Part shown: in pieces, positions 1-41,672 of the stretch
Numbering within the stretch: position 1 is the stretch's first letter
How the letters are laid out: each line of letters opens with the position of its first letter
Assembly: GCA_014380485.1 (NCBI GenBank)
Contig: JACMJU010000075.1
Coordinates: 1 to 41,672 of the forward strand
Source: Methyloceanibacter sp.
GTDB lineage: Bacteria > Pseudomonadota > Alphaproteobacteria > Rhizobiales > Methyloligellaceae
DNA length: 41,672 bases
Reading direction: 5' to 3'
Translations under genes and position numbers: made by a program
The notes under the pieces: generated by a model
What the model saw: only the letters and a program-made list of their open reading frames with translations
The model's database searches: none
What the model was told of the DNA's origin: nothing

Positions 1-403
1 AGAAGCCCTGGATCTGGCCGGCATGCAAATCGAGCGTAAGCACGCGATCGGCGCCCGCCTCGACAATCATGTTGGCGACCAGCTTGGCCGAGATCGGCGT
101 GCGGGGTCCGGGCTTCCGGTCCTGCCGGGCATAACCGAAATAGGGAACTACTGCGGTAATGCGCCGGGCCGAAGCCCGCCGCAACGCATCGATGATGATG
201 AGAAGCTCCATGAGATGGTCGTTGGCGGGAGCGGAGGTCGATTGGATGATGAACACGTCCTCGCCGCGGACGTTCTCCTGCACCTCGACAAAAATCTCCA
301 TGTCCGCGAAGCGGCGGACGATACACTTGGAAAGGGAGGTCTTGAGGTGGCTTGCGATCGCCTCGGCGAGGGGGCGGTTGCTGTTGCCTGCAACCAGTTT
401 CAT
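1..403 (-). CDS. prs: Ribose-phosphate pyrophosphokinase (partial)
   Basis: Makes PRPP from ribose 5-phosphate and ATP in the cytoplasm, feeding purine, pyrimidine, His, Trp and NAD synthesis. The frame begins at ATG 403 with [16 protein letters not shown], the usual start of the family, and stays open to the window edge (134 codons, about 40% of the enzyme). Visible family motifs are [11 protein letters not shown], the [15 protein letters not shown] segment, the [14 protein letters not shown]-binding loop and [13 protein letters not shown] strong AAGGAG lies 6-7 nt before the ATG. The C-terminal PRPP-binding loop lies beyond the window. Identity is not in doubt; only completeness is. Confidence 0.97.
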
Positions 404-515
404 CGATCGCTCCTTAACCTTTAAGGCCGGCTCGCGCGCCGCACCAAGCGGCTTTTAACAAGCGGCTACGGCCGCTGTAAACTCGCGCGGTGAGATCAGG
501 CTGTGGATGAAACGG

Positions 516-1490
516 CTAGCTGGATTTGGGGAGGAGCTTAATGATGCCGTCGGCGGCGGCGCCGGCCGCGGCATCGGCGATGGCGCCCCAGGGACCGTTG
601 AGCGACCCGCGGGGGATCATATTCTGCTGTGAGACCGTGCCTAGCTTCTTGCCGTTGGGGTCCAGCACTTGCCAGTCGATGCGAATACTTTGCTTACCGC
701 CGCTCGCGTCGGTGAGGCTGACGTTGCCCTTTACCATATAGACGTTCACGGCAGTGCCGTTGGCAAGCTTAACGCCGCCGGCATAGAGGCGTTTCTTCAG
801 CGCTATGGTCAGGGATCTCTGCCCATCGCCCGGCGCGCCGGATACCGGCTGAACGAGCACGCCGGCGTATTTGGCGCTTACCGCGCGCGGGGAGGGGGCG
901 GAGGCCGTCGTCGCCGGGCTGCTGCTGCTGCTGCTTGTCGAAGCGGTCGCCACGGCGCTGGCCGATCCGCCGCCCCGGGGCAGACTTGCGGCGAGTTGCG
1001 AGGTGGTCTTGCCGGCGATGCTGCGGATGGCGGCGGTGTCGACGCCGCTCCAGGGATCGCTGCCTGCGCGGGTCGCGATCACCTCGTCGCCGGAGACGCG
1101 CGCCACCCGCGTGCCCTGGGCGTCGGTGAGATCCCAAATATAGGAGATTTTCGATCCCTGCTTTTCGCTCGAGGCAACGAGATAGCCGCGCAGCGTATAG
1201 TTGGTCTTACCGCCGTCGGCGAGCAGCGCCAGCCGGCGTTCCTTGCCGGCTGCAACCAGGGCATCGGTCAGCTGCTGGGCGACCTGAGGCGTGGTGCCGA
1301 TGATGGGAGCAATGGCAATCTTGGTCGAGCCGCCGAACCAGGTCGTGGCGCCGCTCAGAAACCCGCCGCTGCTTGGACCACCCGGGCCGCCGCCGCAGCC
1401 GGTCAAGGGGGCAAGCGCAAAGGCGGCGAGCGCAACGGATACGATACGCCCGACCCAGCCGCGCACGTGTCGTGTGTCCGCGCCCAACAA
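516..1490 (-). CDS. Two-domain exported lipoprotein, function unknown
   Basis: I do not recognise a named family. The N-terminus carries a hydrophobic signal (SVALAAFALAPL) ending in the lipobox LTGC, followed by a Gly/Ser-rich linker, so the product should be a lipidated envelope protein. Two halves resemble each other. Each has an early AIAP/VLVQP-type strand, a middle block (SKISYIWDLTDAQGTRVARV versus QSIRIDWQVLDPNGKKLGTV) and a Gly-Ser...Trp-x-x motif followed by an Ala-rich helix. They are separated by a poly-Ser/Thr/Ala linker. The start is uncertain: TTG at 1490 or 1487 follows GAGGGAG closely, and GTG at 1466 is another choice. It lies downstream of pgeF on the same strand. Confidence 0.75.
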   Translation of the reverse strand: MLGADTRHVRGWVGRIVSVALAAFALAPLTGCGGGPGGPSSGGFLSGATTWFGGSTKIAIAPIIGTTPQVAQQLTDALVAAGKERRLALLADGGKTNYTLRGYLVASSEKQGSKISYIWDLTDAQGTRVARVSGDEVIATRAGSDPWSGVDTAAIRSIAGKTTSQLAASLPRGGGSASAVATASTSSSSSSPATTASAPSPRAVSAKYAGVLVQPVSGAPGDGQRSLTIALKKRLYAGGVKLANGTAVNVYMVKGNVSLTDASGGKQSIRIDWQVLDPNGKKLGTVSQQNMIPRGSLNGPWGAIADAAAGAAADGIIKLLPKSS

Positions 1491-1600
1491 AACACTCCCT
1501 CTGTTGGCCGCACAGCACCGCTCGCGACAGAACTGTCGTGACGGGACTCCCAACCCCTCTCCGAGGCAGCAGCTTACCTGCCCGGGCCCGCTGGCGTCCA

Positions 1601-1628
1601 GTTATAGCGTGGACCGAATTTCGGCCAA
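1601..1628 (-). promoter_or_regulatory. Candidate sigma-70 type promoter for the lipoprotein gene
   Basis: On the minus strand TTGGCC (1628-1623) and TATAAC (1606-1601) are separated by 16 bp in the 161-bp gap after pgeF. The predicted transcript would have a leader of about 100 nt. The assignment rests only on motif match and position. Confidence 0.3.
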
Positions 1629-1651
1629 TTCCGCGTCATGTTGAAGATGAG

Positions 1652-2431
1652 TCAGGAGAGCAGGATGGCGGAAATTTGGCGCCCATAATCCGCTTCGCCA
1701 TGATGTTGTGAACGGCGATAGGAGAAGAGCCGGGTTTCTTCGCAATAGGTGCAAAGCCCGAGATCGGCGATGTCCCCCACGCCGGCCCGCGTCAGGCGTT
1801 CGCCGACATAGCCCACGAGGTCGAAATGAGGCTCGCCCGAGCCGTCATCGGTGACGAAAAAGGCGGAACTTTCCGGCTCCCGGGCGACAAATTGCTCCAC
1901 GAACTCCGCGCCGACCTCGTAGGCCTTCTGGGAGATGGTCGGGCCGATTGCCGCGAACATCCGTTCGGGCCGCGCCCCGAGCTTCCCCATGGCCTTGACC
2001 GTGGCCTCGATGATGCCGGAAAGCGCGCCCCGCCAACCGGCATGCGCCGCGCCGATCACCCGCGCCTCGCCATCGCAGAACAGGACCGGCGCGCAGTCGG
2101 CTGTCAGGATACCGATAGCCAGTCCCGGCTTCGACGTGACGATGGCGTCGGCCTCGGGCGGCGCTTTCCAGAGCTTGTCGACCACCACAACATCGGCGCT
2201 GTGCTTCTGAAACACCGTAAGCAGGCGGTTCGGCTCCGCCCCCAGCAATTCGGCGACACGCGCGCGGTTCTGCCCCACATTTTCCGCCGCGTCGTGCGAT
2301 CCCGGTCCGCAATTCAGGGAGGCGTAAATGCCGCTCGAGACGCCGCCCCGACGCGTGAAGAATCCATGGCGCACACCGCCGATCGAGGCGAGGCTCGGCG
2401 CCGAGAGCATCATCTTGTCGGATGTAATCAT
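1652..2431 (-). CDS. pgeF: Purine nucleoside phosphorylase / polyphenol oxidase family (YfiH/LACC1)
   Basis: A 259-aa member of the DUF152/YfiH family. Characterised members act on purine nucleosides (phosphorylase and adenosine deaminase activities) and older annotation calls them laccase or polyphenol oxidase; the bacterial protein has also been linked to peptidoglycan editing. Motifs seen: GFFTRRGGVSSG near residue 24, VFQKHSADV (H77), LTADCAPVL (C113) and AAHAGWRG (H130), the His-Cys-His metal site. The length is normal. It starts at ATG 2431, 24 nt after the methyltransferase gene, with only a weak ribosome site, so it is probably translated from the lgt operon transcript. Confidence 0.93.
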   Translation of the reverse strand: MITSDKMMLSAPSLASIGGVRHGFFTRRGGVSSGIYASLNCGPGSHDAAENVGQNRARVAELLGAEPNRLLTVFQKHSADVVVVDKLWKAPPEADAIVTSKPGLAIGILTADCAPVLFCDGEARVIGAAHAGWRGALSGIIEATVKAMGKLGARPERMFAAIGPTISQKAYEVGAEFVEQFVAREPESSAFFVTDDGSGEPHFDLVGYVGERLTRAGVGDIADLGLCTYCEETRLFSYRRSQHHGEADYGRQISAILLS

Positions 2432-2455
2432 GATGGTTTGACGTTGGATCGCGGA

Positions 2456-3580
2456 CTAAATGTCTCCGAAGGGAGGCGGCGGGGCAAGCCCGCTCGATTG
2501 CAGCGCAAGCATCTTGAACAAGGCCCCCATCTGGCGCGGGTCGGCAAGCCGGGCCGCACCGGACAGTATCGCTTCCTTCTGATCCGGCGTTGCGCTGCGC
2601 AGCAGACGATCGCAGCGCGTCGCAAGCCCGAGTTTAAGGAGAAATGCGCCTTGAGCCATGGGTCCAAAGGCGGCAAGGCCGAGAGCGCGCGCCGCTTCCT
2701 TGAGCGCGGCAAAATCGACATGGGCGGTGAGGTCGGTTTCGCCCGGTACGCTGAGGGGATCGGCGAAGCGATGGCGATGAACGGCCTGAAGCGTATCGCC
2801 GATGCCGCTCGCTTCATGACCGTAATCGGCGATCAGCGCGGCAATGGGGGCGTCGTTCGCCCGTCCGGCAAGAGTTTCGATTAGTTTTGTTGCGGCGGGC
2901 CGCGTCTCGATGATCGTGCCCTCGGGCGCATCAATGTCCTTCAGCGATGGGGGCACCGCCTCCGCTTCGACCGGAGCGCCGGCACCGAAGGCGAACCCGC
3001 CCCTATCGGCGAAGGCGACGGTCCGTTCGCGCCAAACCCCGCTCTCGCGCACGATTTGCCGCACCGGAAGCGCGTCGATGAACTCGTTGGCGATGAGGAT
3101 GAGCGGACCGCGCGGAACATCTTCGAGCGCCGCGTACCACTGAAGCGGGGCAGGGGAGTCGCGGAGCATCGCGCGTTGCGCCGCCTCCAGAACCGGGCTC
3201 GTCTCGACCAGGGCCACGGAGAGGGCGGCGAGGAATTGAGGCGCGCTTCGCCAAGCGCGAAGCGCATCTCCCATCAGAGTGCCGCGTCCAGGCCCAAGCT
3301 CGGCGACGATCACGGCAGAGGGTGCGCCCATGGCCTGCCACACGGCGGCGGACCATGCTCCGATCAATTCGCCGAAGACCTGGCTGATCTCAGGCGCGGT
3401 GATGAAATCGCCCGCCCTCCCGATCGGCTGGCGTGTGGTGTAATAGCCTGATCGGCGATCGGCGAGGCAGGCTTCCATATAGTCGTGGACGCTGATCGGC
3501 CCTTCGCGGGCAATGCGCTCGCGCAACGTCACCGCAAGCGGCTGCGGGTTGATCGCGGCGCGTTTCGGTTGCGCGCCCAT
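2456..3580 (-). CDS. SAM-dependent methyltransferase, MidA/NDUFAF7 family
   Basis: A 374-aa class I methyltransferase of the COG1565 family. The mitochondrial homologue NDUFAF7 methylates an arginine of a complex I subunit, so a respiratory-complex assembly role is plausible but inferred. Seen in the sequence: ISVHDYMEACLADRRSGYY near the N-terminus, DFITAPEISQVFGELIG, the SAM-binding AELGPGRGTL loop, and ANEFIDALPVRQ. The start is ATG 3580, which shares its A with the lgt stop codon (TGATG), a translational coupling arrangement. The frame stays open well upstream, antisense-free but within lgt, and that extension is not coding. pgeF follows 24 nt later. Confidence 0.93.
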   Translation of the reverse strand: MGAQPKRAAINPQPLAVTLRERIAREGPISVHDYMEACLADRRSGYYTTRQPIGRAGDFITAPEISQVFGELIGAWSAAVWQAMGAPSAVIVAELGPGRGTLMGDALRAWRSAPQFLAALSVALVETSPVLEAAQRAMLRDSPAPLQWYAALEDVPRGPLILIANEFIDALPVRQIVRESGVWRERTVAFADRGGFAFGAGAPVEAEAVPPSLKDIDAPEGTIIETRPAATKLIETLAGRANDAPIAALIADYGHEASGIGDTLQAVHRHRFADPLSVPGETDLTAHVDFAALKEAARALGLAAFGPMAQGAFLLKLGLATRCDRLLRSATPDQKEAILSGAARLADPRQMGALFKMLALQSSGLAPPPPFGDI

Positions 3581-4407
3581 CACGGTGTGGCCATGTCCGG
3601 CTGCCGCCGCGCCCGCCAGATCAGCCACAACCCGATCAGGATCATCGGGATGGAATAGGCGATGCCCGGCGTGAGGATGCCAATATCGAGCGGATGGCCG
3701 GCATGGGGCTCGCGCACGAACTCGGCCAGGCTGCGGAACAGACCATAGAAGACAAGGAACAGGCCGAACACCGTGCCCGGACGCGTCAGCACGTGGTAGC
3801 GGTGGGTGGCGATACGCAAAATAATAAAGAGCACGACGCCTTCGAGAAACGCCTCGTAGAGCTGACTCGGATGGCGCGGGGCATCGCCCGCACCGGGAAA
3901 GACCATCGCCCAGGGGACGTCGCTCACGCGTCCCACTACCTCGGCATTGATGAAATTGGCGACGCGGCCGAAGAACAGGCCGAACGGGGTCGCGGCGGAA
4001 GCGATGTCGCCGAGCGAGAGCGGATTGATGCCCTTGATCCGGGCGAAGAGATAGACGGCGAGCACGACGCCGAGCAGGCCGCCATGAAAGGACATGCCGC
4101 CATGCCACAGAGCGGGGATCTCCGCCGGATTGTGCCAGAAATAACTCGGCTCGTAGAACAGCACGAAGCCGAGCCTTCCACCGACCACGATACCGAGCGT
4201 GATCCAAAGCAGGAAATCGTCGGCCTGGGCGACCGTCATCGGCGGTTTGCCGCCCCAGAGCTCGGGCCGGGAAACCAGGCGGCGTCCATAGAGCCAGCCG
4301 AGCACGATGCCGGCCATGTAGGCGAGGCCATACCAGCGGATGGCGACCGGCCCAATTTCGATCGCCACGGGATCGATCACCGGGTAGGGGAGCACGAGAA
4401 GTTGCAT
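3580..4407 (-). CDS. lgt: Prolipoprotein diacylglyceryl transferase
   Basis: Inner-membrane enzyme that moves diacylglycerol from phosphatidylglycerol to the lipobox cysteine of prolipoproteins, the first step of lipoprotein maturation. The 275-aa protein has multiple membrane segments. It carries the family signature GRVANFINAEVVGR (about 147-160), the GGMSFHGGLLG segment with the essential His (H108) and RHPSQLYEA. ATG 4407 is chosen because the protein then starts MQLLVLPYPVIDP as in relatives and AGAGG precedes it; the open frame upstream has no family similarity. Its stop overlaps the next gene by one base. Several lipoproteins in this window would be its substrates. Confidence 0.96.
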   Translation of the reverse strand: MQLLVLPYPVIDPVAIEIGPVAIRWYGLAYMAGIVLGWLYGRRLVSRPELWGGKPPMTVAQADDFLLWITLGIVVGGRLGFVLFYEPSYFWHNPAEIPALWHGGMSFHGGLLGVVLAVYLFARIKGINPLSLGDIASAATPFGLFFGRVANFINAEVVGRVSDVPWAMVFPGAGDAPRHPSQLYEAFLEGVVLFIILRIATHRYHVLTRPGTVFGLFLVFYGLFRSLAEFVREPHAGHPLDIGILTPGIAYSIPMILIGLWLIWRARRQPDMATP

Positions 4408-4555
4408 GAGCCTCTGCCGGGTCGCTTTTGAGGGGGAGGATGGCCGAGCCTTCACCGCCGGCCGCGCCTCTGTCAAGGCACCAAGGACCGCAAATCCCGG
4501 GAACACTTGCGCTTGATCGTGCTTCATCTGATAGTCGCATTGCAGAGAGCCGAAG

Positions 4556-4825
4556 ATGACGCAAACCACGGGCCGATTTTTCGACGAGCTGGGCAAGCTC
4601 ATCACCGATGCCGCCGGCGCCGCCGAAGGCGTGCGCAAGGAAATCGACAGCATCGTGCGCGCCCAGGCCGAGCGCGTCCTGCATGGCCTCGAATTGGTGC
4701 AGCGGGAAGAGTTCGAGGCGGTCAAAGCCATGGCGCAGAAGGCGCGGGAGGAGAATGAGCGCCTTAGCGAACGCATCGCCGCGCTTGAAGCCGCCATCCT
4801 CAAGGGCTTGGGCGACAAGGATTAG
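4556..4825 (+). CDS. ubiK: UbiK/BMFP accessory factor (YqiC-like)
   Basis: An 89-aa helical, highly charged protein of the BMFP/UbiK family. Relatives bind lipid and ubiquinone-biosynthesis proteins, and Brucella BMFP was described as membrane-fusogenic. The sequence has an amphipathic N-terminus (RFFDELGKLITDAAG) and a C-terminal coiled coil (REENERLSERIAALEAAI) with heptad Leu/Ile, which is the family layout and length. It is transcribed divergently from lgt across a 148-bp gap. The role in ubiquinone synthesis is taken from family knowledge, not from this sequence. Confidence 0.85.
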   Translation: MTQTTGRFFDELGKLITDAAGAAEGVRKEIDSIVRAQAERVLHGLELVQREEFEAVKAMAQKAREENERLSERIAALEAAILKGLGDKD

Positions 4826-4867
4826 CGGGCGCCACCTCCAAACTGCCGAAAAAAAATGTTTTCGACC

Positions 4868-4894
4868 TGTCGATTTCGGCGGACGCCGTTCGTC
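4868..4894 (+). promoter_or_regulatory. Candidate ECF42-type promoter upstream of the DGPF genes
   Basis: TGTCGA at 4868-4873 and CGTC at 4891-4894 are separated by 17 bp, ending 65 bp before the first DGPF start codon. This resembles the TGTCGA / CG(A/T)C consensus that I recall for ECF42-group sigma factors, and the gene of such a factor lies downstream. I saw no second copy before the second DGPF gene or before the sigma gene, so one transcript may cover all three. Confidence 0.55.
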
Positions 4895-4959
4895 GTGTGG
4901 ATAGAGCGCGCATCCGGTGGCCGGATGCCGGCGCTCGGTAAGAGAAGGAGACACAATTT

Positions 4960-5376
4960 ATGCGTTTCATGATTCTGGTCAAAGCCACCAAGGAGTCCGA
5001 GGCGGGCGTCAGGCCGCCGGAGGAGCTGTTTGCCGCCATGGCGGATTATCACGAGCAACTCGCCAAGGCCGGCGTCCTGCTCGACGGCAGCGGCCTTCAG
5101 CCGAGCGCGAAGGGCTGGCGCATCAGATACTCCGGAGATAAGCGCACCGTCGTCGACGGACCCTTCACCGAGGCCAAGGAACTCATCGCCGGCTATACGA
5201 TGATCCAAGTCAAGTCGCGGGCGGAGGCGCTCGAATGGACGCGGCGCTTTCCCAATCCCACGATCGGCGGAAAGGACTGCGAGATCGAAGTCCGCCAATT
5301 GTTCGAGCTCGAAGATTTCGGCGAAAGCGAAACCATGGATCGGTTCCGCGAGATTGGCCTCGGCACCCAGAAATAA
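4960..5376 (+). CDS. YCII/DGPF domain protein, copy 1
   Basis: A 138-aa cytoplasmic protein of the YCII-related (DGPF) family, named for the motif seen here as VVDGPFTEAKE (near residue 66). It opens with MRFMILVKATKESEAG, typical of the group. The biochemical role of these proteins is not established. They are repeatedly found beside ECF42 sigma factors, whose regulon they form. A good GAGAAGGAGAC ribosome site precedes ATG 4960. The C-terminus (after about residue 110) adds a charged tail, EDFGESETMDRFREIG. It lies 70 bp before a second paralogue. Confidence 0.9.
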   Translation: MRFMILVKATKESEAGVRPPEELFAAMADYHEQLAKAGVLLDGSGLQPSAKGWRIRYSGDKRTVVDGPFTEAKELIAGYTMIQVKSRAEALEWTRRFPNPTIGGKDCEIEVRQLFELEDFGESETMDRFREIGLGTQK

Positions 5377-5446
5377 ATACGAGTCCGGCTCGGGGTCGCA
5401 AGCCAGCGTTCCGGGCTGATCCGCACTGCAAAGAGGAGTAGCAACG

Positions 5447-5833
5447 ATGCGATTCATATCGATGGTCAAATCAACCGAAAGCCGATCGGGTCCTCCGCCC
5501 AAAGCCCTGATGGAGGCCATGGATCAATTGGTGAAAGACGCCGCCAAAGCGGGTTGCGTGATGGTTGAGGCCGGGGGCCTGTTGCCGACGTCGAACGGCG
5601 CGCGCATCCGGCTTTCCGGAGGCAAGCTCACGATCATGGACGGTCCGTTCACCGAGGCTAAGGAGGTGGTCGGCGGTTATGCGATTTTCGACGTGAAGTC
5701 GAAAGCCGACATGATTGAATGGACCTCCCGCTTCATGGACCTGCACAAGGAACACATGGCAGGCTGGGAGGGCGAGGCCGAGATCCGCCAACTCGCCGAG
5801 ATGGGCGCGGAACCTTGCCGGTCGGCTGAGTGA
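5447..5833 (+). CDS. YCII/DGPF domain protein, copy 2
   Basis: A 128-aa paralogue of the preceding gene with the same fold landmarks: MRFISMVKST at the start, the diagnostic IMDGPFTEAKE motif near residue 64 and the GGYAIFDVKSKADMIEWTSRF segment. The two differ most at the C-terminus, so they are not a recent duplication. AGAGGAG precedes ATG 5447. The gene ends 68 bp before the sigma-factor gene and reads the same way, consistent with one transcription unit. Substrate and activity are unknown. Confidence 0.9.
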   Translation: MRFISMVKSTESRSGPPPKALMEAMDQLVKDAAKAGCVMVEAGGLLPTSNGARIRLSGGKLTIMDGPFTEAKEVVGGYAIFDVKSKADMIEWTSRFMDLHKEHMAGWEGEAEIRQLAEMGAEPCRSAE

Positions 5834-5901
5834 TCCAGCGATTGTGACAACAAGCCCACTCGGCTTGATCAAACCAACCGAACTGCGTTAGTCGGTAGCC
5901 C

Positions 5902-7203
5902 GTGACGGCTACCGACACGCACCGCGCCATCGATGCAGTCTTCAGAATCGAACAGGCGAAGCTCATCGCCGGCCTGACGCGGCTCGTGCGCGATATCGGT
6001 GTCGCCGAGGAACTTGCCCAGGACGCCCTCGTCGCGGCGCTGGAGCAATGGCCCAGATCGGGCATCCCGGACAATCCGGGCGCTTGGCTCATGACCGCCG
6101 CCAAGCACAAGGCGATCGACCATTTCCGCCGCAACAGGCTCCGCGAACGCAAAGCTGAGGAACTCGGCTACGAACGCGAAATCGAGCAGGAGACGGCGCA
6201 ACCCGATCCGGATGAGGCCCTCGATGACCAATTCGGCGACGATCTCCTGCGCCTCGTCTTTATCTCCTGTCACCCGATCCTGTCCCCCGAGGCGCAGACG
6301 GCGTTGACGCTGCGCCTGCTCGGCGGCCTGACCAGCGACGAGATCGCCCGGGCTTTCCTCCTTCCCGAGCCGACCATCCAACAGCGCATCGTCCGCGCCA
6401 AGCGGATGCTGAGCGACAAGCGCGTGCCGTTCGAAGTGCCGCGCGGGGCCGAGCTCGAAGCGCGACTATCCTCGGTGCTGTCGGTCATCTACCTCATCTT
6501 CAATGAAGGCTACGCGGCGACTGCCGGCGAGGACTGGATGCGGCCTCAGCTTTGCCAGGAGGCGTTGCGGCTTGGCCGCATCTTGGCCGAGCTCGCGCGC
6601 GAGGAGCCCGAAGTTCACGGCCTCGTCGCGCTGATGGAGATCCAGTCGTCGCGCTTCGGGGCGCGCACCTTGCCGTCGGGTGAGCCGGTGCTGTTGCTCG
6701 ATCAGGATCGGGCTCGCTGGGACCGGCTCCTCATTCGCCGCGGTCTTGCCGCGTTCGGGCGGGCAGAGGCGTTGAACGCCGCATCGGCGCGCGCCCCGGG
6801 GCCATACGTCTTACAGGCAGCGATCGCCGCCTGCCACGCGCGCGCAGGGACCGCCGATCAAACCGACTGGGCGAGGATCGTGGGACTGTACGCGAAACTT
6901 GGAGAGGTCACGCCATCGCCGGTGATAGAACTCAATCGCGCGGTGGCGCTTGCGATGTTGCTCGGTCCGGAGGCGGGGCTCAATCTGGTCGATGCCCTGA
7001 CGGCGGAGCCGGCGCTGAGGACCTACCACCTGTTACCGAGCGTGCGGGGCGACCTGCTTCGGCAGCTCGGCCGCTTCGATGAGGCCCGCGCGGAATTCGA
7101 GCGCGCGGCGGCGCTCACGCGAAACGAGCGCGAGCGTAACCTGCTCCTCGCCCGCGCCGCCGCCTGCGAGGCGAAGTCCGACGGACAGAAGCAACAGAAA
7201 TAA
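5902..7203 (+). CDS. ECF sigma factor with C-terminal TPR-like extension (ECF42 type)
   Basis: A 433-aa protein. Residues about 10-75 form sigma region 2 (LVRDIGVAEELAQDALVAAL, GAWLMTAAKHKAIDHFRR) and about 115-165 region 4 (LTLRLLGGLTSDEIARAFL, TIQQRIVRAKRML). The remaining 250 or so residues are a helical extension (VLSVIYLIFNEGYAAT, then TPSPVIELNRAVALA and LPSVRGDLLRQLGRFDEA), the DUF6596/TPR-like domain typical of group ECF42. No anti-sigma gene is adjacent; in this group the extension itself is thought to control activity. It likely drives the two DGPF genes upstream. The start is GTG 5902 with no strong ribosome site. Confidence 0.93.
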   Translation: MTATDTHRAIDAVFRIEQAKLIAGLTRLVRDIGVAEELAQDALVAALEQWPRSGIPDNPGAWLMTAAKHKAIDHFRRNRLRERKAEELGYEREIEQETAQPDPDEALDDQFGDDLLRLVFISCHPILSPEAQTALTLRLLGGLTSDEIARAFLLPEPTIQQRIVRAKRMLSDKRVPFEVPRGAELEARLSSVLSVIYLIFNEGYAATAGEDWMRPQLCQEALRLGRILAELAREEPEVHGLVALMEIQSSRFGARTLPSGEPVLLLDQDRARWDRLLIRRGLAAFGRAEALNAASARAPGPYVLQAAIAACHARAGTADQTDWARIVGLYAKLGEVTPSPVIELNRAVALAMLLGPEAGLNLVDALTAEPALRTYHLLPSVRGDLLRQLGRFDEARAEFERAAALTRNERERNLLLARAAACEAKSDGQKQQK

Positions 7204-7425
7204 GACACTTGACGGCTCGCCCGCGGGGTGACCGGAGCGTTCGGAGCGAGTCGCGCGCAAGCCACGGCCCCGCCAAAGCCCTCATCCACAACTATCTTTG
7301 GCCAATCCCCCTTGCGCGGCCGGGGCGCCTTGGTTCTTCCGTTCCGCCCGTTATATAACTGATTCACAAAGTGATTCGCGAACGGGCAATAACGCGAACC
7401 TCTGCCGGGGCCACCGAGGAGACGT

Positions 7426-7923
7426 ATGGCGACGACCCAGCCGATCTATGACCATTTCACCAACCCGGTCGACATGGTCGAACATATTGCCACCATCCAT
7501 CACTGGACTTTCGAGCGGAGCGCGCCGGACGAGTTGACGCTCACCGTTTCCGGCTCGTGGTGCGACTACCACATCTCGCTCACTTGGCGGGACGATCTGG
7601 AGGCGTTGCATCTCGCTTGCGCCTTCGACTTCAGAGTCTCCAAGCAGCGTCTTGCTGAGATTTACCGGCTGATGGCCTTGGTCAACGAGCAGCTTTGGCT
7701 CGGCCATTTCGACCTATGGCGCGAAGATGGACTGCTGCTCTACCGCCATGGCTTGCTGCTGGCCGGCGCCGACACCCATGTCGGCCAATGCGAGGCGCTT
7801 CTCAAGGCTGCGCTCGAGGCCTGCGAGCGCTATTATCAGTCCTTCCAATTCGTGTTGTGGGCGGGCAAGTCGGCCGAGGATGCGCTTGCCGCCACGCTGT
7901 TCGAGACGCAAGGACACGCATGA
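7426..7923 (+). CDS. YbjN domain-containing protein
   Basis: A 165-aa cytoplasmic protein of the YbjN (DUF1790) family. Landmarks are HWTFERSAPDELTLTVSGSW, a CDYHISLTW strand, HLACAFDFRV and a C-terminal helix with ACERYYQSFQFVLWAGKSA. Family members resemble type III secretion chaperones in fold, and some have been linked to proteostasis or motility; the function in this group is not settled. CGAGGAG lies 6-7 nt before ATG 7426. Its TGA overlaps the proC ATG in an ATGA, so the two are translationally coupled, as is common in alphaproteobacteria. Confidence 0.9.
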   Translation: MATTQPIYDHFTNPVDMVEHIATIHHWTFERSAPDELTLTVSGSWCDYHISLTWRDDLEALHLACAFDFRVSKQRLAEIYRLMALVNEQLWLGHFDLWREDGLLLYRHGLLLAGADTHVGQCEALLKAALEACERYYQSFQFVLWAGKSAEDALAATLFETQGHA

Positions 7924-8741
7924 CCCTCCGCCTCGCCGGCCCGCTGCTCTTGGTGGGCGCGGGAAAAATGGGCGGGGCGTTGCTCGAAGGTTGGCTCCGG
8001 CAAGGCCTCGATCCCGCTACCGTGTTCATCCAGGACCCGGCGCCGCCGCCCGAGGTCCAGGCGCTCGCTGCCCGTCATCGGATGGCGGTCAGCGACGCAC
8101 CCGATCTGCCGGCACCGCCTTCCGTCATCGTGCTCGCCGTAAAACCCGACCTCGTTGAGAAACTCCTGCCCGAGATCGAACCTTTGATGGGCGAAGGGAG
8201 TGTCGTTCTGTCGATTGCCGCCGGCCGGACGCTCGTCAGCCTGTCGCGCAATTTGCCGCCCGGCACACCGATCGTGCGCGCCATGCCCAACGTGGCCGCC
8301 TCGATTGGGCGCAGCATGACCGCGGCTTGCGCCAATTCAGCCGTGACCCGCGACCAGGCGCTCGAATGCACCATGCTGCTCGAAGCGATCGGCGACGTCA
8401 TGTGGATCGACGATGAGAGCCTGCTCGATGCGATTACGGCGGTGTCGGGGAGCGGGCCCGCCTATGTCTTTCTGCTCGCCGAGTGTCTGGCCGAAGCCGG
8501 CCGTGCCGCCGGTCTCGATGCCGAGCTTGCGCGCCGTTTGGCGAGGGCGACGGTCGAGGGCGCGGGCGCGTTGTTACGGCATTCGGACCTTTCGCCGCGA
8601 GAGCTCAGGGAGAAGGTGACCTCGCCCCACGGGATCACCGCGGAGGCAGTCCAGGTTCTCATGGGCAAGGATGGGGTCCAGGACCTTCTCACCCGCGCCG
8701 TCGCCGCCGCCGCCAAGCGCTCCCGCGAATTGTCGTCGTAG
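7920..8741 (+). CDS. proC: Pyrroline-5-carboxylate reductase
   Basis: Catalyses the last step of proline synthesis, NAD(P)H-dependent reduction of pyrroline-5-carboxylate. The 273-aa protein has the Rossmann start LLLVGAGKMGGALLEGW, VIVLAVKPD, the MPNVAASIG segment and the family signature ITAVSGSGPAYVFLL. The C-terminal active-site loop reads LREKVTSPHGITAEA, where most homologues have T-S-P-G-G-T-T, a mild variation. ATG 7920 overlaps the stop of the YbjN gene by 4 nt; a longer frame upstream lies within that gene. Confidence 0.95.
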   Translation: MTLRLAGPLLLVGAGKMGGALLEGWLRQGLDPATVFIQDPAPPPEVQALAARHRMAVSDAPDLPAPPSVIVLAVKPDLVEKLLPEIEPLMGEGSVVLSIAAGRTLVSLSRNLPPGTPIVRAMPNVAASIGRSMTAACANSAVTRDQALECTMLLEAIGDVMWIDDESLLDAITAVSGSGPAYVFLLAECLAEAGRAAGLDAELARRLARATVEGAGALLRHSDLSPRELREKVTSPHGITAEAVQVLMGKDGVQDLLTRAVAAAAKRSRELSS

Positions 8742-8834
8742 CGCCTTCGCGGCATGTGCGCCTCGAACCATGAGACGCGCGCCTTTCGATAGCCATCAAA
8801 AGCGCCTACACTTTGGAGTGAAGGAGTAACGCCC

Positions 8835-9512
8835 ATGTTCGACGATTTCTCCAAACGTTCCAAGGCGGTGCAGGCGGCGCTCAATCTCGCCAAAGAGCGG
8901 CGCTGGAGCGATATCGGCCTCACCGACATCGCCCGCGCGGCCGATCTCAGTCTCGCCGACCTCAGGCGCGAGTTCACCTGCAAGACGGACATCCTTCGCG
9001 CCTTTCAGGCCGAGCTCGACGCCGAAACTCTCGCCAGGGCGAAGCCCGCGGGGGAAGCGCAAAGCCGGCGCGACCGGCTGTTCGACATCGTCATGACGCG
9101 GTTCGAGGCGATGCAGCCCTATAAGCCCGCGCTGAAGCGCATCGCGTCCTCTCTCTGCTGCCGGCCCGGCGAGGCGGCGCCACTTCTCTGCTCCTCGCTC
9201 GCCTCGCAATATTGGATGCTCGAAGCCGCCGGCGCCAAGCTCGACGGTCCGGGCGGCGCGCTGCGCGTGGCTGGGCTCGCCGCCATCTACGGCCAGGTGT
9301 TTCGGGTGTGGCTCGACGACGACACGCCCTCGCTCGACAAGACCATGGCCGCGCTCGACAAGCGGCTCGGCAAGGGCGAACGCATGCTCTCCGGCATCGA
9401 AACGGCTTGCGGCGATCTTTGCCGCCTTGCCTGCGGGCTGATGCCGCGCGGCTGGAGCCGCGAGGCGAAGCAAGACGCGCCGCCCGGGCCGGCCCCGGCA
9501 GCGAGCCCTTAG
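8835..9512 (+). CDS. TetR-family transcriptional regulator
   Basis: A 225-aa protein whose first 55 residues read as a TetR-type DNA-binding domain: a first helix (AVQAALNLAKERRW), the helix-turn-helix LTDIARAADLSLADLRREF and the linking CKTDILRAF. The rest is an all-helical ligand or dimerisation domain ending in a Pro/Ala tail. GAAGGAG precedes ATG 8835 with good spacing. No divergent partner gene or palindromic operator is obvious nearby, so its target is unknown. The C-terminal part is faintly like COQ9-type proteins, which I cannot confirm. Confidence 0.85.
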   Translation: MFDDFSKRSKAVQAALNLAKERRWSDIGLTDIARAADLSLADLRREFTCKTDILRAFQAELDAETLARAKPAGEAQSRRDRLFDIVMTRFEAMQPYKPALKRIASSLCCRPGEAAPLLCSSLASQYWMLEAAGAKLDGPGGALRVAGLAAIYGQVFRVWLDDDTPSLDKTMAALDKRLGKGERMLSGIETACGDLCRLACGLMPRGWSREAKQDAPPGPAPAASP

Positions 9513-9539
9513 CCTTCGGTCCGAGTGTGGGTCCGCCCC

Positions 9540-9857
9540 CTAGTCGGGAAGATTGTCGTCGTCGTCGGGACCCGAGAGGTCTTCGGGTCCTTCGCCCGGC
9601 AGCGCGTCGTCGATGGGGTCGCCTGCTTCCGGCATGTCAGGGTCGTTTGGCGCAATCAATTGTTCTCCGCCACCGGTGCCGAACAGGGGCGCGCCGCTCT
9701 TGCGTTCGACCTGCGCTTTGCCCCCTCCCATATCGATCTCGATCTCGGAACCGGGCTGCTCCTCTTCCTGGATTTCCTCCGTCATATCCTCCGCCCAGGC
9801 CGGTCCGGCAATTGACACAGCCAGCATCGCCGCGATCCCAACGATCATACCTCGCAT
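9540..9857 (-). CDS. Small acidic exported protein, unknown function
   Basis: A 105-aa protein with a clear signal peptide (MRGMIVGIAAMLAVSIAGP, cleavage after AWA) and a very acidic, Pro/Gly-rich mature part rich in Asp and Glu, likely disordered in the periplasm. I chose ATG 9857 rather than an earlier in-frame ATG because GGAAGGAG lies 7-8 nt before it and the signal peptide then starts correctly. It follows the histidine-kinase gene at 36 bp on the same strand, so it may be the fourth gene of that operon. No family recognised. Confidence 0.75.
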   Translation of the reverse strand: MRGMIVGIAAMLAVSIAGPAWAEDMTEEIQEEEQPGSEIEIDMGGGKAQVERKSGAPLFGTGGGEQLIAPNDPDMPEAGDPIDDALPGEGPEDLSGPDDDDNLPD

Positions 9858-9893
9858 CAAATCTTCTCCTTCCAAGGTTCTGGTCCTAAAAAC

Positions 9894-11270
9894 TCAAACG
9901 GGGACTTTTAGCACAGCCTTCAATCCGCCGAGCGGGGACCGGCTCAATGCGATGTCGCCGCCATGAATGCGGGCGATGTCGCGGGCGATGGCCAAGCCGA
10001 GACCGGTCGAGCCCGAATCCTGATTGCGCGCATGATCGATCCGGTAGAAGGGGCGAAACACCTGCTCGCGCTCGTCCTCGGGGATGCCGGGTCCGTCATC
10101 CTCGACCGCGACGGTCAAGGTCCCATTCTGCTTGGCGGCGCTGACATTGACGTGCTCGGCGAAGCGCGCGGCATTGTTGACCAGATTGGCGATCGCCCGC
10201 TTGAAGGCGTGACGGCGCACGGGGACGACCAGCGGGGCTTCCTTGACCTCGACGGCGATATGCTTGGTGGTGTGCGCCTGGCTCTTCACCTCGCCCAGAA
10301 GCTCGCCGATATCGGCGCGCACGATCTCCTCGCCGGAATCGCCTTTGGCGAAAGCCATGTAGTCCTCGAGCATGGCCTGCATCTCGTCGACATCGGCGTG
10401 CATGGCTTCGAGTTCGGGCGTTTCCTCGAACAGCGCGAGTTGCAGCTTGAAGCGCGTCAACACCGTGCGCAAATCGTGGCTCACCCCGGCCAGCATGATG
10501 GTGCGCTGCTCGACATAGCGCTCGATGCGGTCGCGCATCTCGATGAAGGCATGGGCCGCCTGGCGCACCTCGCGCGCACCGCGGGGCCGGAAATCCTCGG
10601 GCGGAGGGCGTCCCTTGCCGAAGCTCTCGGCCGCCTCCGAGAGGCGCAGGATCGGCTTGATCTGGTTGCGCAGGAACAGGATCGCCACGGTGAGCAGGAC
10701 AAGCGAGGTCCCGACCATCCACAACAGGAATATCTGCGAGTTGGAGGCATAGGCCTGGCTGCGGCGGGCAATGACGTGCATCACCGCATTGTCGAGCTTG
10801 ACGCGAATATCGACGAAGTTGGAGCGGCCGACGGTGTCGATCCAGAACGGCCGGCCGATCTGCCGCGTCAACTCGTCGGAGAGCGTGGAGTCGAGAAGAT
10901 CGAAGAACGGCTTGGAGCGCACCTGCGGCAATTCTTCGCCGGGAACGAAGCCGATCCTCAGTCCCAGATTCTGCTCGGCCAACCGCACCAGGGTCTCGGC
11001 CTCCAGCGGATTGGTCTGGTAGAGGTCGATCAGCATGCCGATATTCTGCACCGTCACGGTCGACAGGCGCCGCGTCACCGTCTGCCAGTGGCGCTCGAGG
11101 AACACGAAGGTCAGCACCGACTGAAGCAGCACCATGGGCGCGATGATGATGATCAGCGCCCGCGCATAGAGACCCTTCGGCATGCGGTCGCCGAACGCGG
11201 CCAGCAGACGTTGCAGCGGACGGCGGCGGGCCGGGGGAACAGTGAGGGGCTTTGCGATCGCGTCCATCAT
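9894..11270 (-). CDS. Sensor histidine kinase, EnvZ-like
   Basis: A 458-aa inner-membrane kinase partnering the response regulator encoded just upstream. Two membrane helices at about 38-58 and 179-201 enclose a periplasmic domain of about 120 residues. A HAMP linker follows, then the H-box MLAGVSHDLRTVLTRFKLQL (phospho-acceptor H265), N-box NLVNNAARFA, G1 DDGPGIP and G2 GSTGLGLAIA. The H-box has Val-Leu where many kinases have Pro-Leu; the ...HDLRT.LTR.KLQL form is typical of EnvZ-type kinases. ATG 11270 overlaps the regulator stop by 4 nt. Confidence 0.95.
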   Translation of the reverse strand: MMDAIAKPLTVPPARRRPLQRLLAAFGDRMPKGLYARALIIIIAPMVLLQSVLTFVFLERHWQTVTRRLSTVTVQNIGMLIDLYQTNPLEAETLVRLAEQNLGLRIGFVPGEELPQVRSKPFFDLLDSTLSDELTRQIGRPFWIDTVGRSNFVDIRVKLDNAVMHVIARRSQAYASNSQIFLLWMVGTSLVLLTVAILFLRNQIKPILRLSEAAESFGKGRPPPEDFRPRGAREVRQAAHAFIEMRDRIERYVEQRTIMLAGVSHDLRTVLTRFKLQLALFEETPELEAMHADVDEMQAMLEDYMAFAKGDSGEEIVRADIGELLGEVKSQAHTTKHIAVEVKEAPLVVPVRRHAFKRAIANLVNNAARFAEHVNVSAAKQNGTLTVAVEDDGPGIPEDEREQVFRPFYRIDHARNQDSGSTGLGLAIARDIARIHGGDIALSRSPLGGLKAVLKVPV

Positions 11271-11983
11271 TCGGGATAGAGAATGTAACCCTTGCCGCGC
11301 ACGGTCTGAAGATAAACCGGGTTGGCCGGGTCGTGCTCGATCTTGCGCCGAAGCCGGTTGATTTGCACGTCGACCGCGCGCTCGCCGCCGCTATCGGCGC
11401 CCTTGGCCAGCTCGTGGCGGGAGACGGGCATGCCCGGCCGTTGGGCGAAATAGCGCAACAGCTCGCGCTCGCGTTCGGTGAGGCGAATGGTCTCACCCTC
11501 GCGTTTAAGCTCGCCGCGCGAGATATGGAAGACGAAATCGCCCATGCGGACCTCGTTGCTGGCCGGGGCAGCGCCGCCGCGGCGGAGCACATTGCTCACC
11601 CGAAGCAGGAGCTCGCGCGGCTCGAACGGCTTGGCCAGATAATCGTCGACGCCGGTCTCGAGCCCCTCGATGCGCTGCTCGGGCTCGGCCCGGGCGGTCA
11701 GCATCAGGATCGGCACCCGCGACTCGCTTCTGAGCGAGCGGGCAAAATCGATGCCGGATTCCTGCGGCATCATCACGTCGAGAATGAGCAGATCGAAGGA
11801 CAGGCTGCGCATGGTGGCGCGCGCGCTGGCCGCATCGACCGCCGTGGTCACGCGGAAACCGTGATCCTGGAGGTAGCGGGCGAGCAGGTCGCGGATGCGG
11901 CTGTCGTCGTCGACCACGAGAATATGCGGCGCGTTGTCGTCGGGACTGCCGCTATGGACCTTGATGGGTGTCGGCATGGTCAT
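11267..11983 (-). CDS. OmpR/PetR-like response regulator
   Basis: A 238-aa regulator with a receiver domain (acidic pocket D25-D27, phospho-acceptor D69 in LLILDVMMP, K118 in LAKPFEP) and a C-terminal winged helix (LTERERELLRYFAQRPGMPVSRHEL, VDVQINRLRRKIE). The cluster of a MarR gene, this regulator and a histidine kinase matches the petP-petR arrangement of Rhodobacter, where PetR is needed for cytochrome bc1 gene expression. That link is inference from synteny and general sequence similarity. It overlaps both neighbours by 4 nt (ATGA), so the three proteins are made together. Confidence 0.95.
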   Translation of the reverse strand: MTMPTPIKVHSGSPDDNAPHILVVDDDSRIRDLLARYLQDHGFRVTTAVDAASARATMRSLSFDLLILDVMMPQESGIDFARSLRSESRVPILMLTARAEPEQRIEGLETGVDDYLAKPFEPRELLLRVSNVLRRGGAAPASNEVRMGDFVFHISRGELKREGETIRLTERERELLRYFAQRPGMPVSRHELAKGADSGGERAVDVQINRLRRKIEHDPANPVYLQTVRGKGYILYPE

Positions 11984-12582
11984 GAGCCTCCCCCCTTGCC
12001 GCCCTCCTTGAGCGGGACGGGAGACGCCGCCATGATGGAGGAGACTTTGGGCCGTTCTTCGGCATTGACCATGGCTTCGAGAAAGCGGCGCAAAAGAGCC
12101 TCGGTCCCGGGTCCCGCCGCTTTCAACGCCGCGGCGAGCCGCACCGACTGAGGCGCGGACAGCCGCTCGGCGAGCGCGCGGCCCTTGGCGGTCGGGAACA
12201 ACAGGCGCTCGCGACGATCGGAGCTGCCCGCCTGCTGCACGATATAGCCCTTGTCGATCAGCTGTTTGAGCACGCGGGAGAGGCTCTGCTTGGTGATGGT
12301 GAGAATGTCCAACAGGTCGGCCACCCTCAGTCCCGAGTGGCGATTGACGAAATGCAGCACGCGGTGATGCGCCCGGCCGAAGCCGAAATCCTTGAGGATG
12401 GCATCGGGGTCGCGGGTGAAATCGCGATAGGCGAAGAACAGCAGCTCGGCGAATTCGAGCAGCTTGGCCTCCGGCAGGCTCGCCCGCTTTCGCGCCCCGC
12501 CATTGCCGCGCGGCTTGGCACGAAGGGCCTTCGCGCGCAGGGGCTTTTCGCCTCGGGCCAGGGTCTCGGTTAGGTCAGTCAT
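11980..12582 (-). CDS. MarR-family regulator (PetP-like)
   Basis: A 200-aa protein with a basic, Arg/Lys/Ala-rich N-terminal tail (about 1-35) before a MarR-type winged-helix domain: FAYRDFTRDPDAIL, GRAHHRVLHFVNRHSGLRV, recognition helix ITKQSLSRVLKQLIDKGYI and wing SSDRRERLLFPTAKG. First gene of the three-gene operon. ATG 12582 sits inside a tandemly duplicated segment (12566-12627) that also contains an inverted repeat, likely its own operator. The ribosome site is weak (GGTGGA about 12 nt away). An upstream ATG at 12618 opens only a 9-codon frame. Confidence 0.92.
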   Translation of the reverse strand: MTDLTETLARGEKPLRAKALRAKPRGNGGARKRASLPEAKLLEFAELLFFAYRDFTRDPDAILKDFGFGRAHHRVLHFVNRHSGLRVADLLDILTITKQSLSRVLKQLIDKGYIVQQAGSSDRRERLLFPTAKGRALAERLSAPQSVRLAAALKAAGPGTEALLRRFLEAMVNAEERPKVSSIMAASPVPLKEGGKGGGS

Positions 12583-12627
12583 GTTGACTTAGATTCCACC
12601 GTCGGTTATGTCAGCCATGTTGACTTA
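12566..12627 (-). repeat. Imperfect 26-bp direct repeat at 36-bp period over the MarR gene start
   Basis: Positions 12566-12591 and 12602-12627 match at 24 of 26 bases. Each copy contains TAAGTCAACATG, an ATG and a CTGAC element. Arms GTCA...TGAC separated by 7 bp make each copy a partial palindrome. The downstream copy holds the real start codon. The upstream copy opens a leader frame of nine codons (Met-Ala-Asp-Ile-Thr-Asp-Gly-Gly-Ile, stop) ending 6 nt before the true ATG. Autoregulatory operator pair or leader peptide are both possible. Confidence 0.8.
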
Positions 12628-12762
12628 TTTCCGACATAGATACGCCTCGGCGCGCGCTCGCGCAATTGCCCTGCAAGATGCTATGAGAGGCGCCTCTTTT
12701 GGCTTGGTGTGCCCGGTCGAGCCGCGCCAAGACGGCTGACCTGAGTTCGCGGAGGAATGCTC

Positions 12763-13659
12763 ATGATCGCCGTCCCTTACGATCAGCGCGAGGGCTTCAT
12801 CTGGCTGAACGGGAAGCTGATCCCCTGGGGCGATGCGCGTCTCCATGTGCTCACTCATGGGCTGCATTACGCCAGCGCGGTGTTCGAGGGGATGCGCGCC
12901 TATGACGGCGAGATCTTCAAACTGACTGAGCACAATCAGCGCCTGCACGAATCGGCCGAGATTCTCGACTTGGAGATCCCCTATACGGTCGCCGATCTCG
13001 ACAAGGCGGCGCGCGAGGTGGTTCGCGCCAACACGCTGTCCGACGCCTATGTGCGCCCCATCGCCTGGCGCGGCAGCGAGCAGATGGGCGTCGCCGCCCA
13101 ACACACCAAGACCAATGTCGCCATCGCCGCCTGGGACTGGGGCTCCTATTTCGATCCGGCCGCGCGCGCCAAAGGGCTTAGGCTCACCCTCGCTCAGTTC
13201 CGCCGCCCCGATCCGCGCACCGCGCCGGTCAAGAGCAAGGCGACCGGCCTCTATATGATCTGCACCATCGAGAAGCACCGAGCCGAGCGCTTGGGCTATA
13301 ACGACGCGCTCATGCTCGACTGGCGCGGCCAGATCGCCGAGGCGACCGGCGCCAATATCTTCTTCGTGCAAAACGGCGTGCTGCATACGCCGCTTCCCGA
13401 TTGCTTCCTCGACGGCATCACCCGCCGGGCCGTGATCGGGCTTGCCAAGCAGCGCGGTCTGAAAGTGATCGAGCGGGCGATCATGCCGGAGGAGTTGAGC
13501 GAATTCTCCGAGTGCTTCATCACCGGCACCGCCGCCGAGGTCACGCCGGTCTCCGAGATCGGCCAATACAAATTCGCCATCGGCGACATAACCCGCAGGC
13601 TGATGGACGATTTCACGGCGCTGACTCATCCCGCCAAAGTGCGAGCCGCCGCCGGGTAG
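12763..13659 (+). CDS. ilvE: Branched-chain amino acid aminotransferase
   Basis: A 298-aa fold-type IV PLP enzyme that exchanges amino groups between Leu/Ile/Val and 2-oxoglutarate. Seen: WLNGKLIPWGDARLHVLTHGLHYA, SAVFEGMRAYDG, the catalytic lysine in KSKATGLYMICTIEKH (K-x4-Y), ALMLDWRGQIAEATGANIF and FITGTAAEVTPV, all standard for IlvE. GGAGG at 12751-12755 is too close to the first ATG (12757) but well spaced for ATG 12763, so I use the latter. It is divergent from the MarR operon across 180 bp. A D-amino-acid or aminodeoxychorismate lyase role is unlikely given the motifs. Confidence 0.94.
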   Translation: MIAVPYDQREGFIWLNGKLIPWGDARLHVLTHGLHYASAVFEGMRAYDGEIFKLTEHNQRLHESAEILDLEIPYTVADLDKAAREVVRANTLSDAYVRPIAWRGSEQMGVAAQHTKTNVAIAAWDWGSYFDPAARAKGLRLTLAQFRRPDPRTAPVKSKATGLYMICTIEKHRAERLGYNDALMLDWRGQIAEATGANIFFVQNGVLHTPLPDCFLDGITRRAVIGLAKQRGLKVIERAIMPEELSEFSECFITGTAAEVTPVSEIGQYKFAIGDITRRLMDDFTALTHPAKVRAAAG

Positions 13660-13707
13660 CGGTGCCATTTGCGCCGCTGCCATCGGATCCATGCTAACCT
13701 CTCCCCT

Positions 13708-14385
13708 ATGAACCGCGTGGGTGAGGTGTCGGTTGCTGAGAGGGGGGAGGGCGCGCCGGAGTTCGGGCCCGCGTTTCGCGAGCAGCTTTACGATCTCCTG
13801 AAATGGCGGCGCGACGTGCGACGCTTCAAGCGCGCGGCTCTTCCGCCGGGCACGATCGAGCGGCTCATCGGGATCGCCTGCCTCTCGCCCTCGGTCGGCC
13901 TCTCCGAGCCGTGGCGCTTCGTCATCGTCGAGGATGAGGGGCGCCGTGCCGCCATCCGCCAATGTTTCGAGGTCTGCAACAAGGACGCGCTCCAGATGCA
14001 GACGCAAGACCGCGCGGCGCTCTATGCGCGGCTCAAGCTCGCCGGCCTCGACGACGCGCCTTGCCAGATCACCGTGTTCGCCGACCGCGCGACCGCGCAA
14101 GGGGCGGGGCTCGGCCGCCTGACCATGCCCGAGGCGCTGGATTATTCGGTGGCCATCGCCGTCCACACGCTCTGGCTCGCGGCGCGCGCCGAAGGGATCG
14201 GCGTCGGCTGGGTGTCGATCCTCGACCCTCGACGCATCGCCGCGATCCTCGACGTGCCGCAACATTGGATTTTCATCGGCCATCTCTGCGTCGGCTATCC
14301 CGTTACCGAGGATGACCGGCCGGCGCTCGAGCGGGCCGGCTGGGAACACCGCCATCCGCCCGCCGCGGCCGTCCTCTACCGCTGA
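13708..14385 (+). CDS. bluB: 5,6-dimethylbenzimidazole synthase
   Basis: A 225-aa flavin enzyme of the nitroreductase fold that breaks FMNH2 to give 5,6-dimethylbenzimidazole, the lower ligand of vitamin B12. Diagnostic segments are LLKWRRDVRRFK near residue 30, ACLSPSVGLSEPWRFV, a middle region with LGRLTMPEALDYSVA, and GIGVGWVSILDP with HWIFIGHLCVGYP. ATG 13708 gives the natural length, and no strong ribosome site precedes it. It lies 48 bp after ilvE. No other cobalamin gene is in the window. A generic nitroreductase is a less likely alternative because the BluB-specific lid region is present. Confidence 0.93.
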   Translation: MNRVGEVSVAERGEGAPEFGPAFREQLYDLLKWRRDVRRFKRAALPPGTIERLIGIACLSPSVGLSEPWRFVIVEDEGRRAAIRQCFEVCNKDALQMQTQDRAALYARLKLAGLDDAPCQITVFADRATAQGAGLGRLTMPEALDYSVAIAVHTLWLAARAEGIGVGWVSILDPRRIAAILDVPQHWIFIGHLCVGYPVTEDDRPALERAGWEHRHPPAAAVLYR

Positions 14386-14404
14386 AGCCTCCGCCAGCGT
14401 TCGT

Positions 14405-14560
14405 CTTTCTTACCTCCCCTTGTGGGCAGGTCCGGCGACGCGCAATGCCACGCAGTGGCGAAGCGCGACGCTGGGGTGGGGGTAGCTTGCCCCACCCGGC
14501 TCAGCTTTCGCTTTCGCTCAAGCTTGGCCTCCCTCCCCATCGAGGGGAGGGAGGAAGTGG
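14405..14560. repeat. Palindrome-dense intergenic element A
   Basis: The 258-bp gap after bluB contains stacked inverted repeats. GGGTGGGG and CCCCACCC flank an 8-nt loop. GCCAC/GTGGC sits within CGC/GCG arms. A perfect 11-bp stem CCTCCCTCCCC (14528-14538) pairs with GGGGAGGGAGG (14544-14554) around a 5-nt loop. The style is that of dispersed intergenic repeats in alphaproteobacteria. No terminator T-run follows. Confidence 0.6.
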
Positions 14561-14643
14561 CGCTTGATCCGCGGCCCGGCAACGGGCACTCTAGCGGCGG
14601 GGACGGAGGCGGCCGCGAAACAAGCGCGGCAAGGGGGGCCTCG

Positions 14644-14964
14644 ATGCGCAAAGCATTGCTCACGCTCGGCTTGGCCGGCCTGCTGGCGGCCTGCCTTTTG
14701 GCGCTGCCCGCGATCCAGACGAGCGCAGGGGCGCTTCCCGACCTGAGGGGCGCGCTTCAGCACGAGACGCCGATCACGCCCGTGCGGGTGTGGAAGGACT
14801 GTCAGCGGATCGCGCGGTGCAGCGGCTGCCAGCCGGTGTTCAGATGCCGCTCCTGCGAATATAGGCGCAGTTGTGCCGGCGGTGTCTGCGGCTGGGGCGA
14901 TGTCTGCGTGTGGGGACCCTATGTGAGGGTGCTCCCGCGCGGCGCTCGCATCCTCAATCGGTAA
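14644..14964 (+). CDS. Small cysteine-rich exported protein
   Basis: A 106-aa protein not assigned to a family. Signal peptide MRKALLTLGLAGLLAACLLA is followed by ALPAIQTSAG. The mature part carries eight cysteines in a short stretch (pattern C-x6-C-x2-C-x5-C-x2-C-x5-C-x4-C-x5-C), suggesting a disulfide-bonded or metal-binding secreted mini-domain. A lipobox reading is possible (LLAAC at about 13-17) but lies early. There is no strong ribosome site. The gene is isolated between two palindrome-rich elements. Codon use looks like its neighbours. Confidence 0.65.
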   Translation: MRKALLTLGLAGLLAACLLALPAIQTSAGALPDLRGALQHETPITPVRVWKDCQRIARCSGCQPVFRCRSCEYRRSCAGGVCGWGDVCVWGPYVRVLPRGARILNR

Positions 14965-14984
14965 TCAAATCAGTAGCCTTTCCT

Positions 14985-15160
14985 ATCTTCCCTCTCTTCC
15001 CTTGCGGGAGAGGGCATTCCGCCGCGATCTTGCGGCGAAGCTCGCAAGTCGCATGGCGGAAAGGGTGAGGGGGTGAATCCTTTTGACGCAGGCTTACGCC
15101 CGCTTACCCCTCACCGCGCGCCAAATGGCGCGCGTGCTCTCCCCCAAGGGGAGAGCGGGC
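14985..15160. repeat. Palindrome-dense intergenic element B
   Basis: This gap between the Cys-rich gene and moaE holds nested hairpins. CCCTCTC/GAGAGGG is followed by TTCCGCC/GGCGGAA enclosing CTTGCG/CGCAAG, then GGTGAGGGG/CCCCTCACC, GCGCGCCA/TGGCGCGC with a 2-nt centre, and GCTCTCCCC/GGGGAGAGC with a 3-nt loop just before the moaE stop. It may terminate moaE transcription, but its composite structure looks like a dispersed intergenic repeat. Confidence 0.6.
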
Positions 15161-15163
15161 GCT

Positions 15164-15622
15164 TTACTCTGCGGCGGACGACTTATCCCAGCGCGTCATC
15201 GAGGTTTCGTCGCGCGCATCGGCCTCGATCCAGCGCGGACCGCCGGGGCCGTCCTCGCGCTTCCAGAACGGCGCCCGCGTCTTGAGGTAATCCATGAGAA
15301 ACTTCGCGGCATCGAAGGCGGCGTCGCGATGCTCCGACGCCGTCGCCACCAGCACGATGTTGTCGCCGGGCCTGAGCGATCCATAGCGATGCACGATGAG
15401 ACTCGCCTGAAGCGGCCAGCGCGCATGCGCCTCTTCTTCGATACGGGACAGCTCGTCTTCGGTCATGCCGGAATAATGTTCGAGCGTCATCTCCGCGACG
15501 GCGCCCCCCTGATCGCGCACCGTGCCGAGGAAGGTGACGATGGCGCCGATGTCCGTGCGGTCCGCTCTTAGCCGGGCGATCTCCGCGCCGACATCGAAAT
15601 CCTCTTGTTGCACCCTGATCAA
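15164..15622 (-). CDS. moaE: Molybdopterin synthase catalytic subunit
   Basis: Large subunit of molybdopterin synthase, which moves sulfur from thiocarboxylated MoaD to precursor Z (cPMP). The 152-aa protein starts IRVQQEDFDVGAEIA after a TTG start codon. It has the ITFLGTVRD-like IVTFLGTVRDQ motif, EHYSGM, HRYGSLRPGDNIV and the catalytic FLMDYLKTRAPFWKRE lysines. TTG 15622 is chosen because GGAGG lies 5 nt upstream and homologues begin at this point; an ATG 21 codons earlier lies inside moaD. It is separated from the moaD stop by one base. Confidence 0.93.
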   Translation of the reverse strand: MIRVQQEDFDVGAEIARLRADRTDIGAIVTFLGTVRDQGGAVAEMTLEHYSGMTEDELSRIEEEAHARWPLQASLIVHRYGSLRPGDNIVLVATASEHRDAAFDAAKFLMDYLKTRAPFWKREDGPGGPRWIEADARDETSMTRWDKSSAAE

Positions 15623-15623
15623 A

Positions 15624-15875
15624 TCAGCCTCCGGTGACCGGAGGAAAAAAAGCGATCTCGCGCGCACCCGCGATGCTGGCGTCATGGCGCACGTGGCTCC
15701 GGTCGATCGCCGCGCGGATCACCTCCGCGCGGGCAAACGCATTGGCGAATTCCGGTCCGCGCGCTTTCAGCCAGACAATCAGCTCGGCGACGGTGGCGAC
15801 CCCCTCCGGCGGCTGGATCTCTTCGGCCGCGACCCCGGCCTTCTCCTTCACCCAGGCGAAATAGAGGAGGCGCAT
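15624..15875 (-). CDS. moaD: Molybdopterin synthase sulfur carrier subunit
   Basis: An 83-aa ubiquitin-fold protein that carries the thiocarboxylate sulfur to MoaE. It starts MRLLYFAWVKEKAG, contains TVAELIVWLKARGPEF and VIRAAIDRSHVRHD, and ends FFPPVTGG. The C-terminal Gly-Gly is activated by MoeB-type enzymes and is essential in the family. It starts only 3 nt after the pgsA stop and runs into moaE, so moaD and moaE sit at the end of the uvrC-pgsA transcription unit. No moeB or moaA is in the window. Confidence 0.95.
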   Translation of the reverse strand: MRLLYFAWVKEKAGVAAEEIQPPEGVATVAELIVWLKARGPEFANAFARAEVIRAAIDRSHVRHDASIAGAREIAFFPPVTGG

Positions 15876-15878
15876 CGC

Positions 15879-16490
15879 TTACTCCTCGGTCATGGCGTGG
15901 CGGAATGCGGCGCGCAGATAATCGTAGCCGGTATAGAGCGTGAAGATGGCGGCGATCCATAGCAACATCAGGCCGAACAGCGTGGTGTAGGGCCAGATCT
16001 TGTCGCCCGCGCTGCCGGCCAGCAGGAAGCCGATCGCCACCATCTGCACCATGGTCTTCCATTTGGCGAGGCGCGTCACCGGCACACCGACGGCGAGCGT
16101 GCCGAGGAATTCGCGCAGGCCCGAGACCAGGATCTCGCGGCACAGGATGATGACGCCGGCCCATAGCGACCAGCCGGCGATGGTCTGGTCGGCGGCGAGC
16201 ATGAGCAGCGCCGCCGCCACGATCAGCTTGTCGGCGATGGGATCGAGCATGCGGCCCACGGTGCTTTGCTGCTGCCAGGCGCGCGCGAAATAGCCGTCGA
16301 GGAAATCGCTGACCCCGGCGGCAATGAAGATCCACATGGCGGCCCAGCGTCCCCAATCGCCGGTGACGAAGAAGCAGGCGACGAGAGCGGGAATGGCGAG
16401 GATGCGGCCATAGGTGAGAATGTTCGGCAGGCTGCCGAAACGGGGATGCGCACCCCCGCGCGATGTCCCCGCCAAGCCTTGCTGTGTCAT
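15879..16490 (-). CDS. pgsA: CDP-diacylglycerol-glycerol-3-phosphate 3-phosphatidyltransferase
   Basis: Inner-membrane enzyme making phosphatidylglycerol phosphate. The protein of about 203 aa has several hydrophobic segments and the CDP-alcohol phosphotransferase signature DGYFARAWQQQSTVGRMLDP, then IADK (D-G-x2-A-R-x8-G-x3-D-x3-D), which binds metal and CDP. SLPNILTYGRILAIP near the N-terminus and CREILVSGLREFLG are typical of PgsA. ATG 16490 is used; an in-frame GTG at 16508 is an alternative and neither has a strong ribosome site. It starts 25 nt after uvrC. Confidence 0.93.
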   Translation of the reverse strand: MTQQGLAGTSRGGAHPRFGSLPNILTYGRILAIPALVACFFVTGDWGRWAAMWIFIAAGVSDFLDGYFARAWQQQSTVGRMLDPIADKLIVAAALLMLAADQTIAGWSLWAGVIILCREILVSGLREFLGTLAVGVPVTRLAKWKTMVQMVAIGFLLAGSAGDKIWPYTTLFGLMLLWIAAIFTLYTGYDYLRAAFRHAMTEE

Positions 16491-16514
16491 GTTAGACCGC
16501 TCGTTCACCGCGAC

Positions 16515-18428
16515 CTATCCGCGCTCATGGAAGTGATCATAGATCGTCCGCGCCATCCTTGCGCTGATGCCGGCGACCGCCTCGAGGTCGGCGGTGCCGG
16601 CGCGGCTGACCGCCTTGGCTGAGCCGAAATGCTGCAACAGCGCGCGCTTGCGTTGCGGCCCGATGCCGGGCACCTCGTCGAGCGGCGAAGCGGTGATCGC
16701 CTTTTTGCGTTTTGCCCGATGGGCGCCGATGGCAAACCGGTGCGCTTCGTCCCTGAGCTTCTGGAGGCAATAAAGCACGGGGTCCCGCGGCTCCAACAGC
16801 AGCGGCTCCTTGCCCCTGAGATAGATGCGTTCCCGCCCGGCATTGCGCTCCGGCCCCTTGGCTATTGCCGCCACTTTGATCTCTGACAGGCCGAGCTCGT
16901 CCAGCACGACGTAGGCGGCACCGAGCTGGCCCGGACCTCCGTCGATCAGCACGAGGTCGGGCGCGGCCCATCCACTCACGTCCGCCCGCTCCTTGGCGAG
17001 CTTGCTGAAGCGGCGTGTCAGCATCTCGCGCATCATCGCGTAATCGTCGCCCGGCGCCAAATCTTCGCTCTTCATGTTGAACTTGCGGTATTGCCCTTTG
17101 ACGAAGCCGTCAGGGCCGGCGACGATCATGGCGCCGACCGGATTGGTGCCGGAGATGTGGCTGTTGTCGTAGACTTCGATCCGTTCCGGACTGTCGTCGA
17201 GATCGAACAGCTCGGCAAGCCGCGCCAGGATCGCCGCCTGCGACGAGGACTCGGCAAGGCGCCGCGCCAGCGCCTCGCGGGCGTTGACGAGCGCATGCTC
17301 CACCAGTTCGCGCTTCTCGCCCCGCATCGGCACGCTGACACCGATCTTGCGGCCGGTGCGCAACGACAAGGCTTCGCCGAGCAGGCGGCGCCCCGAGATG
17401 TCATGCGAAAGCAAGACGAGTTTTGGGGGTTGTTTGTCGTCATAGAACTGGGCGACGAACGATTCCAAAACCTCCTCGACCGAAACGCTCTTATCGGCGC
17501 GCGGGAAATAGGCGCGGTTGCCCCAATTGTTGCCGGCGCGGAAGAAGAACACCTGGATGCAGGTCTGGCCGGCCTCTTGATGGGCGGCGAAGACGTCGGC
17601 CTCCTTCACGCTGTGCGGGTTGATGCCCTGGCGCGACTGAATGTGGCTGAGCGCGGTCAGCCGGTCGCGAAAGCTCGCCGCCCGCTCATAGTCCTGCTTC
17701 AGGCTCGCCTCGTCCATCAGCGCACGCAGCCTGAGTTTCACCTCGTCGCTCTCGCCGGTGAGGAAGCGGAGCGCCTCGTCGACCAGCGCGCCGTAATCGG
17801 CAATGGAGATCTCCCCGGTGCACGGCGCGCTGCAGCGCTTGATCTGGTAGAGCAGGCACGGCCTGATCCGGCTTTCGTAATACGGGTCGGAGCAGGAGCG
17901 CAGCAGAAAAGCGCGCTGAAGCGTGTTGATGGTGCGCCCCACGGCGCCGGCCGAAGCGAACGGCCCGAAATAATCGCCCTTGCGGCCGCGCCCGCCGCGA
18001 TGCTTGAGGATCTGCGGCACCGCGTGGTCGCGGGCGATGAGAATGAAGGGGAAGGACTTGTCATCGCGGAGCACCACGTTGTAGCGGGGCTTCAGCCGCT
18101 TGATCAGATTGGCCTCGAGCAGAAGCGCCTCGATCTCGGTCGCGGTGGTGACGAATTCCATGCTTGCGGTATCGGCGATCATGCGAGCGATGCGGTTGTT
18201 GTGACCGGCGCCGCGCGCATAGCTCTGCACCCGTTTCTTCAGGTGCCGCGCCTTGCCCACGTAAAGCACCTCGCCGGAGGCATCGGTCATGCGGTAGACG
18301 CCGGGCCCCGCCGGCGCGGTCTTGGCATGGCGGCCGATGACCGGCGCACCGGTGTCGGCGGCACGCAACGCGTTGCGCACGCGCGAAAGGAGCGTGGGTC
18401 CGGCGCGGTCGGGGTTCTCTAACGGCAT
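16515..18428 (-). CDS. uvrC: Excinuclease ABC subunit C
   Basis: Nuclease of nucleotide excision repair that cuts both sides of a lesion after UvrA/UvrB loading. The 637-aa protein has an N-terminal GIY-YIG domain ([20 protein letters not shown]), the cysteine region [15 protein letters not shown], a UVR UvrB-binding motif ([20 protein letters not shown]), the RNase H-like second nuclease domain ([32 protein letters not shown]) and a C-terminal helix-hairpin-helix pair ([20 protein letters not shown]). ATG 18428 gives the usual start; the frame extends 26 codons more without family similarity. Its partner uvrB is also in this window. Confidence 0.97.
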
Positions 18429-18522
18429 GGAATCGTGAGTCCTTCGCGCATGCCTGGGGCATGCGGTTCTAGGGCGAAGGTATGGTCTAAGCGTGACCTC
18501 CTTCAAGACCTTGGAGGCGCCA

Positions 18523-19284
18523 TCAACCCTTATCCCCCACCTCCCTCCAAGCCAAGTGCTGACCGCCGTCGAGCGCGATCATCTGGCCGGTAACGGAGGG
18601 CGTTTCGAGCAGGAAGCGGATGGCGCCGGTAACGTCCTCGGCGCCGACGGCTTTTCGCAGCGGTGTCGCGCGGTATTCCCGCTCGAACGCGGCTTGGCTT
18701 TGCCCCTCGTTCTTGAGCACGGGGCCTGGCGCGATGGCATTGACCCTGATCCGGGGGGCCAGCGCCTGAGCCATGGTTTGGGTAGCGGTCCACAGCGCCG
18801 CCTTGGCGATGGTGTAGGAGAAATATTCGGGGTCGGGGCGCAGAACTTTTTGATCGATCACATTGATCACGTTTCCTGCCATGCCGTCTGGCAGCGCCCC
18901 GGCAAAAGCCCGGGTGAGGAAGATCGGCGCTCTGAGATTGACGTCGAGATGCGCCTGCCACGCCCGGCCATCGAGCGTGGCAAGCGCGTCGTGCTCGAAA
19001 CGGGCCGCATTGTTGATGAGGCAGATGGGAGGGCTAAGCTCCGCGGTGCAAGCCTCGATCAGAGGCTCAAGCGTGTCCAAGCGATCAAGATCGGCGGCAA
19101 AGGCGGCAGCCTTTCCACCCTTGCGTTCGATTTCCGCCACGAGGTCGGCGGCGTCGGCCGCTGAGGCGCGATAGTGGACGCCCACGCGCCAGCCGCGGCC
19201 GGCGAAATCGAGAGCGATGATGCGGCCGAGCCTGCGCGCCGCGCCGGTAACGAGCACGGTCCGGTCGTCTGTGTCTTGCGCCAT
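18523..19284 (-). CDS. SDR oxidoreductase, pteridine reductase (FolM/PTR1)-like
   Basis: A 253-aa short-chain dehydrogenase. The cofactor loop reads [11 protein letters not shown], the T-G-x3-R-x-G form of pteridine reductases rather than the common T-G-x3-G-x-G. The catalytic set is D144 (in NVIDQK), Y157 and K161 (FSYTIAK), where most SDRs have Ser in place of Asp. The Asp/Tyr/Lys spacing of 13 and 4 matches PTR1. A role in dihydropteridine or monapterin reduction is therefore a good inference; a generic SDR is the fallback. It ends 94 bp before uvrC and may be its upstream operon partner. Confidence 0.88.
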
Positions 19285-19458
19285 GCTATCGAGCTGGGGA
19301 GTTTGGCCGAAACGAATTTGCAGACGGATTGGGGCGACGGAAGCTCAAACTACTCTAAGTGAGCACCCTCGGGCGAACAAGAGCGGCGCCCCTTTCTTCC
19401 GCCGCGCCGGTGGCCTATTGAAGCCGTGGCCGAGGAACGCGCGCGAAGAGGTGATGCT

Positions 19459-20109
19459 GTGCTTGACGAGAATGCGGTCGCCAAAGCGCACGCGGTCTAC
19501 ACGCCCTTCACCCTGTCCATTTACGATGTGCTCGTTCACGGCCTCTCCAACCGCTTCGCCTGGCGCTGCCCCACGCGCCGTCTCATCGCGCTTTACCGCG
19601 ACAATCTCTCGTCCCATCATCTTGAAGCCGGCGTGGGTACCGGTTTCTTGCTCGACCGTGCCGGGACGGCGCGGCTGAGCCGCCTCGTCCTACTAGACGC
19701 CAATCGGAATTGCCTCGATCGCGCCGGGCGCCGGCTTGCGCGCTTCAAGCCCGAGCTTCATCAAGTCAACCTGCTCGCGCCGCTCACACCCGATCTTGCG
19801 CCGGTCAACTCTGTCGGCCTCACCTATGTGCTGCATTGCCTACCGGGACGCATGAGCGAGAAGCTGAAGGCGATCGATCATTTGCGGCCCCTGATGAGCA
19901 AGGGCGCCACCCTGTTCGGCGCGACCATCCTCGGACGCGGGATTGCGCCGAATCGGGCGGCTTCCGCGCTGCTCGATCTCTATAACGCAAAGGGCGTGTT
20001 CAATAATCGCGAGGACGATATGGCCGCCTTGTCCGACGGCTTGCGGCAACGCTTCGACGAGGTCGCAATCGCGGAAGAGGGCTGTGTCGCCTTGTTTCGC
20101 GCCACCTGA
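19459..20109 (+). CDS. Class I SAM-dependent methyltransferase
   Basis: A 216-aa protein with the SAM-binding motif I HLEAGVGTGFLLD (near residue 55), an acidic residue in LVLLDANRNCL and a motif IV-like VNSVGLTYVLHCLPG. The region upstream of motif I (VYTPFTLSIYDVLVHGLSNRFAW) resembles small-molecule or lipid methyltransferases, but the substrate cannot be read from the sequence. GTG 19459 has AAGAGG 7 nt before it; a GTG at 19426 would add 11 residues without a ribosome site. It is divergent from the SDR gene across 174 bp. Confidence 0.82.
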   Translation: MLDENAVAKAHAVYTPFTLSIYDVLVHGLSNRFAWRCPTRRLIALYRDNLSSHHLEAGVGTGFLLDRAGTARLSRLVLLDANRNCLDRAGRRLARFKPELHQVNLLAPLTPDLAPVNSVGLTYVLHCLPGRMSEKLKAIDHLRPLMSKGATLFGATILGRGIAPNRAASALLDLYNAKGVFNNREDDMAALSDGLRQRFDEVAIAEEGCVALFRAT

Positions 20110-20247
20110 CCAGGGAACGCAAGCTCCCCCGGTCAATCTGCCTCGGGATGGTCATTAACCTGCCGTTTACCCTGCCAAGTTTCGCCCCGGTTCATCGTTA
20201 ACCCTCGGTAGGGGTAGGCGGCTACCCTGGGGCCGCGAGCGCTTGGT

Positions 20248-20266
20248 CCAGCGCGTTTCGCGCTGG
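20248..20266 (+). other. Hairpin in the leader of the outer-membrane protein gene
   Basis: Perfect 8-bp arms CCAGCGCG and CGCGCTGG with a TTT loop lie 42 bp before the start codon. A second smaller inverted repeat (GGGTAG/CTACCC) lies about 40 bp further upstream. Both would be in the mRNA leader and could affect stability or translation. Confidence 0.5.
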
Positions 20267-20307
20267 CGCGGCATGAGACCGGAGTCTCCAATCGTGAGGT
20301 GTCTGTT

Positions 20308-20997
20308 ATGCGTACGCGATTGAACCAGGCCTGGGCTCTTGCTGCCGTGTTATCGGCAAGCGCTGCGGCCTCGAGCCCCGCTTCTGCCACCGACCTTCCT
20401 TCACCGCCCTTGCCGCCGAGCTACGATGCGACGCCGCTGCCTCCCCAAGACGTGTTCGAGGGTTGGTGGCTCGGGGGCACGCTCGGCGGCGCGACCGTGA
20501 GCTATGACCTTGCCCCCGATGGGGGCGGGGCCACTACCGAGGGCGTGGTGGGCGGCCTGGTCGGCGGCTATAGCTGGCAGAGCGGACCCCTTGTGTTGGG
20601 TGTCGAGGGCGACATCATGGCCGCCGATGTCAGCGGCAACGGCCAATTCAATTCGGGTTTGAACCAGGTCAGTCCGAGTATCGACGCGATGGCCGACTTA
20701 CGCTTGCGCGCAGGCGTCGCGGTCATGCCTCAGGTGCTCTTGTTCGCCACCTTCGGCGGCGCCTGGGCCAATGCCGATCTGCCAGTCAGCGGTCTTGGCG
20801 CCGGCTCCGGCAGCACCGATTTCTTCGGCTGGAGCGTCGGCGGCGGAGCCGAAGTCGCATTCAACCCGAACTGGGCCGCGCGCTTCGACTACCAGTTCAC
20901 CGACTTCAACGCCGAGACGGTGACTTATCCAGGGGGCGATCTCGAGCTCGACCCCGACGCCAGCACCTATCGCGGCTCGCTGATTTATCGCTTCTAG
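20308..20997 (+). CDS. Outer-membrane beta-barrel protein
   Basis: A 229-aa porin-like protein of the small opacity/OmpA-barrel type common in Hyphomicrobiales. It has a signal peptide (MRTRLNQAWALAAVLSAS, cleavage after ASA), a Pro-rich linker TDLPSPPLPPSYDATPLPP, then alternating amphipathic strands rich in Gly and aromatic residues (FEGWWLGGTLGGATVSY, AARFDYQFTDF). It ends in Tyr-Arg-Phe, the C-terminal aromatic signal for barrel assembly. ATG 20308 has GAGG about 8 nt upstream. A 198-bp leader region with hairpins precedes it. Structural or adhesion role likely; no specific ligand visible. Confidence 0.88.
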   Translation: MRTRLNQAWALAAVLSASAAASSPASATDLPSPPLPPSYDATPLPPQDVFEGWWLGGTLGGATVSYDLAPDGGGATTEGVVGGLVGGYSWQSGPLVLGVEGDIMAADVSGNGQFNSGLNQVSPSIDAMADLRLRAGVAVMPQVLLFATFGGAWANADLPVSGLGAGSGSTDFFGWSVGGGAEVAFNPNWAARFDYQFTDFNAETVTYPGGDLELDPDASTYRGSLIYRF

Positions 20998-21012
20998 GCT
21001 TATGTCTTGAGG

Positions 21013-21693
21013 TCAGTGCGGCGCGGGAGCTGGCACGGTGATCTTGGGAGCGGCACAGAGCCGCCTCTGATCTTCATTGATGCCGCAGGCCCGGGGAAAA
21101 AGATCGCGGCCGAAGCACACCCTGATGTCGAGGAGATGCGCTCTGCGGCAGGTGACGGAGATCATATCCGGCTTGAGCCAAGGATTGGCATCGAGGAAAG
21201 CGCGCTCGATCTCAGCGGGAGAGGCAAGAGGCTTGGCGTCGGCGGCGAGAAAGCGCGCCGGAACGCTGATGCGCTGATAGAGCGCGCGCGCCACCGCGAA
21301 ATACTGCGCGGGATCGAGACCGGAGCAGGTCCCATGAGCGCGATATTCATGGATCACCAAATTCTTGCTCGGCATGATATCGCGCATCTCGGCGATCACG
21401 CTTTCCGGCACCCAGGGACGGTTACCCGTGGGGCAATCCTCCGGCCAACCCTTTTCGTGTTGCGGCCACAGCCCATGCAGCAGGAAGGCGTGCGGCTTCG
21501 CGATGTCGCATTGTCCGTCCTTGCGGCTTCGTCCCTCGCCGCGGCAGTAAGAAGGCATCCAGGTGAGCACGAGCGCGTAGTAATCGAACGCGCCCGGCGT
21601 GTTGCGTGCGGCGTTCGAGGCGCCGCTCCCCGCCGACAGGCAGGCGAGCGCGATGGCCCAGGGCAGGGCGCGCCTAAGTCCGGACCACGTCAT
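21013..21693 (-). CDS. Ribonuclease T2 family protein, exported
   Basis: A 226-aa secreted endoribonuclease with both active-site signatures: CAS I as FLLHGLWPQ (H73) and CAS II as HEYRAHGTCSG (E116, H120). Several cysteines (62, 87, 123 and later) suit disulfides in the periplasm. The N-terminus has a signal segment (LRRALPWAIALACLSAGSGA). ATG 21693 overlaps the end of the M20 peptidase gene by 20 nt, so the two are probably co-transcribed. It meets the outer-membrane protein gene tail to tail with a 15-bp gap. Confidence 0.92.
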   Translation of the reverse strand: MTWSGLRRALPWAIALACLSAGSGASNAARNTPGAFDYYALVLTWMPSYCRGEGRSRKDGQCDIAKPHAFLLHGLWPQHEKGWPEDCPTGNRPWVPESVIAEMRDIMPSKNLVIHEYRAHGTCSGLDPAQYFAVARALYQRISVPARFLAADAKPLASPAEIERAFLDANPWLKPDMISVTCRRAHLLDIRVCFGRDLFPRACGINEDQRRLCAAPKITVPAPAPH

Positions 21694-23137
21694 CGATCGC
21701 ACCAAGCTCGGCCAAGATACGCGCCCAGCTTCGCGCACCCTTGGTGAAGCTCCTGAGATTGTATTTCTCATTCGGGGCGTGGATGCGGTCGTCGTCAAGA
21801 GCGAAGCCGATCAGCAGCGAGTCCATGCCGAGCCGCGAACGAAATGACTCGACGATCGGGATCGAGGCGCCGCAGCCGACGATCGCGGGCGCTTTTCCCC
21901 ATTCGGCTTCGAGCGCACGGGCGGCGGCAAGAAAGGGTGGCGCGCCGGTGTCGAAACCGACCGCTTGCGATCCGGCCTCATGCGCGTACGAGACCTTGGC
22001 ATCGGCGGGAAGAAGGTCGGCGACGAAGCGATGGAAGCAGGAGAGGATTTTTCGCGGATCCTGCCCCGGGACCAGGCGGAAGGACAGTTTGGCGGTGGCC
22101 TGCGCCGGGATCACCGTCTTGGTGCCCGGTCCGCCATAGCCGCCGACGATACCGTTGATCTCGGCAGTCGGCCGCGACCACAGTTGTTCGAGCACCCCGA
22201 AGCCTTTCTCTCCGGCCGGCTTGCTCAACCCCACACTTCCGAGAAAACTTGCGTCATCGAAACCGAGCGTGCGCCAGCCGGCGAGCTCGGCGGGGGAGGG
22301 CGCGCGAATGTCATCATAGAAGCCGGGAATGGCGACGCGGCCCTCGCCATCGTGAAGCGCGGCGAGAATGTCGGCAAGAACGCGCAGCGGATTCAGCGCC
22401 GGCCCGCCATAGACGCCGGAATGCAGGTCGCGGGACGGGCCGCTGACGGTGATTTCCGAGAAGGCCAACCCGCGCAGGAAGGCGGTGATCGCGGGGGTGT
22501 CGGCATCCCATTGCGCGGTATCGCAGACGAGCGCGAGATCGGACTTAAGCTCGGCGCCATGAGCGGCCAGGAACGGTCCGAGACTCGGACTTCCCGATTC
22601 CTCCTCGCCCTCGATGAGCACGCTGACATCGAGCGGAAGCGTCCCGTGTTCGTCGCGCCAGGCGCGGGCGGCCTCGATGAAGGTCATCATCTGGCCTTTG
22701 TCGTCGGAAGCGCCGCGGGCGACGATGACGGTGCCATGATGAGGATCGTCGACGAAACGCGGATCGAAAGGCGGTGCGATCCACTCCTCGAAAGGCTCCG
22801 GCGGTTGAACGTCGTAATGGCCGTAGAACAACACGCGGCGGCGCGGCTTGGCCGGAGGCGCCCCGCGCCAATGCCCGACCACCATCGGTTTGCCGCGTGT
22901 CGGGACGACCCGCGCCTCGAATCCGGTGTCGCGCAAGAGACCGGCGCAGCATTCCGCCGCATCGAGGCAGGATTGGTGATAGGCCGGATCGGTCGATACG
23001 CTGGGGATGGCAAGCAGACGGAACAGCCGCTCAAGGGCTCGCGGCTCTTCGCGGGCGAGCCGGTCGAGCACGCTTTGCAAAGCGCCATTCGATGCCTGGG
23101 ATCTATTCATCGCCATGGCCCACCGAAACGCGGTCAT
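21674..23137 (-). CDS. M20 family dipeptidase
   Basis: A zinc peptidase of up to 487 aa of the M20/ArgE/CPG2 family, carnosinase-like branch. Metal and catalytic residues visible: LFYGHYDVQPPEPFEEW (H107, D109), RGASDDKGQ (D145), LIEGEEESGSP (general base E179, metal E180), LHSGVYGG in the lid domain, and a later GCGASIPIVE. These argue for cytoplasmic hydrolysis of dipeptides or acyl-amino acids. The start could be ATG 23137, 23116 or 23110; none has a strong ribosome site. RNase T2 overlaps its 3' end. Confidence 0.93.
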   Translation of the reverse strand: MTAFRWAMAMNRSQASNGALQSVLDRLAREEPRALERLFRLLAIPSVSTDPAYHQSCLDAAECCAGLLRDTGFEARVVPTRGKPMVVGHWRGAPPAKPRRRVLFYGHYDVQPPEPFEEWIAPPFDPRFVDDPHHGTVIVARGASDDKGQMMTFIEAARAWRDEHGTLPLDVSVLIEGEEESGSPSLGPFLAAHGAELKSDLALVCDTAQWDADTPAITAFLRGLAFSEITVSGPSRDLHSGVYGGPALNPLRVLADILAALHDGEGRVAIPGFYDDIRAPSPAELAGWRTLGFDDASFLGSVGLSKPAGEKGFGVLEQLWSRPTAEINGIVGGYGGPGTKTVIPAQATAKLSFRLVPGQDPRKILSCFHRFVADLLPADAKVSYAHEAGSQAVGFDTGAPPFLAAARALEAEWGKAPAIVGCGASIPIVESFRSRLGMDSLLIGFALDDDRIHAPNEKYNLRSFTKGARSWARILAELGAIDDVVRT

Positions 23138-23235
23138 GATTTCCAGCCCGGGCGAAGGCGTGAGCGTACTCGGTAGCGGCGCGCAACACGCCGCTGCCGG
23201 AGCCGGCCGATTTCACGTTCGAATGTGGGGAAGGA

Positions 23236-23451
23236 TTATTCGCCGAGCTGCACGTTGATGGCTTGCGGGCCTTTACCGCGGCGGTCTGGCTCGGTTTCGA
23301 AGGATACCCGCGCACCCTCGTCGAGCGCGGGAAGACCCGAGCGCTGCAGCGCTGAGATATGCAGAAACACATCCTTGCCGCCATCGTCCGGCGTGATGAA
23401 GCCGAACCCTCGTGAATGATTGAAGAACTTGACCGTTCCGGTCTGACGCAT
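23236..23451 (-). CDS. Cold-shock domain protein
   Basis: A 71-aa single cold-shock domain RNA chaperone. It has RNP1-type [18 protein letters not shown]2 DVFLHISAL and the C-terminal strand [22 protein letters not shown] 23451 is preceded by AAAGGAG at ideal spacing. The 231-bp region upstream is gene-free and may hold a structured leader, as cold-shock genes often have. It follows the small exported protein gene on the same strand and is followed by the M20 gene 98 bp on. Confidence 0.96.
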
Positions 23452-23682
23452 GGGAAGCTCCTTTCCCCCTTCCAAACAGTCCGCGCGCCAAGGGCGCGGA
23501 GAGGATCAGGCAAGTCTAGAAAGCGGGGAAAGAAACCGCGTCGCTTCCCACGGAGCGCATGCAGCAAATCTCCACCCGGGTTCGCAATCTGCCCGCAAAA
23601 CGCCTCACTCTAGGGGCGCGAGCCTGCTCAGCGCAAGACCCATCTCGGCCGCCGCAGGCGGCGAGAGCGCTGATACGAATGC

Positions 23683-23997
23683 TTAATTCGGATAGGGATC
23701 GTGCAGCGGAGCGCCATTGAGCGAGGCGGGCGGAAAGTCGAAGTGGGGCCCGAAATCCTTCGGCGCCGGAGGCATCTTGGCCGGTCCCCAGATGTCGCTG
23801 AGGGTCAAGACCGAATAGCCGCCGACTCGGCGGCGCGGCCCGCCATCGACATAATTGCCGCCGGCACCTTGGCCCGCAATGTTGCCGCTCGGTGCCTGTT
23901 GGGCGTCGGCGCCCTGCGTCGAGATCAGGACAAAGAACGCGCCCGCAAGGACGGCCGCGGGAAAGAGGAGCGTGCGGAAGGCGGGAAGCCTGGGCAT
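23683..23997 (-). CDS. Small exported protein, unknown function
   Basis: A 104-aa protein starting MPRLPAFRTLLFPAAVLAGA with a signal peptide that likely ends after ADA. The mature part is Gly/Pro-rich (NIAGQGAGGNYVDGG, then GGYSVLTLSDIWGPAKMPPAPKDFGPHFDFPP) and has no recognised domain. ATG 23997 has only a weak AGG ribosome site; a longer open frame upstream has no gene-like features. I consider expression likely because of the well-formed signal peptide, but this is one of the weaker gene calls. Confidence 0.55.
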   Translation of the reverse strand: MPRLPAFRTLLFPAAVLAGAFFVLISTQGADAQQAPSGNIAGQGAGGNYVDGGPRRRVGGYSVLTLSDIWGPAKMPPAPKDFGPHFDFPPASLNGAPLHDPYPN

Positions 23998-24438
23998 GTG
24001 ACCTGCTAACGTGGTTTGCGGTGAAAAGTTGCGTATCGCCCCTCGAATCTGACCGGCCGAAGTTACGATTGCGTGACCGGCCTTCGCGAGCTCAAGCGGC
24101 CCGCCCAAAAACTGCCCTTCCTGCTGAAGGGTCGCTCCCGGACGACCACTATGCGATCTTTCGGGCCCCGTGCCTATGGCTTCCTTGCAACAGATGCCCG
24201 CCTTCACGCCTCCTCGAGCGCCCGTTCGCCAATGATTTTCAATGTTTAGCCCGTTCCGCGGTCCGCGATTTACCGCCGGCGCCGCAGCCGGGCGCACCGC
24301 GCCTGCAAGCTTGGTGGCGCCTATCCCCCGAAAGGGAACGCGGCGCCACCAAGAACGCAACACAACCATCTGACCCAGCGGCGCCGGCGGATGGCCCTTT
24401 GCGATGTCGAAGATGAACGAAGTCGCTGGCGATGCTCG
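23998..24438. other. 441-bp gene-free gap containing a long perfect inverted repeat
   Basis: No convincing reading frame is present. At 24310-24321 CTTGGTGGCGCC pairs perfectly with GGCGCCACCAAG at 24342-24353 around a 20-nt loop that itself has CCC/GGG pairing. No T-run follows on either side, so this is not a standard intrinsic terminator of rlpA. The remainder should include the promoter of the small exported protein gene. Confidence 0.6.
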
Positions 24439-25386
24439 CTAGCCCGTATGCCGCTCGCGCGTCCGCGCGGGCTTCATGAACCCCGGCGTTGTGCCGAGGA
24501 CGGCGTAAGGATGAGGCGTATTGGACGCCACGGTAATGCGGCGGCTCGAGAAACGCGAAGCCTGCTTCCCGGCGGCACGGATTCCGCTGGAGGCGTCCGC
24601 CACGTGAACGCGGGTCTTTGCGCTTCCGGTTGGTTTGGATCGCTTGGCCACGGCCGCCAACTGAATGCGAGTCTTCGCGCTTCCGCTTGGCTTCGATCGC
24701 TTGGCCACTGCCGCCACGTGAATGCGAGTCTTCGCGGTTCCACCTGGCTTGGACCGATTGGCTACAGCAGCCACCTTGACCCTCGCCTGTGCACCATGAC
24801 GCTTGTTCGAACCAGAGGCGATCACGGCGAGGCCCTTGGTCTTTGACGGCTTGGGCGCAGCTTTGGCCATCTTGGCGGGCGACTTGGGCCGAGCCCTATC
24901 CGCTTTGGTCTCCTCGGCAAGCGATGCGGTCATTTTCGAGGAGACGATCGCGGTTTCGGGCGCCGCAGCCATCGACGCCCCGTTCTTCGTCCTGGCCGTC
25001 GACTCGCCGAGAGCGGCGAGCACGCCGCCATCGGTGATCACCCTCACTTTGGCGGTGCCGGCAGCGATCATCCCGATGCTGGCGGCGGCGGCTTTGGACA
25101 GATCGATGATCCGGCCGCCGATGAAGGGACCGCGATCATTGATTCGCACGACCACGGATCGGCCATTTGACAGATTCTCGACCAGTACCCGCGTGCCAAA
25201 CGGCAGCGAACGATGCGCGGCCGTGAGGTCGTTGGGGTTCATCTGCTCGCCGTTGGCGGTGGTGTTGGCTGGTAGCGAATACCAGGAGGCATGGCCGAGT
25301 TGGTCGGCCTTGGCAAAATCGATAGGTACCGTCGCAGCGGCGCCGAGAAGTCCCACCGTAATCATCGTGGCTCGCATTTTGATCAT
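24439..25386 (-). CDS. rlpA: RlpA-like lytic transglycosylase/septal protein
   Basis: A 315-aa exported protein. After a signal segment ([20 protein letters not shown]) comes the double-psi beta-barrel domain of Rlp[56 protein letters not shown], containing the expected Asp/Asn region. RlpA proteins cleave denuded glycan strands of peptidoglycan. Instead of a SPOR domain, the C-terminal half is a basic Lys/Ala/Ser-rich region with three 19-residue repeats. No lipobox is obvious despite the family name. ATG 25386 is used; ATG 25377 is possible. GGAG lies 10 nt upstream. Confidence 0.9.
24613..24783 (-). repeat. Three 57-bp tandem repeats inside rlpA
   Basis: They encode residues about 202-258 as three 19-aa units of the form R-(V/I)-x-(V/L)-AAVA-(N/K)-RSKP-x-G-(T/S)-AKT, followed by the start of a fourth (RVHVAD). 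The protein period is exact with few substitutions, pointing to slippage or recombination expansion of a basic linker. Confidence 0.9.
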
Positions 25387-25699
25387 GCGGTTGTCGCTCC
25401 ATATTCGATTGTTTGGGAGGTTTGGAGACCGGCGATGAATCAAGCCGGCCGCACATGTTAGTGCGGGTCGTAAGCTACGGAGCAAGAAGGCGAGAAATCG
25501 ACTCTCAGGGGGTAATTGAAGGGCGATTTAGGGGCGCGGCGGACTTTTTTGACTAAGGTTAGGGGAGAGTTAAAACGCGCGGCCGCCGGTCCCTAACCGG
25601 CCGGTCTGGCCTAATTCTTTGTCATTTCTTGCCTGATCCTTGCCCTTTTCAACCTATACCGAGGAAACGATCCGCGCAGAGCTTAACAACAGTGCCGCG
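25387..25699. other. 313-bp divergent gap between rlpA and the DUF3072-like gene
   Basis: Presumably holds the rlpA promoter. I see a TTGACT at about 25548 with no convincing -10 box and a short CCGGT/ACCGG inverted repeat with a 5-nt loop near 25580. No gene is supported here. Confidence 0.4.
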
Positions 25700-25942
25700 A
25701 TGAGGATGAAAAACAACACGCACGCGTTCCAGGAGGGTGAACGGCCCTCTCCCAGCACCCTGAACCCACCAGCGCAGGAGAAAATGACCGGCGCCCCGGC
25801 CTCCTATCTCAAAATGCTCGCCGATGAAGTGCGGGAGCCGTCGGCGTTCGCTCAGGACTTGAGCAAGCGGGAAGCGTCGCGGCGCATCGAGGCGCTGACG
25901 GAGAAACTGAGGCTCGGCGAGCCGCCGCCGCACACGGATTAG
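25700..25942 (+). CDS. DUF3072-like small protein
   Basis: A protein of about 80 aa. The core MTGAPASYLKMLADEVREP, then LSKREASRRIEALTEKL, matches the DUF3072 pattern (M-T-x-x-Q/P-x-x-Y-L-x-x-L ... E-A-S-x-x-I-D/E-x-L), a family of unknown function in soil and plant-associated bacteria. The start is uncertain: ATG 25700 or 25706 are used in preference to a TTG at 25640, and an ATG at 25784 would remove the flexible N-terminal arm. Soluble, charged and cytoplasmic. Confidence 0.65.
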   Translation: MRMKNNTHAFQEGERPSPSTLNPPAQEKMTGAPASYLKMLADEVREPSAFAQDLSKREASRRIEALTEKLRLGEPPPHTD

Positions 25943-26049
25943 AATGTGCATCTTCGATGGGGCTTCCCCGCGCCGAAGACTTGTAAATCATCGGCCCAGC
26001 GACCCTTCCTCCCTTGACGGACATCCACCGACTGGTTTGAGTGGCGCCC

Positions 26050-27282
26050 ATGGCTAGACACAAACCGACTACGGTCATCCATCTGATCGCGCGCGCCGGC
26101 GTCTTCGCGGCGGTGCTGATCGGCCTCGCTCCTCATGCCTTCGCCGCCTGCGCCAGCCCCGCCGAGTTTGGCCGCTGGTTGCAGGGCTTCAAGAAAGAGG
26201 CTGTGGCGCAGGGAATTTCACCGAACACGGTCTCCTACGCGCTGGACGGACTCAGCTACGATCCCGCGACCATCGCCAAGGATCGCGCGCAGGGCGTGTT
26301 CGCGCAGACCTTCCTGCAATTCTCCGGCCGTATGGTGTCGGGCAATCGCCTCCAGGTCGGCGGTGCCTTGCTCAAGAAACATGCCGACACCTTCAGAAAG
26401 ATCGAGCAGCAATACGGCGTCCCCGGCCCCGTGCTCGTCGCCTTCTGGGGACTGGAGACCGATTTCGGCAAGGTGATGGGAAACATGGAGACGCTCCGGT
26501 CGCTCGCCACTTTGAGCTTCGATTGTCGGCGTCCCGACGAGTTCCGCGAACAGCTCATCTATGCCCTCCAGGTCATCGAGCGGGGAGACCTGTCGCCGCA
26601 AGAAATGCGCGGGCCCGCGCATGGAGAGGTCGGTCAGTTCCAGTTCCAGCCGAAAAACTATTATCAATATGCCGTCGATTTCGACGGCAACGGCAAACGC
26701 GACCTGATCCGAAGCGCGCCCGACTCGCTCGCATCCGCCGCCAACTATCTGCAATCGATCGGGTGGCAGGCCGGTCAGCCGTGGCTCGAGCAAGTACGCG
26801 TGCCTGCGGACCTGCCGTGGGATCAGGCCGATGTCACCATCAGAAAACCCCGCGCATTCTGGGCTCAGCACGGGGTCACCTATTTGAACGGCAAGCCGAT
26901 CCCCGCCGACAATCTGCCCGCCGGGCTGGTCTTGCCCATGGGCCGGAACGGGCCGGCGTTCCTCGCCTATCCCAATTTCGACATCTATCTCGAGTGGAAC
27001 AAATCGCTGGTCTACACGACCACGGCCGGCTACTACGCGACGCGTCTTGCCGGCGGGCCTGCGCTTGCCCGCGGCAATGGTCCGGTCGAGACCCTCAGCC
27101 TCGCCGAGACCAAGCAGATCCAGCAGCTTCTCGCCAGGCGCGGCTTCGAAGTGGGCAAGATCGACGGCGTGCTCGGCGCTGCGAGCCGCGATGCCATCCG
27201 CAGCATGCAGGTCAAATACGGTATGCCGGCCGATGCCTATCCCACCGCCGAACTGCTGAGCCGCTTGAGCGCGGGACAATAG
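26050..27282 (+). CDS. Lytic murein transglycosylase, MltB family
   Basis: A 410-aa exported enzyme that cleaves peptidoglycan glycan chains to 1,6-anhydro products. It has a signal peptide (IARAGVFAAVLIGLAPHAFA), then the SLT_2 domain with catalytic E136 in AFWGLETDFGK and a GQFQFQPKNYYQYAVDFDGNG segment. A C-terminal PG_binding_1 domain follows from about 345 (IQQLLARRGFEVGKIDGVLG). The pre-GQ motif reads GPAHGEV where MltB usually has W-A-G-A-M, a noticeable deviation near the substrate groove. ATG 26050 is used; GTG 26041 is possible. No convincing lipobox. Confidence 0.92.
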   Translation: MARHKPTTVIHLIARAGVFAAVLIGLAPHAFAACASPAEFGRWLQGFKKEAVAQGISPNTVSYALDGLSYDPATIAKDRAQGVFAQTFLQFSGRMVSGNRLQVGGALLKKHADTFRKIEQQYGVPGPVLVAFWGLETDFGKVMGNMETLRSLATLSFDCRRPDEFREQLIYALQVIERGDLSPQEMRGPAHGEVGQFQFQPKNYYQYAVDFDGNGKRDLIRSAPDSLASAANYLQSIGWQAGQPWLEQVRVPADLPWDQADVTIRKPRAFWAQHGVTYLNGKPIPADNLPAGLVLPMGRNGPAFLAYPNFDIYLEWNKSLVYTTTAGYYATRLAGGPALARGNGPVETLSLAETKQIQQLLARRGFEVGKIDGVLGAASRDAIRSMQVKYGMPADAYPTAELLSRLSAGQ

Positions 27283-27379
27283 CGCCGGCGCCTTCGCTCC
27301 CCGGGCGAACGTACGGTTGGGCTTCACGCCCGCACACGCAATCGACGCTCTTGCGGGCAGCGCGCCCGATACCTTTCCC

Positions 27380-28753
27380 CTACGCTGCCTCGACACTGGC
27401 CATGAGAGCGAAGAAGCCCTCGGCCAGCGTAGGGTGAATGAACATGGCGTTCTTGAACAACGTCCATGGCGCATCGGCCATCATCAGCGCCATGAGAATC
27501 TGCACCAGCTCGCCGCCCTCGGGACCGAGGATGGTCGCACCCAGAATGCGGTCGTTATCGGCATTGATGACGATCTTCATGAGGCCCTTGGTTTCGCCCC
27601 GCTCGATGGCGCGCGCGACGTACGCCATCGGCGCGCTGCCGATCTTCAGGCGATAGCCCTTGGCTCGCGCCTCCCGCTCACTCAGTCCGATGCGACCAAG
27701 CTCGGGGTCGGTATAGAGCGCGTAAGGGACCATGCGGTTGTCGATCGTCCGGTCCTTGCCGTTCACGAGATTGTCGATAAGGACGAGATAGTCGTCATAA
27801 GAGACATGGGTGAAGGCGGGGCCGCCCTTGACGTCGCCAATGACCCACACCCCGGGGACGTTGGTCTCGAGTTTGCCGTTATGCCGGATGAATCCGGCTT
27901 GATCGGTTTCGATGCCTGCCTCGTCGAGGCCGAGCTCGTCGGAATTTGGTGTCTGTCCGATCGACACGAGAAGGTGCGAGCCCCTTAATGTCTCTGCCGT
28001 GCCGTCCTTCTTCTCGATCGTCACTTCCAACCCGTCTGGCGTCTTGGCGATCTTCGTGGTGCGGGCGCCGAGCCGGAAATTCATGCCTTCTTCCTCGAGC
28101 GCGTCCTTCAGGCTCTGCCCGACTTCAGCATCTTCCCGCGGGATGATCTGGTCAGCCAACTCGACCACCGTGACCTCGCTGCCGAGGCGCCGGAACAATT
28201 GGCCGAACTCGAGACCCAAATAATTGCCGCCAAGCGCAATGAGATGAGCGGGCACCTGCTTCAGGTCCATGATGTTGCGATTGGTCAGATACGCGACTTG
28301 ATCCAGCCCCGGAATGGGAAGGATGCGGGGCCGCGTGCCGGTATTGATGAAGATCCTGTCGCTGGAGAGTTTTTCGCCATTCACCTCAATCTCATGCGGG
28401 GCGGTAAAGCGGCCGTGCCCACGATAGAGCGTGAGATTCGGGTTGTTTTTGACCTGGTCTTCGATGCCCGATCGGAACGACCCCGAGATTTCGTTCTTGC
28501 GCGCGACAATTTCCGCCATGTCGACCCGGACCTTGCCGGTATGCACACCGAACTCCGGCCCACGCTTGGCGGCGTGCGCGATACGGGCGCTTGCGATCAT
28601 CGTCTTGGTGGGCGTGCAGCCATAGTTGATGCAGGAACCTCCCAGCTGGCCCTCCTCGATCAGGGCCACGCGCCAGCCCAGCTTGGCGAAATCGATGGCC
28701 AGCGGCACGCCCCCCTGACCGGAGCCGATCACGATTGCGTCGTAGGTTTTCAA
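27380..28753 (-). CDS. FAD-dependent pyridine nucleotide-disulfide oxidoreductase (MerA/Lpd-like)
   Basis: A 457-aa flavoprotein with an N-terminal FAD loop (IVIGSGQGGVP), redox disulfide C41/C46 in GGSCINYGCTPTK, a second NAD(P)H Rossmann loop (LIALGGNYLGLEFGQLF), the FAD motif GVWVIGDVKGG and the dimerisation-domain ending FIHPTLAEGF with the His-Glu pair. It lacks the N-terminal heavy-metal domain and terminal Cys pair of true mercuric reductase, so the substrate is unknown; RclA-like or quinone/disulfide reductases are alternatives. It follows the doxX gene by 24 bp on the same strand. Confidence 0.93.
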   Translation of the reverse strand: MKTYDAIVIGSGQGGVPLAIDFAKLGWRVALIEEGQLGGSCINYGCTPTKTMIASARIAHAAKRGPEFGVHTGKVRVDMAEIVARKNEISGSFRSGIEDQVKNNPNLTLYRGHGRFTAPHEIEVNGEKLSSDRIFINTGTRPRILPIPGLDQVAYLTNRNIMDLKQVPAHLIALGGNYLGLEFGQLFRRLGSEVTVVELADQIIPREDAEVGQSLKDALEEEGMNFRLGARTTKIAKTPDGLEVTIEKKDGTAETLRGSHLLVSIGQTPNSDELGLDEAGIETDQAGFIRHNGKLETNVPGVWVIGDVKGGPAFTHVSYDDYLVLIDNLVNGKDRTIDNRMVPYALYTDPELGRIGLSEREARAKGYRLKIGSAPMAYVARAIERGETKGLMKIVINADNDRILGATILGPEGGELVQILMALMMADAPWTLFKNAMFIHPTLAEGFFALMASVEAA

Positions 28754-28777
28754 ATCTTTTCCCTCCGAATGCGTCTC

Positions 28778-29240
28778 TTAGCGGGCAGGAACGGGTTGAG
28801 GCTGCGCGCGGCTCCAGATCAGGTGATCGAGCGAAAGCGCGCCCGGTCCGCGGGCGACGATGAGCAGCAGAAGCGCGAACCAGAGAATGTGCTCGGGCCA
28901 GCCATCGGGATAGACGAAGAGTTGAATGACCAGGGTCATGACCATGAGGCCGAGTGCCGACAACCGCGAGGCAAGCCCGACCACGAGCAGCACCGGTAAG
29001 ACGTGCTCGGCGATGGTCGCCGCATAGGCGGCGATCGGGGTGCAGGAGCGGGACCTTGTATTCCTCGCGGAAGAGGAAAAACGTGTTGTCCTTGATCTGT
29101 AGGAAGCCCTCGACTTTGGTCTGGCCTGAGCGCCAAAAGACGCTCGCCACCGCCAAGCGCGCGACCAGCGCCACGAGACTGTAAGGGATGCGCTCGGCCA
29201 AACGCCGGCCTGCGTCGAGCCAGTTCATCAAACTTGGCAT
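28778..29240 (-). pseudogene. DoxX family membrane protein gene, frameshifted
   Basis: Reading from ATG 29240 (GGGAGG 8 nt upstream) gives 66 DoxX-like residues ([19 protein letters not shown], then SGQTKVEGF) ending at PLL. The frame then leaves the family. Shifting by one base at 29042 restores [20 protein letters not shown], the membrane segments [20 protein letters not shown] and [20 protein letters not shown], and a stop at 28778. One extra base therefore splits a gene of about 153 codons. It is either inactivated or a sequencing error. DoxX proteins are four-helix membrane proteins linked to oxidative stress or thiosulfate:quinone chemistry. Confidence 0.88.
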
Positions 29241-29355
29241 CGCTTAGCCTCCCGTTCTGGTTGCCTGAAGCGGGGCCGTCGCCGGGTCCCCGCCGATCCG
29301 CCTGAGCAAAGCCCATTGGGACTTGTGAAGGAAATGCTGATCGATGATCGACACC

Positions 29356-29370
29356 ATAGCCGGTCGCTAT
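29356..29370. promoter_or_regulatory. LysR-type box, ATAG-N7-CTAT (site 1)
   Basis: A perfect 15-bp palindrome, ATAGC-CGGTC-GCTAT, in the divergent gap between doxX and the first peroxiredoxin gene. It fits the T-N11-A rule of LysR regulators, lies 116 bp from the doxX ATG and directly abuts a TTGACC -35-like hexamer (29371-29376) reading toward the peroxiredoxin gene. Confidence 0.6.
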
Positions 29371-29508
29371 TTGACCTCCAGCCGATAAGGGGCCAAATCA
29401 AAAGCCTGAGAGATTGAAAGGACAGCACCGCCAGGCGGTCGCTGGCGGTCGTGTGCCGCCCGGGACACTAAGGCGCTATCGGCCGCGCCGGCGGCAGGGA
29501 GCCACCAT

Positions 29509-30225
29509 ATGACTACGGCCTTTGCCACCGTCGAAGAGGCATTCCGCTATTGCCGCGACATGGATGCTTCTCTGAGCGAAAGGCTCGACACCTTCGCCAA
29601 TGTGGCAAGAGCGCTGCGGCCGGAGATGCAGGAGGCCATCGACCGGATGGTCGAGCGGCTCAAGGCGCACAATGTCGGTGAGACCGCGCCCAAGCCTGGC
29701 GAGGTCATGCCGTCCTTCACGCTCCCCGACGAAACCGGAAGGCTTGTCAGTCTTGACGCACTTCTGGCCGCGGGGCCGGTCGCGATCACCTTCCATCGCG
29801 GCCATTGGTGTCCCTATTGCCGCATCAACACGCGGGTGCTCTCGGAAGCGCAGGACAAGATCAATGCTGAGGGCGCGAAAATCGTGGCGATCATGCCGGA
29901 CCGCGAGCAGTTCGCCGCTTCGTTCAAATTGGATGGGGATCTGCATTACCCGGTTCTGACCGATATCGACAACGGCTACGCGCTCTCGCTCAATCTCGCC
30001 ATTTGGGTGGGCGCCGAGCTCGAGCAGCTGATGGCGGCGGCGGGGCGTGATCTGCCGCGCTATCAGGGCAACGAGGCCTGGTTTCTGCCCATCCCGGCGA
30101 CGTTCGTGCTGGCAAGCGACGGCACCATCACCGCCCGCTTCATCGATCCCGACTACCGCCGGCGCATGACCGTCGAAGACCTGCTGGCGGCGCTGCAAAA
30201 CGCTCAAAATCGAGGGGAAAAGTGA
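29509..30225 (+). CDS. Peroxiredoxin-like AhpC/TSA protein, copy 1
   Basis: A 238-aa thioredoxin-fold protein of the AhpC/TSA superfamily. A helical N-terminal arm of about 60 residues precedes the fold (PKPGEVMPSFTLPDETGRLVSL). The active site is FHRGHWCPYCRINT with C101 and C104, like PrxQ/Bcp-type peroxidases with a neighbouring resolving cysteine. Later landmarks are LPIPATFVLASDGTI and ARFIDPDYRRRM. Thiol-dependent peroxide reduction is the likely role, with an unknown electron donor. GGGAG lies 7 nt before ATG 29509. A close paralogue follows. Confidence 0.9.
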   Translation: MTTAFATVEEAFRYCRDMDASLSERLDTFANVARALRPEMQEAIDRMVERLKAHNVGETAPKPGEVMPSFTLPDETGRLVSLDALLAAGPVAITFHRGHWCPYCRINTRVLSEAQDKINAEGAKIVAIMPDREQFAASFKLDGDLHYPVLTDIDNGYALSLNLAIWVGAELEQLMAAAGRDLPRYQGNEAWFLPIPATFVLASDGTITARFIDPDYRRRMTVEDLLAALQNAQNRGEK

Positions 30226-30366
30226 CCAACAATCGCGATCAGCGAGCAGGCGGTCGCCGCTATCCATGGCGGGCGCCGGATGGTATGAACGGGTCGGGGA
30301 AGACTCGGGATTCCAGACCGGTTCGGATTTCGACCGGCGGGTAGCCGCCGCGGCTCAGGATTTTGA

Positions 30367-31086
30367 ATGACCTCGAAACCCCTCTCGCAGCTGCTCGAGG
30401 AGGCCTTCGTCCAGTCCCGGGACATGGACGCGTCTTTGGCGGAGAGATTGCAGGCCTTTGCCGATGCGGTGAGACAGTTCGGTCCGAACTTTCAGGAAGC
30501 CGTCGATGTCCTTGTGGACAGGTTGAAACAGCACGACGTCGGCGAAAACGCGCCGAAGCCCGGCGAGGTGATGCCGAATTTCGTCCTGCCTGATGAAAGC
30601 GGCCAACTGATTAGCCTCGAGAGCCTTCTCAAGAAAGGACCCGTCGCCGTCACGTTCCACCGCGGATATTGGTGCCCCTATTGCCGCATCAACACGCGCG
30701 CTTTGGCCGAGGCGCAGAGCCAAATTGCCGCCGAAGGCGGCCATGTCGCGGCCATCATGCCCGACCGCGAGCACTTCACCGCCGGGCTTAAAACGGTATC
30801 AGAGGCGCCGTTTCCGATCCTTACCGATTTCGATAACGGCTATGCCCTCTCGCTCAATCTCGCCTTCTGGGTCGGACAGGAGATGCAGGAACTCATGACC
30901 GGGGCCGGCTGGGACGTATCCCGCTCGCAAGGCTCCAACACCTGGCTGCTGCCGATCCCTGCCACCTTCGTCGTCGGCACCGACGGCGAGGTCAAAGCGC
31001 GTTTCATCGATCCCGACTATCGCAAGCGCATGGCCATCGAGGATTTGCTGTCTGCGCTCAGGACCGCGCGCGAGACCGCGCACTAG
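30367..31086 (+). CDS. Peroxiredoxin-like AhpC/TSA protein, copy 2
   Basis: A 239-aa paralogue of the preceding gene, similar along its whole length, including the N-terminal helical arm (QSRDMDASLAERLQAFAD versus CRDMDASLSERLDTFAN). The active site is FHRGYWCPYCRINT (C103, C106). The pair is a tandem duplication with enough divergence to suggest different substrates or partners. ATG 30367 has AGGA 6 nt upstream and also overlaps the stop of a 34-codon frame at 30266-30370. Its stop codon overlaps the LysR gene stop inside a CTAG palindrome. Confidence 0.92.
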   Translation: MTSKPLSQLLEEAFVQSRDMDASLAERLQAFADAVRQFGPNFQEAVDVLVDRLKQHDVGENAPKPGEVMPNFVLPDESGQLISLESLLKKGPVAVTFHRGYWCPYCRINTRALAEAQSQIAAEGGHVAAIMPDREHFTAGLKTVSEAPFPILTDFDNGYALSLNLAFWVGQEMQELMTGAGWDVSRSQGSNTWLLPIPATFVVGTDGEVKARFIDPDYRKRMAIEDLLSALRTARETAH

Positions 31087-31970
31087 ACCGCATATCGCGC
31101 CCAATCGTAAGCACGCAGCATCTTCATCATGGCCGAGGCCACGGTCGTGCGCTGCCGCCCCGCCACGCCGTAAAGATGGATGGTGCGCTGGAGCCCAAGG
31201 TCGCCGACGCTAATGCGCGCCAAAGTGGCGGGGTTCTGCGTGCTGCGCGGCACCAGAGCGACCCCGACCCCTGCTTCGAGCAAGGAGAGAAGGTCGCCGT
31301 CGGCGCTCACCTCATGAAAACGGCTGACGTCGAAATCCATCGCCCGCAGCAATTCGAGCAGCGTCTCGGTCGTCTCGCAATAGGTGCGGACCATCAGCCG
31401 CTCCTGCCTCAAATCGTCGATGGAAATGAGGGGACGTCCCGCCAGGACGTGCGTGTTCTGCACCAAAAGATGAAAGTCCTCGGTGAAGAGCGGCCAACGA
31501 TCGAGCCGCTCCCACTCATCGCCGATCTGGGCGGCGAGACCGAGTTCGACGTCGCCGCGTTTCAGATATTCGAGCACCTCGGTCCCGTTGCCTCGCAGGA
31601 TCTTGAGCTCAAGGCCCTCGAACAACTTGCCGAGTTCGACCACGTGGGGCGTGACCAGCGACGGGTCGATGGTGCGCGACACCGCGAGCCTGAGCGCGCC
31701 GACCTCGCCCTTCTTGATGGCGGACGCGAGTGAACGGGCGCTGATGGCGCTGTCGTAGCATTGCTTCAGCAGCGGGAGCATGCGCTGGCCGAGCTCGGTG
31801 AGCTGGGCTTGCGGGCGCTCGCGCCGGAACAGATCGCCGCCGAGCTCGCCCTCGAGCTGGCGGATGGCCCGGGTCAGCGACGGTTGGGCGACGTGGCATT
31901 CCTCCGCGGCACGGGTGAAATTCAGCACCCGCGCGACGGCGAGGAAATAGCGGACCTGATGCATTTCCAT
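31083..31970 (-). CDS. LysR-family transcriptional regulator
   Basis: A 295-aa regulator with an N-terminal winged helix (MHQVRYFLAVARVLNFTRAA, HVAQPSLTRAIRQLEGELG, LFRRERPQAQLTELG) and a two-lobed effector domain (RLAVSRTIDPSLVTPHVVEL, SLLEAGVGVALVPRSTQ). It is of the group whose DNA-binding half resembles OxyR/CatM types, but no redox cysteine pair like that of OxyR is evident. It is convergent with the second peroxiredoxin gene and divergent from bdhA. It is the natural candidate to bind the three ATAG-N7-CTAT boxes nearby (inference). Confidence 0.95.
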   Translation of the reverse strand: MEMHQVRYFLAVARVLNFTRAAEECHVAQPSLTRAIRQLEGELGGDLFRRERPQAQLTELGQRMLPLLKQCYDSAISARSLASAIKKGEVGALRLAVSRTIDPSLVTPHVVELGKLFEGLELKILRGNGTEVLEYLKRGDVELGLAAQIGDEWERLDRWPLFTEDFHLLVQNTHVLAGRPLISIDDLRQERLMVRTYCETTETLLELLRAMDFDVSRFHEVSADGDLLSLLEAGVGVALVPRSTQNPATLARISVGDLGLQRTIHLYGVAGRQRTTVASAMMKMLRAYDWARYAV

Positions 31971-32392
31971 GGGAGATGCGCCCCGCCGCCGCCCTAGTCG
32001 TTATCCGGAAGCAGGAATGCAGCAAAGTCGCGGCTGCCCACGCGGCCAGCCGGGGTCGGACAGGCTTCGGCCTGTTGCCTCGCCATGCCAATGGTCATCG
32101 GATCGGAAATTGCTTGGTTCGGGCCCTATTGAAGTCCGGTTTTACGCTTGTGAGCGCTTCGCCGTCGAGGTGATTTGACTCAGTTGACTATAATTTGACA
32201 AGCCGGATTGTCGCGGTTCGGCCCCATTTTCTGCCTTTACCGGCGCTCTGGCGGCCATAGCGCTCCCCTATCGACTCCTTAGCCAACGGGCATTTCCCGC
32301 GCCCCCTTGCTCCGCGCATGATCCGGGTCGAGAAAGGCACCAGTCCGTGCCTGGAAACCGGCGCCGGATGCCCCACAGAGGAGTGCAGCGCA
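31971..32392. promoter_or_regulatory. 422-bp lysR/bdhA divergent control region
   Basis: No gene is supported here. It contains LysR-type box site 3, ATAG-CGCTCCC-CTAT, at 32257-32271, 122 bp before the bdhA ATG. An AT-rich patch at 32173-32200 has three TTGAC elements spaced 9 and 11 bp and an embedded TATAAT (32189-32194), without a -35 at standard distance. It should carry the promoters of both genes. Confidence 0.5.
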
Positions 32393-33220
32393 ATGAACCT
32401 GGCAATGGCTGAGCGCGGGGCCTTACGCGCGCAATCGCACCTCAAAGACAAGGTGTCCCTGGTTACCGGCTCTACCAGCGGCATCGGGCTTGGCATTGCC
32501 CGCGCTCTCGCCGGGGCGGGCGCCGCGGTGGTCCTCAACGGTTTCGGCAAACCTGAGGAGATCAAGGCCACCCAAGAGGCCATCGGCGCCGATTTCGGCG
32601 TTCCGGTCGCATATTCCGGCGCCGACATGTCGAAGCCGGACTCGATTGCCGAAATGGTTCAGATGACCCTCGACAAGTTCGGCAGGCTCGACGTCCTCGT
32701 CAACAATGCCGGCATTCAGCATGTGGCGCCGTTGCACGAGTTCCCTACCGCCAAGTGGGACGCCATCATCGCCATCAATCTGAGCTCGGCGTTCCACACC
32801 ACGCGGCTCGCGCTCCCGAGCATGATCGCGAACAAATGGGGTCGCATTATCAATGTCGCCTCGGCCCATGGCCTCGTCGGCTCGGCCTTCAAGTCGGCCT
32901 ATGTTGCCGCCAAGCATGGCATGTTGGGCCTGACCAAAGTGACCGCGCTCGAGATCGCGGAGATTGGCATTACCTGCAACGCCATCTGCCCAGGCTATGT
33001 CTACACGCCGCTGGTGGTGGCACAGATCGAGGGACAGGCCAAGTCCCACGGCATTCCGCGCGAGCAAGTGATCCGCGATGTCCTGTTGGCGCAGCAGCCG
33101 AACAAGCGCTTCGCCACCACCGATGAACTTGGCGATATCGCGGTGTTCCTCGCCTCGGAGGCTGCCGCCTCCATTACCGGCGCCGCCATTCCGGTGGACG
33201 GAGGCTGGACCGCGCATTGA
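32393..33220 (+). CDS. bdhA: 3-hydroxybutyrate dehydrogenase
   Basis: A 275-aa SDR that oxidises (R)-3-hydroxybutyrate to acetoacetate with NAD, part of polyhydroxybutyrate and ketone-body use. It has SLVTGSTSGIGLGIA, VLVNNAGIQHVAPLHEFP (typical of this enzyme), the catalytic Ser/Tyr/Lys in INVASAHGLVGS and SAYVAAKHG, and the QIEGQAKSHGIPREQV lid segment characteristic of BdhA. ATG 32393 is used, with GAGGAG about 9 nt upstream. It leads an apparent operon with the patatin-like lipase and a small membrane protein. Confidence 0.93.
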   Translation: MNLAMAERGALRAQSHLKDKVSLVTGSTSGIGLGIARALAGAGAAVVLNGFGKPEEIKATQEAIGADFGVPVAYSGADMSKPDSIAEMVQMTLDKFGRLDVLVNNAGIQHVAPLHEFPTAKWDAIIAINLSSAFHTTRLALPSMIANKWGRIINVASAHGLVGSAFKSAYVAAKHGMLGLTKVTALEIAEIGITCNAICPGYVYTPLVVAQIEGQAKSHGIPREQVIRDVLLAQQPNKRFATTDELGDIAVFLASEAAASITGAAIPVDGGWTAH

Positions 33221-33252
33221 GCGCGAGGCACCAACACGATTGGGAGCAGACC

Positions 33253-34473
33253 ATGACCAAGACCAATAACCTATCGCCTCTCGAAGCGGTCAATTCGATC
33301 CGGCAGAAAAACAACGGCCAGGTCGTACTCGTGCTCCAAGGCGGCGGTGCGCTCGGCGCCTATCAAGGCGGCGTCTATCAGGCGCTGCATGAGGCGGGCG
33401 TCGAGCCCGACTGGATCATCGGCACCTCGATCGGCGCCATCAACGCCAGCATCATCACCGGCAACAAGCCCGAAGAACGTCTGTCCCGGTTACGGGAATT
33501 CTGGCGCCGCGTGGAGCGCTCCGATTTCTGGGGCGTCTTCCCGGCGTGGACCGGCCTGGCCGACGCGCTTTCCTCCTGGAGCACCTTGGCCAATGGCATT
33601 CCGGGTTTCTTTGAAGTCAATCCGCGGGCTTTCCTCGGTTCGCATGTGCCGCTCGGCGCCGACCATGCCGGCTACTACTCGACCGAACCTTTGCGCAAGA
33701 CGTTGGAGGAACTCGTGGATTTCTCGCTGATCAATCGGAAAAATCCGCGCCTCACGGTGGGCGCCGCCCACGTGCGTACCAGCATGATGCGCTATTTCGA
33801 CTCGCGCGAGATGGAGCTCACCCCCAGCCATGTCATGGCGTCCGGCGCCCTGCCGCCGGCCTTTCCGGCCGTGCGCATCGACGGCGAACTCTATTGGGAC
33901 GGCGGCATCCTCTCCAACACGCCGACCGAAAACGTCTTTGAGGACTATCCGCGCCGAAACTCGCTCATCTTCGCCGTGCATCTTTGGCACCCGACGGGTG
34001 AAGAGCCGGAGACCATCTGGCAGATCCTGCACCGCCACAAGGACATTCAATATTCGAGCCGGATCTCCAACCACATCATACGGCAGCGCGAATCGCATAA
34101 GCTCCGCCATGTCATCTCCGAGCTTCTGAAATTCGTTCCCGAAGAAGCGAGGAAGACCCCGCTGGTGAAGGAGCTGGCCGGATATTCCTGCCGCACGCGT
34201 ATGCATGTGGTGCGGCTGCTGGCCCCCCGCCTCGACCGCGAAACGCACATCAAAGACATCGACTTCTCGCCGGCCGGCATCGGCGCGCGCTGGGAAGCGG
34301 GTTACGCCGATACAAGCCGCGCGCTGGCGACGCAGGCGTGGCTTGAGGAATGCGATCCGCTCGAGGGTGTGATCTTGCACGAGCCGCGGGCCGGAGCCGA
34401 GCCCGCTGCCGAAACGGAGATGGGCGGGGCGGTTACCGCGCCCGCTGGTTCGCAGAAGCTCGCGGCCGAGTAG
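33253..34473 (+). CDS. Patatin-like phospholipase family protein
   Basis: A 406-aa serine hydrolase. Oxyanion loop LQGGGALGAYQGGVYQ, nucleophile Ser in IGTSIGAINAS, and the dyad Asp in WDGGILSNTP. The C-terminal part after about 210 matches the DUF3734 extension of bacterial patatins (HRHKDIQYSSRISNHI, SPAGIGARWEAGYADT). A short Ala/Pro tail ends it. In alphaproteobacteria this gene often accompanies bdhA, suggesting a role in polyhydroxybutyrate or lipid turnover; substrate unproven. ATG 33253 is used, 32 bp after bdhA. Confidence 0.93.
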   Translation: MTKTNNLSPLEAVNSIRQKNNGQVVLVLQGGGALGAYQGGVYQALHEAGVEPDWIIGTSIGAINASIITGNKPEERLSRLREFWRRVERSDFWGVFPAWTGLADALSSWSTLANGIPGFFEVNPRAFLGSHVPLGADHAGYYSTEPLRKTLEELVDFSLINRKNPRLTVGAAHVRTSMMRYFDSREMELTPSHVMASGALPPAFPAVRIDGELYWDGGILSNTPTENVFEDYPRRNSLIFAVHLWHPTGEEPETIWQILHRHKDIQYSSRISNHIIRQRESHKLRHVISELLKFVPEEARKTPLVKELAGYSCRTRMHVVRLLAPRLDRETHIKDIDFSPAGIGARWEAGYADTSRALATQAWLEECDPLEGVILHEPRAGAEPAAETEMGGAVTAPAGSQKLAAE

Positions 34474-34484
34474 GAGAGGCGGTC

Positions 34485-34724
34485 ATGGATGCGTGCACAG
34501 GCATATCGGCCATTCAGCTCCTTGCCGCGGCGTTCACCTTCCTGGCCGCAGTGGTCTCCCTCGATGTGTTCTGGGTGAGGACCCCCGACGAGGTTCATGG
34601 CAGCGATATCGCCGACGCGCTCAGGAAGCGGAGCTGGCTCAATGCGCTCGTCGCCGCCGGCGCGGCCGGCGCCGTCGTCCTGCTGTTCTTCTGGGTCAGT
34701 ACCTGCTCGAATGGCGCATTCTGA
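34485..34724 (+). CDS. Small two-helix membrane protein
   Basis: A 79-aa protein with two hydrophobic helices (about 10-27, ISAIQLLAAAFTFLAAVVSL, and about 54-71, ALVAAGAAGAVVLLFFW) joined by a polar loop VRTPDEVHGSDIADALRKRSW. ATG 34485 comes 11 nt after the patatin stop with GGAGAGG upstream, so it is the third gene of the bdhA unit, which ends at the terminator at 34770. No named family is recognised. Confidence 0.75.
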   Translation: MDACTGISAIQLLAAAFTFLAAVVSLDVFWVRTPDEVHGSDIADALRKRSWLNALVAAGAAGAVVLLFFWVSTCSNGAF

Positions 34725-34769
34725 ACCCGGGCGCGCGGTCCAGCGGATAGGCACGATGCGAAAAGAGAA

Positions 34770-34797
34770 AGCCCGGCCTTGCGGCCGGGCTCTTCTT
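34770..34797 (+). terminator. Intrinsic terminator after the bdhA operon
   Basis: Perfect 9-bp GC-rich stem AGCCCGGCC (34770-34778) and GGCCGGGCT (34783-34791) with a TTGC loop, followed by CTTCTT. It lies 46 bp after the small membrane protein gene. Confidence 0.85.
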
Positions 34798-34918
34798 ACG
34801 CAACACAACGATTGGTCCAACTAAGCTCTTCCTATCAAGCGCTTACCCTGCACCCTCGAAGCCGCCCGGATACAAGTACGCGGGCGACGAGAGGGCGAGA
34901 GCCGGTACTCCGAGCCCT

Positions 34919-35032
34919 CTATTTGATGGAAGTCGGGGGCGGCAGATCGGTATAGACCTGCTGCGTGTGGTGGAAGCAGCCGCCCAACGCGATGGACACA
35001 ACGATGACGGCGAGAACAACGGTAAGGCGCAT
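34919..35032 (-). CDS. 37-residue lipoprotein
   Basis: A very short gene: a signal of 17 or so residues (RLTVVLAVIVVSIALGG) ends in the lipobox ALGGC, leaving a mature peptide of 19 residues, CFHHTQQVYTDLPPPTSIK. AGAAGGA precedes ATG 35032 with 7-nt spacing. The complete lipobox and ribosome site make it credible despite its size. Small Pro-containing lipoproteins of this kind (entericidin or LptM-like in style) are often missed. No family match is claimed. It lies alone between the bdhA terminator and the MFS gene. Confidence 0.75.
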   Translation of the reverse strand: MRLTVVLAVIVVSIALGGCFHHTQQVYTDLPPPTSIK

Positions 35033-35280
35033 GGACTGTCCTTCTAACTTGGCACTTTGATTTGCGTACGCGAGACTTCGTCCATCTCACTGCATTGCAC
35101 TTAGAAAAGCGTTAATGGGCGAACCAGTTTGGGACGGCGCGGGGCGCGCCCGCTTGCGACCGAAAGACAAATAGCCGGCTTTCAACGGGCTTCTAACGCC
35201 GGTCTTGAGGCCGATCCGCAAATCCCTTGGCGCTGGATCAAGAGTCCTTGGCGGCGTCCGGCGGCTCGAGCTGCCGCGGA

Positions 35281-36513
35281 TCAGTGGGCCATCGCCTCGG
35301 GCTGTATCGGCGTCTTGAGGAAAATGGCCAGCAGCGCCGCGCCCACAAGCGCCACGGCAATGCCGGCGACGCAGGCGGCCCACCCGAACATGTCGAAGAT
35401 CAGCCCGAGCACGGCGCTGCCGATCAGGCCGCCGAAGAAATAGGAGGCAAGATAGAGACCGCTCGCCGCGCCGCGGTCCGAGGTCGCAGCGCGGCCGACG
35501 AAACCGGTGGCGCAGGCTTGGGCGAAGAATGTCCCTGCCCCCACCAATACCATGCCGAGCAGAACGGCCGGCAGGCTGGGCAGGACCAGAAGCGGCAGCC
35601 CGAGCGCGGCCACGCCGAGTGCCGCCCAGAACGTTGGCCTGGTGCCGAAGCGGCGTACCGCGCGCCCGGCCAGCGGCGTGGTTGCCATGGCGGGAACGAA
35701 CACGAAATAGACGAAGCCGAGTGTCATGGCGCCGACGCCGAGCGGGGGCTGCACCAGAACGAAATTGACGAAGGTGAAAGTGCCGATGAACGCAAACAGG
35801 ATGCAGAAGCCGATGGCGAAGCTCGCCCGCAAGGCGGGCTTCTTCAGATGCATGATCCAGGCCTCGAAATGCGAGCCCATGGCCGGGGTTACGCATTTCA
35901 TGCACGGCGTCTTTTCGATCGTGAAATAGACCAGCAGCGCGCCGAGCAGATTGAGGACGGCGAAGAAATAGAAATTGCTGGCGAGCCCGAAATGGTCGGC
36001 GACAGCCGCCGAGATCAGCCGGCCGATGAGATTGCTGGCGACATTGCCGGTGATGTAGGCGGCAAAAGCGCTCGCCGAATCGGCGGCGTTGTAGTGCTCG
36101 CCGAGATAAGCGAGCGTGAGGGTGAAGGCCGCCGCCATGCACAGCCCCTGCAGCACCCGCAGGATCGTGAAAGTCGTAAGGTCCGGCGCATACGCGAGCA
36201 GCGCGGTGGGGATGGCAAGCAGGACGAGGCTGATCAGGATTCCTTTTCGGCGGTCGATCTCGCGGCTGAAATAGCCGACGGCCAGACCGGAAAACGCCAT
36301 ACCCAGGGTACTGGCATTGACGGCAAAGCCCATGGCCGCGGGCGAGACGCCGTAATGGCGCGTGAGCGACGGAAGAATGGCCTGAGTTGCGAACAGATCC
36401 ACGACCGTAAGGAAGGCCGTCAACCCGATGACGATCGAGCGCAGGAGCACGCCGCCGGAATGGGTATGCGCTTCGGCCTGCTCCATCGGGGCTGCAGCGG
36501 ATGTCTCGGCCAT
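35281..36513 (-). CDS. MFS transporter
   Basis: A 410-aa inner-membrane protein with about twelve hydrophobic helices. The loop 2-3 motif is AVGYFSREIDRRKG, a variant of the MFS G-x3-D-R-x-G-R-R signature, and the second-half equivalent is GRAVRRFGTRPTFW. YgaY/YnfM-type exporters of drugs or sugars have this look; the substrate is unknown. The N-terminus is a Met/Glu/Ala-rich cytoplasmic tail. ATG 36513 has CAGGAG at 7 nt. It is downstream of the exported cupin gene, separated by a 13-bp stem inverted repeat. Confidence 0.9.
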   Translation of the reverse strand: MAETSAAAPMEQAEAHTHSGGVLLRSIVIGLTAFLTVVDLFATQAILPSLTRHYGVSPAAMGFAVNASTLGMAFSGLAVGYFSREIDRRKGILISLVLLAIPTALLAYAPDLTTFTILRVLQGLCMAAAFTLTLAYLGEHYNAADSASAFAAYITGNVASNLIGRLISAAVADHFGLASNFYFFAVLNLLGALLVYFTIEKTPCMKCVTPAMGSHFEAWIMHLKKPALRASFAIGFCILFAFIGTFTFVNFVLVQPPLGVGAMTLGFVYFVFVPAMATTPLAGRAVRRFGTRPTFWAALGVAALGLPLLVLPSLPAVLLGMVLVGAGTFFAQACATGFVGRAATSDRGAASGLYLASYFFGGLIGSAVLGLIFDMFGWAACVAGIAVALVGAALLAIFLKTPIQPEAMAH

Positions 36514-36538
36514 GGCCGGCTCCTGGAAATGAAAGGAA

Positions 36539-36574
36539 GGATGTGATGCCCTGGGGGGAGGGGGCATCACATCC
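36539..36574 (-). other. 13-bp perfect inverted repeat between the cupin and MFS genes
   Basis: GGATGTGATGCCC (36539-36551) pairs with GGGCATCACATCC (36562-36574) around 10 nt. In the minus-strand transcript it would form a stable hairpin 14 bp after the cupin stop and 26 bp before the MFS start. The following bases are pyrimidine-rich but not a T-run, so attenuation, mRNA processing or an operator are all possible. Confidence 0.7.
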
Positions 36575-36587
36575 AAGGGGGGAGGGA

Positions 36588-37074
36588 TTACATATTCTTG
36601 TCGTTCGGGTCCTTAAGCAGGTCGGCCGAGAGCAGCACGACAGTCGTGTCGCCGAGATTCTTCCACCAATGCGAGACGTCTTTGGTTTCGGCGACCACTT
36701 CGCCGGCTTTGTGCAGGATCGGCTTGCCGCAGTTGCTGGCATATTCGTGTGATCTCGCCCTTGACGACATAGATGATCGCCGGCCGATCGCCGTGGCTGT
36801 GCCACGGCACGATGCCGCCCGGCTCGATGGTCAGTTTCCGCATGCGGAACTTGCGATCGTCGATACCCTGTTCCTGTTCGACATCGATCATGGCGATGAC
36901 GGTGTCGGTGACTCCCACCGGCTTCAAATCCACCTTCTCACGCGCTTCGGCTTTCTTCTGGTCGGCAGGGCATTCGCCGGCGAAGGCGCCCGAGGCCATG
37001 ACGGTCGCTCCCAGGGCAATACCGGCAATTAAGGCAGCGCGGCCGAACCGGCCTTTGGTTCTCGATTGAAACAT
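36588..37074 (-). pseudogene. Exported cupin-domain protein gene, frameshifted
   Basis: From ATG 37074 (AAGGAG upstream) the frame gives a signal peptide (IAGIALGATVMASGAFAG) and a cupin core (LTIEPGGIVPWHSHGDRP, IIYVVKGEIT). It then loses the family. Skipping one base at 36748 restores EYASNCGKPILHKAGEVV, then DVSHWWKNLGDTTVVLL and a natural stop at 36588. The intact protein would have about 161 residues with metal ligands from PWHSH and VSHWW. One extra base disrupts it, by mutation or sequencing error. It is the first gene before the MFS transporter and has LysR box 2 upstream. Confidence 0.88.
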
Positions 37075-37185
37075 CTCCGTTCACTCCTTCTGGCTAGTGC
37101 TCCGGCCGAAAGGAACGGCCGCGGCGATAGGGGAAGGATCGTCCGAAGCCCCGTCCAACGGAAATGCCGGTTGGCTTCCAACTCG

Positions 37186-37241
37186 ATAGCCGAACGCTAT
37201 CCGGTGCACCGAACGCACCCCAATCCATAGCGACAAGGTAT
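37186..37241. promoter_or_regulatory. LysR-type boxes in the cupin/micro-peptide gap (site 2)
   Basis: A perfect palindrome ATAGC-CGAAC-GCTAT at 37186-37200 (17 bp with flanking G/C) is followed 41 bp further, centre to centre, by an imperfect ATAG-N7-GTAT at 37227-37241. This layout is like the recognition and activation sites of LysR promoters. The first box is 112 bp from the cupin ATG, and the gene pair 37356-37617 lies on the other side. Confidence 0.6.
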
Positions 37242-37355
37242 TGGCCGATCAGGGGTATCCGGCACTACGTTTGGATCGTTCCGAACGGACATTCATGGCC
37301 ATCCGCCGGAGCTTCAGACCCCAAGGCCAACAACCGCTCTGAAAGGAGACTTAAA

Positions 37356-37451
37356 ATGAAGCAGCTGCTGATCGTCATCGCCCTGGTCGTCGCCTCAACC
37401 GCGCCCGCTATGGCCGAAGGTTTTCCGAACCCCTACCTGAGCAGCCGCTAG
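37356..37451 (+). CDS. Exported micro-peptide 1 (31 aa)
   Basis: A tiny gene with a textbook ribosome site (AAAGGAG, 7-8 nt before ATG 37356). The peptide starts MKQLLIVIALVVASTAPAMA, a complete signal peptide with an A-M-A cleavage site, leaving only 11 mature residues, EGFPNPYLSSR. A paralogue follows 61 bp on with the same plan. Function unknown; a secreted signal, a membrane-associated peptide or a leader are possible. The duplicate nature and strong translation signals support it being real. Confidence 0.7.
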   Translation: MKQLLIVIALVVASTAPAMAEGFPNPYLSSR

Positions 37452-37512
37452 CAGCTCGGTCAGATTGATCGGGCAAGGCGTCAGCCTTTGCCCTCTCGAA
37501 AGGAGAAACCCC

Positions 37513-37617
37513 ATGAAGACGCTTTTTCTCGCTCTCGCTCTGGTCGTCGCGGCTGCGGCGCCGAGCATGGCTCTCGAATTCTCCGGCACTCCCCCGGGCG
37601 CATTCGGAACCCGTTAA
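37513..37617 (+). CDS. Exported micro-peptide 2 (34 aa)
   Basis: Second member of the pair. The ribosome site AAAGGAG again sits 7-8 nt before ATG 37513. The signal peptide MKTLFLALALVVAAAAPSMA ends like its neighbour's (A-P-x-M-A), and the mature part is LEFSGTPPGAFGTR, 14 residues ending in Arg as in copy 1. The start-to-start distance is 157 bp. Both genes precede the terminator at 37661-37694, so they form a bicistronic unit. No family recognised. Confidence 0.7.
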   Translation: MKTLFLALALVVAAAAPSMALEFSGTPPGAFGTR

Positions 37618-37660
37618 GTCGAGTGGGTCGTGTCCGTGTGACCCCTTCCTCTCCCAAGAG

Positions 37661-37694
37661 ATGCGGGCGCTCTCGATGAGGCGCCCGCATTTTT
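37661..37694 (+). terminator. Intrinsic terminator after the micro-peptide genes
   Basis: Perfect 10-bp stem ATGCGGGCGC (37661-37670) and GCGCCCGCAT (37681-37690) with a 10-nt loop, running straight into TTTTT on the plus strand. It ends the micro-peptide transcript; the convergent uvrB gene stops 84 bp further. Confidence 0.9.
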
Positions 37695-37777
37695 ACGAAG
37701 CGATCAATCTCAGAAAACATCACCGTCCATTGCCGTGCCCCCGCGAAGCGACGGGCGCCGGCCGGCGAGCTTGCGTG

Positions 37778-40180
37778 CTAGCTTCTCTTGCCCTTGAAGG
37801 CGCGGGTGCCGGGCCTGCCCGATTTCGAGCGTGGACCGGATTTTCGCAAGCTGGCGAGCGGCATCTCGCGGTTATGCGGGCCCATTTCGTCGAGCGCGGG
37901 CTTGTGCGGCCGCGTCAGATCGGTCTCCGCCGCCGCGCGCTCGAGCTCCGCCTGGCGGGCGAGCGGGTCGTTGGCGACGGCGAGCTCCATCTGGCGCAAG
38001 CGCTTGACCTCGTCCCTGAGCCGCGCCGCTTCCTCGAATTCGAGGTCGGCGGCGGCCGCGCGCATCCGCTTCTCCATGTCGGCGATGACGCTTTCGAGAT
38101 TGTGCCCGATCAGCGCCTGGTCCTCTTCGGCGAATCCGATACCGGCATCGACCAGAACATGGTCGCGCTCATAGACGCTGGCGAGAATGTCGCCGATATT
38201 CTTCTTCACGCTCTCCGGCGTGATGCCGTTCGCTTCGTTCCATGCCGTCTGCTTCTCGCGCCGGCGGTCGGTCTCGGCGATGGCGCGTTCCATCGAACCG
38301 GTCATGCCGTCGGCATAGAGGATCACGCGCCCGTCGATATTGCGCGCGGCGCGGCCGATGGTCTGGATCAACGAGGTCTCCGAGCGCAGGAACCCCTCCT
38401 TGTCGGCGTCGAGAATGGCGACCAGCGCGCATTCGGGAATATCGAGGCCCTCGCGCAACAGATTGATCCCGATCAGCACGTCGAACGCGCCTAGCCGCAA
38501 ATCGCGGATGATCTCGATGCGCTCCAGCGTCTCTACATCGGAATGCAGGTAGCGCACGCGGATGCCTTGCTCATGCATGTACTCGGTCAGGTCCTCGGCC
38601 ATGCGCTTGGTGAGGGTGGTGACCAGCACGCGATAGCCTTGCGCCACCACTTTCCGCGCCTCGTCGATCAGGTCGTCGACTTGGGTCGAAGCCGGTCGCA
38701 CCAGGACGGGCGGGTCGACAAGACCGGTGGGGCGGATCACCTGCTCGGCGAAGATGCCGCTGGTCTGCTCCAACTCCCAGCCGCCGGGCGTGGCCGAGAC
38801 ATAGACCGTCTGCGGCCGCATGGCGTCCCACTCCTCGAAACGCAGCGGCCGGTTGTCCATGCAGGAGGGGAGCCTGAAGCCGTACTCGGCGAGGGTGGAT
38901 TTGCGCCGGTAATCGCCGCGGAACATGCCGCCGATCTGCGGCACGGTGACATGGCTCTCGTCGACAAAGACCAGGGCGTTGTCGGGCAGATATTCGAACA
39001 GAGTTGGCGGCGGCTCGCCGGCTTTGCGGCCGGTGAGATAGCGCGAATAATTCTCGATACCGGCGCAGGAGCCGGTGGCCTCGATCATCTCCAGATCGAA
39101 CAGGGTGCGCTGCTCGAGCCGCTGCGCCTCGAGCAGCCGGCTGGCGCCGTGCAGTTCGCCGAGCCGGGCCTTGAGTTCGTCCTTGATGCCGCGGATCGCC
39201 TGCTTGAGCGTCGGTTTCGGCGTCACGTAGTGCGAATTGGCGTAGACCTTCACCATGCTGAAGTCGTCGGTCTTGGCGCCGGTCAGGGGGTCGAACTCGG
39301 TGAGGCTCTCGACGGTATCGCCGAACAGCGAAATGCGCCAGGCGCGGTCCTCCAAATGCGCCGGCCACAGCTCGATGGTGTCGCCGCGCACGCGGAACGA
39401 GCCGCGCATAAAATTCACGTCGTTGCGCCGGTACTGCAGGGCCACGAGGTCGGCCATCAGTTGGCGTTGCTCGACCTTGTCGCCGCGCTTCAGGCTGAAG
39501 GTCATCGCCGTATAGGTTTCGACCGAGCCGATACCGTAGATGCAGGATACGCTCGCTACGATGATGACGTCGTCGCGCTCGATCAGCGCGCGGGTCGCCG
39601 CATGGCGCATGCGGTCGATCTGCTCATTGATGGAAGAATCCTTCTCGATATAGGTGTCGGTGCGCGGGATATAGGCCTCGGGCTGGTAGTAATCGTAGTA
39701 CGAGACGAAATACTCGACCGCGTTATCGGGAAAGAAACTCTTGAACTCGCCGTAAAGCTGGGCGGCCAGGGTCTTGTTCGGCGCCAGCACCAGCGCCGGA
39801 CGCTGCGTCGCCTCGATGACCTTGGCCATGGTGAAGGTCTTACCCGAGCCGGTAACGCCGAGCAGCACCTGGTCGCGTTCCTGCGCGTTCGCTTGGGCCA
39901 CAAGCTCGGCAATCGCTTGCGGTTGATCGCCCTTGGGCTCGAGTTCGGATTGGATGTGCAAGGGGACCCCGCCCTCGCTCTTCTCGGGACGGGGCGGGCG
40001 ATGCGGCGTGAAGGACGGCACGGTGCCCGCGACCAGCGGATGCTCCTGCATCAAGGGCTGCGGCGCCTCGCCGAAACCCGGCGCACGGCGATCGGCCCCA
40101 AGCGGCAGGCCGGGCGCCTCGCCCGTGACGGCACGCGGCTCGGCGCGAGAGCCGAAGGTCTTGGCGATGCGATGGGGCAT
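37778..40180 (-). CDS. uvrB: Excinuclease ABC subunit B
   Basis: Damage-recognition helicase-like subunit of nucleotide excision repair. The 800-aa protein has a Walker [13 protein letters not shown], the DNA-clamping beta-hairpin [20 protein letters not shown], the Walker B region [13 protein letters not shown], helicase motifs [13 protein letters not shown] and [29 protein letters not shown], and a C-terminal UVR motif ([19 protein letters not shown]) for UvrC. An extra N-terminal arm of roughly 80 Pro-rich residues and a basic C-terminal tail ([13 protein letters not shown]-like) exceed the usual length of about 670. ATG 40180 is used without a strong ribosome site. Confidence 0.97.
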
Positions 40181-40326
40181 AGGCCGAATATGGCGGCGGG
40201 GAGTGGACTTGGCTAGGGGCGCGTGGCTCGGGAGCTCCCGCATCCCTGTCACGAAGTTGGGTCTTATCAACCAGTTTCCGCTACAAGGGGGCACGAACCG
40301 CTCGTCCGGGCCCTTCGGAGACGCAC

Positions 40327-41121
40327 TTGCTCCACGTCTTGCACGACGTTCCTCTGTGGGTCACAGCCCTCGTGCTCATCGTCGGGGCGGCGCTCTACTC
40401 CATGGGCCTCATGCTGGTGACGCGGATGATCTACGGCGTGGACCGGCTCAGTCTGAACAACGAGGTGGCCGGTTTCAAATTCGCCGTGATCGGTGTCTTT
40501 TACGCGGTGCTGTTGGCCTTCGTGGTGATCGCCGTATGGGAGGAGTTCCGTCAGACCGAAGCGTCGGTTCGCAACGAGGCGAAGGCGGCTATCGACTTGC
40601 ACCGGGTCACCTTTGCCCTTCCGGCCGAAGCCGGCACCGAGATCAGAAAGCATCTCATCGCCTACACCAAGGACGTGCGCGAGCATGAATGGCCGACGAT
40701 GGCGGTCGGCGAGCCGAGCGACATCGTCGTCAAGGATCTCGATCGGCTGAGCAAGTCGGTCTTCAATGTCAATCCGGCAAGTTGGCAGGAGCTGGCCCTC
40801 TATCAAGACGCGCTGAGACTCCTGGCAGTGATGACCGATAATCGCAACGAACGGCTGGACAGCGCCAACGGCTCGATGCCGGGGATTCTGTGGTTCACGC
40901 TGATCGTGGGCGGTCTCATCACGCTAGGCTATCCGGCCTTCTTCGGCTCGACCAATCTGTTGGCGCAGGTTCTCATGACCGCGTCCCTGGCCGTGCTTGT
41001 CGCCATTGCCTTGCTGCTTGGCCTTGCGTTCGACTACCCCTTTACCGGCGAGGTGCAAATCTCCTCCTACCCGTTCGATCAAGCCTTGCGCCAGATGCCG
41101 TCGCTTTGGCCTCCGCCCTGA
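40327..41121 (+). CDS. DUF4239 (bestrophin-like) membrane protein
   Basis: A 264-aa protein with membrane helices at about 10-31 and 52-72, a soluble middle with charged helices ([21 protein letters not shown]), and two C-terminal helices at about 187-208 and 213-237. This is the DUF4239 layout, distantly bestrophin-like, of unknown transport function. The start is taken as TTG 40327 because GGAG lies 6 nt upstream and the first helix is then complete; the next ATG would remove half of it. It is divergent from uvrB across 146 bp. Confidence 0.85.
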
Positions 41122-41439
41122 GATCGGCACTTTTGCCGTCGCATGGGGATGGAAACCATCATTCGCGCGCTCGCCGAAACGGCGTGAGGCGGAGATTGGA
41201 GCGACCTCCAATGCCAAGCCCCCGTTCCAACCATGCGGAGTGGGAACGATTCGCGCGTTTAGGTTGTTGCCGATGAGGCACCCAAATTGCCACTTTCGCG
41301 CGCGATCATCGTATAATGAAAAAAACAATTGACTCACCCCCTGGGACGGCAAGCCTGGACGAGGTGAAGCGTGATTCGTCCAGAAATGCGTCCGTTTGGC
41401 GGTCGAGTGCGGCATCAGAACAGAATCGGAGCACAAGCC
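41122..41439. promoter_or_regulatory. 318-bp gap with a candidate promoter for the histone-like gene
   Basis: TTGCCA (41287-41292) and a perfect TATAAT (41312-41317) are 19 bp apart, reading plus, about 120 bp before the histone-like ATG. Nothing else is supported; a 54-codon frame from 41317 starts inside the -10 box and is not credible. Confidence 0.45.
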
Positions 41440-41672
41440 ATGGCTACGAAAAAGAGTGGGAAGAAGCGCACGACGAGTAGGAAGAAGAGCGCGAGCGCCG
41501 GTCGCGCGGGGGCAAAGAGAACGAGCGCACGCAAGACCGCCGCGAAAAAGTCCGGGGCGAAGAAGAAGGCCCCGGCGCGGAAGACCGCCGCGCGCAAAAC
41601 CGCCAAAAAGGCGGCGCGGAAGCCCGCGCGCAAAGCGCCGGCCCGTAAGCCTGCGGCTGCAGCGAAGCCGGC
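41440..41672 (+). CDS. Histone H1-like Lys/Ala/Arg-rich protein (partial)
   Basis: Starts at ATG 41440 (CGGAG about 9 nt upstream) and is open to the window end, 77 complete codons. Almost only Lys, Ala, Arg, Ser, Thr, Gly and Pro occur, with many KKA, ARK and RKTA(A/K) units (MATKKSGKKRTTSRKKS at the start). Such proteins resemble the tails of eukaryotic H1 and the Hc1/AlgP/BphP-like nucleoid proteins of bacteria and probably bind DNA or RNA non-specifically. Low-complexity DNA of this type is prone to length variation. The C-terminus is not seen. Confidence 0.85.
   Translation, partial: MATKKSGKKRTTSRKKSASAGRAGAKRTSARKTAAKKSGAKKKAPARKTAARKTAKKAARKPARKAPARKPAAAAKP

Follow-up and report, generated by a model that had tools for sequence, protein, structure and literature searches.

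Two very short open reading frames (ORFs) standing in tandem in a contig of Methyloceanibacter sp. raise the question of whether reading frames this small are genes at all and, if so, what their products do for the cell. The stretch of DNA analysed here (the window) is 41,672 nucleotides long. Peptide gene 1 (37356..37451, plus strand) has 31 codons, which specify the signal MKQLLIVIALVVASTAPAMA and the mature peptide EGFPNPYLSSR. Peptide gene 2 (37513..37617, plus strand) follows after 61 nt, and its 34 codons specify the signal MKTLFLALALVVAAAAPSMA and the mature peptide LEFSGTPPGAFGTR. The original prediction, made from the sequence alone, described two tandem ORFs at 37356-37617 that carry the same AAAGGAG ribosome-binding site and encode a signal peptide ending in APxMA, followed by an Arg-terminated tail of 11 residues (gene 1) or 14 residues (gene 2). 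All of these features are present. The AAAGGAG sites lie at 37342..37348 for gene 1 and at 37499..37505 for gene 2 (both plus strand), and the heptamer occurs three times on the plus strand and once on the minus strand of the whole window. Each product runs from a Lys-led hydrophobic stretch through APAMA or APSMA into its short tail, with the cleavage site placed by eye.

The pair was to be given up as exported peptide genes if no homologues with conserved mature residues existed. This search was run, and it recovered a family with a conserved core: 31 genes, often in tandem, from 12 of 17 Methyloceanibacter-group genomes (G000, G004, G005, G006, G009, G010, G011, G013, G015, G016, G018 and G019). 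The count excludes a fragment at a contig end (G015) and a second copy that is apparently frame-shifted (G019). The mature part, which is 10-15 residues long across the family, begins with the core [EDQ][GN][FY][PSE]N[PLAV][YHF] in 30 of the 31 products, a rule drawn from these same sequences, and core variants include EGFPNPY and ENFSNPY. This N-terminal core is conserved and the C-terminal half of the mature peptide is more variable. A C-terminal Arg is present in 28 of the 31 members, and because the residue before the stop codon is kept in this way, the peptides are unlikely to be remnants of a longer exported protein. The signal ends alike in every member: position -1 is always Ala, position -3 is Ala, Val or Ser, and a Pro stands at -4 or -5.

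Gene 1 has the three hallmarks of this EGFPNPY family, namely the AxA-type signal end, the core and the C-terminal Arg. Two profiles (A2, built from 8 rows, and A3, built from 20 rows) score it at E 2.7e-18 and 6.1e-17, but gene 1 is itself a row of both, and the exact core match is therefore the fairer test. When the exact pattern EGFPNxY was sought in 30 genomes of the family-level group, 14 places were found, 13 of which are true peptides, and the reversed control gave none. The remaining place, in G003, lies inside a longer ORF and was rejected. Profile A2 also matched members outside its own rows in G010, G011, G013, G015, G016 and G019, with E values from 1e-10 to 1e-20. On another contig, the source genome carries a second tandem pair, which encodes two identical 30-residue peptides (MKKLILAVALVIASASPVLA followed by EGFPNVYMTR) 28 nt apart.

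Neighbour clustering and upstream sequences divide the loci into three main types, and the window belongs to type C. Ratios of nonsynonymous to synonymous change (dN/dS) were computed for the other two types, so that type C genes, the window pair included, are in neither set. For type A (11 genes, with L067 omitted for a signal one residue shorter) dN/dS is 0.11, with 0.09 for the signal and 0.13 for the mature part; for type B (7 genes) it is likewise 0.11, with 0.11 for the signal and 0.12 for the mature part. By this measure, family members are under purifying selection. That the two window ORFs arose by chance, as their very short length might suggest, has a negligible probability because conserved-core homologues, found in 12 of 17 genomes and backed by exact-core matches, and a dN/dS of about 0.11 already refute it. 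The tandem exported-type peptide genes that were predicted thus stand, and both window ORFs are almost certainly genuine genes.

The even conservation of signal and tail also bears on the form of the product. It would be expected of a small single-pass membrane protein that is never cleaved, with its N-terminus inside and its C-terminus outside, and that acts through its helix and tail together. Cleaved signals typically combine a short hydrophobic stretch with an Ala at -1 and a Pro at -4 or -5. The short stretch is seen here and the two residues are found in 31 of 31 members, which argues against the uncleaved form and leaves it distinctly improbable.

Gene 2 differs from its neighbour. Its tail, LEFSGTPPGAFGTR, lacks the conserved core, and a search of 17 genomes returned no close relative of that tail. 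Family members match the gene 2 query over residues 1-25 only, with alignments ending at residue 23-25, and its profile score (E 1.8e-6) is at the level of unrelated signal peptides. Assignment of gene 2 to the core-bearing members is therefore unsupported. In the corresponding slot elsewhere, G013 has a core-bearing second copy and G019 the apparently frame-shifted copy mentioned above. We read gene 2 as a diverged tandem copy, an assignment based on its position and architecture and not on its tail. Tandem position and shared control can in this way reveal micro-genes that are missing from the family libraries searched.

As far as our searches reach, the family appears to be restricted to its genus. 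Across the order, the exact pattern was found in 6 of 397 genomes, all six within the genus, and in 0 of 386 genomes outside it. A profile search at E 1e-4 matched 14 of 297 genomes, six of them genus members; the eight matches outside the genus (E 1.7e-6 to 9e-5) were all read and proved to be the starts of longer exported proteins. One of these eight, L167, has QTFSNAF within a 203-residue frame, a core-like string that is probably there by chance. In a collection of 84,980 species, 21 pattern matches were obtained and 4 confirmed, three from Methyloceanibacter (one of them M. methanicus R-67174) and one from a Hyphomicrobiales bacterium; the pattern used there required E or Q as the first mature residue and is blind to D-forms. 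A viral origin was rejected: viral contigs yielded 16 stretches that fit the pattern, and not one of them was confirmed. Within the group, G008 and G012 (99-100% completeness) and G017 have no profile match at E 0.01, and G007 and G014 have weak profile matches only. Since near-complete genomes such as G008 and G012 lack a match, the role of the peptides is dispensable. The string EGFPNPY has no match in the open-access collection searched, and the family is absent from titles and abstract openings among the matches listed there for Methyloceanibacter peptides, small proteins with redox regulators, and methylotroph secreted peptides.

No known protein family fits the peptides that were tried. 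With five peptides, the best Pfam match has E 0.021 (15.8 bits against a cut-off of 27) and the best NCBIfam match E 0.01 (15.8 bits against 31). With three peptides, the best PHROGs match has E 0.021 and PADLOC gives nothing at 0.1. A profile search of the PDB reached E 0.12 at best, and the best Pfam, NCBIfam and PHROGs matches all lie over the signal part. Small size, a hydrophobic N-terminus and tandem copies would suit a small toxin, a bacteriocin or the peptide of a type I toxin-antitoxin pair. This reading is highly improbable, given mature tails that look soluble, a Cys in only 1 of the 31 members, the PADLOC result and the lack of a recognized immunity gene among 40 annotated neighbour proteins. 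Sequence scans of the window region found no Rfam antitoxin RNA family and no promoter-like site. The same 40 neighbour proteins or pieces, a subset of all neighbours, contain no recognized RiPP modifying enzyme.

What, then, might these peptides do? The original prediction listed three possible roles, namely redox-stress factor, signal or lipid-active peptide. The promoter region offers an indication. A LysR-type box upstream of the peptides had been predicted and is in fact present twice: box 1, ATAGCCGAACGCTAT, lies at 37186..37200 between the cupin gene and the peptides, and box 2, ATAGCGACAAGGTAT followed by TGG, lies at 37227..37241 (plus strand), 114 nt upstream of gene 1. Two further boxes occur in the window, one at 29356..29370 before a pair of AhpC/TSA (peroxiredoxin-like) genes (29509..30225 and 30367..31086, both plus strand) and one at 32257..32271 between the LysR gene and a short-chain dehydrogenase gene. 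We propose that the LysR-type regulator encoded at 31083..31970 (minus strand) is the owner of these boxes. The form ATAG-N7-[CG]TAT accounts for 4 sites and 7 strand matches in the window against 0.26 expected, and none of 100 shuffles reaches 7. The divergent partner of the peptides is an exported cupin gene (36588..37074, minus strand), which falls into two reading frames in this assembly and is a single frame in G019; the Pfam match was obtained with the G019 copy, to which the two window pieces are 57% and 78% identical. An MFS transporter gene (35281..36576, minus strand) follows the cupin gene.

The arrangement recurs in other genomes. Upstream of the peptides, both ATAGCCGAACGCTAT and ATAGCGACAAGGTATTGG are kept, with changes, in G004, G019 and G013, and the C42 pair and G011 retain ATAGCGACAAGGTATTGG as well. 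A longer form of the box, ATAGC-N5-G[CG]TATT[CG][CG], has 12 sites in 10 genomes (reversed control, 1), of which 8 are in peptide or cupin promoters, 3 before AhpC/TSA genes and 1 elsewhere. Only this longer form is specific, because the looser 15-base box has many sites elsewhere and its control hits equal the true hits in several genomes. The genes that follow boxes in G004 and G019 are AhpC/TSA relatives (56-74% identical). The LysR gene was found at E 1e-60 in 5 of 17 genomes, and in four of the five a boxed peptide lies 0.5, 1.9, 5.4 or 5.7 kb away. The fifth, G014, has a box before its AhpC/TSA genes and another before a different, 71-residue exported protein, with no core peptide. In G011, boxed peptides are present and no LysR gene was found at E 1e-60. 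A scan for sigma-70 promoters returned 0 sites and is uninformative.

A second family of small exported proteins, about 70 residues long with F-x-x-FDN...C...M...C or a close form, was also encountered (L065 8081-8317, L147 725-940, L086 3499-3714 and L155 2160-2369). A LysR-type box lies upstream of its members in G004 and G014, further members occur in G005 and G010, and the one copy examined against Pfam had no match.

The OxyR consensus box is ATAG-N7-CTAT, and boxes of this kind do stand before peroxide genes here, as they would in an OxyR regulon. The regulator is nevertheless not OxyR itself according to curated NCBIfam equivalog cut-offs, since the LysR protein scores 81.5 bits against 329 for NF008361 and 58.8 against 500 for NF050018. 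Because of this failure, the identity of the inducer is indicated by the neighbouring genes only. The peptide box also precedes AhpC/TSA genes that adjoin a LysR gene, both in the window and in four other genomes (G004, G013, G014 and G019).

A second, unrelated regulator points in the same direction. Upstream of type A peptides lies TAGACC-N4-GGTCTA or a sequence close to it. G006, G009 and G018 have one exact copy apiece, in every case at a peptide, and G000, G004 and G016 have none; the reversed control matched G004 at two sites (four strand matches). A TetR gene was found at E 1e-30 in 7 of 17 genomes and lies directly before a peptide in six (as two frames in G006). The seventh, in G019, faces a gene for a CMD-domain protein (PF02627, AhpD-like family; two frames there) across a similar-looking promoter. 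LysR and TetR, although unrelated, thus each tie the family to peroxide-type functions. The redox-stress link that had been suggested for the window pair is in this respect borne out by inference, and a link of the family to stress is quite likely. For type B, a conserved promoter sequence was seen by eye, and no regulator was found for it.

The wider neighbourhoods vary, and no partner gene is consistently linked to the peptides. Type A loci (L064, L066 and the syntenic L067-L070 and L072) have genes for fatty acid cis/trans isomerase, GH15 proteins and FMN reductase nearby, some add cytochrome P460, and the surroundings look stress-like. Upstream of type B peptides there is a 31-residue hydrophobic protein, MSSFKLLATSVVLVAAWAGAVGLATVFFATI, or a relative (L063 7351-7446, L074 7394-7489 and L077 8250-8345; the frame differs in G018, L078). 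In G009, a gene for a caspase-like peptidase lies about 4 kb from a type B peptide and is not seen at most loci. In G004, a gene 1.2 kb past the type C peptide (L065 8936-11848, minus strand) encodes a hybrid sensor histidine kinase that includes a bacterial sensor domain.

This kinase is a possible receptor, although it is not consistently linked to the family, and it brings in an alternative by which the mature peptide of 10-15 residues leaves the cell and is sensed as a report of stress. A secreted signal of this type would fit a short, multi-copy, exported-type product with a conserved core, a more variable C-terminal half and a nearly constant Arg end. The TetR protein, moreover, weakly resembles ScbR-type autoregulator receptors (33.4 bits against a cut-off of 150), and in G010 a protein from the kinase's cluster is encoded about 1.6 kb from the peptide. 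The kinase was nonetheless not detected at other peptide loci in the neighbour clustering, and passage across the outer membrane would have to be explained. Annotation covered 40 neighbour proteins or pieces. We consider the signal reading unlikely.

The downstream ends of the transcripts raise a different alternative. The strong terminator that had been predicted after gene 2 was confirmed as an intrinsic-type hairpin at 37657..37694 (plus strand) that ends in five T residues. The 86-nt stretch containing it folds at -39.1 kcal/mol (z -4.7; none of 200 shuffles as good), and a separate hairpin detector reported it, although a scan with a consensus terminator missed it and placed its two hits elsewhere (1.1 expected). 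A C-rich tract, CCCCTTCCTCTCCC (37642..37655, plus strand), lies just before the hairpin and might have a function of its own. The terminator loop in the window is CTCGATGA and lacks CCCTCCC. Types A and B have C-rich terminator loops, mostly with CCCUCCC, an anti-Shine-Dalgarno motif. Of 22 peptide loci given to the detector, 12 yielded a hairpin (L070, which is cut near a contig end, was left unlabelled). Nine of the 12 hairpins have CCCTCCC in the loop, compared with a single one among the 62 other hairpin-plus-T sites detected in 407 kb; the Fisher value of 1.9e-8 overstates the case because the rows are related. Among 23 downstream regions, 11 contain CCCTCCC against 0.8 expected; the type C region of G004, counted among these 11, has it outside the terminator loop. 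Type A and type B terminators have different stems, and in both types four pairs show changes on both sides, a result obtained in 0 of 500 shuffles for type A and 5 of 500 for type B.

The sole other hairpin with the CCCTCCC motif follows the cupin gene in the window (36539..36574, minus strand). Its counterparts in G019 (L079 7120-7190, minus strand) and G004 (L065 7360-7440, minus strand) also have C-rich loops, on altered stems; these hairpins follow the cupin gene or lie near it, on the strand opposite to the peptides. A second C-rich terminator region follows type B peptides (L063 7832-7942, and by eye also L074, L076 and L078), and it has a sub-threshold resemblance to mmgR/suhB-like sRNAs (17.3 bits against 41). 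At the three loci examined with Rfam, no family exceeded its threshold, and no known RNA family was therefore assigned. The loci do not fit the Cuckoo/CcsR type of sRNA, in which several hairpins carry CCUCCUCCC loops: a single CCCUCCC hairpin is present at most loci of types A and B, and the window copy of the peptide locus has no such hairpin.

The loop counts and the paired stem changes would suit a transcript that acts also, or mainly, as an sRNA, which would block ribosome-binding sites through the C-rich loop of its terminator in types A and B or, in type C, through the C-rich tract, and rhizobial stress sRNAs with CCUCCUCCC loops offer a precedent (PMC3927594). Against this stand the window loop without the motif, detector sites at only 12 of the 22 loci, the Rfam result and a dN/dS of 0.11, which means that the peptide itself is selected. 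Taken as a whole, this RNA reading is quite unlikely. A combination of both outputs is somewhat more plausible, though still improbable: a stress transcript that might yield an exported peptide of 10-15 residues active in the envelope and also a cytoplasmic anti-Shine-Dalgarno sRNA, formed by the loop or by the C-rich tract of the window, with the whole module duplicated under various redox regulators in a single genus. C-rich loops, together with known stress sRNAs and protein-sRNA transcripts, keep this reading viable for types A and B; it is weaker for the window copy because the terminator loop there lacks CCCUCCC.

The reading that we prefer is that the EGFPNPY peptides are stress-induced periplasmic effectors, and we give the whole chain of steps a probability of about 0.5. 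The LysR regulator would switch on the peptide transcript under peroxide or electrophile stress. The products would be exported by Sec, and signal peptidase would free a peptide of 10-15 residues into the periplasm. There, the conserved N-terminal core would dock on a common envelope partner, perhaps a sensor, a protease or a transporter, and adjust that partner for the duration of the stress. Tandem and multi-locus copies would raise the dose and would place one effector under LysR, TetR and a third type of promoter. The footing of this proposal in the sequence consists of the selection on the peptides, the apparent Sec-type signal with its AxA-type site, the core and final Arg, the tandem order before a single terminator, and the box held in common with AhpC/TSA genes. 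Exported peptides of this size are difficult to recognize in Gram-negative genomes. The family is clean, selected and multi-copy, its promoters, regulators and terminators are mapped, and at least one strain of its genus (M. methanicus R-67174) has been named, so that both the stress-peptide function and the dual-output transcript are directly testable.

Several known systems resemble parts of this arrangement. The BhsA/YhcN-type periplasmic stress proteins of enterobacteria are small (about 85 residues), exported and present in several copies, but the EGFPNPY peptides have no Pfam match. The ATAG-N7-CTAT box, and with it a LysR regulator that adjoins peroxide genes, recall OxyR/LsrB of Rhizobiales. 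In contrast, the window LysR falls far below the OxyR cut-off, and the available part of that account does not mention an exported peptide (PMC11975290). Pos19 of Rhodobacter sphaeroides is described as an RpoE-dependent small coding RNA that takes part in the oxidative stress response and exerts its regulation without being translated (PMC5036791). It resembles the peptide transcripts in being short and alphaproteobacterial, in its link to stress and in having a terminator of its own behind a single tiny ORF, and it is reported only from strains of a single species. The accessible part of its description contains neither 'signal peptide' nor 'periplasm', whereas EGFPNPY is a selected, exported-type peptide with multiple gene copies.

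Two further precedents concern the RNA. In the CcaF1-CcsR system, as far as its published account was available, a DUF1127 small protein and the CcsR stress sRNAs reside on one transcript (PMC10253847), and the rhizobial stress sRNAs are reported, in the part of the source consulted, to have CCUCCUCCC anti-Shine-Dalgarno hairpin loops on variable stems (PMC3927594). Unlike both, the peptide loci have a single hairpin, which is the terminator and has CCCUCCC in its loop, and the window copy lacks the motif; unlike CcaF1, the EGFPNPY peptides are of exported type and have no DUF1127 match. Stress-linked small proteins and small coding RNAs are thus already known, and what is new here is an apparently genus-restricted family of exported-type peptides.
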